A DNA stretch of 64,000 nucleotides from Acidiluteibacter ferrifornacis (GTDB taxonomy: Bacteria; Bacteroidota; Bacteroidia; Flavobacteriales_E; Vicingaceae). The notes under the pieces were generated by a model. That model was not told where the DNA came from and did not search any database. It saw only the letters and a program-made list of their open reading frames with translations. Position 1 is the first letter of the stretch, and every line of letters starts with the position of its first letter. Below, in pieces: positions 1 through 64,000 of the stretch. The stretch covers positions 62,001 through 126,000 of the forward strand of contig NZ_WWNE01000003.1 in NCBI RefSeq assembly GCF_009909615.1, read 5' to 3'. Position numbers and translations under genes: made by a program.

Positions 1-1502
1 TCTTTGATTGGATTCCCTTTCTCATCCTTATCCACTTCTAACTCTATCTCATTCAATCCGTATTGAATCATTAAGCGAATAATATCTTGCTCTTGATAGT
101 TTATCTTTTTAGTGGTTGACTTACCGCCTTCTTGGGGTAGGTATTCAGGCACATTAATTTGTGGGGTAGACTCATTAGGAGCAGCCAACTTCTTGCTAAT
201 TTTCTGCTTTCGAGACTTATTGAGTTCTGTCAATAACATTTCCTCTTCCATCCCCATCATACTGCTGCACTCTTGTATGTATACCGATCGAATAATGGGA
301 TCCGGAATTAAAGCAATACTCTCTACTATATCCTTAATAAGTCCTGCCTTCTTAATAGGGTCCTTACCTGCCTCTTTTAAAAGTACATCTGTCTTAAATT
401 TGATAAAATCTTTCGACTCCGAGTCTAAAAACGATAGAATTTCAGCTTGTGTATGACTTCTTGCATACGAATCTGGATCTTCTCCATCAGGAAATAAAAC
501 GACTTTCACATTTAAGCCTGCTTCCAAAATCATATCAATCCCTCGAAAAGAAGCCTTTAACCCTGCTGCATCTCCATCGAACAATATAGTGATGTTTGGA
601 GTATAGCGTTTGATCAACCGAATTTGTTCGATTGTTAGAGAAGTTCCACTTGAAGCGACCACATTTTCCACTCCACTCTGATGCAATGAGATAACATCTG
701 TGTATCCTTCCACCAAGTAGCAAGTATCTTTTGCTACAATCGATTTTTTTGCATGAAAAATACCATATAACACCTTACTTTTATGGTAGATATCACTTTC
801 AGGTGAATTCAGATATTTCGCTGCTTTTTTATCGCTTGTCAATATTCGGCCACCAAAACCCAAAACACGACCAGATATATTCTGAATTGGAAACATCACC
901 CGACCTTTAAATCGATCGAATTTCTTTTCTTCTTTAACAATGGTCAACCCAGTTTTTTCTAGAAAATCTAATTGGTACCCTTTTTCAATAGCTGCATCTG
1001 TGAGCGCAGTCCATTCATCTGGACTGTATCCTAACTGAAATTTTTTAATGGTTTCTTCAGAAAAGCCTCTTTCTTTAAAGTAGCTAAGACCAATTGCTCT
1101 TCCCTTCTGTGTTTGAGTTAATTGCTCTTGAAAAAAATCTGCAGCAAACTGAGAAACAATATATAAACTCTCTTTTGCATTTAATTCTTGTCGCTGATCT
1201 ACGGTAAGTTCCTCTTCCTCTATTTCAATGTTGTATCGCTTAGCCAAAGAACGCAGAGCTTCAGGATAACTCAATTGTTCGTGATCCATCAAAAAATTAA
1301 CCACATTACCAGCCTTTCCACAGCCAAAGCATTTATAGATTCCCTTGGCCGGGGACACGGTAAATGAAGGTGTTTTTTCGTTATGAAACGGACAATTTCC
1401 GAGCAAGTTGGCTCCTCTCCGCTTAAGTGTTACGTGATCTTCTATGACCTCTTCTACTCGAGCAGTTTCTATAATTTCAGCAACTTTATCCTGTGGAATC
1501 AA
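1..1502 (-). CDS. dnaG: DNA primase DnaG (3' end cut by window edge)
   Basis: Primase that makes RNA primers for the replisome. The reading frame is open from 1502 to the left edge, giving about 500 N-terminal residues. The zinc-binding domain shows C37-x2-H40 and C58-x2-C61. The TOPRIM domain follows, with VEGYTD and the metal-binding DGD in ILFDGDAAG (minus strand of about 570-600). The C-terminal helicase-binding domain is mostly outside the window. No ATG is in frame upstream; the best start is TTG at 1502, giving MIPQDKV, like the MIPQ start of related primases as I recall them. Family assignment is secure; the start is less so. Confidence 0.93.
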   Translation of the reverse strand, partial: MIPQDKVAEIIETARVEEVIEDHVTLKRRGANLLGNCPFHNEKTPSFTVSPAKGIYKCFGCGKAGNVVNFLMDHEQLSYPEALRSLAKRYNIEIEEEELTVDQRQELNAKESLYIVSQFAADFFQEQLTQTQKGRAIGLSYFKERGFSEETIKKFQLGYSPDEWTALTDAAIEKGYQLDFLEKTGLTIVKEEKKFDRFKGRVMFPIQNISGRVLGFGGRILTSDKKAAKYLNSPESDIYHKSKVLYGIFHAKKSIVAKDTCYLVEGYTDVISLHQSGVENVVASSGTSLTIEQIRLIKRYTPNITILFDGDAAGLKASFRGIDMILEAGLNVKVVLFPDGEDPDSYARSHTQAEILSFLDSESKDFIKFKTDVLLKEAGKDPIKKAGLIKDIVESIALIPDPIIRSVYIQECSSMMGMEEEMLLTELNKSRKQKISKKLAAPNESTPQINVPEYLPQEGGKSTTKKINYQEQDIIRLMIQYGLNEIELEVDKDEKGNPIK

Positions 1503-1544
1503 ACTATGATGTTGTTTAGCTAAGCTAAAAATACGAAAGAAATG

Positions 1545-1964
1545 TTATTTTAATTCGGCTGGCATACCGTCTTCTTCAATATTGACTTCTTTGATCAATT
1601 CTCCTTGTTCAGACCAGAATTTCCAAATACCAGCAGCTTTCCCTTCCTTATACTCCCCTTGTATTTTCTTCACTCCGTTTTCATGATAAACCATAGAATA
1701 ACCTTCTCGCACCCCGTTCTTGTATACTCCTTTACTCCAGGTAAAACCATTCTCATAGTAATACTCCCAAACACCGTCTCTTTTCCCTTCATTAAGGTAT
1801 CCCTTAATTTTCAATTTACCATTGGGGTAGGTTTCTTGAAAAATTCCGGTAGAATCAGCGTACGCGCTATCGCTCTTTACTTTATCTAACTCGCTTTTCG
1901 GTGTTGAATCACCACATGCAACTATTGCTGCAACGAATGCAACAAACAAAATTCTTTTCACCAT
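1545..1964 (-). CDS. MORN-variant repeat lipoprotein
   Basis: A 139-residue secreted lipoprotein. The N-terminus is a short lipoprotein signal with lipobox VAC (Cys17). The mature part contains at least three MORN-type units with the pattern Y.NG...G.y..G...G.W.yY (for example YPNGKLKIKGY and YHENGVKKIQGEY). Such repeats form beta-hairpin ladders and appear in Bacteroidota YwqK-like proteins whose function is unknown; some databases call them antitoxins, which nothing here supports. The ATG at 1964 shares one base with the stop of the prenyl synthase upstream (TAATG), so the two are probably co-transcribed and translationally coupled. Confidence 0.8.
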   Translation of the reverse strand: MVKRILFVAFVAAIVACGDSTPKSELDKVKSDSAYADSTGIFQETYPNGKLKIKGYLNEGKRDGVWEYYYENGFTWSKGVYKNGVREGYSMVYHENGVKKIQGEYKEGKAAGIWKFWSEQGELIKEVNIEEDGMPAELK

Positions 1965-2941
1965 TACTTAACTCTTTCCGTGGTATACATTACTAATTCT
2001 TCTAAACTCTGTCGAGCAGGATTATCAGGAAATTCGTGTAATATTTTCAATGCTTTTGCGCGGTATTCATACATTTTTTCAGTTGCATATTCTATTCCGC
2101 CACTTTTCAAAACAAAGTCAATTACTTCTTGTACTTTCTCTGATTCCTCACTGTGATTCTTTATGATTCGAATCATTTTTCGGCGTACTAATTTACTGCA
2201 ATTATTTAATGCGTATATCAAAGGAAGCGTCATTTTTTTCTCTTTAATATCTATCCCGACAGGCTTGCCTATGTCCTTGTAATTACCGTAATCAAAAAGG
2301 TCATCCTTTATTTGAAATGCGATTCCGGTTAGCTCTCCAAAATCATGCATTTTATCAACTACTTCCTGAGGTTGTCCAACAGACGCGGCACCAGTAGCAC
2401 AACAAGAAGCTATTAATGTTGCAGTTTTTTTTGTGATAATGTCAAAATAAATGGGTTCTTCAATATCTAATCGTCGCGCCTTTTCAATTTGCAACAATTC
2501 ACCTTCACTCATTTTCCTTACAGAGTCGGAAACAATTCGTAATAAATCAAACCCATTATTATCAACAGACAACAACAGTCCTTTTGACAACAAGTAGTCA
2601 CCGACCAAAACCGCTATTTTATTTTTCCATAAAGCGTTGATGGAGAAAAAACCTCTACGTTGATAAGATTCATCCACAACATCATCGTGAACGAGAGTAG
2701 CGGTGTGGAGTAGTTCAATTAGAGACGCTGCAATGTAACTCTTCTCAGTAGTATCGTTAAAAAGTTTGGCAGATAAAAAAACAAACATCGGCCGCATTTG
2801 CTTGCCTTTACGTTTGATAATGTAATGAGTGATTTTATCCAATAATGCCACTTGAGATTTCATGGAGTCGCGAAAGTGACTTTCGAACGTTTCCATCTCT
2901 TGAAGAATTGGAGCCTTTATTTTAGATAAGGAATATTGCAT
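1964..2941 (-). CDS. Trans-polyprenyl diphosphate synthase
   Basis: All-trans long-chain isoprenyl diphosphate synthase that extends FPP or GGPP with IPP, most likely for the menaquinone side chain. Both aspartate-rich motifs are present: first motif D86-D-V-V-D90, second D213-D-L-F-D217. The 325-residue length is normal for the IspB/HepT family. The substrate-binding GKQMRP segment lies at 46-51. The protein is cytosolic. Product chain length cannot be read reliably by eye. It supplies the quinone used by the act operon later in the window, although the two are far apart. Confidence 0.92.
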   Translation of the reverse strand: MQYSLSKIKAPILQEMETFESHFRDSMKSQVALLDKITHYIIKRKGKQMRPMFVFLSAKLFNDTTEKSYIAASLIELLHTATLVHDDVVDESYQRRGFFSINALWKNKIAVLVGDYLLSKGLLLSVDNNGFDLLRIVSDSVRKMSEGELLQIEKARRLDIEEPIYFDIITKKTATLIASCCATGAASVGQPQEVVDKMHDFGELTGIAFQIKDDLFDYGNYKDIGKPVGIDIKEKKMTLPLIYALNNCSKLVRRKMIRIIKNHSEESEKVQEVIDFVLKSGGIEYATEKMYEYRAKALKILHEFPDNPARQSLEELVMYTTERVK

Positions 2942-2952
2942 TGTTTGGTGCC

Positions 2953-2960
2953 CAAAAATA
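2953..2960 (-). promoter_or_regulatory. Candidate -7 promoter element
   Basis: On the minus strand this reads TATTTTTG, an exact match to the Bacteroidota/Flavobacterium -7 consensus TAnnTTTG. It ends 11 bases before the ATG of the prenyl synthase. I find no TTG at the usual -33 distance, so the call rests on one half-site. Confidence 0.35.
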
Positions 2961-3001
2961 GGTATTAAAGCTGTATTTACATACCATATAACAGCTACAA
3001 A

Positions 3002-4072
3002 TTATTTCAGTTCTTTGTGAACTGCTGCTTCGTTTTTATTGGCCAATTGACCACAGGCAGCATCTATGTCTTTTCCTCTGCTTCTGCGGATATTAACGAC
3101 AATATTCTTACTCTCTAACAAAGCTGCAAATGCATCTACTTTTCCACTATCAGCTTGCTGTAGTTCTCCATCGTCGATTGGATTGTATTCAATGATATTT
3201 ACTTTACATGGAATGTGTTTGCAGAAAGCAGCCAATTCACGAGCATCTTCTAATTCATCATTAAAATCTTTAAAAATAATGTATTCATAAGTTACACGCG
3301 TACCCGTTTTTTCATAAAAGTACTTTAACGCTTCTGCTAGAACCTCTAGGTTGTTTTGCTCATTGATGGGCATTATTTGATTCCGCTTCTCATCATTAGC
3401 TGCATGCAATGAAAGTGCTAAATTAAATTTCACCTCATCGTCTCCAAGACGCATAATAGCTTTTGCAATACCAGCTGTTGATACAGTAATTCTTCTTGGC
3501 GACATCCCTAATCCTTTAGGAGAAGTAATTCTATCAATAGAGGCTAACACATTTTTATAGTTCAGTAATGGCTCGCCCATTCCCATATACACAATATTGG
3601 TCAATGGAGTTTTGTAGTGCTCTTCTGCCTGTTGTTTAATGTGCACCACTTGATCAAAAATTTCATCGGCATCTATGTTTCTCAGTCGTTTTAAACGACC
3701 AGTAGCGCAAAACTTACAACTTAAACTACACCCAACTTGAGAAGAAATACAGGCCGTCATCCGAGTAGTACTCGGAATCAACACTCCCTCTGTTATGTTT
3801 TTGTCATACAATTCAAAAGCATTCTTAATGGTGCGATCACTGCTGATTTGTTTCTCTGCTACCTGCACTGCATGAATCGTAAAGTTTTCTTTCAATTTGG
3901 AACGCAAACTTTCTGACAAATTGGTCATTTCATCAAAAGTTCTCACCCCTTTTTGCCACAGCCATTCTTCTACTTGCTTTGCGCGAAATGGTTTTTCCCC
4001 AATTGTGGTAAAAAATTCCGCCAATTCAGCAGCAGTTAAGTCTCTTATGTTCTTTTTTGTCTCCTTCTCCAT
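3002..4072 (-). CDS. rlmN: Dual-specificity RNA methyltransferase RlmN
   Basis: Radical SAM enzyme that methylates C2 of A2503 in 23S rRNA and A37 in some tRNAs. The 4Fe-4S motif is C115-x3-C119-x2-C122 (CSLSCKFC). Family-specific cysteines are present: C108, seven residues before the cluster, and the methyl-carrying C340 near the C-terminus (DAACGQL). GMGEPL is the SAM-contact loop. Length (356) is typical. The gene stands alone, 60 bases upstream of the prenyl synthase, with its own promoter-like element. The start at 4072 is supported by that element and by normal length. Confidence 0.97.
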   Translation of the reverse strand: MEKETKKNIRDLTAAELAEFFTTIGEKPFRAKQVEEWLWQKGVRTFDEMTNLSESLRSKLKENFTIHAVQVAEKQISSDRTIKNAFELYDKNITEGVLIPSTTRMTACISSQVGCSLSCKFCATGRLKRLRNIDADEIFDQVVHIKQQAEEHYKTPLTNIVYMGMGEPLLNYKNVLASIDRITSPKGLGMSPRRITVSTAGIAKAIMRLGDDEVKFNLALSLHAANDEKRNQIMPINEQNNLEVLAEALKYFYEKTGTRVTYEYIIFKDFNDELEDARELAAFCKHIPCKVNIIEYNPIDDGELQQADSGKVDAFAALLESKNIVVNIRRSRGKDIDAACGQLANKNEAAVHKELK

Positions 4073-4079
4073 TGCAGCG

Positions 4080-4087
4080 CAAAGTTA
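4080..4087 (-). promoter_or_regulatory. Candidate -7 promoter element for rlmN
   Basis: Minus strand reads TAACTTTG, an exact TAnnTTTG match, followed by GCGCTGCA and the rlmN ATG. A start site a few bases downstream would leave almost no 5' leader. No TTG lies at the canonical spacing upstream. Confidence 0.45.
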
Positions 4088-4287
4088 CCAAGACCCTTGC
4101 AATAATATATCTTTTCAACCTACTAAAGCATTTTGACCGTATTCTACTTCCTTTTCATAATATCTGAATCCTCACAACCAGTAGGTTGCTGTGGTTCATC
4201 TATTAATCAAGCGTTGTATAATTTAATCAAAATGCTTTTGCAACGGCCTATGTATTGTTTATTTTTGTCCTCCTTCCGGTTAAGTCT

Positions 4288-5460
4288 ATGAGATATCTAA
4301 GTTCAAATATCATTTTCCCCATCAGTTCAGCCCCTATTAAAAATGGAGTCATTTCCATTGATGAAAATGGTGAAATAAAAGCCATTTCAAGGGCGGAAAA
4401 TAACATTGATCCCAATCTGATTGAATTTTTCGAAGGAATCCTTTGCCCGGGATTTGTAAACACCCACTGTCATTTAGAATTGTCGCATTTAAAAGGAAAA
4501 ATTCAAGAACATACCCACATTGACGGATTTGTAAAAGAATTACAATCGAAACGTAGTACTAATGAGTTAGAAATTCAAGAGGCGATAAAAATAGCGGATG
4601 CAGAAATGTGGAAAAACGGAATTGTAGCAGTTGGAGATATTTCTAATGGAAATTCCTCTTTTACTACAAAAGCCAACAGCAATATATACTACCACACTTT
4701 TTTAGAGTGTTTCGGATTTAATCCATCTCAAGCCAAGGAGGTATATTCAAGATCAAAGGGATTGGAAGTGGGACTTACGAATCTAAATCTTCCAAAAAGC
4801 ATTGTTGCGCACAGCCCATACTCTGTATCCAATGAATTGTTTGACTTGATTCGAGTGAATCACCAATCAGATCAACCGATATGTATTCACAATCAAGAAA
4901 ACAAAGATGAGAATACCTTTTACCAGAGCGGTGAAGGCAGATTGGCAGAAATGCTACAAAGCTTCGGCATTTCAATGGATCACTGGGAAGCCAACTTTGA
5001 AAGCTCATTAAAAGGTTATTTAAAAAAATTACCTCAAAAAGCAAAAACACTACTAGTCCACAACACATTCACTTCTGAAAATGACATTGATTTTGCTGAA
5101 AAATCAAACCAAAATATCTTCTGGTGCTTCTGCCCAAATGCCAATCAATACATAGAAAATACTTTACCCAACATTCCTCTTTTTGTAAAAAAAGCAGCAA
5201 AATGTACTATAGGAACCGATAGTTTGGCAAGCAATTATGCCTTATCTGTGTTGGATGAATTGAAGGTTGTTTCAAAAACATTCCCAGATATCTCAACAGC
5301 TACATTATTAGAATGGGCAACAATCAATGGCGCTCAATTTTTAGGAATTGACGATCAATTTGGCTCTTTTGAGGTAGGCAAAAAACCGGGCATCAATTGG
5401 ATAAAACATTCTGAAAATGGTTTTATTTCAGAAAAGAGTGATATTGAAAAGTTGAAGTAA
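4288..5460 (+). CDS. Amidohydrolase / deaminase-like metal-dependent hydrolase
   Basis: Cytosolic amidohydrolase-superfamily enzyme. After an N-terminal beta-sandwich (residues 1-55) the metal-binding HxH (H60-C-H62) begins the barrel. Further likely ligands are the histidines of IVAHSPYS, CIHNQEN and LLVHNTF, and the aspartate of GTDSLASN. Related proteins include cytosine deaminase, chlorohydrolase-like enzymes and aminofutalosine deaminase, and substrate cannot be chosen from sequence alone. An ATG at 4255 would add 11 hydrophobic residues; the ATG at 4288 (MRYLSSNIIFP) fits the family start better. The gene is transcribed divergently from rlmN. Confidence 0.82.
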   Translation: MRYLSSNIIFPISSAPIKNGVISIDENGEIKAISRAENNIDPNLIEFFEGILCPGFVNTHCHLELSHLKGKIQEHTHIDGFVKELQSKRSTNELEIQEAIKIADAEMWKNGIVAVGDISNGNSSFTTKANSNIYYHTFLECFGFNPSQAKEVYSRSKGLEVGLTNLNLPKSIVAHSPYSVSNELFDLIRVNHQSDQPICIHNQENKDENTFYQSGEGRLAEMLQSFGISMDHWEANFESSLKGYLKKLPQKAKTLLVHNTFTSENDIDFAEKSNQNIFWCFCPNANQYIENTLPNIPLFVKKAAKCTIGTDSLASNYALSVLDELKVVSKTFPDISTATLLEWATINGAQFLGIDDQFGSFEVGKKPGINWIKHSENGFISEKSDIEKLK

Positions 5461-5589
5461 TTCAGCATTTTACTAGTCCCTAAAATCCTCCTCTACTCAT
5501 TTCTAAGTAGAATAAATTACAATTTCTCCGTGAGGAAATTCTGTATTCTAAACTTCACCTTTGTAGAGTAATCCTAAACAGTCGTTGCG

Positions 5590-6111
5590 ATGAAAACACA
5601 TTGTATTTTTATATTGGTGAATCAATTAGAGGAAATCAATTCAGACACCCTACCTAAACTCAAACATCCGTGCATTTCTATCACTGACTTGATAAGTATT
5701 CGAAAGAAAAACAGTCTAAGGTTGTCAATGGAAGATATTTTTATCGGCACTAAGGCAACTTGGAAAAACATCGCTAACAGGATAGAGGAATATCAAGAAC
5801 TATCTTTTTTGAGAGATGGCAAATTAGATATTATATATTACAGTATTTACGACTCCTTAACAAGGACTTATACTGATGCTGCCGACCAGTATTTTCACTT
5901 TTATGACCATTGTATTCATCGAAATGAAATTGAACAATTGATTGAAGGATTTCCACCATCTTTCTCCTGTGAATTTAAAAACAAATCAGGTGAAACGAGT
6001 AAATCTAAAATTCTGGATTTAAAAAGCGAGCCTAAAGACACTCCCAATTACTTCCAATTCGACTTCGGTTTTTTATCCAATAAAAACCACTCCAGATTTT
6101 CTCCAATCTAA
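5590..6111 (+). CDS. Hypothetical protein, 173 residues
   Basis: I do not recognise this protein. It has no clear signal peptide (the first residues MKTHCIFILVNQ are a beta-strand-like stretch), no transmembrane segment and no catalytic motif I can name. The middle is rich in Tyr, Asp and His (YYSIYDSLTRTYTDAADQYFHFYDHC). It lies alone between the amidohydrolase and the next unknown gene, with about 130 bases before and 170 after. Codon use looks like its neighbours. It is probably a real gene because of its length and an ATG in a normal context, but it could be lineage-restricted. Confidence 0.55.
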   Translation: MKTHCIFILVNQLEEINSDTLPKLKHPCISITDLISIRKKNSLRLSMEDIFIGTKATWKNIANRIEEYQELSFLRDGKLDIIYYSIYDSLTRTYTDAADQYFHFYDHCIHRNEIEQLIEGFPPSFSCEFKNKSGETSKSKILDLKSEPKDTPNYFQFDFGFLSNKNHSRFSPI

Positions 6112-6283
6112 ATATACTCAAAAGTAGGTATTTATACACCAGAAGCTAATTGCTAACTTTATCCTATTTAATCAAAGTGATTAATAAAATCAAGCTAAGA
6201 GATTTTAAACATTTCTAGTTGAACAAAAGCATAATTTGGAAGAAGCCTACATTTATTAGATATTAGTAATCATAAAAAAACAA

Positions 6284-6697
6284 ATGATGAATTTAAAAAA
6301 CAAAACTACCGGCAATTGGCAAATTGAAACCACCGAAAATGGAGGGTACACTTATTTAGGAGTTGAAGTTACTTACGACCATCAATTTGAGCCCATTTCT
6401 ACAAATTGTTGCAAGTATGACCCTTTAATTCATGGTCCAATTATCTGCGAACAACTAGGGATAGAATGTCAAGGTTTAGATGTTCTTATTACTATTGTGA
6501 TAGAAGATAGTGGTGCTGGAGAGCCAGACGTACACACCTATGCTGAACCTGATTTGTGCAAATTAAAATCCATAACCGATTCGGGTAATAGTAATGGGGT
6601 CATAATTGTGATCGACTCTGCTGGTGCTATAAAAGGTGGAAGAAAAACGAACGGACAAATCTCTTTACCGAAAGACCTTCCAACCGACACAAACTGA
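6284..6697 (+). CDS. Hypothetical protein upstream of the histidine kinase
   Basis: A 137-residue protein that I do not recognise. It begins with two Met codons (ATGATG), has no signal peptide or membrane segment, and carries five cysteines, including a CC pair (STNCCKYD) and a C-x5-C (CEQLGIEC). The C-terminus is low in hydrophobic residues and ends in a Pro/Asp/Thr tail. Its stop is only five bases before the TTG start of the histidine kinase, so it is probably the first gene of a three-gene operon with the kinase and regulator. A role in that signalling system is inference from position only. Confidence 0.6.
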   Translation: MMNLKNKTTGNWQIETTENGGYTYLGVEVTYDHQFEPISTNCCKYDPLIHGPIICEQLGIECQGLDVLITIVIEDSGAGEPDVHTYAEPDLCKLKSITDSGNSNGVIIVIDSAGAIKGGRKTNGQISLPKDLPTDTN

Positions 6698-6702
6698 TCA
6701 AA

Positions 6703-8514
6703 TTGAGAAAAACTAAACTTAAGAAGGCTATAAAGTTTATTGGTTTTAGCATCCTACTCTTTATTCAAATAGTTAGTTTCGCTAGTGTTCAATCAAAATG
6801 GCAAGATTGGGATAGGAGAAATAATACCATCATAGCACTAAGGAGTGTAAATCCTGACAGTGCTATGGTGTTAGCCAACCAATTACTTGCAGAGATAAAC
6901 GACCCAATAGACACGTTAATATATTCACAAATTTTAATGAACAAGGGCCACCTCCACTTTAATAAGGGGGAATTTGTAGAGGCTAGTGAATTCTATCTAA
7001 GAACATTAAAAATTAGGGAAAAAACGACAGATTTTGATGCCATCGCTAACGCTGAGATAGCTTTAGCGAACCTAAACTATTATACACAGTCCTATTCCAC
7101 TGCACGATTTTATGTAGTATCAAGCATTAACCATTACCAAATGGCAGGAGGAAGTCCAACTGATTTGGCCGCGTGTTATAATCTTTTGGGCCTTTTACAT
7201 TACAATCAGGACCGAGACGACTCTGCCATTTTTTATTATAATCAAGGAATTTCAATATTAGATGAAGACTCTTCATCTAGTCCAATTGATTATTATCAAC
7301 TCTACGACAACAAGGGTGCGGCTCTTGTTTGGCTCGGGCAATATGAGGAAGGAATTTATTACTTAAAGAAAAACATTGGTTACCTCCTCGAAATGGAAAG
7401 CACCACTAATTTGGCTTGGAAATACAACCAAATAACTAATGCCTATATTAATTGGGAAAGATTAGATTCAGCCCAACGCTACCTTTCTTTATCAGAAGAC
7501 CTCATAGCAAAAGCGGTATCAATAGAGGTCCACAAAGATATTTTATATACTAAACTACTATATGCAATTGCCGCTAATGACAAACCGAATACGATTCTAT
7601 ACCTAGAAGAATACAACGAGCTTTCCAACCAATTGATTACCGAAAAAACAAAAAAAAGCATTCAAGAAAGTGTCGTAAAATTTCAGACAGAAAAAAAAGA
7701 AGCGGCACTTCAGCTATCTATAGAAAAAGCTAAAAAACTTGCTCTTGAAAACAAAGCAAAAAACCAACTGCTATTATTAGCCCTTGCAGGAGTTTTTATC
7801 TTGGCTATTTTAGCATTATATATCTACAGAAGCTTTAAGCACAAGTCAAAGCTAGATCAACTCGAACTCCAAATAAAAGATGCACGTTTGGATGAGTTAC
7901 TTTACGATCAAGAGTCTAAAGCCTATGCAGCTATTCTTCAAGGGCAAGAAACAGAACGAGAACGCATTGCACAAGATTTACACGATAGACTGGGTGGCAC
8001 CTTAGCGGCTTTAAAATTAGCACTCCGAAAACCGACTAACAAAGTAGAACCTGACGACTTAGCTATCATTGATTTAGCAGTGAATGAAGTTAGAAGCATT
8101 GCCCACAATCTCTCAACTGGGTTGGTTCACAAATATGGATTAAATGAGGCAGTAACTCAATTGTTCAGAACACTTGAGCAAACCAAAGGAATAGAATTTA
8201 ATCTATTCTTGCACCCCAAAACGCCCTCTTTAGGTCAAGCTGCAGGCATTGAACTATATAGAATCATCCAAGAATTAGTTAGCAACACTTTAAAGCATGC
8301 AAAAGCAACTGAAATAAGCTTACAAACCAATTTTAGCGAAAATACATTTAACCTTATCTTCGAAGACAATGGAGTTGGATTTGACCCAAAACAATTATCT
8401 GGAGGCATTGGGCTGGAGAATATAAAAGTTAGAGTCAAGCGGTTGGGAGGAGAACTTCATATCGATTCAGAAAAAGGTAGGGGCAGTATCTTTATTGTGG
8501 AATTAAAAAAATAA
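6703..8514 (+). CDS. TPR-containing sensor histidine kinase (HisKA_3 type)
   Basis: Membrane sensor kinase of the NarL/LuxR partner class, 603 residues. Order: signal or anchor segment (about 8-28); TPR-like helical repeats in the periplasm (about 50-310); coiled coil (315-353); transmembrane helix (354-376); second coiled coil; dimerisation/phosphoacceptor helix with H427 (ERERIAQDLHDRLG); and HATPase_c with N528 in the N box, D555 in DNGVGF and the GGIGLENI lid. Translation starts at TTG 6703, because the hydrophobic N-terminus follows at once and the next in-frame ATG would remove it. The response regulator begins two bases after its stop. Confidence 0.9.
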   Translation: MRKTKLKKAIKFIGFSILLFIQIVSFASVQSKWQDWDRRNNTIIALRSVNPDSAMVLANQLLAEINDPIDTLIYSQILMNKGHLHFNKGEFVEASEFYLRTLKIREKTTDFDAIANAEIALANLNYYTQSYSTARFYVVSSINHYQMAGGSPTDLAACYNLLGLLHYNQDRDDSAIFYYNQGISILDEDSSSSPIDYYQLYDNKGAALVWLGQYEEGIYYLKKNIGYLLEMESTTNLAWKYNQITNAYINWERLDSAQRYLSLSEDLIAKAVSIEVHKDILYTKLLYAIAANDKPNTILYLEEYNELSNQLITEKTKKSIQESVVKFQTEKKEAALQLSIEKAKKLALENKAKNQLLLLALAGVFILAILALYIYRSFKHKSKLDQLELQIKDARLDELLYDQESKAYAAILQGQETERERIAQDLHDRLGGTLAALKLALRKPTNKVEPDDLAIIDLAVNEVRSIAHNLSTGLVHKYGLNEAVTQLFRTLEQTKGIEFNLFLHPKTPSLGQAAGIELYRIIQELVSNTLKHAKATEISLQTNFSENTFNLIFEDNGVGFDPKQLSGGIGLENIKVRVKRLGGELHIDSEKGRGSIFIVELKK

Positions 8515-8516
8515 GT

Positions 8517-9143
8517 ATGATAAAAGTAGCAATTGTAGACGATCATCAATTATTTCGTCAAGGATTAGCGGTTATACTATCCGCAAAAGAAAATATACAA
8601 GTAGTAGGAAAATACGAGTCTGCTATCGCTTTATTAAATCAGATAGACGACCTTGATGTAGACCTAGTTTTGATGGATATTGATATGCCTGAGATGGATG
8701 GCATCACAGCAACTGTAGAAGTTTTAGCTATACGACCAAATGTAAAAGTAGTTATTCTAAGTATGCACCTCAACAGTATAAAAATTCAAGAGGCTATCTC
8801 AGCCAAAGTAAGTGGATATTTATTAAAAACTTCAAGTGACGTGGAGGTGGCAAATGCTATTGAAACCGTAATGAATGGGAAGGACTATTTCTCTCAGGAG
8901 GCCCAACAAGAACTAATCGAGAGTTATCGCAAAAAAGAAGACCCTAATTACTCTGAGTTAACCAAGCGCGAAATTGATATTTTAAGATTAGTTTGTCAAG
9001 AATTGAATTCTCAAGAAATTGCTGACAAACTATTCATTAGCAAGCATACTGCAGAAACCCACCGAAGAAACTTGTTAAGTAAGATTGATTGTAAAAACTC
9101 AGTAGGGCTAGTAAAATTCGCTATGGATAATGGGTATATCTAG
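8517..9143 (+). CDS. LuxR/NarL-family response regulator
   Basis: DNA-binding regulator paired with the kinase upstream (two-base gap). The receiver domain (1-120) has the acidic pair D8/D9, phospho-acceptor D54 (LMDIDMPEMDG), the conserved Ser in ILSMH and Lys in YLLKTSS. The C-terminal LuxR helix-turn-helix (about 140-205) contains LTKREIDILRL and the recognition-helix region SKHTAETHRRNLLSKI. The length of 208 is typical. Its targets are unknown; the lipid/glycan operon starts 118 bases downstream on the same strand and is the obvious candidate, by proximity only. Confidence 0.93.
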   Translation: MIKVAIVDDHQLFRQGLAVILSAKENIQVVGKYESAIALLNQIDDLDVDLVLMDIDMPEMDGITATVEVLAIRPNVKVVILSMHLNSIKIQEAISAKVSGYLLKTSSDVEVANAIETVMNGKDYFSQEAQQELIESYRKKEDPNYSELTKREIDILRLVCQELNSQEIADKLFISKHTAETHRRNLLSKIDCKNSVGLVKFAMDNGYI

Positions 9144-9154
9144 TTTTTAATATT

Positions 9155-9203
9155 TTACTTTTTTCATCTACTTCTCAACGATTCATTAATTTTAAAAAAG
9201 TAA
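9155..9203. repeat. 10-bp inverted repeat in gap before the KASIII operon
   Basis: TTACTTTTTT at 9155-9164 is the exact reverse complement of AAAAAAGTAA at 9194-9203, with 29 bases between. It lies between the response regulator stop and the first KASIII gene. The arms are nearly pure A/T, so chance is possible. It could be a weak bidirectional terminator or a protein-binding site. Confidence 0.3.
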
Positions 9204-9230
9204 GAGTATTGGCACTATTATTATTAAATA

Positions 9231-9238
9231 TACTTTTA
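9231..9238 (+). promoter_or_regulatory. Weak candidate promoter of the KASIII-AspH operon
   Basis: TACTTTTA matches TAnnTTTG except for the last base. A TTG at 9209-9211 lies 19 bases upstream, within the 17-23 spacing known for Flavobacterium promoters. The first gene starts at 9262. This is a one-mismatch site in AT-rich DNA and should be held loosely. Confidence 0.28.
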
Positions 9239-9261
9239 TATCTTAGCACTAAAACTACGAA

Positions 9262-10266
9262 ATGCCCAGAATTGCTGAAAGTGCGCTTTACTTTCCATCC
9301 AAAACTTTTACTAATGAAGATTTCTTCCTCAAGTTTCCAGAGGAGAGAGATAGTAAGACTTGGCCCAAATTAGGCATCCACAATCGTCATATTATAGCGG
9401 ATAACGAAGTGCCATCGGACATGGGACTAAAAGCAGCCGAAAAACTACTTAATGACCATCCACATTTAAGGACAGAAATCGATTTTATACTTTTCACCTC
9501 TCCTGAACGTGATTATTACACTCCAATAACTGCAGGCGTCTTACAACATAAATTAGGGTTAAAAACTGATTTAGGAGCGATGGACGTGCATCAAGGATGT
9601 AGTAGTTTTATTTATCTACTTTCACATGCCGATGGACTGATTAAAATAGGTGCAGCAACAAAAGTATTAGTAATTGCTGTTTCCTCTCTTACTAGAACAA
9701 TTGACGAAAATGACAAGGCGAACCGTTTCATCTTTGGTGATGGTGCAGCAGCCTATATAATTGAAAAATCAGAAGAACAAGTTTTCCATAGTTATTACTT
9801 TGGAAATGATGGAAGTAAAAAAGACAAAATCATCATAAGGGATGGAGAAAATAGACACCCAATAAATGAGGACTCATACATCCCTTTTACAAATGAATTT
9901 GGTGAACAACAGATTCCAGCTAAATTCTATCAGGATGGGGCTGGCGTATTTCGGTTTACTTTAGACCGTATACCTAAAATGATTCAATTGATTTTGGATA
10001 AAAATGACCTAAAAAAAGATGATATTGACCTATATTTGCTTCACCAACCCAATGAATTTATTGTAAAAGCTTTAACAAAAGTTGCTAAACTACCAGAAGA
10101 AAAAGTAGTCATAGATGTTGCTAACTATGGTAATACTGTAAGTTTATCAATCGCAATATTAATTCACAATTTAAATCAACAAAACAGAATCAAACCTGGA
10201 ATGAGAATTTTAATCGCAGCCTTTGGAACCGGCTTAAGCTGGAATGGCTGTATCTGGGAAACATAA
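9262..10266 (+). CDS. Ketoacyl-ACP synthase III family protein (first of two)
   Basis: Thiolase-fold condensing enzyme of 334 residues. The catalytic triad is complete: C113 (HQGCSSF), H261 (LLHQPNEF) and N291 (NYGNTVS), so decarboxylating condensation or acyl transfer from a thioester is possible. The second half keeps the GDGAAA loop. It is probably not the housekeeping FabH, because it heads an operon with its own ACP, a second KASIII, an SDR and sugar-modifying genes. KASIII enzymes in such settings start short or branched acyl chains or act as acyltransferases. A 12-base gap separates it from the ACP gene. Confidence 0.88.
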   Translation: MPRIAESALYFPSKTFTNEDFFLKFPEERDSKTWPKLGIHNRHIIADNEVPSDMGLKAAEKLLNDHPHLRTEIDFILFTSPERDYYTPITAGVLQHKLGLKTDLGAMDVHQGCSSFIYLLSHADGLIKIGAATKVLVIAVSSLTRTIDENDKANRFIFGDGAAAYIIEKSEEQVFHSYYFGNDGSKKDKIIIRDGENRHPINEDSYIPFTNEFGEQQIPAKFYQDGAGVFRFTLDRIPKMIQLILDKNDLKKDDIDLYLLHQPNEFIVKALTKVAKLPEEKVVIDVANYGNTVSLSIAILIHNLNQQNRIKPGMRILIAAFGTGLSWNGCIWET

Positions 10267-10278
10267 ATAAATTATAAA

Positions 10279-10512
10279 ATGAACTGGAAAGATTTCGAAT
10301 CTAATGTAAGAGAAACATTAGAAATTGAAGATAATGTGATTATCGATAAAAATGAACTATTAGAGGATAGCGAATACTGGAGTAGTATGCATGCTTTATT
10401 AATTATGGCTTTGGCAGAATCTGAATACAACATTAGTATAACAGGGGAGGAATTAAGAAATTCAAAAACATTACAGGACCTCTATAACTTGTTCGAATCC
10501 AAATTGTCATAA
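10279..10512 (+). CDS. Acyl carrier protein-like protein
   Basis: A 77-residue acidic four-helix protein with the length and pattern of an acyl carrier protein. The expected phosphopantetheine site at the start of helix II reads W-S35-S36-M37 where most ACPs have DSL/DSM. Ser36 is the likely attachment residue, and Ser replaces the usual Asp before it. The following helix (ALLIMALAESEYNI) and the EEL...TLQDLYNLF C-terminus match the family. It sits between two KASIII genes, sharing one base (TAATG) with the second, so it is presumably their dedicated carrier. Loading by a phosphopantetheinyl transferase is inferred. Confidence 0.82.
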   Translation: MNWKDFESNVRETLEIEDNVIIDKNELLEDSEYWSSMHALLIMALAESEYNISITGEELRNSKTLQDLYNLFESKLS

Positions 10513-11561
10513 TGGCCATTTTCAATATTCCAAATATCCGTATCAATGGCATAAGCAGTGTAGTTCCACAAAAAAAGGTAGCCAACAGAGATTACGATTA
10601 CGTCACCGAGACTGAACGAAATTTTCTAATAAAAACGACTGGAATAGAAGAAAAGAGGCATGCTGAAAAAGGTATAACAACCACAGACCTCGGAGAAAAA
10701 GCGGCTAAAATACTATTGGAGAAACTCAATTGGGAAAGAGAAGATATAGACATCTTAGTACTCGTTACCCAATCTAGAGATTACTATCTCCCTTCTTCTG
10801 CCATCATATTACAAGATCGTTTGGGACTACCCTCTAGCTGTATGGCTTTTGATATAGGACTTGGATGTTCGGGGTATGTCTATGGACTTTCTGTAATTTC
10901 TCAGTTTCTGCAGAACGGGCAGTTAAAAAAAGGTCTGTTAATTTGCGGAGATGTATCAACTATATCTACAAACTATGAGGACAAAAGCACTTACCCCTTA
11001 TTTGGTGATGCTGCCACAGCAACAGCAGTAAGTTTTGAAGAGGGAGCAGATGGTATTCCATTCAATCTGGAAAATGATGGAAAAGGTTTCGATGCCATTA
11101 TAATACGTGATGGAGGTGCCAAAAACCAGCTAAATGATGAAACTACACTTGTAAAAAATTATGGCCCGGGAATCAATCATACAGCAAAAGATTTAGAACT
11201 AAATGGTTTAGATGTATTTTCTTTTTCAGTGAAAGAACCGCCAAAAAACATCCTACAATTAATAGAAAGCTCGAATTACACCAAGGATGAAATCGATTAC
11301 TTTATCTTTCATCAAGCTAACAAATTAATTATAGAAACTATTCGAAAAAAACTTAAGATTGGGCCTGAAAAAGTGCCTTTTTCACTTACAAAATATGGAA
11401 ATACTAGCTCTGCTTCCATCCCCTTAACCATCTGTGACCAATTATCAGTAGATAGTAAGGATAAAAAAATGTTATTCTGCGGCTTTGGAGTTGGATTATC
11501 ATGGGGCAGTTGCATTATCAATACAAAAGACATCGTATGCTTGACACCAATCGAATTTTAG
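10512..11561 (+). CDS. Ketoacyl-ACP synthase III family protein (second of two)
   Basis: Condensing enzyme of 349 residues with the triad C119 (GLGCSGY), H267 (IFHQANK) and N297 (KYGNTSS). It is clearly divergent from the first KASIII in the operon, and its active-site surroundings are closer to classical FabH (GCSG, HQAN). It starts in the stop codon of the ACP gene. Its last 25 bases overlap the likely start of the SDR gene in another frame. Two different KASIII proteins flanking one ACP suggest either a heterodimer or successive condensation and acyl-transfer steps; the substrate is not predictable from sequence. Confidence 0.9.
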   Translation: MAIFNIPNIRINGISSVVPQKKVANRDYDYVTETERNFLIKTTGIEEKRHAEKGITTTDLGEKAAKILLEKLNWEREDIDILVLVTQSRDYYLPSSAIILQDRLGLPSSCMAFDIGLGCSGYVYGLSVISQFLQNGQLKKGLLICGDVSTISTNYEDKSTYPLFGDAATATAVSFEEGADGIPFNLENDGKGFDAIIIRDGGAKNQLNDETTLVKNYGPGINHTAKDLELNGLDVFSFSVKEPPKNILQLIESSNYTKDEIDYFIFHQANKLIIETIRKKLKIGPEKVPFSLTKYGNTSSASIPLTICDQLSVDSKDKKMLFCGFGVGLSWGSCIINTKDIVCLTPIEF

Positions 11562-12292
11562 AAGCTGCTAATTATGACTTTAATGGCAAAAAAATACTAA
11601 TTACAGGAGCTTCCGGAGGAATTGGATTTGCTACAGCCAAAAAATTAATCGATTCAGGAGCTGAAGTATATACCAATTCGCGAAGAGAAATAGAAATAAT
11701 ATCAGAAAATCACCATCATTTTTGTGGTGACATTAGTGAAGATTCGACAATAGAAAAGTGGATTTCTGTTTTACCAAATATTGATGGGGTGGTTTATTCA
11801 GCTGGTATTTTAGACACGATGCCCATTCGATTTGCTAAAAAAGAAAAGATGATGAAAACATGGGACATCAACTTTTTTGCAGCGGTTAATTTAAGTGCTC
11901 AATTAATCAAAAAGAAAAAGCTTAATAAACAAGGCGCCTTTGTATTCATCTCATCCATATCAGCTAAACATCCTTACATAGGTGGAAGCATGTATACTGC
12001 TAGTAAAGCAGCTTTAGAAACTTATTCTAAAGTGCTTGCCTTGGAATTAAAAGGTAAACTTATCCGAAGCAATTGCATTGCGCCAGCTATGGTTAAAACC
12101 GAGATGTATGAAAAAGGCATTGAAAAAGGATCCTTGGAGTTTATGGAAGAGCACGTTGCTAAATATCCATTTGGAGCTGGAGAATCAGAAGACTTGGCTC
12201 AGGCTGCTTGCTTTCTGCTGTCAGATGCAGCACGATGGATTAACGGAATAACTTTAACAATGGACGGCGGTTTTTTATTACAAGGTACTTAA
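11537..12292 (+). CDS. Short-chain dehydrogenase/reductase (FabG-like)
   Basis: NAD(P)-dependent oxidoreductase of 251 residues from the ATG at 11537. The nucleotide motif GASGGIG is at 24-30, YSAG (the NAG-like motif) near 87-90, and the catalytic set S140...Y153-x3-K157 (YTASK). The end of the protein (ITLTMDGGFLL) is typical of FabG-type SDRs. A longer frame from 11501 would lie deep inside the KASIII gene, and the shorter start is preferred. Within this operon the natural role is reduction of a 3-ketoacyl-ACP made by the KASIII proteins; a sugar substrate is the alternative. Confidence 0.88.
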   Translation: MLDTNRILEAANYDFNGKKILITGASGGIGFATAKKLIDSGAEVYTNSRREIEIISENHHHFCGDISEDSTIEKWISVLPNIDGVVYSAGILDTMPIRFAKKEKMMKTWDINFFAAVNLSAQLIKKKKLNKQGAFVFISSISAKHPYIGGSMYTASKAALETYSKVLALELKGKLIRSNCIAPAMVKTEMYEKGIEKGSLEFMEEHVAKYPFGAGESEDLAQAACFLLSDAARWINGITLTMDGGFLLQGT

Positions 12293-12294
12293 TC

Positions 12295-12963
12295 ATGAAA
12301 ATTAAAAAATACGGTCTGGAATTAAAAGAAGTAGAGCGAGAGGATTTAGAACTGATTCGTCAATACCGAAATACTGATATCATTAAAAATAAAATGATTC
12401 ATCGGCAACAAATCACTAGAGAACAACAGCTCGAATGGTTCAAAGAAATTAGAACAGTCAATCACTATTACTTTCTTATCTATAAAAATGACTCTGCGAT
12501 AGGTCTTATCAATGGTAAAAACATTGATTTTGTAAATAAGACTTCTGAAGGGGGAATATTTATCTGGAACGAAGATAGAAATTATGAAATTTCAATTACA
12601 GCTTCCATTATTTTAAATGATTGGAACTTTTTTATCAATGCGTTTGAAAAAAATTATGCTCAAGTACTGAAGTCCAACAAACAAGCCATTGCTTACAATG
12701 AATTCATGGGGTATAAAATAGCTGAAAGGATTCATGAAAATAAAGAAGTCGTATGGATGGAGCAAACCAGGGAGGATTATACTCAATACCGCAAAAAAAT
12801 TGAACTTTTAAAGTTTGACGATTTCAATATCAGTGAACCATTAACAGAGGATGACATCTTTTTTAATGCTGACGAGGAACCTTATGCCAGGAGTATTGTC
12901 GAATTAATCCCTCCTTCCCAACAAGCTATTTACAACAGGATTTTAAAGAGAGCCTTCCCATGA
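12295..12963 (+). CDS. GNAT-like N-acetyltransferase (PseH-like)
   Basis: A 222-residue protein whose first 165 residues resemble the GNAT acetyltransferases of nucleotide-sugar pathways such as PseH: an early LIRQYRN segment, IT.EQQLEWFKEI, then a strand YYFLIYKND..IGLINGKNI, and a late ANDEF-like portion AIAYNEFMGYKIAERI. The last 55 residues are an acidic extension that I cannot assign. It probably transfers an acyl group to an amino sugar. It starts two bases after the SDR stop and overlaps the GT2 start by four bases (ATGA), so it is part of the operon. Confidence 0.65.
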   Translation: MKIKKYGLELKEVEREDLELIRQYRNTDIIKNKMIHRQQITREQQLEWFKEIRTVNHYYFLIYKNDSAIGLINGKNIDFVNKTSEGGIFIWNEDRNYEISITASIILNDWNFFINAFEKNYAQVLKSNKQAIAYNEFMGYKIAERIHENKEVVWMEQTREDYTQYRKKIELLKFDDFNISEPLTEDDIFFNADEEPYARSIVELIPPSQQAIYNRILKRAFP

Positions 12964-13886
12964 AATTAAAAGATCTAAGCATCGTAATTCCTGTTTATCA
13001 AGCAGAAAGTAGCATTGGGAAACTTATAGACCAATTAGAAACAGACTCCTTTTTAAAAACATTAAATTGGGAATTGATTCTTGTTGACGATTGCAGCAAT
13101 GACAGTAGTTACGAAATAATAGAATCAAAAGCAATTGAATATAACAACATAATAGGCCTTACATTACATAAAAATTCTGGGCAACATAGTGCAACTTTAG
13201 CTGGAATCATAGAAGCTAAAGGTGAACTTCTATTAACGATGGATGATGACTTTGAGCATCCTGTTGAAGAAATTGAAGGATTGATTAATGCTTTGAATCG
13301 ACAAAAAGCAGATGTAGTATTTGGCATTCCTGAAAATCAAGAAAAAAACATAATTCGTAAACGAATTAGTAAAGAATTTAAACGTGCTACTCGAAATTTT
13401 TCTGAAGGTTACGGAGAAGGATCAGCTTTCCGATTGATTCGAAAGCAAATTTATTCTCAGCTTGGAAAGCATAAAACGCCGTTTGTTTTTATAGATGAAG
13501 TCTTAGCTTGGTATACCAAAAACGTACTATTTGTGCCCATCAACTTTAATCAGGCAACTAAAAAGTCAACGTATAGATTCTCTAATTTATTTGGACTATT
13601 CTTTAACATCATGTTTACCTACTCTTCTTTTCCAGCACAACTTTTAACTAAAGTCGGAATCGTTGGTAGTTTTATCTCTTTTGGAGTTGGAATCTTTTAC
13701 ATTGTTAAAAAGCTATTTTTCAAGGCACAACTTGGATTTACATCTATTGCTGTATCCATTTTATTCTCAGCCTCTTTAATACTAATGGCTTTGGGAGTCA
13801 TTGCCCAGTACATCTATCGTCAAAACAGATTATTGAATCAATATCCGCAGTTTTCTATCAAAAGTAGAACCGATGAACAGGAGTAA
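12960..13886 (+). CDS. Family 2 glycosyltransferase with two membrane helices (GtrB/DPM1-like)
   Basis: GT-A fold glycosyltransferase anchored in the inner membrane. The nucleotide-sugar site is VDDCSND (D43-D44) and the metal motif is D95-D-D97 (TMDDDFEH), followed by GEGSAFRLIRK. Two C-terminal transmembrane helices (about 227-250 and 257-282) are the hallmark of polyprenyl-phosphate hexose synthases such as GtrB and ArnC. It would make an undecaprenyl-phosphate sugar donor for periplasmic glycosylation. The TMTC-like protein 3 kb downstream uses this class of donor, which is a plausible functional link. Overlaps with both neighbours indicate translational coupling. Confidence 0.87.
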   Translation: MKLKDLSIVIPVYQAESSIGKLIDQLETDSFLKTLNWELILVDDCSNDSSYEIIESKAIEYNNIIGLTLHKNSGQHSATLAGIIEAKGELLLTMDDDFEHPVEEIEGLINALNRQKADVVFGIPENQEKNIIRKRISKEFKRATRNFSEGYGEGSAFRLIRKQIYSQLGKHKTPFVFIDEVLAWYTKNVLFVPINFNQATKKSTYRFSNLFGLFFNIMFTYSSFPAQLLTKVGIVGSFISFGVGIFYIVKKLFFKAQLGFTSIAVSILFSASLILMALGVIAQYIYRQNRLLNQYPQFSIKSRTDEQE

Positions 13887-14613
13887 TATTTGGTATTCCT
13901 ATACTTTAAAACCTTACCTACTTGAAGAGCCAAGTTTCTATAATAAGGAAGACTTTGAATGGGCAAAGCTATTAGAAGATAATTTTGAAATCATCAAAAG
14001 AGAGGCATTGGCCTTTGTTCAAAACAATGAATTAAAGCCCTATTTCAATAAAAGTTTACTGAGCCGATCCAATAGTTGGAAAACAGAAGGCCTACTTTTC
14101 TGGGGTTACTTTTTCAAAAAACATCACAGCTCATTCATAGAAACATGGAAAATAGCCAAACAAATTCCAGGTATTGTTTCCTTTTCTATCTCTGAATTGG
14201 ATCCTAATAGTAAAATAAAACCTCACAATGGCGACACCAATGCTATAATTCGTGTCCACCTACCTATTGTAGTCCCATCAGGGCTTCCATTATGTGCCTT
14301 TACAGTGAATGGAGAAACAAGAGCATGGGAAGAAGGTAAGGTGATTTTGTTCAATGATGCACAAAATCACTATGCGCAAAACCTCACTAACCAAAAAAGA
14401 TTAGTCTTATTAATTGATGTCATTCGCCCTGAATTCATTGCATTTAAAACTGAAATTTGTGGCAAAGTATTGAATGGATTAGCATGGCAGGCCATTACTC
14501 AAAGTAAACCAGGAGTCAGAAACTATCCAGTATGGACGAAAAAGATACTTTGGAGCAGCATTCGGTTTATAGCTCGAACGATTTTGAGAATTAATCGATT
14601 ATTTTGGCCCTAA
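13873..14613 (+). CDS. Aspartyl/asparaginyl beta-hydroxylase-like oxygenase (AspH family)
   Basis: Predicted Fe(II)/2-oxoglutarate oxygenase of the Asp_Arg_Hydrox family, 246 residues. Likely iron ligands are H118 (in PHNGD) and H166 (in NDAQNHYAQN); the 2-oxoglutarate-binding arginine is probably R176 (TNQKRLVLLID), with R127 in the RVHLP strand. As in human AspH, the position usually filled by a carboxylate ligand is Gly (H-N-G), so iron would be held by two histidines. Bacterial homologues (LpxO) hydroxylate lipid A acyl chains or act on peptides; in this operon a lipid or acyl substrate is attractive but inferred. It overlaps the GT2 gene by 14 bases and ends the operon. Confidence 0.85.
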   Translation: MNRSNIWYSYTLKPYLLEEPSFYNKEDFEWAKLLEDNFEIIKREALAFVQNNELKPYFNKSLLSRSNSWKTEGLLFWGYFFKKHHSSFIETWKIAKQIPGIVSFSISELDPNSKIKPHNGDTNAIIRVHLPIVVPSGLPLCAFTVNGETRAWEEGKVILFNDAQNHYAQNLTNQKRLVLLIDVIRPEFIAFKTEICGKVLNGLAWQAITQSKPGVRNYPVWTKKILWSSIRFIARTILRINRLFWP

Positions 14614-15578
14614 TGTTTTACATTTCGTCTAATATCCCACTTTAACTTACCAAGGCTAAGGCGAACTAATAAGCTCCAAACCAAAGACTTTTTTGGAGAC
14701 ACCTTAAACTTTCCCTCTACTAAACTCTTGTAATATGCTTGGCTCAATCTATCAATGGATGCAATTTGGGCGCTTGTTAATTCCTTTTCCCACTGTTTCA
14801 TTTTAGATGTATTGATGGGTTTTTGTAAGTTCTCCCACATCGCATATTTTTGTTTTAAATAAGCAGGATCTAACTTTCCGTCTCTTGCCTGCAAAGAGGA
14901 CAAATAGGCATTTATTTTCTGGTCCTTATTCTTCCTAAAATTAAGCATCTCCGACTCAAATGAAACTCCTAAGAAGTCACAAATTAGCTGTGTATACTCT
15001 ACTGGTTGCTCACACATAGCATCATAATGTACCAATAAAAATCGATCAGGGTATTGATTTGCTTGTTTCGCAATCAATTCATTGGTATGATTCCACCAAC
15101 TAGCCAAATAACTATAATCGGCAAAATGCTGAATCTTATGTTTAGCTCTGGATATACAGTTATCTTTTGGCTCTCGAACCATCCAAATAAACTTAGAATC
15201 AGGGAAAAGTGACATTATCTGTGGTAGATAATAACTGTATATTGGATTTTTATCAATTAGAATTGATGGTCTCTCGTGATCTTCTAAACAACTTTCATAG
15301 GTTGCTTTAATGGCATCTTCAAAGTTATTTGCTGCTAAAAAAAGAGATTCCAATCGATTAACATCTGGCTTCGCAAAGTGTAAAAAATCTTGATTAGAAA
15401 GAATAGACTGGAGCATTTCTTGTTTGCTCTGCTCATCAAATTGAAAGGCCTTTGAGAGATGATTTAATAAAACAAAATGCTCAGGATAACTTTTTACCTC
15501 GGCACTCATATCTAACACTTCCCGCAACATGGTAGTTCCGGATCTCCAAATACCTACTACAAAGTGTATCTCAGGCAT
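14610..15578 (-). CDS. Sulfotransferase (first of an overlapping pair)
   Basis: PAPS-dependent sulfotransferase family, 322 residues, cytosolic. The 5'-phosphosulfate loop is G9-I-W-R-S-G-T-T16, and the 3'-phosphate motif is VREPKDNCIS, with Arg and Ser. Proteins of this type sulfate carbohydrates or lipids, or are stand-alone domains of unknown target. The start at 15578 overlaps the upstream sulfotransferase stop by eight bases, so the two are co-translated. Its end converges with the AspH-like gene (four-base overlap). The pairing suggests two sulfation positions on the product of this region; this is inference. Confidence 0.87.
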   Translation of the reverse strand: MPEIHFVVGIWRSGTTMLREVLDMSAEVKSYPEHFVLLNHLSKAFQFDEQSKQEMLQSILSNQDFLHFAKPDVNRLESLFLAANNFEDAIKATYESCLEDHERPSILIDKNPIYSYYLPQIMSLFPDSKFIWMVREPKDNCISRAKHKIQHFADYSYLASWWNHTNELIAKQANQYPDRFLLVHYDAMCEQPVEYTQLICDFLGVSFESEMLNFRKNKDQKINAYLSSLQARDGKLDPAYLKQKYAMWENLQKPINTSKMKQWEKELTSAQIASIDRLSQAYYKSLVEGKFKVSPKKSLVWSLLVRLSLGKLKWDIRRNVKH

Positions 15579-16635
15579 TTTCTTTAATTACTTTATCTAG
15601 TTTACTTTTCTTATTCACAAAAACATTTTGAATGAGAAAAGACCTAAGCCAAACAATTGATTTATATGGGAGGTTATACAAAAAAGTATTTCCATACCTG
15701 TGAAAACCATAACCCAAAGAATAAGCTAACTTCTCATTGATTGTCACTTTTCTTTGAGGTAGATCAATCACATATCCATACCGCTCAGCATATGGAAAAC
15801 TAACTGATTCAATAGTTCTAACTTGTGCCTCACTTAACTTTACTTTATAATGTCCAATCTTTTTTGGATCTAATGGTTTTACAGAAGATTGATGTTGTTC
15901 TTTTAGTGACTCGCTAAATTTTTCCTCAAACTTTTCTTTAAAACCCAACCTTTTCTCTTCCAATTCAGCAAGAGAATCAATACCAGTAAAATCTTCGAAT
16001 TTTCTAAAGAAAGTGTGTTTATCAATCACCAAATCTTCAAACTTCAATGTTATGTATCGACTTTTCTCTTTTGATTCACATTTATCATAATGCAAATTAT
16101 ACTCCAACCATTTGTTGGATAACAATCCTACTTTCTTACGCGTAAATTTTACATGTGAGGTAATATTATCTCGAGGATCTCTAATAATTCGTATGAACTT
16201 TCCATCTTGAAAGATTTGACCTAGCCTTTCAATAAACAGTGTATATCGAGGATTTTTATCTACTATAAATTTTATCTTTCCCTTTTGAAAACTTGAATTT
16301 CTGTAGATATAAATTACCTTAATTAAGTCTTGGACTTTAGTTTCAGCTGGTAATTGTTTCAACTGTGAAATAAGCGCTTCCTTATGAAACTCCCACAAAA
16401 ACTTAACTCTATAATCCTGCATTACGGTGTCAAAAAGCTCTTCTGCAAGTTCAGGCTTCCATTCATTTAAGTTTTTGTACCTCTGCCACACTAACAAAAG
16501 AAATCTAGACTCAGTTGCCGAAGCTACATTTGGGTGACTATCAAGGATTGTGCTGAGCAAGGTGGTTCCGCTTCTTCCTTTACCAACAATAAAAAAGATA
16601 GGAATTGACCGCAGTTCTTCTAAAGTATAATTCAT
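15571..16635 (-). CDS. Sulfotransferase (second of an overlapping pair)
   Basis: PAPS-dependent sulfotransferase of 354 residues from the ATG at 16635; an in-frame TTG at 16644 is a less likely start. The phosphosulfate loop G18-K-G-R-S-G-T-T25 is followed by LLSTILDSHPN. The 3'-phosphate motif is IRDPRDNITS. A C-terminal extension (about 270-354) beyond the core domain is rich in Tyr, Lys and Arg and has no match I can name. The upstream gap of 53 bases to the divergent TMTC-like gene must hold both promoters. Diverged clearly from its partner, so not a recent duplication. Confidence 0.87.
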   Translation of the reverse strand: MNYTLEELRSIPIFFIVGKGRSGTTLLSTILDSHPNVASATESRFLLLVWQRYKNLNEWKPELAEELFDTVMQDYRVKFLWEFHKEALISQLKQLPAETKVQDLIKVIYIYRNSSFQKGKIKFIVDKNPRYTLFIERLGQIFQDGKFIRIIRDPRDNITSHVKFTRKKVGLLSNKWLEYNLHYDKCESKEKSRYITLKFEDLVIDKHTFFRKFEDFTGIDSLAELEEKRLGFKEKFEEKFSESLKEQHQSSVKPLDPKKIGHYKVKLSEAQVRTIESVSFPYAERYGYVIDLPQRKVTINEKLAYSLGYGFHRYGNTFLYNLPYKSIVWLRSFLIQNVFVNKKSKLDKVIKENA

Positions 16636-16688
16636 AGTATTCAAAATAATTCATTCAAAGAAAAGATTTCTTTTTCTAATTTAGAAAA

Positions 16689-18575
16689 ATGAATTTCCAA
16701 AAGCTACTATCTACAGAAAACGGGCTCGTTGAAACTTCAAGTAAACGCTGGTCTTTTTTAATTTTGTTAATTACTTGTTTTGTTTTTTATGGTAACACCC
16801 TTCAAAACGGTTATAATCTGGATGACAACTACGCCTATACTGCCAATAAAAATGCTACAAATGGGCTTTCAAACATTAAGTCCATCTTTACAGAAAATAC
16901 CTTTTCTCAATCCGCTTATAGTTATGGTTATCGACCCATAACTACACTAAGCTTTGCCATAGAAAATGAGCTATTTGGAATTAATTCAACCATAAGTCAT
17001 TTGATCAACGTTTTAGTCTACTTCAGCTCTTGTTGTATTTTTCTTTTGATGATTGGGTCCACGTTTCCAAATGTAAAATTTGGCACCACTTTAACTTGTG
17101 TCTTTTTCTTTACCATCCTCCCTATACATACAGAAATTGTAAACAACGTAAAATCAAGAGATGAATTATTGATGTTGCTGTTTTGTTTATCCTCTACTTA
17201 TCTTTTCTTGCAAACTCACAAAAAAACTTCACTCATAATCCCTGCGATAATCTTCCTCATTTTGGGAATCTTAAGTAAGAAAACGGGACTTATTTTTTTA
17301 GGAATTATTCCTACCGCAATTTACTTTCAATCGAAAATAAAAGCAAAATATCTTATCGGCTTTTCTGGACTTATCTTTTTGGCTCCCATAGCCATACGCG
17401 TTATGCGAAAAATTACTAAAGTAGACGAAACCGTTCGAATTTATACAGGTATTGAAAATCCACTTTTCGACCCTTCTATTGAAATTGACCGTATAAGTTT
17501 TAGTTTAAACACTTTATGGTTTTACTTTAAGAAAATGCTGTTTACTAACCATTTAGTTTCCTACTATGGATACCATACCATTCCCATTAAAGGTTATAAC
17601 CTAGCTTCCATAGCAACAATTCTAATTTTTATTACCCTAACATATATCGCATTAAAAAATTTTAAACGTAAAAGTCCTGTGTCATTTGGAATAATAGTGA
17701 TGTTCGGAGGCTTACTTCCTTTTGTAAATTGGCTTATTCCTTTAGTTGGAATAGTTGCTGAACGATTCGCTACAGTAGCTACAATTGGTCTAAGCATATT
17801 TATTCCTTTTGGTATAATCGAACTACTTTCTAAATTTAAAAAAGTTGAGAAACCACAGTTAATTAGCATGTCTTTATTACTATTATATGCTACCTTTTCC
17901 TTTTTTACTATTCAGGCTAGAAATAAAGAATGGAAAAGCGACGAAACTTTATTTGCTGCTGATGTTATAAAAGAACCCAATAGTGCTACCTTACAAGCTC
18001 TGATTGGCAAAGTGTATATTAATAAAATTCCAAAACTAAGTTCTGACCAACTAAAAGTAAGTTTAGGGAAAAAGGCCATATCGCATCTCGAAAAATCGGT
18101 AAGTATATTTGAAGACAAATACAACCTCACTGATTTAGGTAGCTTGTATTTTAGAGCATTATTAAATTATAATAAAGCAAAAATAGTTTACAATAGAGCC
18201 ATTCAAATAGATTCTAACTATGCAGACCCCCACTATCACCTAGGTTGGGTTTCAATGGCACAAAAAGACACTTCAGAGGCCATTCAACAATTTAGAAGGG
18301 CTATTGAGATCAAACCCTCTTACATCGCATGTTATGAACCACTAATTAAATTGTTAATCTATTCAGATAGAAAAGATGAGGCGCTATTGATTAATACAAA
18401 AGCTCTAGAAAAATATCCTTCCGAGTTATCGTTAATTTTAAACCAAGCGAATGTGTACTACATAAAAAATGATTTCCCAAATGCAATTTTATGGTTTGAA
18501 AAGTACCTATCATTGCAACCGAACAATCAGAATATTCGAAATTTTGTGAATCAATTAAAATCTAAACCACTTTAA
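16689..18575 (+). CDS. TMTC-like multi-spanning membrane protein with C-terminal TPRs
   Basis: Polytopic inner-membrane protein of 628 residues. Roughly the first 400 residues form many transmembrane helices in a GT-C-like arrangement, beginning with a loop NGYNLDDNY that resembles the acidic first loop of PMT/TMTC O-mannosyltransferases. Residues about 480-620 are TPR repeats (for example YADPHYHLGWVSMAQKDTSEAIQQFRRAIEI). Eukaryotic TMTC proteins transfer mannose from a lipid-linked donor to protein Ser/Thr; bacterial relatives are poorly studied. Here it may use the polyprenyl-sugar made by the nearby GT2. The ATG at 16689 is the only good start. Confidence 0.75.
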   Translation: MNFQKLLSTENGLVETSSKRWSFLILLITCFVFYGNTLQNGYNLDDNYAYTANKNATNGLSNIKSIFTENTFSQSAYSYGYRPITTLSFAIENELFGINSTISHLINVLVYFSSCCIFLLMIGSTFPNVKFGTTLTCVFFFTILPIHTEIVNNVKSRDELLMLLFCLSSTYLFLQTHKKTSLIIPAIIFLILGILSKKTGLIFLGIIPTAIYFQSKIKAKYLIGFSGLIFLAPIAIRVMRKITKVDETVRIYTGIENPLFDPSIEIDRISFSLNTLWFYFKKMLFTNHLVSYYGYHTIPIKGYNLASIATILIFITLTYIALKNFKRKSPVSFGIIVMFGGLLPFVNWLIPLVGIVAERFATVATIGLSIFIPFGIIELLSKFKKVEKPQLISMSLLLLYATFSFFTIQARNKEWKSDETLFAADVIKEPNSATLQALIGKVYINKIPKLSSDQLKVSLGKKAISHLEKSVSIFEDKYNLTDLGSLYFRALLNYNKAKIVYNRAIQIDSNYADPHYHLGWVSMAQKDTSEAIQQFRRAIEIKPSYIACYEPLIKLLIYSDRKDEALLINTKALEKYPSELSLILNQANVYYIKNDFPNAILWFEKYLSLQPNNQNIRNFVNQLKSKPL

Positions 18576-18578
18576 TAG

Positions 18579-19631
18579 TTAGCTTTTCTTTCTTTTTTGG
18601 ATATAATCATCTAATTGTCCATGCTCAGCCATATGGATAAGATTTATATCTTGTTTATAGAGCTTATACGCCTTCCATATAGGAGGGTTTGTGGCAAAAG
18701 CATCCAGAAATGTATACAATTTAGAACTTTTAAAGCAATATGCAGGTGGTAACCATCTGTAGCCAACACCGATAGAATTACCAACATTCTTTACCGAATG
18801 CCAATAAAATGGAGGATTCCATAATACATCTCCCGGTTTTAGATGCACACTATAACCATCAATATATTGAAACAATTTATAAGGTCCGGAAAAGTCTGGA
18901 TTGAAGGGATCAAATGGGCCTGATTCAGTTTTAGCGGGACCATCTCTATAAACATTCCGAACTGGATTTGGATCTACAATTGGGGTATGTTTTGGATGAT
19001 ACAGCATCCATTTCTTCTCACCGTACACTTGGGTAAACAAATTACACTGATTGGCATTGTGAATGGGAGTTATTGTATTATCTCCTCCCATAAATACTTG
19101 AAATGCTTCGAATAGAGTTCCTCTATTTCTACGCTCTCGCAACCACTTATAATCAAAATCAAGGATATGCTCAGGATGCTTGTCCAATAATGGATAAAAA
19201 CGATAATACTTTCCCGTTCCTTTATGAATACCATCAATTAAATCAGCCAAAGTCATTACCTCATAGGGGTTTTCCATTTTTAACTGGTCGGCCATAACTA
19301 TAACGTCTTCTCCGTGTAGCTTTTTAAAATAATCCAGACTCCATTCCTTCACACAGTTCCATTCCTTAGCAGCACCTTCTAAAATTACAGGCTTCATCCC
19401 ATCCACATACTCACGCTGAAATTCTTCTAAACTTAAATTAGTCCGTCTTTCTACAGGAATTATTTCACCTGGCCCCTGTTCTTTGAGACTACTTTCTAAT
19501 TGAACATAAAACTTCCTTCTATTCTTTAAGGTCATGCTATAGGCTCTCTTTCTCCCCAAAAAATGATCTAAAATTTGATACTGGGCGTACTTTCTAAGTT
19601 GCGCCGAAGTAATTTTAATGTTTATATCCAT
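18579..19631 (-). CDS. FIH-like cupin_8 (JmjC-type) protein with HxA motif, paralogue 1
   Basis: A 350-residue cupin_8/JmjC-fold protein related to FIH-1. The core aligns without gaps to the FIH iron site: TPIH191-N-A193-NQCNLFTQVYGEKKW against TPAH-Y-D in FIH, so the Asp ligand is replaced by Ala. The distal histidine is H278 (NPPFYWHSV), and GDVLWNPP precedes it as in active enzymes. Possible roles are a two-histidine oxygenase, a halogenase-like enzyme or an inactive binding protein. It is the downstream member of a tandem pair, nine bases after its paralogue. It converges with the TMTC gene (three-base gap). Confidence 0.82.
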   Translation of the reverse strand: MDINIKITSAQLRKYAQYQILDHFLGRKRAYSMTLKNRRKFYVQLESSLKEQGPGEIIPVERRTNLSLEEFQREYVDGMKPVILEGAAKEWNCVKEWSLDYFKKLHGEDVIVMADQLKMENPYEVMTLADLIDGIHKGTGKYYRFYPLLDKHPEHILDFDYKWLRERRNRGTLFEAFQVFMGGDNTITPIHNANQCNLFTQVYGEKKWMLYHPKHTPIVDPNPVRNVYRDGPAKTESGPFDPFNPDFSGPYKLFQYIDGYSVHLKPGDVLWNPPFYWHSVKNVGNSIGVGYRWLPPAYCFKSSKLYTFLDAFATNPPIWKAYKLYKQDINLIHMAEHGQLDDYIQKRKKS

Positions 19632-19640
19632 ACTTCAGAT

Positions 19641-20684
19641 TTAAGCCTTTTGGTTTGCAAGGTATTCTTTTAACATTCCACCTTCTAATAAATGAATTAA
19701 ATTGGCATCCTTCTGTACAAATTTTAAAGACTTCCATATCGGCGGATTCACTACCATAGTATCCAAAAAAGCATACAAAGGAGCTAGTTGATAACAATAA
19801 AGTGGAGCGCACCATCGGTATCCAACCCCTATTGACATTCCCACATTTTCTACTGCATGCCAGTAATAAGGAGGATTCCATAAAACATCCCCGGGTTTTA
19901 AATGCACTGAATACCCGCTTGTATAGTTAAACAAACTATATGGTGGTGAGTAGTCAGGTTTAAAAGGATTAAAAGGCCCTTCTTTCTTTTTGAAAGGTGC
20001 GCTTCGATAAATTCCTTTTACTGGATCAGGGTCGATTATGGCTGTGTCGTTGGGATGATAAAGTACCCACTTTTTTTCCCCTACCACTTGCGTAAAAAGG
20101 TTAGGTAGGTTAGCACTATGCATTGGAGTAATCGTTTTATCGCCACCCATAAAAACTTGAAAAGCCTCTAAAAAAGAAAACCTATTTTTCTTACTTCTCA
20201 ACCATTCGTAATCAAAATCCAATAGATGCTCTGGGTGTCTTTTTAACAATGGATAAAAGCGGTAATATTTCCCACTACCTTGATTGATTTCATCAATGAG
20301 TTTGCCCAAAGTCAATTTTTCGTAGGGATTTTCTATTTTATACTGATCGGCCATCACAATTTCATCAGTACCATGTAGTGATTTGAAGTAATCAAAACTC
20401 CATTTTTTTACACAATCCCATTCTTTAGCAGCTCCTTCAAAAACAACAGGGATCCCTCTTTTTAAGTATTTTTCCTTAAACTCTGCATCACTTAAATCTT
20501 TCCTTCGATCTATAGGTATTAATTGCTGCTCTCCATTCCTTTTCAAATCATTAAAGAGATTATCATAAAATTTCTTTCGACTCTTTATAGTCAAAGATTT
20601 CCCCTTTTTACGACCTATGAAGTGATCGAGCAATGCATAATAAGCATATTGTCTTAATTGACTTTTATTCAACGATTCTGACAT
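19641..20684 (-). CDS. FIH-like cupin_8 (JmjC-type) protein with HxA motif, paralogue 2
   Basis: Close paralogue of the next gene over its full 347 residues, including the shared N-terminus (QLRQYAYYALLDHFIGRKK). Iron-site region: TPMH189-S-A191-NLPNLFTQ, distal H276 (NPPYYWHAV); again Ala where FIH has the Asp ligand. The frame is open to an ATG at 20900, but the extra 72 residues look like translated spacer, and the paralogue alignment begins at the ATG at 20684. No signal peptide is seen, so a cytosolic protein is expected. A 321-base untranslated region lies upstream. Confidence 0.82.
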   Translation of the reverse strand: MSESLNKSQLRQYAYYALLDHFIGRKKGKSLTIKSRKKFYDNLFNDLKRNGEQQLIPIDRRKDLSDAEFKEKYLKRGIPVVFEGAAKEWDCVKKWSFDYFKSLHGTDEIVMADQYKIENPYEKLTLGKLIDEINQGSGKYYRFYPLLKRHPEHLLDFDYEWLRSKKNRFSFLEAFQVFMGGDKTITPMHSANLPNLFTQVVGEKKWVLYHPNDTAIIDPDPVKGIYRSAPFKKKEGPFNPFKPDYSPPYSLFNYTSGYSVHLKPGDVLWNPPYYWHAVENVGMSIGVGYRWCAPLYCYQLAPLYAFLDTMVVNPPIWKSLKFVQKDANLIHLLEGGMLKEYLANQKA

Positions 20685-20838
20685 GATTTCACAAAAAACT
20701 AAATTTAATCTTATATTTTGATATCCAAAATAGATAACCCACAATAAAAATATCAGATGCTTCAGTGCTGAAAATAAAAAGAAATTGGAATAGAGGTGTT
20801 GACTTACAATCACCTTTTCTAGTGAAGACAATGATTGT

Positions 20839-20850
20839 GGCAACGTTGCC
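20839..20850. repeat. Perfect 12-bp palindrome GGCAACGTTGCC
   Basis: GGCAAC followed directly by GTTGCC, a perfect palindrome with no spacer, in otherwise AT-rich spacer about 155 bases upstream of the cupin_8 start. Its form fits a dimeric regulator operator; an uncharacterised function or chance are the alternatives. Confidence 0.4.
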
Positions 20851-20933
20851 GAAACCCATTCAAATTTCTTATGACTCCTCCATAAAAACTTCGAACGCAA
20901 TCAAGTGCAAAGTTGCAAACGTTATAGGAGCAA

Positions 20934-20941
20934 CAAAATTA
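20934..20941 (-). promoter_or_regulatory. Candidate -7 element for the cupin_8 pair
   Basis: Minus strand TAATTTTG, an exact TAnnTTTG match, 250 bases upstream of the cupin_8 ATG at 20684. If used, the leader would include the 12-bp palindrome at 20839-20850. No -33 TTG at normal spacing. Confidence 0.28.
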
Positions 20942-21005
20942 GTTTAAAGATATTAATAAGGTTGGAACGCATTGAGTGGTTAAGTCAGGCAATCTCAAGC
21001 TAATC

Positions 21006-21674
21006 TCAATAACCACCAACCATCATCTCTGCGACTTTCAAATCAAAGGGGGTTGTAATTTTAAAGTTTTCTGAATTCCCTTCAAATAAAGTAACAGAGT
21101 GTCCCATTGCTTCTATTACAGAAGCATCATCGGTGAATGTGTCAGAAAATGACTGCTGATATGCCGTTTTTAATAAAGCTATGTCGAATACCTGTGGGGT
21201 TTGAACCAAACGATAATCGGCACGATTTAAAGCTCTATTTACTTTTTCATCAACGCGCCTAATGGAATCAACTAGATTTACTGTAGGAATGGCCGTTTTC
21301 TCCTTTTCAGCGACCTCAAAGCCCTTCATAATAGTAGAAGTAGCAACAAAGGGACGAACCCCATCATGGATAGCAACAACGCCAGTGCTAGTCACTTTTT
21401 CTAAACCATTCTTTACCGAATAAAATCTGGAGGTACCGCCTTCTGAAACTAAAACAGGAACTTCAAAACCATGTTTGGTTTGAAGTTCCTGCCAATATTG
21501 TATTTGCTCCTTGGGGAGCACAAGAATAATTTCTATGTTGGAATCTGCTTTATAAAATTGCTCGATGGCGTGCATCAAAATTGGTTTACCTCCAATTTCA
21601 ATAAACTGCTTTGGGATCTCAGATTTCATCCGATTCCCTTTGCCCCCAGCAACTATTATTGCAAAACGCTTCAT
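21006..21674 (-). CDS. ispD: 2-C-methyl-D-erythritol 4-phosphate cytidylyltransferase
   Basis: Third enzyme of the MEP isoprenoid pathway; it joins CTP and methylerythritol phosphate. The CTP-binding N-terminus is IVAGGKGNRMKSEIPKQF (residues 7-24), with the conserved Arg and Lys. HDGVRPF and the DSIRRV / DDASVIE segments match the family. Length 222 is normal. It starts three bases after the queA stop, so it is co-transcribed with queA. The MEP product feeds the prenyl synthase at the left of the window and undecaprenyl phosphate metabolism (uppP nearby). Confidence 0.95.
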   Translation of the reverse strand: MKRFAIIVAGGKGNRMKSEIPKQFIEIGGKPILMHAIEQFYKADSNIEIILVLPKEQIQYWQELQTKHGFEVPVLVSEGGTSRFYSVKNGLEKVTSTGVVAIHDGVRPFVATSTIMKGFEVAEKEKTAIPTVNLVDSIRRVDEKVNRALNRADYRLVQTPQVFDIALLKTAYQQSFSDTFTDDASVIEAMGHSVTLFEGNSENFKITTPFDLKVAEMMVGGY

Positions 21675-21677
21675 TGA

Positions 21678-22724
21678 TTATAAAATCAACATCGCATCAC
21701 CATAACTGTAGAATCTATATTTTTCTTTGATTGCTTCTTTGTAGGCTTTCATAATCAAATCATAACCTCCAAAAGCAGCAGTCATCATTAACAATGTGGA
21801 TTCAGGTGTATGAAAGTTTGTAATCATAGCATCTGCTATACTAAAATCATAAGGAGGGAAGATAAATTTATTAGTCCATCCTTTATGTGCTTTCATAAAA
21901 CCGTCAGTTGAAACTGATGTTTCAATAGATCGCATACTTGTAGTTCCTACTGCAACAATTTTCTTTTTTTGTCGCTTTGCATTATTAACAATTTCAGCTG
22001 CCTCTTCAGTCACCTCAGCTTCTTCAGAATCCATCTTATGTTTTGTCAAATCTTCTACCTCCACGGATCGAAAAGTACCTAAGCCCACGTGCAATGTAAC
22101 ATAAGCAAAGTCAATCCCTTTGATCTCCATTTTTTTCAAGAGATTCTTTGAAAAGTGCATTCCTGCAGTTGGTGCTGCTACTGCACCCTCTTTCTTAGCA
22201 TATACTGTTTGATAACGCTCCTCATCCTCTGGCTCAACAGGTCTTTGGATGTATTTTGGAAGTGGTGTCTCTCCCAATCTTTCAACTATTGCTTTAAATT
22301 CTTCGTGAGACCCATCAAACAAGAATCTTAAAGTTCGACCTCTAGAAGTAGTATTATCTATCACTTCAGCCACTAAGTCATCATCACCGAAATATAACTT
22401 ATTACCGATTCTAATCTTACGTGCAGGATCAACTAACACATCCCACAATAAACTTTCTCTATTTAATTCTCTTAATAAGAAAACTTCGATTTTCGCACCA
22501 GTCTTTTCTTTATTTCCATATAAGCGAGCAGGGAATACTTTTGTATCGTTCATGATGAACACATCACCTTCATCAAAATAATCGATAACATCTTTAAATA
22601 ATCGATGCTCAATTTCACCTGTATCTCTATGTACTACCATCAATCGAGACTCATCTCTATTTTCTGCAGGGTGCTCTGCCAACAATTCTTCAGGTAAATC
22701 AAACTTGAACTTAGATAATTTCAT
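21678..22724 (-). CDS. queA: S-adenosylmethionine:tRNA ribosyltransferase-isomerase
   Basis: Transfers and rearranges the ribosyl part of SAM onto preQ1-modified tRNA, giving epoxyqueuosine. QueG, which reduces that product, is also in this window (48909-49853). Diagnostic segments are [19 protein letters not shown] at the N-terminus, [19 protein letters not shown] and [12 protein letters not shown]. Length 348 is typical. It begins a two-gene unit with ispD, with a promoter-like element 40 bases upstream. Confidence 0.97.
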
Positions 22725-22763
22725 GTGTATCGTATTTAATTATGGAGTCAATTTTAGCGAGCG

Positions 22764-22771
22764 CAAAGTTA
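22764..22771 (-). promoter_or_regulatory. Candidate -7 element for queA-ispD
   Basis: Minus strand TAACTTTG, exact TAnnTTTG match, followed by GCGC as at rlmN, in the 74-base gap between truB and queA. A leader of about 35 bases would result. No canonical -33 TTG is seen. Confidence 0.42.
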
Positions 22772-22798
22772 ATAATTAAAACTTAAATCCACTCTATA

Positions 22799-23488
22799 TT
22801 ATATGGCTTCCAAGGAATCGTAAAATTCCTCTACATCTATTGCGTCTTTAACACTATAATCTCCAATCTTTGTCCGGCGTAATTCTGTTAAATGTCCGCC
22901 ACTTTGAAGTGCTTTACCAAAATCATAGGCTATAGAGCGTATGTAGGTTCCTTTACTGCATTCAATTCTAAAATTAATTTCTGGAAAGGAAGAATGGTCT
23001 ACATGAAACGAATAAATCGTAATGAGCTTTGTTTTTAATGCCGGTTTCTCTCCTTTTCTAGCTAAATCATAAGCACGCTTACCATCCACCTTTTTAGCTG
23101 AAAAATCAGGCGGCATTTGATGCATTTCTCCTACAAATGATTGAGCGACTTCTTCTATCATTGCTCCAGTGATATGGTCCAATTCAAATCGCTCATCGAT
23201 ATCAGTTTCTAAATCGTAAGAGGGGGTTGTAGCACCTAAAGTGATAACACCTGTGTACTCTTTTCTCTGCTCCTGAATAGATTCTATAATCTTAGTCTTT
23301 TTTCCTGTACAAATAACAAGTAGTCCAGTTGCAAGAGGATCAAGCGTTCCTGCATGTCCTACCTTTATTTTCTTTAATGAAAACTTCTTTCGAAGTGCGT
23401 ATTTTACTTTTTGTACCGCATTAAAAGAAGTCCATGTCAGTGGCTTATCAATTAAAATAACTCGACCTTCTACGTATGGATTCTCCAT
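22799..23488 (-). CDS. truB: tRNA pseudouridine(55) synthase
   Basis: Makes pseudouridine 55 in the T loop of tRNAs. The catalytic motif GHAGTLDPLATGLL (about 45-58) contains the nucleophilic Asp. Other family segments are IDKPLTWTSF at the N-terminus, KKVDGKRAYDLAR and CSKGTYIRS. At 229 residues it is a short-form TruB lacking the C-terminal PUA domain, common in Bacteroidota. It follows uppP with a three-base gap. Confidence 0.96.
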   Translation of the reverse strand: MENPYVEGRVILIDKPLTWTSFNAVQKVKYALRKKFSLKKIKVGHAGTLDPLATGLLVICTGKKTKIIESIQEQRKEYTGVITLGATTPSYDLETDIDERFELDHITGAMIEEVAQSFVGEMHQMPPDFSAKKVDGKRAYDLARKGEKPALKTKLITIYSFHVDHSSFPEINFRIECSKGTYIRSIAYDFGKALQSGGHLTELRRTKIGDYSVKDAIDVEEFYDSLEAI

Positions 23489-23491
23489 TGA

Positions 23492-24316
23492 TTAGGCTCC
23501 AATAAAAGTATAAATACAAGCGATAGCACCAACTGCAAAACAATAAAAAGCGAAATATTGTAATTTGCTTCTTTTTACAATTTTTATCATCCACTGACAA
23601 GCAAATAGACCTGAAACAAATGCTGAAATAAACCCTACAACTAGCACCATGCCTGAAATAGGCTCTAAAGCAACTGCATCAACGGAAGCTTCAGTTCCAC
23701 TTAATTCCATAAACTTTATCACTTTCAACAATACTGTTCCTAAGATAGGTGGCAATACCATTAAAAATGAAAATTGAGCCGCCTTTTCTTTATTGATTCC
23801 CAACATTAAGGAAGCCGCAATGGTAGAGCCTGACCTCGAAATTCCAGGCAATATTGCGATAGCTTGGACCAATCCTACTACAAATGCATTTTTGAAGGTT
23901 ACTTTACCATGCTTCTCTTTGGCTAAAGTAGTAAAGTATAATAACACCCCTGTTAAAAGCAACATAAGGCCAACAAAAAATACATTCCCATCAAACAATT
24001 CTTCAATTTGCTCTTCGAATAGCACTCCTACTACTCCAACTGGAATCATTGACAAGGCAATCTTGAATAAATATTGAGTTTCATCATTCCATTTAAATTT
24101 GAATAGACCTGCTAATAAACTCCCTATAGTTTTTCTAAAAACAACTATTGTACTCAGAGCGGTAGCTCCATGCACGACAATAGAAAATAACAATGGATCT
24201 GATACTTGTACATCTAAAATAGCTTTACCAATTTCAATATGGCCACTACTACTTACAGGTAAAAACTCGGTTAATCCTTGAATAATTCCAAGGATTATAG
24301 CTTCTAAAAAACTCAT
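23492..24316 (-). CDS. uppP: Undecaprenyl-diphosphatase
   Basis: Integral membrane phosphatase (BacA/UppP) that recycles undecaprenyl diphosphate for peptidoglycan and other surface polymers. Both signature regions are present: GLTEFLPVSSSGHIE (about 14-28) with its active-site Ser/His, and LPGISRSGST (about 155-165) with the catalytic Arg. The 274 residues make about eight hydrophobic helices. It lies between DUF3098 and truB in an operon with cell-division gene ftsX. Confidence 0.96.
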   Translation of the reverse strand: MSFLEAIILGIIQGLTEFLPVSSSGHIEIGKAILDVQVSDPLLFSIVVHGATALSTIVVFRKTIGSLLAGLFKFKWNDETQYLFKIALSMIPVGVVGVLFEEQIEELFDGNVFFVGLMLLLTGVLLYFTTLAKEKHGKVTFKNAFVVGLVQAIAILPGISRSGSTIAASLMLGINKEKAAQFSFLMVLPPILGTVLLKVIKFMELSGTEASVDAVALEPISGMVLVVGFISAFVSGLFACQWMIKIVKRSKLQYFAFYCFAVGAIACIYTFIGA

Positions 24317-24333
24317 GGAAATGACTTATGGAA

Positions 24334-24567
24334 TTAATCCGCTTTCTTCATTATAGCAAAAATACCCAATACAAAACCTCCCAAAACTAAAATAGGAGCT
24401 ACTGTAATTCTTATTGGACTAAAAATTTCATCATAGTGAAATTCGTTGGGGTTCTCAGCTCCACCACCAGACATTAAAAAATATCCAAGAATAATTATTG
24501 CTGTTGCAGCAATTAATAATTGATAATTCTTTTTGCCAAATGCAAATTCATCTTGCTTATTTTCCAT
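24334..24567 (-). CDS. DUF3098 small membrane protein
   Basis: A 77-residue protein with two transmembrane helices (about 17-33 and 52-71) separated by a short loop containing HYDEIFSPIRITV. The FGKKNYQLLI start and SPIRITVAP segment are the DUF3098 pattern, which is almost always found beside ftsX in Bacteroidota. The frame extends upstream to 24636 inside ftsX; the ATG at 24567, five bases after the ftsX stop, is the sensible start. Function unknown; location suggests an envelope or division role. Confidence 0.83.
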   Translation of the reverse strand: MENKQDEFAFGKKNYQLLIAATAIIILGYFLMSGGGAENPNEFHYDEIFSPIRITVAPILVLGGFVLGIFAIMKKAD

Positions 24568-24572
24568 AACTC

Positions 24573-25448
24573 TTAGTATAAATCTGTGCTTTGAATTCTT
24601 AAAAATTTTCGAACTGCTAAAGAAGTAGAAATCCAAGAAATCAAAACTCCTAAAACAATAACGCCTGCACCAAGAATACCGTACAACTCGAGGTCAGCGA
24701 TATCTAAAATGTCAGGCATGTTTTGAGCAACTGAATAAATTACTCCTGATAATAATGCGATTGCAATTAAGGCGCTTACAAAACCATTCACAATACCGCG
24801 CCATACAAAAGGTCGTCGAATAAAACCTCCGGTAGCTCCTACCAGCTGCATGGTTTTAATTAAAAATCGTTTAGAATAAATCGCTAAACGAATGGTATTG
24901 TTGATTAAAGCAATGACCACAATCAATAACAAAAGACTAAATCCTAACAAAATTGCTCCAATTTTACGAACATTAGAATTAACTGCAGAAATTAAGTCTT
25001 TCTGATAGGACACCTCTAAAATTTGTGGATTTCGAGCCAAACTAGCCTCAATCCATCCAATACTATCAGGGTGTGCATAAGCAGCATTCATATTTACATC
25101 TATACTTGCTAGCAAAGGATTGTATCCTAAAAACTGCACAAAATCTTCTCCCAAATCTTGTTGCAAAAGTTTCGCTGCTTCTTCCTTATTGATAAACTTT
25201 GTTCGCTTAACGTAGGCTTGTTTATTAAGTGTTTCTTGAATCTTAGCTGCTTGCTCTACCGTTGTATTCTCATGTAAAAAGATAGAAAAACCTATGTTTT
25301 CTTTCACATGGTTAGAAAGTTTCTGCGCATTCAAAATAATAAGTCCTAACAAGCCCAACATAAACAACACTAGCGAAATACTAATTATCGTTGATATATA
25401 AGATGTTCGAATACTTTTTCGTGCTACTTTTTTCTCTTCCTTGGACAT
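24573..25448 (-). CDS. ftsX: Cell division protein FtsX
   Basis: Permease-like subunit of the FtsEX complex, which couples ATP hydrolysis by FtsE to activation of peptidoglycan hydrolases at the septum. Of the 291 residues, a first transmembrane helix (about 17-38) is followed by a periplasmic domain (to about 165) and three further helices with the MQLVGATGGFIRRPF segment between them. No ftsE is next to it in this window. It leads the minus-strand group ftsX-DUF3098-uppP-truB, 70 bases after gldC. Confidence 0.93.
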   Translation of the reverse strand: MSKEEKKVARKSIRTSYISTIISISLVLFMLGLLGLIILNAQKLSNHVKENIGFSIFLHENTTVEQAAKIQETLNKQAYVKRTKFINKEEAAKLLQQDLGEDFVQFLGYNPLLASIDVNMNAAYAHPDSIGWIEASLARNPQILEVSYQKDLISAVNSNVRKIGAILLGFSLLLLIVVIALINNTIRLAIYSKRFLIKTMQLVGATGGFIRRPFVWRGIVNGFVSALIAIALLSGVIYSVAQNMPDILDIADLELYGILGAGVIVLGVLISWISTSLAVRKFLRIQSTDLY

Positions 25449-25518
25449 TCTGCAGTTGAATGATTAATTTGCTAAATTATAATTTATGTTCTCCATTTTC
25501 AATGGGAAGTCAGAATAA

Positions 25519-25866
25519 TTATTTTTTAGGCCCTAGAACACCCATTTTGATTGCGATTGACTTCCCAAATTCTCGAATTTCATCTGCATAAGCATCTTCA
25601 CCTGTAGCTCGTGCAAATGCATCTGCTAACGTAATGATGTTCTGACAAGTAAATTTCATCATTTCTTCCACCATCAAATCCTTCTTCCACAAATCTATTC
25701 GTAAGGTATTCTCTTCCTTTTCGTCATACAATGCAATCATCATTGCCTTTGCTTCATGTCCTTCTGCTCGCTCTGACCCTTCAGCAGACCAATTGATTTC
25801 TTCAGGAACATTATTTTCATCCATCCCGATGTTAAACTTAATCTCTGAACGTGTTTTTATCGCCAT
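25519..25866 (-). CDS. gldC: Gliding motility protein GldC
   Basis: Small cytosolic protein of 115 residues. It matches GldC over its length, including the N-terminus (KTRSEIKFNIGMDENNVPE.I.W), KAMMIALYD and LRIDLWKKDLMVEEM. GldC supports gliding motility and T9SS in Flavobacterium but its mechanism is unknown. It starts three bases after the gldB stop, the same pairing as in other Flavobacteriia. Confidence 0.93.
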   Translation of the reverse strand: MAIKTRSEIKFNIGMDENNVPEEINWSAEGSERAEGHEAKAMMIALYDEKEENTLRIDLWKKDLMVEEMMKFTCQNIITLADAFARATGEDAYADEIREFGKSIAIKMGVLGPKK

Positions 25867-25869
25867 TTC

Positions 25870-26901
25870 TTATCTTTTCGGTTTATACTTTGATTGATTT
25901 AATAATTCTTGGGCATCACCGTCTTCCATTAGTTGAACTAAAGTAAGTTCGGGCTTCTGCTTCATGTACTTTTTTACCATCTGCCATCCTATAAAATGAC
26001 CTAATTTTGCCGGAGCTTGTTCAGGAAAACCGGCTGTAAATGGCCCTTCACCAATGAACTTTCTTACTTCTAGATTTTCATTAGAATACAATAATTCTTG
26101 CTCCACTATAAATGCCCAAATCTGATCTTCATTTTCTAAGCACCAATCCAACTGTTCTGGAGTGTAGCCAAAACTTTGATGCAACCCCATGTCTGGCAAC
26201 AATTGATTGAGTACATAATGCACTTTTCCATAGTAAACCATTTGCTTTAACAGGTTATCTCCATTAGGCGCTTCATATTCCGTAGTTAACCAAGAATACA
26301 TTGCATCAACCACAATTTGATCGGGATACATATTTCGAAAGCGATATTGTGGCATACCTAACTGCGGATAATAGGTAGAGTTAGCACCTAAATACATATC
26401 TAGCCCTACAGCCAATAAACTATCATCAGCCACTAATGCATAATTGAACCCTGAAATGAAGGTGATTAATTCTGGTGTCAACTGATCTGGGAAGTAATGT
26501 TTATAGTATTTAAATCCTTCGATTAATTGTTGTTCCAATTCTTGAGTCTCGGCGAATACCTGCTGCGTAGAGTCATACAATTCCCTTACATTTTTATCTT
26601 GCACAAACTCGGTTAAATTGATTGCAGTAAGACTATCGTTAGGCCCAGACAAGCGCATAATTTGCTGGGTAAAGAGTGGAAAGAATTGCGGAAATTCATC
26701 CCTTAACAAATTAACTTCATTTGCATTAAAGCCATCTCTACCAGTTTCAAACAAGGCAACATCGAACCGACGCATGGATTGATCTGTTGAAATCGCAGAA
26801 GTATCAATTCTTTTCACTTTATCTTCACACCCTACTAGAGTAAAAACAAGTAAAAGGAAAGAAAGAGGTTTGTTTGTTACTGTTTTTAAACAAAAAGCCA
26901 T
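25870..26901 (-). CDS. gldB: Gliding motility lipoprotein GldB
   Basis: Secreted lipoprotein of 343 residues. The signal peptide has a hydrophobic core (PLSFLLLVFTLVG) and lipid Cys25. GldB is needed for gliding and is a poorly understood member of the Gld group. The Zn-protease-like fold sometimes proposed is not visible as an HExxH here. Segments such as YDSTQQVFAE, GFNYALVADDSLLAVGLDMYLG and QSFGYTPEQLDWCLENE match the family. Upstream gene 26950 is divergent, with only 48 bases between. Confidence 0.92.
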   Translation of the reverse strand: MAFCLKTVTNKPLSFLLLVFTLVGCEDKVKRIDTSAISTDQSMRRFDVALFETGRDGFNANEVNLLRDEFPQFFPLFTQQIMRLSGPNDSLTAINLTEFVQDKNVRELYDSTQQVFAETQELEQQLIEGFKYYKHYFPDQLTPELITFISGFNYALVADDSLLAVGLDMYLGANSTYYPQLGMPQYRFRNMYPDQIVVDAMYSWLTTEYEAPNGDNLLKQMVYYGKVHYVLNQLLPDMGLHQSFGYTPEQLDWCLENEDQIWAFIVEQELLYSNENLEVRKFIGEGPFTAGFPEQAPAKLGHFIGWQMVKKYMKQKPELTLVQLMEDGDAQELLNQSKYKPKR

Positions 26902-26949
26902 TAATATTGTAATTGATTAATTTGTTCACCAATCTTAAACCGCAAAATT

Positions 26950-27642
26950 ATGAAAAAGATTACGCTATTATCTTTTAGTATTTTATTTAGTCTAATGAGC
27001 ATGGCTCAGTCTAGTTTTCAACTTGGATTTAGAGGCACCCCTAACATTTCATGGTTAAAACCCGACAGTAAGAATGTAGATGCAGACGGCTCTATTTTAG
27101 GATTTAACTACGGCGTAATTGCAGATTTTAACATATCAGAGAGGTACTCGTTTTCTACAGGAGTTGAATCTGTTACTACGGGAGGAAAATTAAACATGAA
27201 AGATATTTCTACCAAAGCCGAATACAAAGTAAAATATGTAGAAGTTCCATTAAGTTTAAAATTGAAAACAAATCAAATTGGATATATCACCTATTATGGA
27301 CAATTTGGTGTTGGTGTAGGAATTAACTATGATTCAGAAGCTGAATTCTCCATACTTGGAAGTAAAATAACAGATGAGCGATACAGTGATAAGATTAGTA
27401 TTTTCAGAGGCTCTATCATAATGGGTTTAGGAGCTGAATACAACATATCAGGAAACACCTCAGTTGTTTTGGGCCTTACTTTCAATAACGGTGTGACTAA
27501 CCTTTTCAATAAAGATGGAAAAGATTTTATGAAAGATGCGAACAAAGATGAAAATGGAGTTAAAATAGATCCTACTTTAGATCCTGATGAACTGAAAGCA
27601 ATTTCAAATTACTTGGGTTTAAACATTGGTATCATATTCTAA
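26950..27642 (+). CDS. Outer-membrane beta-barrel protein (PorT-like fold)
   Basis: A 230-residue secreted protein with signal peptide MKKITLLSFSILFSLMSMAQS. The mature protein alternates polar and hydrophobic residues with aromatic strand ends and closes with LGLNIGIIF, as expected for a small barrel assembled by the Bam complex. It belongs to the broad outer-membrane beta-barrel group and has no individual function assignment. It stands alone, divergent from gldB. Confidence 0.8.
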   Translation: MKKITLLSFSILFSLMSMAQSSFQLGFRGTPNISWLKPDSKNVDADGSILGFNYGVIADFNISERYSFSTGVESVTTGGKLNMKDISTKAEYKVKYVEVPLSLKLKTNQIGYITYYGQFGVGVGINYDSEAEFSILGSKITDERYSDKISIFRGSIIMGLGAEYNISGNTSVVLGLTFNNGVTNLFNKDGKDFMKDANKDENGVKIDPTLDPDELKAISNYLGLNIGIIF

Positions 27643-27682
27643 ATAAAACACATCCACTCTAGTCAACAACTGACTTTATTTC

Positions 27683-29311
27683 ATGAAGATAGCTCTCGCA
27701 CAACTCAATTATCACATTGGAAACTTTGAAGCCAATACTCAAAAGATAATTGAAGCCATTCAGTCCGCAAAAAAAGACCAGGTAGACCTGATTGTTTTTG
27801 CGGAATTGGCAATATGTGGTTACCCTCCAAAAGATTTATTAGAGTTTGATGACTTCATTGACACTTCTAAAGAGTCTATCCTCCGAATAGCTGAACATTG
27901 CAAAGATATAGCTGCCATCGTGGGCGCGCCCAGTCGAAGTATTTTAGAACGAGGAAAACCACTGCATAATTCGGCCTATTTTTTAGCCGAAGGCGTTATT
28001 CAAAGCATCCATCACAAAGCTTTATTGCCTACATACGATGTATTTGATGAAAATCGATATTTTCAAGCAGGAAAGTCTTTCCAATTGGTAACTTACAAGA
28101 ATGAAACGTTTGCCATTACCATCTGTGAAGATCTTTGGAATATAGATGGTGATATGAAATATGACCTTTCTCCAACCGAACAATTAGATTTAAAAAAAGC
28201 CGATTTCATCATCAATATTGCGGCCTCTCCATTTTCAGTTACACAACGAGAAAAAAGAGAACAAGTACTCAATTGGAACGCCAACAAATATCAGTTACCA
28301 ATATATTACGTCAACCATATCGGAGCTCAAACAGAATTAATTTTCGACGGTGGCTCAAGAGCCATTCTTCCTAACAATCAATCATTGGGAGAAATGAGCT
28401 ACTTCTCAGAAGAAACACGTTTTTTTGACTCCCAAAAAAATGCAATTGAAAAAGCGCGTTCTCCTCTTTCTAAAATGGAACGGATACACCAAGCTTTAAT
28501 TCTTGGAATAAGAGATTACTTCAAAAAGTCGAATTTTTCTAAAGCAGTAATTGGGCTCAGCGGAGGTATTGACTCTGCAGTAACCTTAGCCATAGCAGCT
28601 GAAGCATTAGGTAGCGAAAATGTAATGAGCATCCTAATGCCTTCTGAGTTTTCCTCAGAGCATTCTATCAATGATGCTATAGCGCTATGTGAGAATTTAG
28701 GATCTCCCTATGAAATTATACCTATCAAATCCATCTTTAATGCATTTCAACATGAATTAGCAAACCCTTTTTTAGGTAAAAAAGAAGATGTAACTGAGGA
28801 GAACCTACAAGCTAGAATTAGGGGAACATTATTGATGGCTTATTCTAATAAATTTGGAAACATCCTTTTGAACACTTCTAACAAAAGTGAAATGGCTGTA
28901 GGCTATGGCACACTATACGGCGACATGTGCGGTGGGCTTTCGGTAATTGGAGATGTTTACAAAACAGAAGTATTTGAATTAGCACGATACATCAATAGAG
29001 ACCAAGAAATTATTCCCATAAACACGATTATTAAACCGCCATCAGCCGAACTGCGCCCTGATCAAAAAGACACAGACTCCCTGCCTGAATACGAACTCTT
29101 GGATCAAATTTTAAGGCATTACTTGGAAGGAACTAAAGGAACAAACCATATCATAGAATTAGGGTTTGACCCAGAAATTACAAAAAAAATAATTAGACTT
29201 GTTAATCTTAACGAATACAAGCGTTTTCAAGCCCCTCCAATCTTAAGAATTTCGTCTAAGGCTTTTGGTATGGGTAGATTAATGCCTCTTGTTGGGAAAT
29301 ATACATCCTAA
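27683..29311 (+). CDS. nadE: Glutamine-dependent NAD+ synthetase
   Basis: Converts NaAD to NAD+ using ammonia from glutamine. The N-terminal nitrilase-like glutaminase has the triad E41, K112 and C148 (ITICEDLW). The C-terminal synthetase has the ATP-loop SGGIDS (293-298) and the NKSE.A.GYGT segment. Length 542 is usual for the two-domain form. It is followed after nine bases by the M48 protease gene, which may share its transcript. Confidence 0.97.
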   Translation: MKIALAQLNYHIGNFEANTQKIIEAIQSAKKDQVDLIVFAELAICGYPPKDLLEFDDFIDTSKESILRIAEHCKDIAAIVGAPSRSILERGKPLHNSAYFLAEGVIQSIHHKALLPTYDVFDENRYFQAGKSFQLVTYKNETFAITICEDLWNIDGDMKYDLSPTEQLDLKKADFIINIAASPFSVTQREKREQVLNWNANKYQLPIYYVNHIGAQTELIFDGGSRAILPNNQSLGEMSYFSEETRFFDSQKNAIEKARSPLSKMERIHQALILGIRDYFKKSNFSKAVIGLSGGIDSAVTLAIAAEALGSENVMSILMPSEFSSEHSINDAIALCENLGSPYEIIPIKSIFNAFQHELANPFLGKKEDVTEENLQARIRGTLLMAYSNKFGNILLNTSNKSEMAVGYGTLYGDMCGGLSVIGDVYKTEVFELARYINRDQEIIPINTIIKPPSAELRPDQKDTDSLPEYELLDQILRHYLEGTKGTNHIIELGFDPEITKKIIRLVNLNEYKRFQAPPILRISSKAFGMGRLMPLVGKYTS

Positions 29312-29320
29312 TTATATACT

Positions 29321-31588
29321 ATGAAGCTAAACTCTTCAGCACTACTTACTTTTCTTCTTTTTAGCTTCTTTATCTCTAATGGTCAAGAATTCAAGAACAA
29401 CTACACTCCATTACGCTCTGAAGGGGAAGTGCCTTTAGAACTCAAAAAATTATCTGCCGAAAAATATGAACTTCGGAAGGAATCCTTCAAAAAAGATGCA
29501 AGAAAAATGCGCAAAACCAAAGAAGAATTGGTATTGCAAAGCACTTTTGCCATTGATGAGCTCCTTCTGAGCGGAGATGTTTTATTTAATGATACAATTG
29601 GAAAGTACGTCAATAAAGTTGCAGATGAACTATTAAAGAATAATCCTGCCTTAAGAAGTAAACTAAACTTTTACATCGTAAAATCAAGTTATATAAATGC
29701 CTTCACCACAGAGAGAGGCGCTATTTTTTTAAGTTTAGGATTGATTTCCAAATTAAATAATGAAGCAGAACTAGCCTTCATACTATCACACGAAATTATT
29801 CATTATCAAGAAAACCATATCTTGAATGGATACATTGAGACTTCTAAAATAAAGAAGGAAAAAGGCAAGTATAAGGGGCAAAGCATTAAAGAAAAACTGC
29901 TATCAAGAAGCAACTATTCAAAAGATTTAGAGTTAGAGGCCGACAATAAAGGGTTTCATTTGTTTACCAAATCTCCATACAATCCTGCAGCTGCGATATC
30001 AGCAATGGAAGTTCTCAAATACGGATCTTACCCGTTCGAAGACATCGCCTTTGACTATTCGTTTTTAACTCATTCTTTATACAGCTTTCCAAACTCTTAT
30101 CGACTAGACACTATTCAAACAATTGATTCTGAAGAGGATTATGATGACAGCGAAAGTACTCACCCCAACATTAGAAAGAGAAAAGAACAATTAAAAGAAT
30201 TAGTAACTGACAGTAGTAATACCGCCTTTTTTATTGTTTCTGAATCATCCTTCAATCATGTCAGAGAAATTTGTCGATTTGAAGTATTGAACAATTTTAC
30301 TTCCGATAGGGATTATGGAATGGCGATATACCACAATTATTTGCTACAACAAGACTATCCCGACAACCTTTTCTTAAAAACCAATTTGGGTTATTTATTG
30401 TATGGCCTAGCGCGTTATAAAAGCAATAAAAATCAACTGAGTGTATTGCGAAAGTATTCAAAAGAACAAGGAGAGTTTCAGCAGCTTTTATATCTTCTAA
30501 ATCGCTTAAATGATGAAGAATTAGCAGCTATTGCCGTAGATTACTTGTATCGATTACACACTACCAACCCCTCTAATCCTTTTATCGAGAAAATAATGCT
30601 GGATGCTTTTCGAACTTTAATTCATGATGAGGAAAAGAGCATCAATTACTATGTTACCAAGTCGGAAATTGAAGCTATTTTGACAAAAAATGCAGAAGAA
30701 ATGTTGGCGGACCCATATGCGAATATAGACACTACCAACTATAGCGAACGACAAAAAGCCAAACTTGCAAGAGAAGTTAGAAGACAGCAAAAGAAGAAAG
30801 AGGAAAAAGTCCAATTTGATCAGTTTGTTTTTGCAGAAGTTCTTACTGAACCAAAATTTGATTCCATTTTCAAACTCATCACTGCAGAAGTAGAAAACAT
30901 CAGTTCTGATGAAAAAAGCTACTTTGAAATCAGCAAAGAAAATAGTATTAGAAAACGGAAGAGAACCAAGTTTGGGGTTTCGCTCAATGCAGATAAAATA
31001 GTATTAGCCGACCCCTATTATTCTAAAATCGATGAACGGAAGGAAATCCAAACCAAATATATAAAGTCAGAAAAAAAACAACTTAGCTTTAGGGAAAGTG
31101 TGTATGAAAATGCTGAACGTTTGGAATTAGAAGTTGAAGTACTAGGCAAAAAAAAATCTGTCAAAAGTGATATAAATCGATTGAATGAAATATCCATTAG
31201 CAATACATGGCTAGAGGAGAGAGCAAACCATGATTATATCAAGATTATACCCTACAACTATCAATTTATGAAACCATTGAGTGATAGCTATGGTACAAAT
31301 TATTTTGCGTGGATGGGGTTGCTCAATGCCAGATTGAAAACTGAGTTTAACCCCACAGCCTTTTTTGTTAGCCTGTTTTCAATTTATGGACTTCCATTTT
31401 ATCTTACTTCCTTATTGACCCCAGACTATGCTACTTATTATTATGCTATTGTAGTGAATGTTGAAACTAGTGAAGTATTAATTGAAGAAAACAATTACTT
31501 GAGTACTAGAGACAATAATGACTTAGTTCAAAGTCAAATATACGACACCTTTTTCCAAATAAAACGCAAAAAAGACTATACCAAATGA
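29321..31588 (+). CDS. M48-family metalloprotease with long C-terminal region
   Basis: Secreted zinc protease of 755 residues with signal peptide ending near NGQ (residue 22). The M48 domain (about 75-300) has H157-E-x-x-H161 and a downstream ELEAD motif giving the third ligand. The remaining 450 residues are unusual: a Lys/Glu-rich helical part (about 400-600, including RRQQKKKEEK) and a hydrophobic stretch (about 690-720) that could be membrane-associated. Bacterial M48 members such as BepA act in outer-membrane protein quality control. Its stop overlaps the next barrel gene (ATGA), which could be a client or partner. Confidence 0.82.
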   Translation: MKLNSSALLTFLLFSFFISNGQEFKNNYTPLRSEGEVPLELKKLSAEKYELRKESFKKDARKMRKTKEELVLQSTFAIDELLLSGDVLFNDTIGKYVNKVADELLKNNPALRSKLNFYIVKSSYINAFTTERGAIFLSLGLISKLNNEAELAFILSHEIIHYQENHILNGYIETSKIKKEKGKYKGQSIKEKLLSRSNYSKDLELEADNKGFHLFTKSPYNPAAAISAMEVLKYGSYPFEDIAFDYSFLTHSLYSFPNSYRLDTIQTIDSEEDYDDSESTHPNIRKRKEQLKELVTDSSNTAFFIVSESSFNHVREICRFEVLNNFTSDRDYGMAIYHNYLLQQDYPDNLFLKTNLGYLLYGLARYKSNKNQLSVLRKYSKEQGEFQQLLYLLNRLNDEELAAIAVDYLYRLHTTNPSNPFIEKIMLDAFRTLIHDEEKSINYYVTKSEIEAILTKNAEEMLADPYANIDTTNYSERQKAKLAREVRRQQKKKEEKVQFDQFVFAEVLTEPKFDSIFKLITAEVENISSDEKSYFEISKENSIRKRKRTKFGVSLNADKIVLADPYYSKIDERKEIQTKYIKSEKKQLSFRESVYENAERLELEVEVLGKKKSVKSDINRLNEISISNTWLEERANHDYIKIIPYNYQFMKPLSDSYGTNYFAWMGLLNARLKTEFNPTAFFVSLFSIYGLPFYLTSLLTPDYATYYYAIVVNVETSEVLIEENNYLSTRDNNDLVQSQIYDTFFQIKRKKDYTK

Positions 31589-32313
31589 TTCAAAAACAGC
31601 TTACTTTATTGGTCTTTTTTGTAGGAATATCGATTTTTGGATACGGCCAAAAAGCACCCGGATATTTAGGTAAAAGACTAAGTATAGGCGGCAACTTTCA
31701 ATTAAGTCCGGCCATATTAAACCCCAATAATAACGGAAATAAAGGGTTTTTTAAATTTAATACACAGTTCGGTGTAACCGCTGAGTACGCTACTAATCGA
31801 CATGCGTCAATACTATTGCACTACCAAACGTATTCCACACTGAAAGATTACGATGAGGAAGTCGTATTTTTTGACTTGAATAATAATTACTACGACAATA
31901 GTAAGCTTTTTGGAGACCTCAAAGTCGCCTCCTATGGTTTTGAGTTAAGGAGTTACTCTGAAAGTATAGCGCCCTATGGGTATTATCTAGGTATAGGGTT
32001 AAACTATAAAGTTATCGAACTAACTCAACCAATGGCTTTTTCATCTACGACATTAGTAAATAGGCCTCAAAACGACTCTCCTTATACGATGATTAACCTT
32101 AACCTAACTCTAGGTAAACAACGAATTTACTTGAATAAAATAATCGTCTCTACAGGTATTAACATCGGCATCCCCTTAGAGTTTAGTAAACTGAACTTAT
32201 TAAGTACTTCAGAAGATGACTTCACTTACAATGAGTCGGATCATGTTCAAAAACGAATAGTACTTCACGATCTCCTTAACTTTAAAATAGGAGTTAGGTA
32301 CCTCCTATTTTAG
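31585..32313 (+). CDS. Outer-membrane beta-barrel-like protein
   Basis: A 242-residue secreted protein (signal about 1-22, ending in YGQ). The mature part is beta-rich, with alternating aromatics, GIGLNYKVIEL and C-terminal FKIGVRYLLF typical of a barrel that ends in an aromatic residue. No specific family recognised. Translationally coupled to the M48 protease by a four-base overlap and convergent with korB. Confidence 0.72.
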   Translation: MIQKQLTLLVFFVGISIFGYGQKAPGYLGKRLSIGGNFQLSPAILNPNNNGNKGFFKFNTQFGVTAEYATNRHASILLHYQTYSTLKDYDEEVVFFDLNNNYYDNSKLFGDLKVASYGFELRSYSESIAPYGYYLGIGLNYKVIELTQPMAFSSTTLVNRPQNDSPYTMINLNLTLGKQRIYLNKIIVSTGINIGIPLEFSKLNLLSTSEDDFTYNESDHVQKRIVLHDLLNFKIGVRYLLF

Positions 32314-33344
32314 GATACCGTCCACGTATTTTCGCCTCGTAGCAACTTATCTAGGTTTCCTTCGCCTTTTCTTTCAACTGCTAAATCCAACTGTTGGTAC
32401 ATGGCTTCCTCATATCTGAATCGATCTTGCGCATAAAAGACACCAAATGGACGAGGCATATGCCCTTCCAAGGATGGATTATCGAAAAAAGTAGTTAGTA
32501 AGTAGGCTTTGTGTTTATCACTAGAATCGTGAATCCAAAGGTCTTCCTTAGTATACATTCCATCATCTAATCTAACCACTTTAGGAGTTCCGTTATCTAA
32601 AAGTATCCCCTTATTGTCATCATTTCCGAAAACCAGGGGTTGACCTTCCTCTAAAAATAATGCTTCTTCCTTTTTACTTCCTTTATCGGTATAGATTTCA
32701 AATGCTCCATCGTTGAAAACATTACAATTTTGGTAAATTTCCAACAAAGAAGTCCCAATATGATCATTGGCACGAACCAACACTTCACGCAAATGTTTCA
32801 CATCTCTATCCATCGCTCTTGCTATAAAAGTAGCATCAGCACCAAGGCAAAGTGCCATTGGATTAAAAGGATGATCTAAAGAACCCATTGGGGTTGACTT
32901 TGTTACCTTTCCTTCAGGCGAAGTCGGCGAATACTGTCCTTTGGTTAAACCATATATTTCATTGTTGAACAGTAATATATTCATATTAAAATTTCGACGA
33001 ATGGTATGAATTAAGTGGTTCCCTCCTATAGACAAGGAGTCTCCATCTCCGGTGATTACCCACACACTCAACTCTGGCCTGGCAATTTTTAATCCACTAG
33101 CCACTGCTGTAGCTCGTCCGTGTATAGAATGCATTCCAAATGTATCCATGTAATATGGAAAACGGGAAGAGCAACCTATCCCTGATATAAAAACGATATC
33201 CTCCTTATTTACTCCAGTTTCAGGCAATATACTTTGTACTTGCTTTAAAATGGAATAGTCTCCACAACCTGGACACCACCTTACTTCTTGATCGGTTGTA
33301 AAATCCTTAGGAGTCAATTTTATTTCTGCTGTATCTGTAGTCAT
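32310..33344 (-). CDS. korB: 2-oxoacid:ferredoxin oxidoreductase, beta subunit
   Basis: TPP- and 4Fe-4S-binding subunit of a 2-oxoglutarate/2-oxoacid:acceptor oxidoreductase. Cluster cysteines are WCPGCGDY (C-x2-C), GIGCSSR and a late YQNCNVF. The TPP motif is GDGDSLSIGGN...NN. Length 344. The enzyme oxidatively decarboxylates a 2-oxoacid to the acyl-CoA and reduces ferredoxin, or works in reverse. It begins 11 bases after korA. Confidence 0.92.
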   Translation of the reverse strand: MTTDTAEIKLTPKDFTTDQEVRWCPGCGDYSILKQVQSILPETGVNKEDIVFISGIGCSSRFPYYMDTFGMHSIHGRATAVASGLKIARPELSVWVITGDGDSLSIGGNHLIHTIRRNFNMNILLFNNEIYGLTKGQYSPTSPEGKVTKSTPMGSLDHPFNPMALCLGADATFIARAMDRDVKHLREVLVRANDHIGTSLLEIYQNCNVFNDGAFEIYTDKGSKKEEALFLEEGQPLVFGNDDNKGILLDNGTPKVVRLDDGMYTKEDLWIHDSSDKHKAYLLTTFFDNPSLEGHMPRPFGVFYAQDRFRYEEAMYQQLDLAVERKGEGNLDKLLRGENTWTVS

Positions 33345-33355
33345 TGTATTCCTTT

Positions 33356-35200
33356 TTAAGCGTGTGCCAATTCTTTAATAGCTAAAACGATTTCTGGTGT
33401 AGAAAACGGAATTCCCTTTATTTTATTCAATCCTTTGGCATCTACTAAGAATTTATCTCTTATTATCTTCACCAACTGCCCATTATTCATTTCAGGAATC
33501 AACACTTTATCAAATTTCTTAATTATTTCACCTAGATTCTTAGGAAAAGGCTCTATGTATCTTAAGTGAGCATGACTCACCTCTAACCCTTCTTCCAAGC
33601 ATTCTTTTAATGCCGTTTTGATAACGCCATAAGTAGACCCCCATCCAAGTACCAAAACTTTACCGGAATCTGCTCCAGAATCAATGGTTTGTAATGGAAT
33701 AGAATCCGCAATTCGAGCCACTTTTGCTGCACGAACTTTGACCATCCTTTCGTGATTTTCAGGATTATAGGATATATTCCCCGTATCCCACTCCTTTTCA
33801 ATTCCACCAATTCTATGTTCCAGTCCCTTAGTTCCGGGTAAAGCCCATTCTCTGACTAGCCTTTCATCCCTTTTGTAGGGCAAAAATTCTGGATCATCTT
33901 GTTTTCGTTCTTTGGCATGAACCACTTTTATTTCCTTCAACTCGTCCGTTGTAGGAAATTTCCATGGTTCAGAACCATTTGCCATATATCCATCAGACAA
34001 GAAAAATACTGGTGTCATGTGTTCGATTGCAATTCGACAAGCTTCAAATGCTGCATCGAAACAATCAGAAGGTGAACTGGCAGAAATCACAGGCATTGGA
34101 GCCTCTCCATTTCTGCCATACATGGCCTGCATTAAGTCGGCCTGCTCTGTTTTGGTCGGTAAACCAGTTGAAGGCCCCCCTCGCTGAACATTTATCACCA
34201 CCATTGGTAACTCAAGCATTACCGCAAGGCCAATGGCTTCACCTTTTAAGGCTATTCCTGGCCCGGAAGATGCTGTCACCCCTAATTCTCCACCAAAAGA
34301 AGCACCTATGGTGGAACATACTGCAGCTATTTCGTCCTCCGCTTGAAAAGTTTTAACTCCGAAATTTTTATGTTTAGATAATTCATGTAAAATATCTGAA
34401 GCGGGAGTAATGGGATAAGATCCATAAAACAAATCCAATCCTGCCTTTTGAGATGCTGCTACTAAGCCTAAAGCAGTGGCTTGATTCCCCATGATATTGC
34501 GATAAGTACCTACTGGCAACTTGGCAGCCTTCACATTGTATCGCGAAGTAAAGGTCTCACTCGTATCTCCAAAATTATATCCTGCTTTCAATACCTTAAT
34601 ATTGGCATCAATCAAATGAGGTGCTTTGGCAAACTTTTCTTTGATAAACTTTTCTGTTGGAGCAATTTCTCGATTATACATGTAGTACAAGAATCCAAGT
34701 ACAAACATATTTCTTGAACGCTCCACCTCTTTTTTACCTAGTCCAGAATCTACGAGTGCTGCTGCGGTTAATTTGGTAACGTCAATTGATATAGTTCTAT
34801 AATCCTCAAGGCTTTTATCCTCCAATGGACTTGATTCATAACCTGCCAACCTTAGATCCTTCGCATTGAAACCATCAGTATTTATAATTATGGTACCACT
34901 TTTCTTTAATCGAGGCAAATTCACTTTAAATGCCGCAGCATTCATCGCTACTAAAACATCACATATATCTCCGGCGGTGTATACTTCGACACTACCAAAC
35001 TGCAATTGAAAACCCGAAACGCCGGCTACAGTTCCTTGTGGAGCACGAATTTCTGCTGGGTAATTGGGGAAAGTACTTACATCGTTTCCAAACAGTGCTG
35101 ATGTATTGGTAAATTGGGTTCCTGTTAATTGTATTCCATCTCCGGAATCTCCTGCAAAAACGATAGTTACTACTCGTTTTTCTTCAACAACTTTTGCCAT
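33356..35200 (-). CDS. korA: 2-oxoacid:ferredoxin oxidoreductase, alpha subunit (gamma-alpha fusion)
   Basis: Fused gamma (1-190) and alpha (about 220-614) domains, 614 residues. The N-terminus has [13 protein letters not shown]; the alpha domain has YPITPASD, the substrate-handling motif of the OFOR family, and [15 protein letters not shown]. With korB it forms the two-subunit enzyme usual in Bacteroidota, probably acting on 2-oxoglutarate in the TCA cycle. Physiological substrate is inferred from the family. Two promoter-like elements lie just upstream. Confidence 0.93.
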
Positions 35201-35210
35201 AAAATGCGTT

Positions 35211-35231
35211 CAAAATTACTCTTCAAAGTTA
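35211..35231 (-). promoter_or_regulatory. Two candidate -7 elements for korAB
   Basis: On the minus strand TAACTTTG (35231-35224) and TAATTTTG (35218-35211) both match TAnnTTTG. A TTG lies 25 bases before the first, slightly longer than the known 17-23 range. The korA ATG is at 35200. Confidence 0.4.
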
Positions 35232-35323
35232 GCTAGAATAATTATAAATAAACTTTCAAAATTTACAATGCATGCACATTAAAAAAAAGTTTTCTATATT
35301 TAATCAAAATATTAACACTAGCT

Positions 35324-36553
35324 ATGAAGAAAACATTACTATTCCCGCTATTAACATCCGTACCGATGTTAATGTTTGCGGGAGGGTTTCAAGTAAACCT
35401 ACAAGGAAACAAGCAAACAGGTATGGGTCACCTCGGAACTGCCCTAACTCAAGGAGCATCAAACGTTTATTTCAACCCAGGCTCCATGACATTTTTGGAA
35501 AATGATTTTAGCTCAGAGCTCGGAGCTTCCTTTATTCTTTCAGAAGTAGCGTTTCAAGACCAATCGACAGGAGTTACGGAGCGAACAGACAATCCGTTAG
35601 GAACACCATTTTACGTGTATGGAAATTACAAAATCAACGAAAAATTAGCTGCAGGTCTTGCAGTATACACTCCTTTCGGATCTACAATTGATTGGGGTGA
35701 GAATTGGAGCGGAAAAGAACAAATTCAAGACATTAAGTTACAAGCTATTTTTATTCAACCAACCATCTCCTATAAGCTAACCGAAAAATTAGGTTTTGGA
35801 GCAGGATTAAATGTGGTTCTAGGTTCGGTTGAGCTCAATAGAAATATTGGTGGTCCAGTAGGAAACAACAATACAGTCAATTTAGAAGGTTCAACAACCG
35901 CTTATGGCTTTAATACTGGATTATACTTTCAAGCAACTGAGGATTTGAGCATAGGTTTAACCTATCGTTCTCAAGTAGATGTTGAACTAGAAGAAGGTGA
36001 TGCTACATTTGACGTTCACCCTGCAGTTCGTGCTTTGGGAGTAGATGACACCAAATTTTCTGCAACATTACCATTACCAGCAACTACTACTTTAGGTTTT
36101 GGATATAAGGTAAATGACAAATTGTTAGTGTCTTTAGAAGGTAGTTTTGTGCAGTGGAGTGCTTATGAATCTTTAGATTTTGATTTTGAAGACAACTCCC
36201 CAGCACTAACAGACTCAGAAAACCCAAGAAATTACGAAGATGCAGTAATTATCCGCGTCGGAGCTCAATACGCTGCAACCGAAAAATTAGACGTACGTGC
36301 AGGTTTTTACTATGACCAATCACCCGTTCAAGATGAATACTTTTCACCGGAGACACCTAATTCTGATAATTTAGGATTTACAACAGGTGCAAGTTTTGAA
36401 GCTAATGATAATTTTGGAATTGATGTTTCTTTATTATTCATCGTAGGAACTGAGAGAGAGTCATCTTATCCAGTTGGAACAAATGGCTCCTTTGGTGGTA
36501 AGTATGCATCACGCTCTTTCATTCCAGGAATCGGTTTACATTATAACTTTTAA
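35324..36553 (+). CDS. FadL/OmpP1-family outer-membrane transporter
   Basis: A 409-residue outer-membrane barrel of the long-chain fatty acid / hydrocarbon transporter family. After a signal (about 1-19) the mature N-terminus GGFQVNLQGNKQTGMGHLGTA is the typical FadL hatch segment, and GASNVYFNPGSM is the OmpP1 signature. The C-terminus ends in a strand with terminal Phe (GLHYNF). The following SGNH lipoprotein starts 12 bases later; the two may be imported-lipid uptake and hydrolysis partners, which is inference. Confidence 0.92.
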   Translation: MKKTLLFPLLTSVPMLMFAGGFQVNLQGNKQTGMGHLGTALTQGASNVYFNPGSMTFLENDFSSELGASFILSEVAFQDQSTGVTERTDNPLGTPFYVYGNYKINEKLAAGLAVYTPFGSTIDWGENWSGKEQIQDIKLQAIFIQPTISYKLTEKLGFGAGLNVVLGSVELNRNIGGPVGNNNTVNLEGSTTAYGFNTGLYFQATEDLSIGLTYRSQVDVELEEGDATFDVHPAVRALGVDDTKFSATLPLPATTTLGFGYKVNDKLLVSLEGSFVQWSAYESLDFDFEDNSPALTDSENPRNYEDAVIIRVGAQYAATEKLDVRAGFYYDQSPVQDEYFSPETPNSDNLGFTTGASFEANDNFGIDVSLLFIVGTERESSYPVGTNGSFGGKYASRSFIPGIGLHYNF

Positions 36554-36565
36554 GAACAAGAAATC

Positions 36566-37999
36566 ATGAAAAAAAGAAATTTATTATATATCCTTCCCCT
36601 AGTTTTTGCTGTGGGTTGTGAACCAGAATTTGATGACGTTAATTTAACAAGAAGCAGTGGGACAGCTGACTTTTCTAGAACGGTTGCTGTTGGAAACTCA
36701 CTGACTGCAGGTTATCAAAGCAACGCATTAAGTTTGGAGGGTCAAGAAAACTCCTTACCCGAGATTTTAGCCAAGCAATTTGCGTTAGCAGGTGGTGGAA
36801 CGTTTAAAACTCCATTCCTAACTGGAGAGGCTGCTACTAGAGGAGCAGGAGTCTCTGCTTTTGGACAAGGAGTATTAACTCCTTCTTTATCTTTACAATT
36901 AAAAACAGATTGTCTTGGAGAAACTAGCCCTAGTCCTTCTTTAAATGGCTCACCATACCCAATTGGTGACAACTTTGCGTCAATTGCCTCACAAGGTCCA
37001 TTTAATAATGTAGGAGTACCAGGTGCAAAGCTTACCCACATCAACTTTTCGGGTTACGCAGGTTTAAATCCATACTTTTCTAGATTTGCTAGTTCCACTG
37101 ATCAAACAATGGTGGAACATGCCATGTCGATTAATCCAACATTCTTTACCTTATGGATAGGAAACAATGACGTATTGGGATACTCTACTGGTGGTGGAGA
37201 AGAAAGTCCAGATGATATCACTGATCAAAATACATTTGCCTTTTTATATGCAGGAACAATAGATTCATTAACAAAAAATGGAGCAAAAGGAGCTGTAGCA
37301 AACATTCCAAACATCACTTCTATTCCATTTTTTAATACTGTTCCAGCAAATGCGCTACCATTAACTCAAGAGCAAGCAAATCAAGCGAACAACAACCCAC
37401 AGTATGCAGGGTATAATCAAGCGTTACAATTTTATGCAAGTACCAATGTAATTACAGCAGAGGAAGCAGCTCAGAGAACCATTAACTTTAAAGCAGGTCC
37501 AAATTACTTGTTGATTGAGGATGATGAATTAACACAACTTCAAAATCCACAAAACCCCACTCAACCGCTCCCTAACTACAGACAAATGGTGGAAGGAGAG
37601 TTGCTAACATTAACTACTCCATTAGACTCCATTAAATGTGCCGGATTTGGAATCTTAAAGCCAATGCCAGGTCAATTTGTATTGAGACAATCTGAAATTG
37701 ATAAAATTAACGACGCAGTTGCTGGGTATAATACTACCATCAAAAACATTGCTACAGCAAATGGATTAGCACATGTAGATGCGAATCAAAGATTAAAAGA
37801 CTTACAGTCAGGCATTACATACAATGGAATAAGCTATACTACAAAATTTGTTACAGGTGGAGCTTTCTCTCTAGATGGAGTACACCCCAACTCTAGAGGC
37901 TATGCTATCATTGCAAATACTTTTATTGACGCCATTAACTCAACATATGGTTCTTCAATTGACAAAGTCAATGTAAATTCTTATCCTACTATTGAGTAA
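36566..37999 (+). CDS. SGNH/GDSL-like lipase lipoprotein
   Basis: Secreted lipoprotein (lipid Cys18 in FAVGCEPE) with an SGNH-hydrolase domain. Block I is AVGNSLTAGYQ with nucleophile Ser45; GNNDVLGYS gives the block III Asn; the C-terminal block V is D437-G-V-H440 (LDGVHPNSRGY). Length 477, longer than typical GDSL esterases because of inserts. It would act at the outer membrane on lipid or acetyl esters. It is in an operon with the FadL-like porin and is followed by a strong terminator. Confidence 0.85.
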   Translation: MKKRNLLYILPLVFAVGCEPEFDDVNLTRSSGTADFSRTVAVGNSLTAGYQSNALSLEGQENSLPEILAKQFALAGGGTFKTPFLTGEAATRGAGVSAFGQGVLTPSLSLQLKTDCLGETSPSPSLNGSPYPIGDNFASIASQGPFNNVGVPGAKLTHINFSGYAGLNPYFSRFASSTDQTMVEHAMSINPTFFTLWIGNNDVLGYSTGGGEESPDDITDQNTFAFLYAGTIDSLTKNGAKGAVANIPNITSIPFFNTVPANALPLTQEQANQANNNPQYAGYNQALQFYASTNVITAEEAAQRTINFKAGPNYLLIEDDELTQLQNPQNPTQPLPNYRQMVEGELLTLTTPLDSIKCAGFGILKPMPGQFVLRQSEIDKINDAVAGYNTTIKNIATANGLAHVDANQRLKDLQSGITYNGISYTTKFVTGGAFSLDGVHPNSRGYAIIANTFIDAINSTYGSSIDKVNVNSYPTIE

Positions 38000-38025
38000 T
38001 TTGAAAATCTATCAAAATACAAAAA

Positions 38026-38057
38026 GCCGCAATCCTTTTCGATTGCGGCTTTTTTTT
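38026..38057 (+). terminator. Rho-independent terminator after the SGNH gene
   Basis: A perfect 9-bp stem (GCCGCAATC / GATTGCGGC) with a six-base loop, followed by eight T residues at 38050-38057 and preceded by a run of A. The A run also makes it able to act on the other strand. Confidence 0.93.
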
Positions 38058-38136
38058 GATTCTTATCCTTAAATAAGTTGACTTATTTCACAAAATAATT
38101 CCATAAAAACTGGAATTTTTAACAAACAATAAAACC

Positions 38137-38168
38137 AAAGTCTCGCTGTTTTATAGCAGCGAGACTTT
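38137..38168 (+). repeat. 12-bp perfect hairpin in the leader of the T9SS type B gene
   Basis: AAAGTCTCGCTG (38137-38148) and CAGCGAGACTTT (38157-38168) form a perfect stem with an eight-base loop TTTTATAG. It ends six bases before the ATG at 38175. It lacks a T run, and a complete terminator already lies upstream, so it is more likely a regulatory or mRNA-stability structure; a protein-binding site is the alternative. Confidence 0.6.
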
Positions 38169-38174
38169 ACAATC

Positions 38175-39770
38175 ATGAAAAAACTAGCCACCCCAACTCT
38201 ACTATTGCTGCTCACAATAAACTTATTCGGACAAAATTTAGTCAAGAACCCGGACTTTGAAGCCTATTGGCAATGCTCCGGAGCATCCAGTCATTTTAAT
38301 GGGTATATCAAGTATTGGACTAACTTTACAAGTGCTAGATACATAACCAACTGCAACCCAGCCTACCAACCCATCCCTAAGAACCCTTTAGGTTTTCAGC
38401 AGGCTAGATCAGGAGAAGCATTCATAGACATTATAGCTTATACGCCTTTCAATAACCCCAACCGAAGAGGCTATATACAAGGAGTACTATCAAGAACTTT
38501 AAAAAAGGACAGCGTTTATTGTGTTAGTTTTTATGTGTCACTAAGAGACAATTCGAATACAGCTATTCAAAATTTAGGAGCTTACCTATCAGACACCCTT
38601 GTCAAGGGAAACAGGGACTTAGCATTAGATTTTCTCAACCCTCAAATAGAATCCTCCATCATGCTAGATGACTCTATTGGGTGGACTCAAGTGAGTGGAT
38701 TATATAAAGCCAAAGGTGGTGAAGAGTACATTGTTATAGGTAACTTTAGGAATAATTATCAAACGACGGTAAAAGGAGTCGACCCTCAATCCATTCCTTA
38801 CCATGCTTACTATTTAATAGAAGATGTGAGCGTAATACCTATTCACGCGAATGTGCCCACTTTAGGAACAGACACTAACCTCTGCTTGAATGAGTTCCCT
38901 TATACATTAAAAGCCCCAACAGGCTATGATAGCTATCAATGGAATGGAACTATAGGAACTGATAGCTTCATTGTAACCCAACCTGGAAACTATAAGCTAA
39001 AATGCATTTTAAACGGATGTGGAGAACTTACAGATGAAATTAATGTTTCATTAATAGAGTCAAACGATGTTCCAATAAAAAAAGACACCACGCTGTGTAA
39101 AGGAGAAAGTATTACAATTGGAATAGCAAATTTGTATGATGAATACTATTGGAATACTGGAGATACTACCAATCAAATTACGGTTCACTCAGGTGGCACC
39201 TACACACTGACAGTTACTGATGAATGCCGGTCTCAAACAATCACTACAAATGTTGCAGAAGATTCTATTCCTACTATTAATTTATTCATAGGCAATGACA
39301 CCAGCCTATGTATAGACAACAAACCTGCCGGCCCAATTACCTTAGTACCAAATGAAACATTACCCAACTACCTTTGGAATAATGGAAGCACCAATAGCTT
39401 CTTAACAGTTTTAAAAAAAGGTACCTATTCGCTGCGCTCTCAATTTAATTGTGGAAGCATTGAAAGCAATCATATCTTTATAGACGACTGCGATAAGGTG
39501 GATATTATTTATATACCGAATGCTTTTACTCCAAATGACGATGGTAATAATGACATTTTTGAAGCAACAACAAATGGTGCTATCCTGCAATCAATTAAGA
39601 TTTACAATCGCTGGGGGGAATTAGTTTATACTTCTGATAACAATTACAGTTGGGATGGAAATCATAACATGACACCGGCCTTGAAGGGAACTTATATTTA
39701 TCAGTTTATCTATTTCAACGAGCACTTCGAAATAGAAAATAGAACCGGAAAAGTAACCTTAATTAGATAG
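38175..39770 (+). CDS. Secreted protein with T9SS type B sorting domain
   Basis: A 531-residue cell-surface or secreted protein. Signal about 1-20; an N-terminal beta-sandwich-like domain (about 21-225) typical of gliding-motility-associated proteins; three Ig/PKD-like repeats (about 232-292, 303-358 and 373-435), each starting with D-T-x-L-C and containing a Y/W core with a second Cys; and the C-terminal type B sorting domain starting YIPNAFTPNDDGNND and ending GTYIY...KVTLIR. This domain directs export by the type IX system. Ligand unknown. Confidence 0.9.
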   Translation: MKKLATPTLLLLLTINLFGQNLVKNPDFEAYWQCSGASSHFNGYIKYWTNFTSARYITNCNPAYQPIPKNPLGFQQARSGEAFIDIIAYTPFNNPNRRGYIQGVLSRTLKKDSVYCVSFYVSLRDNSNTAIQNLGAYLSDTLVKGNRDLALDFLNPQIESSIMLDDSIGWTQVSGLYKAKGGEEYIVIGNFRNNYQTTVKGVDPQSIPYHAYYLIEDVSVIPIHANVPTLGTDTNLCLNEFPYTLKAPTGYDSYQWNGTIGTDSFIVTQPGNYKLKCILNGCGELTDEINVSLIESNDVPIKKDTTLCKGESITIGIANLYDEYYWNTGDTTNQITVHSGGTYTLTVTDECRSQTITTNVAEDSIPTINLFIGNDTSLCIDNKPAGPITLVPNETLPNYLWNNGSTNSFLTVLKKGTYSLRSQFNCGSIESNHIFIDDCDKVDIIYIPNAFTPNDDGNNDIFEATTNGAILQSIKIYNRWGELVYTSDNNYSWDGNHNMTPALKGTYIYQFIYFNEHFEIENRTGKVTLIR

Positions 39771-39934
39771 TTTTCACATAAATGTTCTATGTTTTTTCGC
39801 TATTTGAGTAATGTCTATAGGGCTGAACCTTCAGTCTTCAGAGGGGTTTATAACAATTGACCTGCAATTACATTACACCACTGATAAACAATCACATTAA
39901 CCCTATTTATCCATTGCAAAATGGCTTCGAAATC

Positions 39935-40228
39935 TTACCGCCCTTTCATCACCTTTGGCACTTTGATGTAATCGGTATCGGCATCAGGCGCATTTTTCAA
40001 TGCTTCGGCCTGTGTGGTGGTTTGCTCCACTTTGTCCAATCTTACTGAAGGCTTCTCATCCAATAAATATATCAAAGGCTCTACCCCTTCTGTATCCACT
40101 TCGCTAAGCTTCTCTACAAAATCCAACATCCGATTCATATCATTTAGAATTTCTGCTTGTTCAGAAGGTTCAAATTTTAATTTTGACAATTCTGCAATAC
40201 GTTCAACAGTGGATTTATCTATGGACAT
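39935..40228 (-). CDS. gatC: Asp-tRNA(Asn)/Glu-tRNA(Gln) amidotransferase subunit C
   Basis: The 97-residue GatC subunit stabilises GatA and positions GatB in the tRNA-dependent amidotransferase. Its signature IAELSKLKFEPSEQAEILNDMNRMLDFV (read in parts: IAELSKLKF and LNDMNRMLDFVEKL) and late region DYIKVPKVM match the family. gatA and gatB are not adjacent. The stop of plsC is two bases upstream of its ATG, so they are probably co-transcribed. Confidence 0.95.
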   Translation of the reverse strand: MSIDKSTVERIAELSKLKFEPSEQAEILNDMNRMLDFVEKLSEVDTEGVEPLIYLLDEKPSVRLDKVEQTTTQAEALKNAPDADTDYIKVPKVMKGR

Positions 40229-40230
40229 GT

Positions 40231-40965
40231 CTAGGATAATTTTGATGCGATGGTTTTATTAATTTGATTGCTCAAAAGTAAGCAATCTTCTACTTTTAAA
40301 TGATTGGTTGGCACAGCTTGGTGAATGATAATATCGACAACACCTGGACGGGAAGTATCCCAGAACCGATCAGGATGACAACTTACTACTTTATAATTGT
40401 TGCACATTGTTACAGGTATAATTGGCACTCCCAATTCTATGGCTAATTTAAATGCCCCATTCTTAAACGGCCGCATCTGAGGGGCACGAGAAGAAATAGT
40501 TCCTTCTGGAAAAATAACAACGTTACATCCACTCTTCAATCGATTGGCGCATTCTTCCAACGCGACTTTACTCATTTTAGGATTTCTTCTGTCCACCAGC
40601 AAATTCAATTGCTTAAAGTAAATATTAAACAATGGCACCGCCCCCAACTCCTTTTTTCCCAAAAAAACAAAAAATTGATCACAAGTGGCATACAAAACTA
40701 ATATGTCTAAATATGAAGTATGATTGGGACAAATAATATATGGTGGGGAAGGCAATTGAGCAGGTTGCTCTAACCGACACCGAATACCTACCAAAAATAA
40801 AATCACCTTCGCTTGATAACGAGTGAGGTGAAAACCCTTTCTGAAGAATTTCTCATGAGTTAAAAACAGCCATAATAGCGGATAAAGCACTAATATGCTC
40901 AAAAATATTACTGTAAAAAAGTAAAACTTCCACAGGGAGGATAAAAGCGCATAAACTAGCTTCAT
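40231..40965 (-). CDS. plsC: 1-acyl-sn-glycerol-3-phosphate acyltransferase
   Basis: Membrane-associated acyltransferase making phosphatidic acid. The catalytic NHTSYLDI contains H-x4-D; FPEGTIS is the acceptor-binding motif. An N-terminal hydrophobic helix (about 1-30) anchors it. The frame is open to an ATG at 41004 that shares the CATG of the trpS start; the ATG at 40965 (MKLVYALLSSLW) is preferred because TACTTTTG, a -7 element, lies directly before it. Length 244 from this start is typical. Confidence 0.9.
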   Translation of the reverse strand: MKLVYALLSSLWKFYFFTVIFLSILVLYPLLWLFLTHEKFFRKGFHLTRYQAKVILFLVGIRCRLEQPAQLPSPPYIICPNHTSYLDILVLYATCDQFFVFLGKKELGAVPLFNIYFKQLNLLVDRRNPKMSKVALEECANRLKSGCNVVIFPEGTISSRAPQMRPFKNGAFKLAIELGVPIIPVTMCNNYKVVSCHPDRFWDTSRPGVVDIIIHQAVPTNHLKVEDCLLLSNQINKTIASKLS

Positions 40966-40970
40966 GAGCG

Positions 40971-40978
40971 CAAAAGTA
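40971..40978 (-). promoter_or_regulatory. Candidate -7 element for plsC-gatC
   Basis: Minus strand TACTTTTG, exact TAnnTTTG match, followed by CGCTC and the ATG at 40965. It would give a nearly leaderless mRNA. It falls inside the longer plsC frame and so argues for the shorter start. Confidence 0.45.
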
Positions 40979-40990
40979 GCAACAAATTGG

Positions 40991-40998
40991 TATTTTTG
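40991..40998 (+). promoter_or_regulatory. Candidate -7 element for trpS
   Basis: TATTTTTG, exact match to TAnnTTTG, four bases before the trpS ATG at 41003. With the plsC element 12 bases away on the other strand this forms a very compact divergent promoter. Confidence 0.42.
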
Positions 40999-41002
40999 AA
41001 CC

Positions 41003-41986
41003 ATGGCAAGATTACTAACAGGAATACAGAGTTCAGGAGCAACAGGCGAAATTCATTTAGGAAATATTTTAGGCGCTATTATGCCTGGTGTTGAATTATC
41101 TAGAGATGAAAACAACGAAGCCTATTTTTTTATTGCTGATTTACATTCTTTGACAACGGTGAAAGATGCAGCAATCAGGAAGAGAAATGTACATGCTGTT
41201 GCAGCAGCTTGGCTTGCCTTTGGATTTGATACCGATAATAATGTTTTCTATCGTCAATCTGACATTCCTGAGGTATGCGAATTAACATGGTATTTGAGCT
41301 GTTTTACACCTTACCCCATGCTAGCCAATGCGCATTCTTTTAAGGATAAATCGGAACAATTGTCGGATGTGAATGCAGGATTGTTTAACTATCCTGTTTT
41401 GATGGCAGCCGACATTCTACTGTACGATGCGGAATTTGTTCCTGTTGGGAAAGATCAGCGCCAGCATTTAGAAATGACGCGAGATATAGCAGGTGCATTC
41501 AATCATCAAGTGGGCGAAACTTTAGTTTTACCAGAAGCAAAAATTGACGAACGAGTAATGACTATACCCGGTACTGATGGGCGTAAAATGAGTAAATCCT
41601 ATAATAACTTCATCAATATATTTTTGCCAGACAAAAAACTTCGTAAGGTCATTATGAGTATTGAAACAGACAGCACTCCATTGGAAGACCCAAAAGACGC
41701 TTCTTCATGTAATGTCTTTGCCTTATATCAACTATTAGCATCAGAAGCGCAAATCCAAGAGATGAAGGCCAACTACGAAGGCGGCAATTATGGATATGGC
41801 CATGCCAAACAAGCCTTATTTGAATTGATTATTGAGAAATTTCAGAAAGAAAGGGAAATTTATTGGAAGTTGATAGAAAACCCTTCTATCATTGAAGAAA
41901 AACTAGCATTAGGGGCAATCAAGGCCAGAAAAACTGCAAATGAAGTTCTTCAAAGAGTTAGAGTTAAGCTCGGGTACGAAAAATAG
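41003..41986 (+). CDS. trpS: Tryptophanyl-tRNA synthetase
   Basis: Class I aminoacyl-tRNA synthetase that charges tRNA-Trp. HIGH-equivalent H18-L-G-N21 and KMSKS loop K195-M-S-K-S199 are intact. GIQSSGATGEIHLGN and the VGKDQRQHLEMTRDIA segment are family signatures. Length 327 is normal. Divergent from plsC; followed by a T9SS gene with its own promoter. Confidence 0.97.
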   Translation: MARLLTGIQSSGATGEIHLGNILGAIMPGVELSRDENNEAYFFIADLHSLTTVKDAAIRKRNVHAVAAAWLAFGFDTDNNVFYRQSDIPEVCELTWYLSCFTPYPMLANAHSFKDKSEQLSDVNAGLFNYPVLMAADILLYDAEFVPVGKDQRQHLEMTRDIAGAFNHQVGETLVLPEAKIDERVMTIPGTDGRKMSKSYNNFINIFLPDKKLRKVIMSIETDSTPLEDPKDASSCNVFALYQLLASEAQIQEMKANYEGGNYGYGHAKQALFELIIEKFQKEREIYWKLIENPSIIEEKLALGAIKARKTANEVLQRVRVKLGYEK

Positions 41987-42033
41987 ATATGTTATGCGTA
42001 CGTAGTTAATGTTATTAGATTGTTGTTTTTTGT

Positions 42034-42041
42034 TAAATTTG
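42034..42041 (+). promoter_or_regulatory. Candidate -7 element for the Omp28/T9SS gene
   Basis: TAAATTTG matches TAnnTTTG exactly and lies 32 bases before the ATG at 42074. TTG occurrences upstream are at shorter spacing than canonical (11 bases). Confidence 0.42.
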
Positions 42042-42073
42042 GTGAATTCACTTAAACTAATCTAATTAACATT

Positions 42074-44167
42074 ATGAAAAAAATAATTACTGCATGCGCA
42101 TTATTGCTAACTGCATCAATGGGATACAGCCAGTATTACCAGCAAAGCTACATTAGCATTAACAAAAACCCACTAGGTCTAAATACCGATGTTGAACAAA
42201 CATCTGGAGTTTTAGTACCACAAGGTTGGACTGCAATACAAGCTACTTCATCCACACCTGTTTGGTCTCCAAACCAAACATTGCCGTTTGCATTTAATTT
42301 TAACAATTCGGCGGTTACCAATTATAAAGTTTCTACCACTGGGGTCTTAACTTTTGATGTAGCTTCAACAGTTGCAGCTCCAAGTGACGCGAATGTTGCC
42401 ATCCCGTCTAGTTTAATTCCAGACAAATCAGTAATGGCTTGGGGATTGAATGGAAATGGTTCAAATGATGCAATTATTACTAAAACATTCGGAACAGCTC
42501 CTTACAGACAGCATTGGGTGATGTTTTCGTCCTATTCTGCAATTGGTGGAACTGGATGGGCTTACTGGGCAATTATGATGGAAGAAACGACAGATCGTTT
42601 ATTTGTTGTCGATATGCGTAATTACAATACTCCACTTTCTTTGACAGTCGGTGTTCAGGTAGACGGAACTACAGCTACTTCATTAGCTGCCTCTCCAAAC
42701 GTAGCGGGTGTTAATACTAATGGTGGATCCGCTGATGGACCCGATGATAATACTTATTATGAATTTGGATACGGAACACAACCATCAGTAGATGTTGAAT
42801 TATCAACAGTTGCTCTTCCTGCATTAGTTGCTAATGGTTCTAACACTACCTTAACTGGAAGCATTATTAATAGTGGTTCTAGTGCATTGACATCATATGA
42901 CATTAAGTACAGTGTTAATGGTGGAACTACAGTATCTCAAAGCTTTACTGCTCAAAACGTACTTCCGGGAACAGCCAGCAACTTTACTTTATCTCCAGCA
43001 TACAACGCTACAACACCTGGAAACTTGAACTTTGTATTTTGGGTAGAAGCTAGTTCAGACGCTAGAAACTATAATGATACAATTAACACATCAACAGCAG
43101 TTTCTACTGGTGGATCTGGTGCTAAAAAAGTATTATTAGAAGAATTTACTACAGCACCTTGTCAATTCTGTCCTGATGGCGAAGTAGTAGTAGGTCAAAT
43201 TTTAGCAACTACACCAGAGGCTATCGCAGTTGGAATCCATGCTGGCTTTGGAACAGATGCCATGACCATTCCAGCTCACTCAGCTTATGCTGCAGCATTT
43301 ACAACGGGAGCACCAACAGCAGCGATTGACCGTAAAATATTTAGTGGAGAAACTAGAGTCGGTCATAGTAGAGGAGCTTGGGCTGCAAATGTTAACGCTC
43401 AAAAAACACTATTAACTCCAATCGACATCAACTTAGGAGGTAATGTAACTGGAACAAACACAATAGATTTGCATGTTGATGTACAAGTAAAAGATGCCAT
43501 CTCCAACTGGCAAGATGCCAACTTAACCATCTTCGTAGTTGAAGATAGTGTAGTGGGAACTGGTTCAGGTTACAATCAAGTGAATTATTATCACACTCAA
43601 GCAGGCCATCCGTACACAGGAGCAGGAAACCCAATCATTGGATATCCTCACAGACATGTAGTAAGAGATGTACCAACAGGAACATGGGGTGATGCTACTT
43701 TCCTTTCAAGTGCACCTGTAGTAAATACAAACGTTACTAAGACTTATTCTTTAAACTTGAATCCTGCTTGGGATAAATCTAAAATGGAGTTTGTTGTTTT
43801 TATGAACTATTATGATGCATCAACTGGCGAAAACGCAAGAGAAGTTATTAATGTAAATCATATTAAGTATGATCAATTAGTTGTAGGAGTTGAAGAGAAT
43901 GATTTGGCTATTTCAGCATTAAGAATTCATCCAAACCCAACATCTGGCAACTTAAATGTTAACTTCGAATTGGAGCAATCAGAAAATGTAACCATTGAGG
44001 TTTTAGACCTTTTAGGTAAATCTATTTCTGTGCAAAACTTCGGAACTTTGGTTTCAGGAGCACAGAAATTAAACATGGATTTATCAGACCTTAATTCTGG
44101 CATCTATTTTGTAAAAATCAATGCGGGAAATAAAGTATCAACACAAAAAGTAAATGTTTTAAAATAA
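42074..44167 (+). CDS. Omp28-like thioredoxin-fold protein with T9SS type A sorting domain
   Basis: A 697-residue secreted protein. Signal about 1-20; an N-terminal beta-rich region (about 25-235); a CARDB-like Ig domain (about 238-340); an Omp28-related thioredoxin-like domain beginning KKVLLEEFTTAPCQFCPDG with C363-x2-C366; and a C-terminal type A sorting domain (about 620-697; IHPNPTSGNLNVNF, then SGIYFVKI and QKVNVLK). It would be exported by T9SS and anchored to the surface. It is the first of four genes that together suggest an envelope thiol-redox module. Confidence 0.88.
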   Translation: MKKIITACALLLTASMGYSQYYQQSYISINKNPLGLNTDVEQTSGVLVPQGWTAIQATSSTPVWSPNQTLPFAFNFNNSAVTNYKVSTTGVLTFDVASTVAAPSDANVAIPSSLIPDKSVMAWGLNGNGSNDAIITKTFGTAPYRQHWVMFSSYSAIGGTGWAYWAIMMEETTDRLFVVDMRNYNTPLSLTVGVQVDGTTATSLAASPNVAGVNTNGGSADGPDDNTYYEFGYGTQPSVDVELSTVALPALVANGSNTTLTGSIINSGSSALTSYDIKYSVNGGTTVSQSFTAQNVLPGTASNFTLSPAYNATTPGNLNFVFWVEASSDARNYNDTINTSTAVSTGGSGAKKVLLEEFTTAPCQFCPDGEVVVGQILATTPEAIAVGIHAGFGTDAMTIPAHSAYAAAFTTGAPTAAIDRKIFSGETRVGHSRGAWAANVNAQKTLLTPIDINLGGNVTGTNTIDLHVDVQVKDAISNWQDANLTIFVVEDSVVGTGSGYNQVNYYHTQAGHPYTGAGNPIIGYPHRHVVRDVPTGTWGDATFLSSAPVVNTNVTKTYSLNLNPAWDKSKMEFVVFMNYYDASTGENAREVINVNHIKYDQLVVGVEENDLAISALRIHPNPTSGNLNVNFELEQSENVTIEVLDLLGKSISVQNFGTLVSGAQKLNMDLSDLNSGIYFVKINAGNKVSTQKVNVLK

Positions 44168-44191
44168 ATAATTAACATTACTTTTAAACTT

Positions 44192-44231
44192 AATCAGCAC
44201 TTTCATTCCTCATTGGAATGGGGTGCTGATT
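44192..44231 (+). terminator. Terminator-like hairpin after the Omp28/T9SS gene
   Basis: Outer stem AATCAGCAC / GTGCTGATT (9 bp) and inner stem CATTCC / GGAATG, five-base loop, then GATTTTTT. Lies between the 697-residue protein gene and the TlpA gene. Confidence 0.8.
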
Positions 44232-44251
44232 GATTTTTTAAACTCATTTTT

Positions 44252-44761
44252 ATGAAAAAAGTACTATTTGGATTATTAGTTGTTTTTGGATTTCAAACCA
44301 ATACAATGGCACAAAGCAAATTACCTGCTGTAGAGGTTAAGACGATGGAGTTTGAATCTTTCAATACTTCTGAAATTAGTAATGATGGAAAACCCATCAT
44401 TGTCAATTTTTGGGCAACATGGTGCAGCCCTTGCAAAAGAGAGTTGAACAATATATCAGACATGTACGAAGATTGGGTAGACGAAACTGGAGTAAAACTA
44501 GTTGCTATCTCAATCGATGATGCAAGAAACATGGGTAAAGTTGCTCCTTACGTGAATGGGCAAAGTTGGGAGTATGATGTGTATATCGATCCTAATGGCG
44601 ACTTAAAAAGAGCAATGGGCGTAAACAATGTCCCTCATACCTTTTTGTTAGATGGAAAAGGCAACATAGTTTGGCAACATAATTCCTACTCCGAAGGTGA
44701 TGAATATGAACTATTTGAACTAGTGAAAAAACTATCAAAAGGAGAATCAATTTCTAAATAA
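44252..44761 (+). CDS. TlpA-family thiol-disulfide protein
   Basis: Periplasmic thioredoxin-like protein, 169 residues, with signal peptide (about 1-21). The active site is W57-C58-S-P-C61 in NFWATWCSPCKREL, and the cis-Pro segment is NNVPHTFLLDG. TlpA/ResA-type proteins reduce disulfides of cytochrome c apoproteins or other exported proteins. In this setting, partners may be the flanking Omp28-type C-x2-C proteins. Confidence 0.92.
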   Translation: MKKVLFGLLVVFGFQTNTMAQSKLPAVEVKTMEFESFNTSEISNDGKPIIVNFWATWCSPCKRELNNISDMYEDWVDETGVKLVAISIDDARNMGKVAPYVNGQSWEYDVYIDPNGDLKRAMGVNNVPHTFLLDGKGNIVWQHNSYSEGDEYELFELVKKLSKGESISK

Positions 44762-44769
44762 CTTATTCT

Positions 44770-44799
44770 AAAGCTTGTAGTAACTCAACTACAAGCTTT
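44770..44799 (+). terminator. Terminator-like hairpin after the TlpA gene
   Basis: AAAGCTTGTAG / CTACAAGCTTT, an 11-bp perfect stem with loop TAACTCAA, followed by T-CA-TTTTT. The following gene starts 22 bases downstream. Confidence 0.78.
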
Positions 44800-44821
44800 T
44801 CATTTTTAATATTTCCCACCA

Positions 44822-46474
44822 TTGAACTCAATTAAATTAACCTTACTTGCCGGTATATCCCTAATCGGCTTTTCTGCTATTCAGGCACAAGAAGTAAAAG
44901 ACATTTTAAACCAAGGAAAAATAACGGGTAACTTCCAAGTTGATGCCCAATATTATCAAGAAGACTCTGCAATTGGAGCAGTGCAGCCTAATGAAGAGTT
45001 TTTAACCAATGGATTCTTGAATTTAATTTACACGAATTCGGGCTTTTCTGCCGGAATTAGGTATGAGTCCTACCAAAATGCGATGCTTGGCTTTCCAACA
45101 GGTTACAAAGGAAGCGGTATTGCTTATCGATTCGCCTCCTTTACTAAAGACGATTTGTCGGTAACAGTTGGTAATTTTTACGAACAATTTGGCAATGGAT
45201 TAGTGCTTAGAGCCTACGAAGAAAGAGGTCTAGGTTACGACAATGCCATAGATGGTATCAGAGTAAAATACAAGCTGTTCAACGGAATAGAATTAACAGG
45301 TTTAGTTGGGCAACAACGTTTGTATTTTGAAAAAGGAGATGGGATTGTTCGAGCGTTCAATGCAAACATTAATTTTAATGAAACCTTTGAAAGTTTAAAG
45401 GATAAAAAGACCAAAGTCATTGTTGGAGGTAGTGTAGTTAGTAAATTCCAGGAAGACAATAACCCAGATTTAATATTACCAGAAAACGTTGCTTCATTTG
45501 CGGGACGAACAATCATAAGTAGAGGGAAAGTGAGCTTGAACGCTGAATATGCTTTCAAATATAACGACCCTTCATTGGATAATGGTTACAACTATAAAAA
45601 CGGAGAGGCAGCATTTATACAGGCTTCTTATTCTCAAAAAGGACTTGGAGTATCTCTTGCAGCTAAACGTGTAGATAACTTTAGCTTCAGAAGTGACCGC
45701 GATGCTAGCCAACAAGACTTATTCATCAATTACCAACCTGCGCTTACCAAACAACACACTTACAACTTATTGGCAACATTATATCCGTATGCCACCCAAC
45801 CCAATGGAGAAATGGCTGTTCAAGGAGATGTCATTTATACCTTTGCAAAAGGAAGTTTGTTAGGAGGGAAATACGGAACTGGGGTACAATTGAACGCATC
45901 ATTTGCCTATGACATCAATAGAGATTCTATAAATCCATTAGAGGATGACTCTAGAAATCTATACACCTCCAATTATTTCGAGACTGGCCAACGTTTGTTC
46001 AGGGATATGAATATCCAGATCAGTAAAAAGTTGAGCAAAGATTGGAAAATGAAGCTAACCTATGCCAACATTTTATTCAACCAAGAAGTCGTTCAAGGTA
46101 AAGCAGATGTTCCAATGGTTTCTGCACATGTTGGCGTTGCTGAAGCTACTTACAAATTTAATATGCGTAATTCTATTCGAATGGAAGGCCAAGTATTGCT
46201 AACCGAGCAAGACCAAGGAAACTGGGCCACAGGAATATTAGAATATTCATACTCTCCGCATTGGTTTGTTGCTGTAATTGATCAATTCAACTATGATAAC
46301 CCTAAAGGAGCTGAAGAACACTATTACAATGTTTCTGCAGGTTATAATAATCAAGGAAATAGGATTACCTTAGCATATGGAAGACAACGAGCAGGAATTT
46401 TTTGTGTAGGAGGAGTATGTCGAGAAGTTCCAGCAGCGAATGGACTGTATTTATCAATTACTAGTAGTTTTTAA
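44822..46474 (+). CDS. DUF6029-like outer-membrane protein
   Basis: A 550-residue secreted beta-rich protein. A signal peptide (LTLLAGISLIGFSAIQAQ) begins directly after the TTG start at 44822, so that start is favoured. The region includes FYEQFGNGLVLRAYEERGLGYDNAIDG, which resembles the Bacteroidota DUF6029 proteins, and the C-terminus ends in a strand with terminal Phe (YLSITSSF), consistent with a large barrel. Function is not known. Its position between TlpA and the Omp28 lipoprotein suggests a partner in export or anchoring. Confidence is good for a barrel, moderate for the DUF name. Confidence 0.75.
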   Translation: MNSIKLTLLAGISLIGFSAIQAQEVKDILNQGKITGNFQVDAQYYQEDSAIGAVQPNEEFLTNGFLNLIYTNSGFSAGIRYESYQNAMLGFPTGYKGSGIAYRFASFTKDDLSVTVGNFYEQFGNGLVLRAYEERGLGYDNAIDGIRVKYKLFNGIELTGLVGQQRLYFEKGDGIVRAFNANINFNETFESLKDKKTKVIVGGSVVSKFQEDNNPDLILPENVASFAGRTIISRGKVSLNAEYAFKYNDPSLDNGYNYKNGEAAFIQASYSQKGLGVSLAAKRVDNFSFRSDRDASQQDLFINYQPALTKQHTYNLLATLYPYATQPNGEMAVQGDVIYTFAKGSLLGGKYGTGVQLNASFAYDINRDSINPLEDDSRNLYTSNYFETGQRLFRDMNIQISKKLSKDWKMKLTYANILFNQEVVQGKADVPMVSAHVGVAEATYKFNMRNSIRMEGQVLLTEQDQGNWATGILEYSYSPHWFVAVIDQFNYDNPKGAEEHYYNVSAGYNNQGNRITLAYGRQRAGIFCVGGVCREVPAANGLYLSITSSF

Positions 46475-46485
46475 AAAATAAAATC

Positions 46486-47397
46486 ATGAAAAAGTTAATA
46501 CACATTTTACCTATTATCGCGCTAACATTCATTGGTTGCGATAAAGTAGATGATCCATATCCAGTATTATTAGATGATGGATCTACCATCGTAATTGACC
46601 CCTCTTTAGGAATTACTGTAGCTGACTTAGCAAATATTAATTGGACTACGGTAGAAGGCACACCTACAACGAAAAGAAATACAGTAATTGAAGAATTTAC
46701 TGGTGCTCGATGTACCTTTTGTCCCAACGGTTCAAAAGTTTTGGTTCAATTAGATACCTTGTATGGAGAGCAAGTGATTCCCGTTTCTATACATGCAGGC
46801 AACTTTGCTGAACCACAACCAGATTCGACAAAACCCTTTTTCTTAGACTTGAGGTTGCCAGTTGAAGCTGGTGAGTCCGTTTCTAAAGGAGAAACCTACT
46901 TAACAACATTTAACCCCGCAAAAGCATATCCTAGAGGAATAGTAAGTCGATTGACTGCTGAAGCAGAAAACCAATCCAAATGGAGGGCAGAAGTAGATGC
47001 CGTAAAAGACGACGCTATGAAAGCTAAGATAGATTTGGATGTAATGTTTGCAGAGAGTGATGATTTAATTCGTATTGTTATCGATTATGAATTTATGGAA
47101 GAATCTCAATTGGTACATGACCTACAAGTATATATTATAGAAAATCATATCATTGGCTGGCAATTAGATAATGGAACCGCCAAAGAATTTTATGACCACA
47201 AGTATGTACTTAGAAGGGTACTGAATGGATTATGGGGAATCACGGCTGAACCAGCAGTTCTTGGAGAAGTCTACCATAAAGAATATGTGATTAGGAAAGA
47301 AAAAAATTGGGACAGCAATAATTTAAAAGCCATCGTTTTTATAGCTGATCGGGAAACACAAGAAATTATACAAGCCAACCAAACACCCGTTCGTTAA
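46486..47397 (+). CDS. Omp28-related outer-membrane lipoprotein
   Basis: Lipoprotein of 303 residues (signal ending FIGC, lipid Cys18). After a spacer it has a thioredoxin-like domain beginning EEFTGARCTFCPNG with C76-x2-C79, followed by VIPVSIHAGNFAEP, the Omp28 pattern first described in Porphyromonas. It is the lipid-anchored counterpart of the T9SS protein at 42074, whose active-site segment reads EEFTTAPCQFCPDG. It follows the barrel gene by 11 bases. Confidence 0.87.
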   Translation: MKKLIHILPIIALTFIGCDKVDDPYPVLLDDGSTIVIDPSLGITVADLANINWTTVEGTPTTKRNTVIEEFTGARCTFCPNGSKVLVQLDTLYGEQVIPVSIHAGNFAEPQPDSTKPFFLDLRLPVEAGESVSKGETYLTTFNPAKAYPRGIVSRLTAEAENQSKWRAEVDAVKDDAMKAKIDLDVMFAESDDLIRIVIDYEFMEESQLVHDLQVYIIENHIIGWQLDNGTAKEFYDHKYVLRRVLNGLWGITAEPAVLGEVYHKEYVIRKEKNWDSNNLKAIVFIADRETQEIIQANQTPVR

Positions 47398-47432
47398 AAA
47401 CAAAATGTTATCATTTAGGTTTATTACTACAT

Positions 47433-48089
47433 ATGTATTCTTTAGTCAGAAATATCATCGTCTTAACAATATTCCTATTCACGGCTAATGGTTATTCCCA
47501 AGTTTTTGATGCAGGTATAAAAGCTGGTGTCGCTTCATCTCAAATCAGTGGAGATGGTTATTCAGGATTTCATAAGGCAGGAATTGTAGCAGGTGGGTTT
47601 GCAAGAATGAACTTGAGCGATAGAAGTCACTTTCAGTTTGAAATAACTTTTACACAAAAAGGAAGTAGAAGAAATCCAAAAACAAGTGAGGGAGATGATG
47701 ACTTTTTCTTGTTGCGCTTAGATTATATTGAAATTCCACTTTTGTTTTTATATGATTATAAAAACTTCACCTTTGAAGTTGGTCCATATTTCAGCACTTT
47801 AGTAAATGAATACATGGAAGATGAATTTGGAACAACCTCTATTCCCGAAGGTTTTGATCAATTTAGTCGTTTTGACTTAGGTTTATCTGCTGGCATATCC
47901 TACAATTTTACGGAACAACTAATTATGAATTGGCGTTTTAGTAATTCTATTGTACCTGTTAGGGATTTTGAATCAAAAGCTGCTATTTTGCAGCAATTAC
48001 CAGGACAAAGCCCACTTCAACGGTTTGACACAGGTATGTATCATACATACTTGAGCTTCACTATGAATTATAAGTTTGGAGGAAATTAA
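47433..48089 (+). CDS. Outer-membrane beta-barrel protein (PorT family)
   Basis: A 218-residue secreted barrel (signal about 1-23, ending NGYSQ). The pattern FDAGIKAGVASSQISGD...GFHKAGIVAGGFARMNLS is that of the PorT / outer-membrane beta-barrel group. The C-terminal strand reads LSFTMNYKFGGN. No specific function. Its stop overlaps the ubiX ATG by one base (TAATG), and its last codons form a GGAGG sequence that can serve ubiX translation. Confidence 0.83.
   Translation: MYSLVRNIIVLTIFLFTANGYSQVFDAGIKAGVASSQISGDGYSGFHKAGIVAGGFARMNLSDRSHFQFEITFTQKGSRRNPKTSEGDDDFFLLRLDYIEIPLLFLYDYKNFTFEVGPYFSTLVNEYMEDEFGTTSIPEGFDQFSRFDLGLSAGISYNFTEQLIMNWRFSNSIVPVRDFESKAAILQQLPGQSPLQRFDTGMYHTYLSFTMNYKFGGN
48078..48082 (+). 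promoter_or_regulatory. Shine-Dalgarno-like GGAGG before ubiX
   Basis: GGAGG, six bases before the ubiX ATG at 48089. Strong Shine-Dalgarno sequences are rare in Bacteroidota; here it lies within the coding end of the preceding barrel gene and may simply reflect FGG codons. Confidence 0.35.
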
Positions 48090-48649
48090 TGAAACGAAAA
48101 ATAATAGTCGCAGTCACAGGTGCTTCAGGATCTATTTATGCCAAACTGTTGTTGGACAAGCTGAATTCACTTTCTAATCAAATAGAGAAAGTTGGTGTCG
48201 TTATGTCAAAGAATGCAAAAGATGTGTGGAAGTGGGAATTAGAAAATGAAGAATACAATAACTACACCTTTGACTTTTATGAGAAATCTAACTTTATGGC
48301 TCCATTTGCTTCTGGATCTGCAAAGTACGATACCATGATAATTATACCATGTTCCATGGGTACTCTGGGTCGCATTGCTAATGGGTTTTCCGATGATTTA
48401 ATTACTCGATCTGCTGATGTCATTTTAAAGGAAAGAAGAAAGTTGATTTTAGTTGCAAGAGACACCCCATTAAATCTGATTCACATCAACAATATGAAAG
48501 CAGTAACAGAAGCAGGAGGAATCGTTTGCCCTGCAGTTCCTTCTTATTATAGTAAACCCCAAACAATTGAAGATCTAGCCTCAACCGTTGTAGATAGAGT
48601 AATCGACTTAGCAGGTTTTCAATCAAACTCTTACCGATGGAGTGAATGA
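48089..48649 (+). CDS. ubiX: UbiX-family flavin prenyltransferase
   Basis: Makes prenylated FMN, the cofactor of UbiD-type decarboxylases. The flavoprotein motif VAVTGASGSIYAKLLLDKL (5-23) and the SMGTLGRIANGFSDDLITRSADV region, with PAVPSYY near the C-terminus, match the family. Length 186. No ubiD-like gene is in this window. The start is translationally coupled to the upstream barrel gene. Confidence 0.95.
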   Translation: MKRKIIVAVTGASGSIYAKLLLDKLNSLSNQIEKVGVVMSKNAKDVWKWELENEEYNNYTFDFYEKSNFMAPFASGSAKYDTMIIIPCSMGTLGRIANGFSDDLITRSADVILKERRKLILVARDTPLNLIHINNMKAVTEAGGIVCPAVPSYYSKPQTIEDLASTVVDRVIDLAGFQSNSYRWSE

Positions 48650-48748
48650 ACAATTCACTAACAAGTCCCCGTTAAAAACTATAGGTTATTTTAACTTCTC
48701 TGGTACCTCATTTTTTTGTAATTTGTAGTTTCAAAATAAGTCAAGATT

Positions 48749-48934
48749 ATGTACGAGTTTAGTAAGAAAGTACTTTTAAAAGTTAGCTTTGATAGAGTAC
48801 TATTTAAAAAAGAATTGCTAAAAACTAAAAAATGGCTAAAAAGAGAAGAATCCATTATGCTTCAAGCTTGGTGCTTAAGTACTTTTGGACATATTTATAG
48901 GGATACTATTATGGATGTTTTTGAGATGGTTTAA
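48749..48934 (+). CDS. Conserved-looking 61-residue small protein
   Basis: A basic small protein starting [15 protein letters not shown] and containing WLKREE and QAWCLSTFG. It resembles small cytosolic proteins that I recall from Flavobacteriia genomes, but I cannot attach a name or function. No signal peptide or transmembrane helix. It stands alone between ubiX and queG, and its last 26 bases overlap the queG 3' end on the opposite strand. Normal ATG and codon use support coding. Confidence 0.55.
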
Positions 48935-49853
48935 TGAATTGAATATTGCGTTTTAATCCTTTAAACTTAGCTCTCTTTACAGGAGATTTTTTAAAAAGAA
49001 CCTGGTAAAGTTGCTCATCCAATTCTATCCAATCCTTTTCGGTCAAATTCAAGAGTTGATCAGAAGGATGGAATGCTGGTTCATTATTTTCTCTAGAAAA
49101 CCTATTCCAAGGACAAACATCCTGACAGATATCGCATCCAAACATCCAGTTTTCCATTTTCCCTTTAAATTCATTCGGGATGGCCTCCTCCTTTAATTCA
49201 ATTGTTAAATAAGAGATGCATTTACTACCATCGACTACTTTATCATTAACGATTGCATCAGTAGGGCAAGCATCAATACACTTCGTACAGGTGCCGCAAT
49301 AATCCTTAATAGGGCCATCAGCCTCTAACTCTAAATCTATAATCAATTCAGCCAAGAAGAAAAATGAACCCTGAGATTTATTAATTAATAAACTATTCTT
49401 ACCAATCCATCCTAACCCAGATTTTTTCGCCCAAGCACGTTCTAATACTGGAGCAGAATCCACAAAAATTCTTCCTCCTACTTTTCCTATTTCCTCTTGA
49501 ATTCGATGGATATATTCCTTTAGCTTTTCTTTGATAATAAAGTGGTAATCTTCTCCATAGGCATAAGTGGAAATTCTAGGCGCATTGGGATCTTTTTGCT
49601 TAGCGTCAGTATAATAATTATACATTAATGATACTACCGACTTTGACCCTTCGACAAGTAAGGTCGGATCCAGACGCTTCTCAAAATGGTTGGTCATATA
49701 ATTCATTGAACCATGATGACCTTTATTTAACCATTGAATAAGATTCGCCTCTTCCTCCTCTAGCTTTTCTGCTTTGGAAATCCCGACAAAATCAAAACCC
49801 AATTCCCTAGCTATGCGCTTTACTGTAGCTGTATTTTTTGAGACTTTAGTCAT
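48909..49853 (-). CDS. queG: Epoxyqueuosine reductase
   Basis: Cobalamin- and Fe-S-dependent enzyme that reduces epoxyqueuosine to queuosine in tRNA, the step after QueA (also in this window). Two 4Fe-4S motifs: [16 protein letters not shown] and [11 protein letters not shown]. The N-terminal cobalamin domain includes the [12 protein letters not shown] segment with its catalytic Asp. The start at 49853 (MTKVSKN) overlaps the ruvB stop by eight bases; the longer frame to 49895 would lie in ruvB. Confidence 0.95.
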
Positions 49854-50877
49854 TACCGAATAAAGTGCCCGTATTTCTATGATTAATACGTCCAAGATGC
49901 TTATAAGCCTTCTCAGTAACTTCTCTTCCTCTAGGAGTGCGCATGATAAACCCTTCCTTAATTAAAAAAGGTTCGTAAACCTCTTCAATTGTTCCCGCTT
50001 GTTCACCTACAGCAGTAGCTATAGTAGATAACCCAACAGGACCACCTTTGAACTTATCAATAATATTTGAAAGGATTCTATTGTCCATTTCATCCAAACC
50101 ATACTGGTCCACATTTAAAGCAGAAAGAGCCACATTAGTAATGTTCAAATCAATTTTACCGTTCCCTTTAATTTGAGCAAAATCACGAACTCTTCTCAAT
50201 AGGGCATTTACGATTCTGGGGGTTCCTCTGCTTCTGCCAGCAATTTCAATAGCAGCCTCATCAGTAATTGAAATATTTAAAATCTGGGAAGAGCGTTTTA
50301 CGATGGTACTTAATAATTCCTTATCATAGTATTCCAACCTTGAATTAATACCAAATCTTGCTCTCAAAGGTGCTGTTAAAAGACCAGCTCGAGTGGTAGC
50401 ACCGATTAAAGTAAAAGGATTCAATTTTATTTGTACGGTTCTCGCATTGGGTCCAGAATCTATTAATATATCAATTTTATAATCCTCCATTGCTGAATAT
50501 AAATATTCTTCCACAACTGGACTTAAACGATGTATTTCGTCAATAAATAATACATCCCCTTCATCGAGGTTAGTTAATAATCCGGCCAAATCTGCTGGTT
50601 TCTCCAGAACAGGACCTGAGGTAATACGAATGGAAACATTTAGCTCATTAGCAATTATATTGGCTAATGTCGTTTTTCCAAGACCGGGAGGCCCATGCAA
50701 TAACACATGATCCAATGCTTCTTCCCTTTGCAGGGTCGCTTCCACAAAAACTCTTAAATTATCAGTAACGACTCTTTGTCCAGCAAAATCCTCTAATGTT
50801 ATGGGGCGAAGAACTCTTTCGAAATCCTTTTCTGCATTACCTGAGGGTTCATAATTTGGATCTAAGTGCTCAATCAT
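49846..50877 (-). CDS. ruvB: Holliday junction branch migration helicase RuvB
   Basis: AAA+ motor of the RuvABC resolvasome. Walker [10 protein letters not shown], Walker [10 protein letters not shown], sensor 1 region GATTRAGLL, and C-terminal winged-helix segment [21 protein letters not shown]. Length 343. It is followed by an eight-base overlap with queG and begins eight bases after a beta-barrel gene. ruvA and ruvC are not adjacent. Confidence 0.98.
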
Positions 50878-50885
50878 GTTTAAAA

Positions 50886-51521
50886 TTACTTTAATAAATC
50901 TTTATAAATTTCGCCAAAAAAGATCTTAAATCTAAATATATAAACTGGCGAGTTAAAGCTTTCCTTTACCGCTTTGTTATCTATAATCATTAATCGATAG
51001 CCAACTCCAAACCCTAGCCCGAAATACTTTAGAATTTTGTACTGAGCAGTGATCGCAGGTTCATAGGTTAATATAAACTGTCGATTTCGATTAATACGGC
51101 CATTATCAGTATTCAATGTATAGTATGAATTCCCTATTCCAAATTGAACAGGTATACTCATCTCCCACCGTTCCCCTTTATAAAAAACATATTCAGTATA
51201 CGGTGAAACATGATAGAAAACTAATCGAGCTTGGTCACTAGTTTTCAATATACCATTTTCTAAGTATGAGATTGAAGTTCTAAGCGGGGTAGAAAGTATA
51301 TTAAAACCTAAACCAAATCTAAGTTTACGGTCAAATTCGATCCCTCCTTTCACTCCAAATACATTCACTCCAGATTGGTTGATAAAGGAATGTCTAGAAT
51401 CCAATCTTAAGTCAAGCACTGGTTTTGTCTTTAATGCATCACGGATATCTCTCTCAAATGATTGAGCAAAAATTGATGTACATATACAGACTACAAATAC
51501 TACACTGAATAATTTCTTCAA
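50886..51521 (-). CDS. Outer-membrane beta-barrel-like protein
   Basis: A 211-residue secreted protein with signal [20 protein letters not shown]. The start codon at 51521 is TTG; the signal peptide follows immediately, so it is accepted. The mature protein has alternating hydrophobic strands, [16 protein letters not shown] and [14 protein letters not shown], and fits a small barrel. Family not recognised. It precedes ruvB by eight bases and lies 20 bases past the respiratory operon terminator. Confidence 0.7.
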
Positions 51522-51541
51522 TTAAAAGAGATTAATAAAAA

Positions 51542-51568
51542 AATGCCCTTAACGAAGTTAAGGACATT
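51542..51568 (-). terminator. Terminator of the act-cox operon
   Basis: Minus strand forms a 12-bp stem AATGTCCTTAAC / GTTAAGGGCATT with a three-base loop TTC and one T.G pair, followed by a T-rich run (TTTTTTATTAAT). It lies 26 bases after the coxA stop. Confidence 0.8.
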
Positions 51569-51593
51569 GTATATTGATAGGTGTTAATAAGTC

Positions 51594-53357
51594 TTAATGA
51601 CCTTCATCTTTTTCATCTGGACCTAACGGCACAGTCTGTGGAATATAATCTTCCTCTGAACCCGGTTTACTATAATCGTAAGGCCATCTATGAACTTCAG
51701 GAATTTCACCTGGCCAGTTACCATGAATATGTTCAACAGGTGTTGTCCACTCTAAGGTATTAGATAACCAAGGATTCTTTGGAGCTTTTGGCCCTTTGAA
51801 GATCGAGTATATCATATTATACAAGAAAATAAATTGTGCAACGCCACCAATAAGTGCAAAAACACTAATCGTCACATTAATATCAATTAAATTTTCAAAC
51901 AAAGGGAAAGCGGTATTAGAATAATATCTCCTCGGCACACCCGCTAGACCTAAGAAGTGCATTGGGAAAAATACCCCGTAAGCTGAAGTGATTGTCAACC
52001 AAAAATGAACAAACCCCAATCGCTTATCTAACATTCTTCCAAACATTTTAGGGAACCAATGATAAACACCGCAGATCATACCAAAAGTACCTGAAAGTCC
52101 CATCACAATGTGAAAGTGACCCACTACAAAATAGGTATCGTGAACATTTATATCTAGGGCAGAGTCTCCAAGGATAATACCCGTTAATCCTCCTGTAATA
52201 AACGTAGAAACCAACCCTATGGCAAATAGCATTGCAGGAGTAAATTTAATATTCCCTTTCCAAAGGGTAGTCAAATAGTTAAATACTTTAACAGCGGAAG
52301 GAATTGCAACCAATAAAGTAGTGAAAGTAAACACAGCTCCTAAAAATGGACTCATACCCGTAACAAACATATGGTGACCCCATACTAATACAGAGATAAA
52401 TCCAATTGCTAAAATTGATCCAATCATGGCTCTATATCCAAAAATTGGCTTTCTAGAATTAGTAGCAACAACCTCTGAAGTAATACCTAAGGCAGGTAAT
52501 AAAATAATATAAACTTCAGGGTGACCAAGAAACCAAAATAAATGTTCAAATAAAATAGGGCTACCACCTTCAACTTCTAATGCTTTCCCTGCGATAAAAA
52601 TATCAGACAAGTAGAAACTAGTTCCGAAAGATCGGTCAAACAATAACAACAATACTGCCCCTAACAATACAGGGAAAGAAAGTACTCCTAAAATCGCTGT
52701 TACGAAGAATGCCCAAATAGTTAAAGGCATTCTGGTCATTGACATTCCTTTTGTTCTTAGATTCAAAATTGTTACAATATAGTTCAATGAACCTAACAAT
52801 GAGGAAACAATAAATACAGCCATAGAAGCAATCCACAAAGTCATTCCCATACCTGAACCAGGTATAGCTTCAGGTAATGCACTCAAAGGAGGATAAATTG
52901 TCCAACCACCTGATGCAGGTCCGCCTTCAACAAATAATGAAATCAACATGATCACACTTGAAAGGAAAAAGAACCAATATGACAGCATATTCATGAAACC
53001 AGATGCCATATCTCTTGCTCCAATTTGAAGTGGAATCAATAGGTTACTAAAAGTACCACTAAGACCAGCAGTCAGTAAAAAGAATACCATGATGGTACCG
53101 TGAATAGTTACCAATGCAAGGTATTTATCTGGAGCTAACACTCCACCTGGAGCCCAATCACCTAGAAATGTTTCCAACAATGGAACACTTTCTCCTGGCC
53201 AACCCAATTGAATTCTAAAAAATAAAGACATCATCATACCAATGAAACCCATAACAGTTCCGGTAAGTAAGAATTGCTTCGCAATCATTTTGTGATCCGT
53301 ACTAAAAATGTACTTGAACAAAAAGTCGTTATCGTGGTGATGTGTATGTGTAGACAT
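51594..53357 (-). CDS. coxA: Cytochrome c oxidase subunit I (aa3-type)
   Basis: Catalytic subunit of the heme-copper oxidase. CuB/active-site motifs are intact: WFLGHPEVYIILLPALG (with the cross-linked His-Tyr pair) and VWGHHMFVTGM. Low- and high-spin heme histidines are in FVVGHFHIVMG. ILGDSALDINVHDTYF is typical. 587 residues, about 12 membrane helices. Last gene of the act-cox operon. No subunit III gene follows here. Confidence 0.97.
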   Translation of the reverse strand: MSTHTHHHDNDFLFKYIFSTDHKMIAKQFLLTGTVMGFIGMMMSLFFRIQLGWPGESVPLLETFLGDWAPGGVLAPDKYLALVTIHGTIMVFFLLTAGLSGTFSNLLIPLQIGARDMASGFMNMLSYWFFFLSSVIMLISLFVEGGPASGGWTIYPPLSALPEAIPGSGMGMTLWIASMAVFIVSSLLGSLNYIVTILNLRTKGMSMTRMPLTIWAFFVTAILGVLSFPVLLGAVLLLLFDRSFGTSFYLSDIFIAGKALEVEGGSPILFEHLFWFLGHPEVYIILLPALGITSEVVATNSRKPIFGYRAMIGSILAIGFISVLVWGHHMFVTGMSPFLGAVFTFTTLLVAIPSAVKVFNYLTTLWKGNIKFTPAMLFAIGLVSTFITGGLTGIILGDSALDINVHDTYFVVGHFHIVMGLSGTFGMICGVYHWFPKMFGRMLDKRLGFVHFWLTITSAYGVFFPMHFLGLAGVPRRYYSNTAFPLFENLIDINVTISVFALIGGVAQFIFLYNMIYSIFKGPKAPKNPWLSNTLEWTTPVEHIHGNWPGEIPEVHRWPYDYSKPGSEEDYIPQTVPLGPDEKDEGH

Positions 53358-53390
53358 GGAAATTATTTTAAGTCTTACTGATTTACTAAA

Positions 53391-54449
53391 TTAATTAATT
53401 GATGAAGTAGCTGTTTCTTCCAAAACTTCTTCCACCACCTCTTCAGTGGCACTATCAGAAGCCTTTGGTTTACCATCCATAGGTAAAAACTCTTTTTGTT
53501 CAGCTAACCAAGCATCAAAATCTGCTTCGCTTTCAACGATGATATCCATCTGCATGTTGTAGTGAGCTGCACCACAAATTTTATTACAAAGTAGAATATA
53601 GTTAAAATCTTCGTTCTGTGTAATTTTCTTCATCTCCATCGTTGTAATTGTTGGGATGAAATTAAAACGGGTAGTCATACCTGGAACACAGTTCATTTGA
53701 GCTCTAAAATGTGGCATATATGCACTATGGATCACATCTTGTGCTCTAAAAATGAATTGTACTGGTCGATTAACCGGTAAATGAAATTCTCCTCTAACAA
53801 TTTTATCGTCCCATCCATTGGCATCTGTAGAATCCATACCCAAGGCATTTACCCCTTCAATATTTCTAACATTTGCACTACCTAAAGCTCTATCCTCTCC
53901 GGCATATCTTGCTATCCAACCAAATTGATAAGCATAAACTTCAATTAAAACAGGATCTTCCTCTGCAGAAACAGGAGTAGTAATATTATTCCAAGTATTC
54001 AACCCGTATAGAATAAGTATAGAAAGAACCACCGTAGGAACAATAGTCCATAACAATTCTAATTTATTACTATGAGGAAAAAACTCAGCTCTTCTATTTT
54101 TATCATAAGAATATTTCCAAGCAAAATAGAACAACAAGATATGAGTCAATATAAATACTGGAAATATAATGATCCAAGAAGTCATCATCAGGTTGTCAAT
54201 CGTTTCACCATGATGCGAGGCTGAAACAGGCAGCAGGTATCCACCCCATGCCACCATCTGATAAATGATGAATAAGAAGTAAACCACAAGGAATACCGGC
54301 ATTAATCTCGCTTGAGTTCTGTTGTCCTTATCGGTAACATCCCAAGAATTTTCACCTTTTGCTTTCCCAGCAAGTTCCAATACTTTAATTAATTGAGCAA
54401 GAGCGATGATGCCCAATACAACCGATACAATAATTAGCAAATCTAGCAT
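53391..54449 (-). CDS. coxB: Cytochrome c oxidase subunit II
   Basis: CuA-bearing subunit of 352 residues. Three N-terminal hydrophobic segments (about 2-24, 46-72 and 92-113), then the cupredoxin domain with the CuA ligands C-N-K-I-C-G-A-A-H-Y-N-M late in the protein and VIHSAYMPHF for the first His. The acidic C-terminal tail is rich in Glu/Ser/Thr. The preceding gene is actF, so electrons pass from the complex III to CuA directly or through a small cytochrome. Confidence 0.96.
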   Translation of the reverse strand: MLDLLIIVSVVLGIIALAQLIKVLELAGKAKGENSWDVTDKDNRTQARLMPVFLVVYFLFIIYQMVAWGGYLLPVSASHHGETIDNLMMTSWIIIFPVFILTHILLFYFAWKYSYDKNRRAEFFPHSNKLELLWTIVPTVVLSILILYGLNTWNNITTPVSAEEDPVLIEVYAYQFGWIARYAGEDRALGSANVRNIEGVNALGMDSTDANGWDDKIVRGEFHLPVNRPVQFIFRAQDVIHSAYMPHFRAQMNCVPGMTTRFNFIPTITTMEMKKITQNEDFNYILLCNKICGAAHYNMQMDIIVESEADFDAWLAEQKEFLPMDGKPKASDSATEEVVEEVLEETATSSIN

Positions 54450-54474
54450 TGCAAAAACCTTTTAGTGTTTATTT

Positions 54475-55737
54475 TTAAATGTGTAAATGTTTACTTTCAT
54501 CAAGGAAAGGGTGATTCTTAACAACAAGTGGTGCTTTAGCTAAAGATCTAAACACAGTGAATAAGAATAATCCTAAGAACCCTATAAAAGTACCAATCTC
54601 TAAGAAACCAAAGTGCCAGTGACTACCTACAGTTCCAGGCATTACCATCAAGAATACATCTAACCAATGTCCGATGAAAATAACAATACCAACAACAAGC
54701 GCATAGCCAATACTTCGTTTTGAATCTCTCGACATTAAAATGACCATAGGCATAATAAAGTTAACAGCGAAAACTCCAAAAAACAATCCTCTGTAATGTT
54801 CAATTCTTGTCATGTAGTAGGTTACTTCTTCAGGTATATTTGAATACCAAATCAACATAAATTGAGAAAACCATAAGTAACTCCATAAAAAGCTGATTGC
54901 AAACATCCATTTAGTAATATCATGCATATGTGATTTATTCACAACTTCAAGATATCCCTTTGACTTTAAATAAAGTGTTAATAGTACAATAGTAATCATT
55001 GCGCTTACCCATATTCCGGAGAATACATACCAACCAAACAACGTACTAAACCAGTGGGTATCAATTGACATTAACCAATCCCAAGATGCAGTTGATGAAG
55101 TATAAGCAAAGAAAACTAAGAAAATAGCACTATAAACCATATTCTTGAAGTGGATTTTAGTTCCTCCTTCTTGGTCTTCCTTTAATGATCTCTTTCTAAA
55201 AAGATTTACAAAAAATAACCAAACTGCTAAATAAGCGATGGTTCTTAACCAGAAAAAACCTTGATTAAGGTAAGCAGTCTTACCAGCAATTATAGAATCA
55301 TAGTGATGATTCTCAATAGCACCTTCGACAGTTGCATCATTAGTATACTCTGGATGTGCAGAATCAATAGTGCCCTCTATAACGAATTCATGCGTAGCTG
55401 CAGGATCCATCCAATGATAGATATGGTTCCAATGCAAAGAACAAGCAGCAAAGAAAATAATCAAGGTAATTGCCCCAACCCACATATACTGAGATATTCC
55501 TTCAAAAACTCTTTTCAGAACTGTTAAATAGGAAGCTTCTGTAGCATATTGTAATGCCAAGAAAAACAAGGTTCCTAAAGAAATTCCAAAAAAGAAAAAT
55601 CCATTTACTAGAATATTTGCCCAAAAACGAGTATTACTTTCAGCATCATGAGGCATCCCAACTATTAGGGCGATCAAACCAATTGCCATAAAAATTGCAA
55701 AGGTGATTTTTGATTTATTTGTAAATATGAAGTCCAT
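54475..55737 (-). CDS. actF: Alternative complex III subunit ActF
   Basis: Polytopic membrane protein of 420 residues, about 10 helices, related to NrfD/PsrC and paired with ActC in the quinol:cytochrome c oxidoreductase. Recognisable segments are YLTVLKRVFEGISQYMWVG and SHWHFGFLEIGTF. It forms a second quinone-side membrane module in the complex. Linked to actE and coxB by 25-base spacers. Confidence 0.92.
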   Translation of the reverse strand: MDFIFTNKSKITFAIFMAIGLIALIVGMPHDAESNTRFWANILVNGFFFFGISLGTLFFLALQYATEASYLTVLKRVFEGISQYMWVGAITLIIFFAACSLHWNHIYHWMDPAATHEFVIEGTIDSAHPEYTNDATVEGAIENHHYDSIIAGKTAYLNQGFFWLRTIAYLAVWLFFVNLFRKRSLKEDQEGGTKIHFKNMVYSAIFLVFFAYTSSTASWDWLMSIDTHWFSTLFGWYVFSGIWVSAMITIVLLTLYLKSKGYLEVVNKSHMHDITKWMFAISFLWSYLWFSQFMLIWYSNIPEEVTYYMTRIEHYRGLFFGVFAVNFIMPMVILMSRDSKRSIGYALVVGIVIFIGHWLDVFLMVMPGTVGSHWHFGFLEIGTFIGFLGLFLFTVFRSLAKAPLVVKNHPFLDESKHLHI

Positions 55738-55762
55738 ATTAGCTGTTTTTTACTTTCTTAAA

Positions 55763-56422
55763 TTATTCTGCAACAGTTTCTGCTGTTTCATTAGTTTCAT
55801 TCGGTATCTCTTCTACTGCAACCTCTTTCATTGCTTCAGGATTTTTACCTTGTAATTTTTGCACATAAGCAACAATTAACCATCTTTCTTCATCGTTCAA
55901 CTGCGCCGCATGAGGTCCCATCGCGTTTAAACCATACATAATAGTGTGGTAAATATGACCAGGTGCTAACTCAGACATCGACCTTCCACCTCTCCTTGTT
56001 TTATTCTCATCTGTATAAGAAGGTACCGCACTGTATGCTGGATGATTAATAGAACCCTTACCTTGACCTTTTGGACCATGACAATGTTGACAAAAAGAAG
56101 CATACAAAGCTCCACCCTTCACTAACATTTCATCAGTTACTTTAAAAGGAATAGCTAATTTTTGACCAGCTTCCTCATAACCTTCAGTTGTGTTGGCAAA
56201 CGGATATGGTTTATATCCTCTAGGAATTGTGTTTTCAACCGGTAATCGCGCAGACATTGAATCTGGATATTCGTAATCTACATATGTTTCAATGGCCGGA
56301 GATCTATACATATCAGGCATGTATTCAAGCCCTGGACTGTTTGGGTCTCCACAAGATGATAAAACAACAGATGCAAATGCTCCTGTAAGTAATACCTTTG
56401 TTATGATTCTATTATTTTTCAT
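55763..56422 (-). CDS. actE: Alternative complex III subunit ActE, monoheme cytochrome c lipoprotein
   Basis: Lipoprotein with lipobox LSSC (lipid Cys23) and one heme-binding CQHCH (about residues 111-115), followed by the cytochrome c fold with the likely Met ligand in MYGLNAMGPH. The N-terminal YMPDMYRSPAIE segment matches the ActE family. 219 residues. Receives electrons from ActA's hemes and can pass them to CuA of CoxB. Confidence 0.93.
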   Translation of the reverse strand: MKNNRIITKVLLTGAFASVVLSSCGDPNSPGLEYMPDMYRSPAIETYVDYEYPDSMSARLPVENTIPRGYKPYPFANTTEGYEEAGQKLAIPFKVTDEMLVKGGALYASFCQHCHGPKGQGKGSINHPAYSAVPSYTDENKTRRGGRSMSELAPGHIYHTIMYGLNAMGPHAAQLNDEERWLIVAYVQKLQGKNPEAMKEVAVEEIPNETNETAETVAE

Positions 56423-56443
56423 GTCTATGCCTCGTAATTTTTC

Positions 56444-56971
56444 TTATCTAGCTTCAATTCTTGTTGTTCCTGTTGCTTTAAGCATTTCTTCCAATTCAGC
56501 TTCTGATTGGTCATGATTGTCGTGCAAATGCAATTCCATTACAAATTTATCATCTGTTGTTTCCGGATACGGGTTTCTTGCTTTTACTCCAGGCAACGTC
56601 CAGTTTCTCAGGAAATAGGTTAATGCCATACCATGCGCTGCTAAAAGAACAGTGAACTCAAATGAAATAGGCACAAATGCAGGTAAATTATCGATTAAAG
56701 TAAAGTTAGGTTTACCTCCAATATTCATTGGCCAATCTTGAATCATAAAGAACCACATGCCAAACACTGCTAACAACAACCCTATACAGCCATATATAAA
56801 TGCAGTAATAGCTATTCTAGTGTGTTTAACACCGATAATTGGGTCTAGTCCATGAATCGGAAACGGAGAGTAGACATCTCTGATGTAAATTCCTTTTGAT
56901 ACTAAGTCTTTAGCTCCTTTTAAAAGAACCTGCTCATCATCATAAGTTGCGTATATAACTTTATCAGCCAT
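56444..56971 (-). CDS. actD: Alternative complex III subunit ActD (DUF3341)
   Basis: A 175-residue membrane subunit with two transmembrane helices (about 54-77 and 102-122) and conserved YSPFPIHGLD (35-44). DUF3341 members always occur with ActC in these complexes and structurally brace the membrane part. Short soluble tail at the C-terminus. Confidence 0.92.
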   Translation of the reverse strand: MADKVIYATYDDEQVLLKGAKDLVSKGIYIRDVYSPFPIHGLDPIIGVKHTRIAITAFIYGCIGLLLAVFGMWFFMIQDWPMNIGGKPNFTLIDNLPAFVPISFEFTVLLAAHGMALTYFLRNWTLPGVKARNPYPETTDDKFVMELHLHDNHDQSEAELEEMLKATGTTRIEAR

Positions 56972-56990
56972 TTTCTTTAATTATATATTA

Positions 56991-58370
56991 TTAATGCTCT
57001 AGAGTTTGCTTTTTGTAAGCCTCTCCTGATGATTTTAAAATCGATTTCAATTCATTCAATGCTAATACAGGGAAAAATCTAGCAAACAACAAGAATAGTA
57101 CGAAGAAGATTCCGATTGTACCAATGAAACATCCTATATCTACAAATGTTGGGTGGAACATAGTCCAGCTTGAAGGCAAGTAGTCTCTGTGCAATGAAGT
57201 AACAATAATTACGAATCTTTCGAACCACATACCAATATTTACAATTATCGACATAAAGAAGGTAAAAGTAATGTTGGTTCTCAATTTCTTAAACCAGAAT
57301 ACTTGAGGTGAGATAACGTTACATGTCATCATTGCCCAATATGCCCACCAGTAAGGTCCTGTTGCTCTATTTATAAATGCATAAGACTCATACTCTACTC
57401 CAGAATACCAAGAAACGAATAGCTCTGTCAAGTAAGCAACACCAACAATAGAACCTGTAACGATTATTACAATGTTCATATACTCGATATGCTTAATGTG
57501 TATGTAATTTTCTAAATTCAACACTTTTCTCATGATAATCAACAAAGTGTTAACCATAGCGAAACCAGAGAATACCGCCCCCGCAACAAAGTAAGGAGGA
57601 AAAATCGTAGTGTGCCATCCAGGAATGACTGAAGTAGCAAAATCCATAGATACAATAGAGTGAACGGAAAATACAAGTGGAGTAGCTAAACCAGCTAAAA
57701 CAAGCGAAACCTCTTCAAATCTATTCCACGCTTTCGCGTTACCAGTCCATCCAAATGCTAATAAACCATAAACTTTTTTAGGTACTACTTGAGTTACTTT
57801 ATCACGAATAGTAGCAAAATCAGGTATTAAACCGATATACCAGAATACCAATGATACAGAGAAATAAGTACTAATCGCAAATACATCCCACAATAAAGGA
57901 GAATTAAAGTTTACCCAAAGTGAACCAAATTGGTTTGGTAATGGAAAAACAAAATAAGCTAACCAAATTCTTCCCATGTGGATACCAGGCCAAACCGCAG
58001 CCATCATTACTGCAAAAATTGTCATAGCCTCAGCAGAACGGTTAATTGCCATTCTCCACTTTTGACGAAACAATAACAATACTGCAGAAATTAAAGTTCC
58101 TGCGTGACCAATACCTACCCACCATACAAAGTTGGTAATATCCCACGCCCAACCGACAGTTTTATTCAATCCCCATGTTCCAATACCTGTTCCTAACAAA
58201 TATAGGATACAACCGATTCCCCATAGGGCCATAACTGAAGCTAGACCAAAAACAATGTACCACGAACGATCTGCCTTACCAACTATTGGCTTAAGCACAT
58301 CATTTGTAATATCGCTATAGGATTTATCTCCTAATATAAGTGGTTCTCTTATTGCTGATTCCTGATGCAT
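56991..58370 (-). CDS. actC: Alternative complex III subunit ActC (NrfD/PsrC family)
   Basis: Quinol-binding membrane subunit of 459 residues with about 10 helices. Characteristic regions: WGITNFVWWVGIGHAGTLISA-type segment (here WDITNFVWWVGIGHAGT), VWPGIHMGR and FERFVIIVTSLHRDYLPSSW. Menaquinol is oxidised at its periplasmic face. Followed by actD after 19 bases and preceded by actB after 29. Confidence 0.96.
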   Translation of the reverse strand: MHQESAIREPLILGDKSYSDITNDVLKPIVGKADRSWYIVFGLASVMALWGIGCILYLLGTGIGTWGLNKTVGWAWDITNFVWWVGIGHAGTLISAVLLLFRQKWRMAINRSAEAMTIFAVMMAAVWPGIHMGRIWLAYFVFPLPNQFGSLWVNFNSPLLWDVFAISTYFSVSLVFWYIGLIPDFATIRDKVTQVVPKKVYGLLAFGWTGNAKAWNRFEEVSLVLAGLATPLVFSVHSIVSMDFATSVIPGWHTTIFPPYFVAGAVFSGFAMVNTLLIIMRKVLNLENYIHIKHIEYMNIVIIVTGSIVGVAYLTELFVSWYSGVEYESYAFINRATGPYWWAYWAMMTCNVISPQVFWFKKLRTNITFTFFMSIIVNIGMWFERFVIIVTSLHRDYLPSSWTMFHPTFVDIGCFIGTIGIFFVLFLLFARFFPVLALNELKSILKSSGEAYKKQTLEH

Positions 58371-58399
58371 TATATTACTATTTTGCTAATTACTATAAA

Positions 58400-61300
58400 T
58401 TATGCTTCTACTTCTATATTTCTAACCTTAACTTGGTAGTAAATGTTAGGTTCTGTTCCGACTTCTTCAATTACTCTATATGAGCGATCACTGTCAGCAA
58501 TTTTTCTAACCAAAGTTCCTTGATCATTCAAATCACCAAAAATAATTGCATCTGTAGGGCAAGCAGAAGCACAAGCAGTCTGAATTTCTCCATCTTTCAC
58601 TTTTCTACTGTCTTTCTTAGCGGTTAACTTCCCTTCTTGAATTCGTTGAACACACATGCTACACTTCTCCATAACACCTCTTGCTCTTACTGTTACGTCT
58701 GGGTTCAATACCATACGTCCTAAATCGTCTTGAGATGGGTTAATGCTAGCGAAATCACTATTACCCATATAGTTAAACCAGTTAAAGCGACGAACTTTAT
58801 AAGGACAGTTGTTTGCACAATACCTAGTTCCGATACATCTATTGTAAGTCATTTGGTTTAATCCCTCATTACTATGAGTTGTAGCAACTACAGGACAAAC
58901 AGTCTCACAAGGAGCGTGATTACAGTGTTGACACATCATCGGTTGGTGCACAACCTTTGGATTATCTTCAGCAATTTCCATCAAACCATAACTTCTATCG
59001 TCTACTGATTTTTGCTCTTCTTCACTACTAAAATACCTATCAATTCGCATCCAATGCATCTCTCTAGATCTTCGTACTTCATCCTTTCCAACAACAGGAA
59101 CGTTGTTTTCAGAGTTACAAGAAGTAACACAAGATCCACAACCAATACAAGAATTCATATCAATAGTCATTCCCCAACGGTGACCTACACCTTCTACAGG
59201 GTGCTCTCCCCATAGGGTAGCATCAGTGGTATTTATTGGACCATCATGAGTAGCTAACAAATGAGGTGGGTTGTAATCGTCTTTAGATCCATTTTTAAAT
59301 GTTCCAAAAGTAGTTTCTCTCACAACTGAATCTCGACCCATTATTGTTTGGTGAGTTTGAGTAGTTGCAATTTGATGACTCCCTGAAGCCATCTCGAAAG
59401 TAACATCAGTAGAGTAAGTTGACATACTTCCTGCCATTAAACCTATTGCAGGATAAGCATTAAACCCAACTATCTGATCTTCTTTTCCTATAGTTCTACC
59501 ATATCCAACAGCAACACCAAGGGTTCCTTTAGCTTGACCTGGTTGTGATACAACAGGCACTCCCTCCAAAACAACACCGTTAATCGTAAAGTTGGCTACA
59601 TTCGCATCCTTTTGCTCACCATATTCAGTTGCATACCCTAATTCACGAGCATCTGATGGGTTCATAGTAATATAGTTATCCCAGGTAATTTTTGACACTG
59701 GGTCAGGTAGCTCTTGCAACCAAGGGTTATGAGCATCCATACCAAATCCTATTCCTACTTTTTGATAAAATTCGATTTCCCAATCTGCTCCACTAACCTT
59801 CGCAATAGAGGCCGCAGCAGCATTCAAATCACCAACAAAAACAGTTGCTGTAGGGGCGTTTAAATTGTGCTTAAATACACCATCGCTAACTACAGTATTC
59901 CAAAAGTCGTTGAAATTAAGACTTACGGTTTGCTGTGGATAAGCTTTAGCCTCCCAAGTCTTTCGCATGTATGCATAAAAATCTACCTCTTCTCCCATCC
60001 AAGCCAAGAATGAATCTTGCATCTGACGAGTATCAAATAATTTAGAAATAACAGGTTGAGAAATTGAGTAATGACCATAAACTGGATTGTGATCATTCCA
60101 TGATTCTAAATAGTGATTGTCAGGGGCTACAAAATTGCATGCTTCAGATGTAGCATTTGGACGCGTCGCAAATGAGACTCTTGTTTTAACCTTCGCCAAA
60201 CCTTCCGCAAAGTTTAAAGCGGCCGGCATAGAATAAACAGGGTCTACACCTGCAATAAAAATTGCATCAACTACTCCAGAATTGATTTCTTTAGCAAGTT
60301 TTACAACTGCTGCATCATCTCCTTGTCTGTAAAACGAAGGATTATCAATATCTAGTGTCGTGCCGTAATTTCCTAATAAATGATTAATACCGTTTACAAT
60401 CAATTGATCATTAACGTTATTTGAGCCGGAGACAACCAACGTTTCCCCTTTTGCAGCTACCAATGCTGCAGCAGCTTTTGAAATACTTTCGTCCGCTGAA
60501 GTTGAAGAAGCTCCTAATGAACTCCCCCCCAACTTTGATGCAATTTGATTATATAGAGAGACTAATACTTTCCCATGCTCTGATGGTTTAATTGGTGTTC
60601 TATAGTCGGCGTTAGTTCCTGTCATAGAAAAACTTGACTCAAACTGAAAATGTTTTGACATCCAAGCGTTTTCCGGCTTTCTATTTTTTGCGTACTCTTT
60701 TGCGATTTGAATCGGAGATATCCAGTTTCCTAGAAAATCGGCACCCACAGATACAATTACTTTAGCTTTATCAAAGTGATAAGTAGGAATTACTTTCTTA
60801 CCAAACGCAAGGTTATTAGCCTCTGACATCCCACTCAAAGAAATAGCATCATAAGTAATATGCTCTATAGTAATCGCAGGAAATTTAGCTTTAAAATCCT
60901 CAATTAAATATTTCGTAGAAGGACTTAATAGAGTATTCGTTAAAATTCTTATCTGACCCGACTTTCCTTCAATATTCTTAAGTGCATTTTTCAATGTGCT
61001 ATCAAATGAACTCCAAGAAATTTTCTCCCCATCAATCATAGGGTATTTTATTCTCTTCCCATCATACAAAGATAGAACTGATGAATTAACACGGGCGTTA
61101 ACTCCACCCTTGGTAACCTCAGAAAGCTTATTTCCTTCAATTTTGATTGGTCGACCTTCTCTTGTCTTTACCAAAATACTAGCATAATCATTACCGTCTG
61201 AAAAACTAGAGGCATACCAATTTGCAATACCTGGAGTTACACTATCTGGCTTAACAACGTAAGGCAATGCATAGTTTACAGGAGTTTCGCACGCTGCCAA

Positions 61301-61498
61301 AGAAGCTGCAGTCACCCCAAATCCAAGATACTTTAAGAAATCTCTTCTCGATGTGGAAGAATTCTCTAAAACTTCCTTATCACCTAAAAACTCTTCAGTT
61401 GGCAAATACTCTTGAAACTCGTTGTTTTTAGCTGTTGAAAAATCTGATGAGTTATTCAACTCTTCAGTTCCTTTCCAATATTTTTTAGTCTTATCCAT
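58400..61498 (-). CDS. actB: Alternative complex III subunit ActB, molybdopterin-oxidoreductase-like Fe-S protein
   Basis: Large periplasmic subunit of 1032 residues. The N-terminus has a variant Tat motif S50-R-R-D-F-L-K56. The first two thirds resemble a molybdopterin oxidoreductase, but in this family the cofactor site is empty. The C-terminal third (about 770-1000) is a PsrB/HybA-like domain with cysteine groups CIGCGSCVTSC, CQHCNHAPCETVC, CIGTRYCANNC and CSMC...CASACP for one 3Fe-4S and three 4Fe-4S clusters. The ATG at 61498 is preferred over TTG at 61507. Confidence 0.95.
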   Translation of the reverse strand: MDKTKKYWKGTEELNNSSDFSTAKNNEFQEYLPTEEFLGDKEVLENSSTSRRDFLKYLGFGVTAASLAACETPVNYALPYVVKPDSVTPGIANWYASSFSDGNDYASILVKTREGRPIKIEGNKLSEVTKGGVNARVNSSVLSLYDGKRIKYPMIDGEKISWSSFDSTLKNALKNIEGKSGQIRILTNTLLSPSTKYLIEDFKAKFPAITIEHITYDAISLSGMSEANNLAFGKKVIPTYHFDKAKVIVSVGADFLGNWISPIQIAKEYAKNRKPENAWMSKHFQFESSFSMTGTNADYRTPIKPSEHGKVLVSLYNQIASKLGGSSLGASSTSADESISKAAAALVAAKGETLVVSGSNNVNDQLIVNGINHLLGNYGTTLDIDNPSFYRQGDDAAVVKLAKEINSGVVDAIFIAGVDPVYSMPAALNFAEGLAKVKTRVSFATRPNATSEACNFVAPDNHYLESWNDHNPVYGHYSISQPVISKLFDTRQMQDSFLAWMGEEVDFYAYMRKTWEAKAYPQQTVSLNFNDFWNTVVSDGVFKHNLNAPTATVFVGDLNAAAASIAKVSGADWEIEFYQKVGIGFGMDAHNPWLQELPDPVSKITWDNYITMNPSDARELGYATEYGEQKDANVANFTINGVVLEGVPVVSQPGQAKGTLGVAVGYGRTIGKEDQIVGFNAYPAIGLMAGSMSTYSTDVTFEMASGSHQIATTQTHQTIMGRDSVVRETTFGTFKNGSKDDYNPPHLLATHDGPINTTDATLWGEHPVEGVGHRWGMTIDMNSCIGCGSCVTSCNSENNVPVVGKDEVRRSREMHWMRIDRYFSSEEEQKSVDDRSYGLMEIAEDNPKVVHQPMMCQHCNHAPCETVCPVVATTHSNEGLNQMTYNRCIGTRYCANNCPYKVRRFNWFNYMGNSDFASINPSQDDLGRMVLNPDVTVRARGVMEKCSMCVQRIQEGKLTAKKDSRKVKDGEIQTACASACPTDAIIFGDLNDQGTLVRKIADSDRSYRVIEEVGTEPNIYYQVKVRNIEVEA

Positions 61499-61537
61499 AG
61501 ATATCAATTGAAACTTTGTGGAATCGTTAATCTTATT

Positions 61538-62800
61538 TTAGTAGTGACATTTAGCGCATTCTATACCGCCAAGTTCGTCTACATTAATAACACCGTTCTC
61601 TAAATACTTTGCTTTTAAATCTTCAGGAAGTCGTTTATGAATCTCATCATAATAACCATTACCTTCCGTTTGAACTTTAGTCTCTCTGTGGCAATCAATA
61701 CACCAGCCCATTGTTAATGGAGCAAACTGCTTTCCTACTGTATACTCTTCCTCAACTGGCCCATGACATTTTTGACATGCAATCTGCCCTACAGTTACGT
61801 GCTGAGAGTGGTTAAAATACACGTGATCCGGTAAATTATGAACCTTAATCCACTTAATTGGCGATGTATTTTCTCCGTATGTTTTGGTTACGGGATCAAA
61901 ATCCAGAGCCTTATAAATTTTAGCAATCTCTTCTTTTCCGTATTGTGGACCTTCATTGATATATGTGTGACAGTTCATACACAAATTTGCAGATGGTATT
62001 CCTGCAGACTTACTATTTCTTGCACCACTGTGACAGTAATTACAATCAATTTTATTTTGCCCTGCATGCAATTGATGAGAAAATTTAATGGGCTGCTCTG
62101 GCTGATAGTCAGTATAAACTCCGACATTCAAAGCGGCGTCCCATCCTGCCTTAGCCACCAACACAATCAAACCTAAAACCAGAAGCACTACAAATTTTCT
62201 ATTTTTAGCACCCCAATCTAACAATGCAGACCACATATCTTTTTCGTCACCCGCAGCATCTTTGTCTACAACGGTAGCTAACGAATAATTCACTTTCCTG
62301 AGGATTCCAATTACGATAATCAAAACCACTATCGCACCTAAGAAAATTAAATATGGACTAGTGGTTTCCGAAGAAACCTCAGCTCCCACAACCTCTGACG
62401 AACCATCCGCAGTGGCAGCTGGAGCAGACGCAGCAGCGGCAGCACTTTCATCCACATAAGTAAAAATTGCTTTTATCTCCTCATCCGTAACTGGCTGAGC
62501 AGGCATAATCACCTTATTAAACTTCTCGTACACAGCAATCGCATCTGCGTCTCCTGCCTTAATTAATTCTTGAGAATTTTTCACCCATTTAAGAATCCAA
62601 GACATCTCATATTTTTCAGTAACCCCTTTTAAACCAGGACCTACTAAAACGCCTTCATTGGCATAATGACAAGAAGCACAATAAGATTTGAATAGTTTTT
62701 CACCATCTTGAGCCTTAGAAATAGTTGCAGAAAGAGTCAACACTGCAAATAACAAACCGTATAACGTGTTTTTGATAGACCTTTGTGGAAATGCGTTCAT
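61538..62800 (-). CDS. actA: Alternative complex III subunit ActA with N-terminal cytochrome c domain
   Basis: Multiheme c-type cytochrome of 420 residues. Six CxxCH motifs: CASCH at 41-45 in an N-terminal monoheme cytochrome domain, and CNYCH, CMNCH, CQKCH, CIDCH and CAKCH between 253 and 419 in the pentaheme part. Two membrane helices (about 151-168 and 203-220) lie between, separated by a short charged stretch. The signal peptide ends near SKAQ. ATG 62800 is chosen because it starts the signal peptide and two promoter elements lie upstream; the frame continues to 62878. First gene of the operon. Confidence 0.94.
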   Translation of the reverse strand: MNAFPQRSIKNTLYGLLFAVLTLSATISKAQDGEKLFKSYCASCHYANEGVLVGPGLKGVTEKYEMSWILKWVKNSQELIKAGDADAIAVYEKFNKVIMPAQPVTDEEIKAIFTYVDESAAAAASAPAATADGSSEVVGAEVSSETTSPYLIFLGAIVVLIIVIGILRKVNYSLATVVDKDAAGDEKDMWSALLDWGAKNRKFVVLLVLGLIVLVAKAGWDAALNVGVYTDYQPEQPIKFSHQLHAGQNKIDCNYCHSGARNSKSAGIPSANLCMNCHTYINEGPQYGKEEIAKIYKALDFDPVTKTYGENTSPIKWIKVHNLPDHVYFNHSQHVTVGQIACQKCHGPVEEEYTVGKQFAPLTMGWCIDCHRETKVQTEGNGYYDEIHKRLPEDLKAKYLENGVINVDELGGIECAKCHY

Positions 62801-62824
62801 ATTTAAAGTATTACGTTTGTGTCG

Positions 62825-62868
62825 CAAAAATAAATGAATATTATATGCCGTTACGTGGCGCAAATTTA
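62825..62868 (-). promoter_or_regulatory. Two candidate -7 elements for the act-cox operon
   Basis: Minus strand TAAATTTG (62868-62861) and TATTTTTG (62832-62825), both exact TAnnTTTG matches and both followed by CG. They precede the actA ATG at 62800 by 61 and 25 bases. No canonical -33 TTG accompanies either. Confidence 0.45.
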
Positions 62869-63044
62869 TAAGAAACATCGTTTTTACCTTACTATTTGTA
62901 GTGAAATTACATCTTCGAGACTTAATTTATAATGATTCTAAATAACTGTTAATTCTTGCAAAATTTACATTAATTTAGTTACTCGATTAAAAAGATATTC
63001 TACTGTATTTTTTTCCAAAGCACATTTGTTTGGCATGAATTTTA

Positions 63045-63052
63045 TAGGTTTG
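63045..63052 (+). promoter_or_regulatory. Candidate promoter of the SPOR protein gene
   Basis: TAGGTTTG, exact -7 match, with a TTG 16 bases upstream (63026-63028), close to the expected spacing. The ATG is at 63067, so the leader would be very short. Confidence 0.5.
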
Positions 63053-63066
63053 CACAAAATTTAGAT

Positions 63067-63531
63067 ATGAAAAAGATAGGACTGTTTATTAGCTCTGCAA
63101 TCATTGCTTTTAGCTTAAATGCTCAAACAAAAAATAATCAAGCAGAGGCTCCAGCTAAACTGAAACCTGCAAAATCAGTGAGCATAATAATAGAAAATCC
63201 ATCAATCCCTGCAGATTCAGGCAAAATAGAAGTTCAAGAAAATGTGAACGTTGGAATTTTAGTTCAAAAATACAACAGCACTAAGAAAGATGTGGGCTAT
63301 AGAGTACAAATTCATTCAGGTCTTGCCCGAATAGAAGCGATTAATGCTCAGAGTAACTTTTTAAAAATTTATCCGGATGTACCAACGTATTTAATCTATC
63401 AACAACCAAACTTTAAAATCAGAGTTGGTGACTTTGAAAATAGAATTCAAGTGTTGCAATTCTATGATGAGATGATTGGCGCTTTCCCTGGTTCATTTGT
63501 CATTAAAGACGATATTAATGCCAGTTTCTAG
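63067..63531 (+). CDS. SPOR-domain secreted protein
   Basis: A 154-residue exported protein with signal peptide (about 1-19, ending LNAQ). The C-terminal half (about 77-150) is a SPOR-like domain: YRVQIHSGLARIEAINAQSNF, then YLIYQQPNFKIRVGDF. SPOR domains bind denuded peptidoglycan at division sites. The middle is Lys/Pro/Glu-rich linker. Convergent with the OmpA-family gene, overlapping by four bases. Confidence 0.86.
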   Translation: MKKIGLFISSAIIAFSLNAQTKNNQAEAPAKLKPAKSVSIIIENPSIPADSGKIEVQENVNVGILVQKYNSTKKDVGYRVQIHSGLARIEAINAQSNFLKIYPDVPTYLIYQQPNFKIRVGDFENRIQVLQFYDEMIGAFPGSFVIKDDINASF

Positions 63532-64000
63532 TTAATAGCAACTACCGTAAATTCTGTCCTTCTGTTTTGAGCTCGCCCTTCTTCCGTTGCATTTGACGCA
63601 ACAGGCTCATTTGCACCAAATCCTTTATAGCTCAAACGTGAAGAATCTATACCTTTCCCAATCAGATAGAGATAAACCTCCTTTGCTCGATTATTGGACA
63701 ATTCTTGATTTAACGCTGTTGAACCAACATCATCTGTATGACCACCAATCTCTACTTTAATGGCACTATTTCTATCTAAAAATTCCACCAATTTCTTCAG
63801 TTCAGATTTAGACTCAGCTAACAAATCGTATTTATTGGTAGCATAAAAAATATTTCTCAGTATAACCTTTTCCCCCACCTTAATTTTTTTCAATGCGATA
63901 TTCTTTTCATAAGGTCTATCGTCCTTTTTCTCTTTCAAAGTAAAGTTTTCAGAATAGAAAAGATAACCAGGCTTCGAAACGTTTAATGCATAATTTTTAG
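63528..64000 (-). CDS. OmpA-family outer-membrane protein (5' end outside window)
   Basis: Only the C-terminal part is present; the frame is open to 64000 and continues beyond. A beta-rich segment (YALNVSKPGYLFYSENF) precedes the OmpA domain, as in Bacteroidota proteins with N-terminal TPR/PD40 repeats. The OmpA domain has IGGHTDDVGS, the NQELSNNRAKEVYLYL helix and GFGANEPVASN, with the Asp and Arg (NRRTEF) that contact diaminopimelate. It anchors the outer membrane to peptidoglycan. A TTG at 63938 gives a shorter frame but is internal. Confidence 0.9.
   Translation of the reverse strand, partial: KNYALNVSKPGYLFYSENFTLKEKKDDRPYEKNIALKKIKVGEKVILRNIFYATNKYDLLAESKSELKKLVEFLDRNSAIKVEIGGHTDDVGSTALNQELSNNRAKEVYLYLIGKGIDSSRLSYKGFGANEPVASNATEEGRAQNRRTEFTVVAIN

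Follow-up and report, generated by a model that had tools for sequence, protein, structure and literature searches.

A clade of JmjC-fold Cupin_8 proteins with alanine at the position of the iron-binding aspartate, represented by a tandem pair in Acidiluteibacter ferrifornacis

Described enzymes with and without the carboxylate ligand

Enzymes of the JmjC fold are usually held to need an HxD/E motif, and proteins that lack the carboxylate are as a rule assumed to be inactive. Most characterised 2-oxoglutarate (2OG) enzymes with an HxA motif are halogenases, and some halogenases use carrier-bound substrates. In SyrB2, alanine at the ligand position admits chloride, whereas the D414A and D414G variants of a prolyl hydroxylase (P4H) are inactive and gain no halogenase activity (PMC2767507). 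AspH is a natural two-histidine hydroxylase that holds water at the vacant position and does not halogenate (PMC13168262). In FIH, D201G keeps some activity, D201A is inactive and an exchange of aspartate for glutamate is not tolerated (PMC8252765). Because the P4H, AspH and FIH precedents diverge, the HxA motif alone implies neither a halogenase nor an oxygenase. A natural and conserved HxA clade of the JmjC fold offers a direct test of the need for the carboxylate, and also of the route from a hydroxylase fold to a halogenase. Judged from its sequences, the HxA clade described here is a genuine and conserved group that departs from the canonical JmjC rule.

The tandem pair P1/P2 and its iron site

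The window, a stretch of 64,000 nucleotides, carries two neighbouring genes, P1 and P2, which are separated by 9 bp and encode proteins of about 60% identity (Table 1). For P2, a TTG at 20900 provides an alternative start that would yield 419 aa; homologues begin near the ATG. Scores against Pfam PF13621 (101 bits for P1 and 100 bits for P2, with a curated cut-off of 27.4) place both in Cupin_8. The Pfam search returned Cupin_8/JmjC models only, with no match to PF05118, the AspH family, and the NCBIfam search yielded no match. The AlphaFold (AF2) model of P1 has a pLDDT of 92.2, and comparison of the predicted fold with the PDB by Foldseek put JMJD5 (KDM8, a JmjC arginyl hydroxylase) at the top (E=5.3e-19, TM 0.84 by target length). 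JMJD5 is also the closest solved relative by sequence (1.3e-17; profile 2.6e-28), followed by FIH (5.6e-13). The first-pass annotation had described the pair as FIH-like; the shared register stands, but JMJD5 is the nearer relative by all three measures.

In the HMMER alignment the HNA motif of P1 lies on HQD of JMJD5, with an identical distance of 15 residues from the histidine to the 2OG lysine, and the iron and 2OG residues of P1 and P2 are spaced as in JMJD5. The claim that the aspartate ligand is alanine in both copies was confirmed, in register with JMJD5 and FIH and with the residue numbers originally given, and the distal histidine (H278 and H276) and the GDVLWNPP loop are indeed retained. 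Neither P1 (HNA) nor P2 (HSA) contains the canonical HxD/E...H facial triad, and the two histidines are the only iron-ligand residues in their sequences. JMJD5 has HQD where the bacterial proteins have HNA and HSA, and differs further in that about 60 N-terminal residues form a conserved helical region in the HxA clade. FIH D201A and D201G (PDB 2ilm, 3d8c) share fold and register and are engineered versions of the change seen in P1/P2; there the exchange is artificial and D201A is inactive, whereas alanine is the natural state in the HxA clade. AspH is a natural two-histidine 2OG oxygenase, and a PF05118 gene with an HNG motif lies about 4 kb from P1/P2, but AspH belongs to another Pfam family and has HxG instead of HxA. 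The SyrB2-type Fe/2OG halogenases share HxA and the distal histidine with the clade, but they form a separate protein family and the likeness to P1/P2 is one of motif.

Table 1 Features of the P1/P2 locus, with positions in the window.
Feature	Position	Strand	Basis or remark
Beta-ketoacyl-ACP synthase III-like (KAS III)	9262..10266	+	Sequence match
Putative acyl carrier protein (ACP), 77 aa	10279..10512	+	Position and look; no Pfam match
Second beta-ketoacyl-ACP synthase III-like	10512..11561	+	Sequence match
Short-chain dehydrogenase (SDR), ketoacyl reductase-like	11501..12292	+	Sequence match
GNAT-type acyltransferase, PseH-like	12295..12963	+	Below cut-off
Family 2 glycosyltransferase (GT2)	12960..13886	+	Pfam
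Aspartyl/asparaginyl hydroxylase-like, own HNG two-His motif	13873..14613	+	PF05118
Sulfotransferase, recurrent neighbour (family F3)	14610..15578	-	PF13469
Sulfotransferase	15571..16644	-	PF13469
Multi-pass membrane protein, TPR repeats, TMTC-like by inspection	16689..18575	+	Pfam and inspection
P1, Cupin_8/JMJD5-like, HxA variant, 350 aa	18579..19631	-	Pfam PF13621, E=1.3e-28
P1 distal iron ligand H278	18798..18800	-	Invariant in 41/41
P1 N272, polar, clade-typical, within GDVLWNPP	18816..18818	-	Met/Ile in Bacteroidota HxD relatives
P1 iron motif H191-N192-A193, codons CAC AAT GCC	19053..19061	-	Aligned to JMJD5 HQD
P2, tandem paralogue of P1, HxA variant, 347 aa from ATG	19641..20684	-	PF13621, E=2.8e-28
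P2 distal iron ligand H276	19857..19859	-	Sequence alignment
P2 iron motif H189-S190-A191, codons CAT AGT GCT	20112..20120	-	Codon-level check

Distribution, ancestry and selection of the HxA clade

Contigs from 84,980 species were scanned with sequence patterns not containing the HxA motif, which yielded 29 loci; further members, from the window's order, came from profile searches, and the resulting set comprises 41 full-length homologues. Because 37 of these have alanine at the ligand position and none has aspartate (two have serine and two glutamate, such that 39 of 41 lack a carboxylate), compared with HxD in 30 of 30 generic Bacteroidota Cupin_8 matches, HxA is not a chance state. Both iron histidines are invariant in all 41 members; one of the fetch patterns (WNPPFYWH) spans the distal histidine and N272, so that their conservation may partly reflect ascertainment, while the alanine lies in none of the patterns. 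Equally invariant (41/41) are Y142, N197 and K206 as well as threonine or serine at position 188, which, from knowledge of FIH and JMJD5, we take to be the 2OG-binding residues. The first-pass annotation had named two possible signs of decay, HxD as the majority state within the clade and loss of the distal histidine or 2OG residues in relatives. Alanine is instead the majority state, no HxD homologue occurs among the 41, and every intact relative has kept the distal histidine and the 2OG lysine.

The clade is rare and patchy, with members in 8 of 46 genomes of the window's order and in neither of two other genomes of the same genus. In a phylum-wide sample of 395 genomes, the window's own is the only one with a member; the next matches there are ordinary Cupin_8 proteins that score no more than about 100 bits and, with few exceptions, have HxD. 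A mobile or viral origin was rejected, as no relative was confirmed among viral contigs or phages. Literature searches on halogenases with Cupin_8/HXA or JmjC found no description of the clade, which is weak evidence. Tandem pairs recur (the window, L002, L005, L006, L007 and L022). Two family members from Planctomycetota have HNS/HDS replacing HNA (L027:7833-8954, L028:7311-8963), and broken HxA cupin copies occur as a split frame (L003:7953-9071) and as a degenerate fragment (L024:6860-7873).

In the maximum-likelihood tree the non-carboxylate rows together with the two glutamate rows separate from the HxD rows with 100/100 support. On the strength of this split, the alanine is older than the P1/P2 duplication and was inherited from the clade ancestor. 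The earlier proposal that both copies share the change therefore holds; its dating to after this duplication does not. One array (L022:800-10415) contains five copies of the HxA clade, two of them with HIE and HME (GAA codons). As these two are sisters (90/96) inside the HxA clade, glutamate probably re-evolved once in this array, in which HxA and HxE copies stand side by side as a natural experiment on the carboxylate question. Selection on the clade is purifying: the pair L008/L009 has a pN of 0.021 against a pS of 0.39 (omega about 0.04), and P1 compared with L001 has a dN of 0.13 with saturated dS.

Position 272, six residues before the distal histidine, is N, S or T in 42 of 43 non-carboxylate tree rows (the exception is an HxA row with Leu), Met or Ile in 10 of 10 HxD rows, and Val in one and Asn in the other of the two glutamate rows; with two independent contrasts the co-change of positions 193 and 272 has no statistical power and is descriptive only. 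Farther relatives without a carboxylate have HCT, HCA and HAS in two genomes of the Planctomycetota sample, and HCA in a Cupin_8 protein from one Bacteroidota genome. An HCA Cupin_8 gene also resides on plasmid p2 of Planktothrix agardhii (L105:7713-8816) between a squalene-hopene-cyclase-like gene and P450 genes, and its product is a candidate tailoring enzyme of a terpenoid-type cluster. A very divergent HCA Cupin_8 (L066:1186-2373) comes from another Bacteroidota family; its own genome was the sole match among 247.

Gene neighbourhood and readings of P1/P2 function

The pair ends a cluster comprising KAS III, the putative ACP, the second KAS III, SDR, GNAT, GT2, the PF05118 gene, sulfotransferases and the TPR protein. 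The same gene families lie beside the cupin in L005, L006, L007, L022 and L024, and partly in L013. A PF05118 gene is found inside 6 of 28 fetched loci, with about 0.2 expected from a density of about 1.6 per genome, for genomes that are not independent of each other. The KAS-ACP-KAS-SDR-acyltransferase set matches wfpC-D-E-F-G of Flavobacterium psychrophilum, which also lie beside sugar genes and are the proposed makers of the 3,5-dihydroxyhexanoyl group of the O-polysaccharide; the accessible part of that report mentions neither HxA cupins nor an AspH-like gene alongside (PMC6519341). By this analogy, the set at 9262-12963 suggests hydroxyacyl decoration of an amino sugar.

At 13 of 29 loci (e.g., L001:6342-7967) a multi-pass membrane protein of about 545 aa (range 530-575 aa) with a soluble C-terminal part, F1, is encoded directly upstream of the cupin, in place of or besides neighbours of the acyl-sugar type. 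F1 matched no Pfam family and, at E below 0.001, no fold in the PDB; these results, together with an hhalign value to HTTM of only 59%, do not support its assignment as a vitamin-K-carboxylase/HTTM protein. The window's own genome lacks F1, which is therefore not needed by P1/P2.

The best explanation, to which we give a probability of about 0.5, is that P1 and P2 are working two-histidine Fe(II)/2OG oxygenases of the JmjC fold that activate C-H bonds. The change extends to the whole clade, whose active site is otherwise retained, and on this basis P1 and P2 probably function as enzymes with unusual chemistry. The first-pass annotation's suggestion that they are not dead proteins is well supported by the clade-wide HxA state, the invariant distal histidine and 2OG residues, and the purifying selection. 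Fe(II) would be held by the two histidines and 2OG by the usual Lys, Thr, Asn and Tyr, while the vacant carboxylate position, the third protein-ligand position, would be occupied by water as in AspH. From the neighbourhood, the substrate would be either an amino-sugar unit that carries an acyl group in a surface glycan, or an acyl chain on a carrier protein, supplied by the adjacent KAS/ACP/KAS/SDR/acyltransferase set. This guess may not generalise across the clade, because most homologues lie outside an acyl-sugar cluster and 13 of 29 loci have F1 upstream. Against the oxygenase reading, HxA is mostly a halogenase state among characterised 2OG enzymes. Moreover, FIH D201A, the exact residue change of P1/P2, is reported inactive, unlike D201G (PMC8252765).

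It is doubtful that the pair represents, as the first-pass annotation offered as one option, a JmjC-fold radical halogenase of the SyrB2 kind, in which halide would occupy the aspartate site and the substrate radical on an acyl or glycan carbon would rebound with Cl or Br. This would agree with the nearby ACP candidate and the two KAS genes, considering that some halogenases act on carrier-bound substrates, with the HxA relative in the Planktothrix squalene-cyclase/P450 cluster, and with the polar residue 272 that goes with the ligand change. SyrB2 likewise has alanine in place of the ligand, but exchanging aspartate for alanine or glycine fails to turn P4H into a halogenase (PMC2767507), and AspH, with the same two-histidine geometry, does not halogenate (PMC13168262). 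Searches of Pfam and NCBIfam gave no match to a known halogenase family, and relatives have Ser, Thr and Glu at the same position, a tolerance that would fit a water-filled oxygenase site more easily than a dedicated halide site. A wider proposal is also unlikely: that the clade conserved in Bacteroidota, together with its distant relatives in Planctomycetota and cyanobacteria, constitutes the first JmjC-fold family of radical halogenases, which would chlorinate or brominate acyl groups of surface glycans or terpenoids, and that the L022 glutamate copies might have gone back to hydroxylation.

We also consider it unlikely that P1 and P2 are catalytically silent binders of 2OG/Fe or another ligand, i.e., pseudo-oxygenases with a structural or sensing role, perhaps as partners of each other or, in relatives, of the upstream membrane protein. 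The inactivation of FIH by exactly this change of aspartate to alanine (PMC8252765) and the recurring tandem pairs, which are compatible with partner subunits, speak for such a role. However, the invariance of both iron histidines and all presumed 2OG residues goes beyond the need of a silent scaffold, and the re-evolution of glutamate in two copies suggests that the metal site is still in use. Decay of duplicates confined to the window's genome, for which broken copies in two relatives (the split gene of L003 and the fragments of L024) could be cited, is rejected as highly improbable, because the HxA state is clade-wide and predates the duplication, P1 and P2 themselves are unbroken and conserved, and both histidines and the presumed 2OG contacts are invariant under purifying selection.

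The PF05118 protein with its HNG motif represents a second family of two-histidine 2OG enzymes in the window's cluster.
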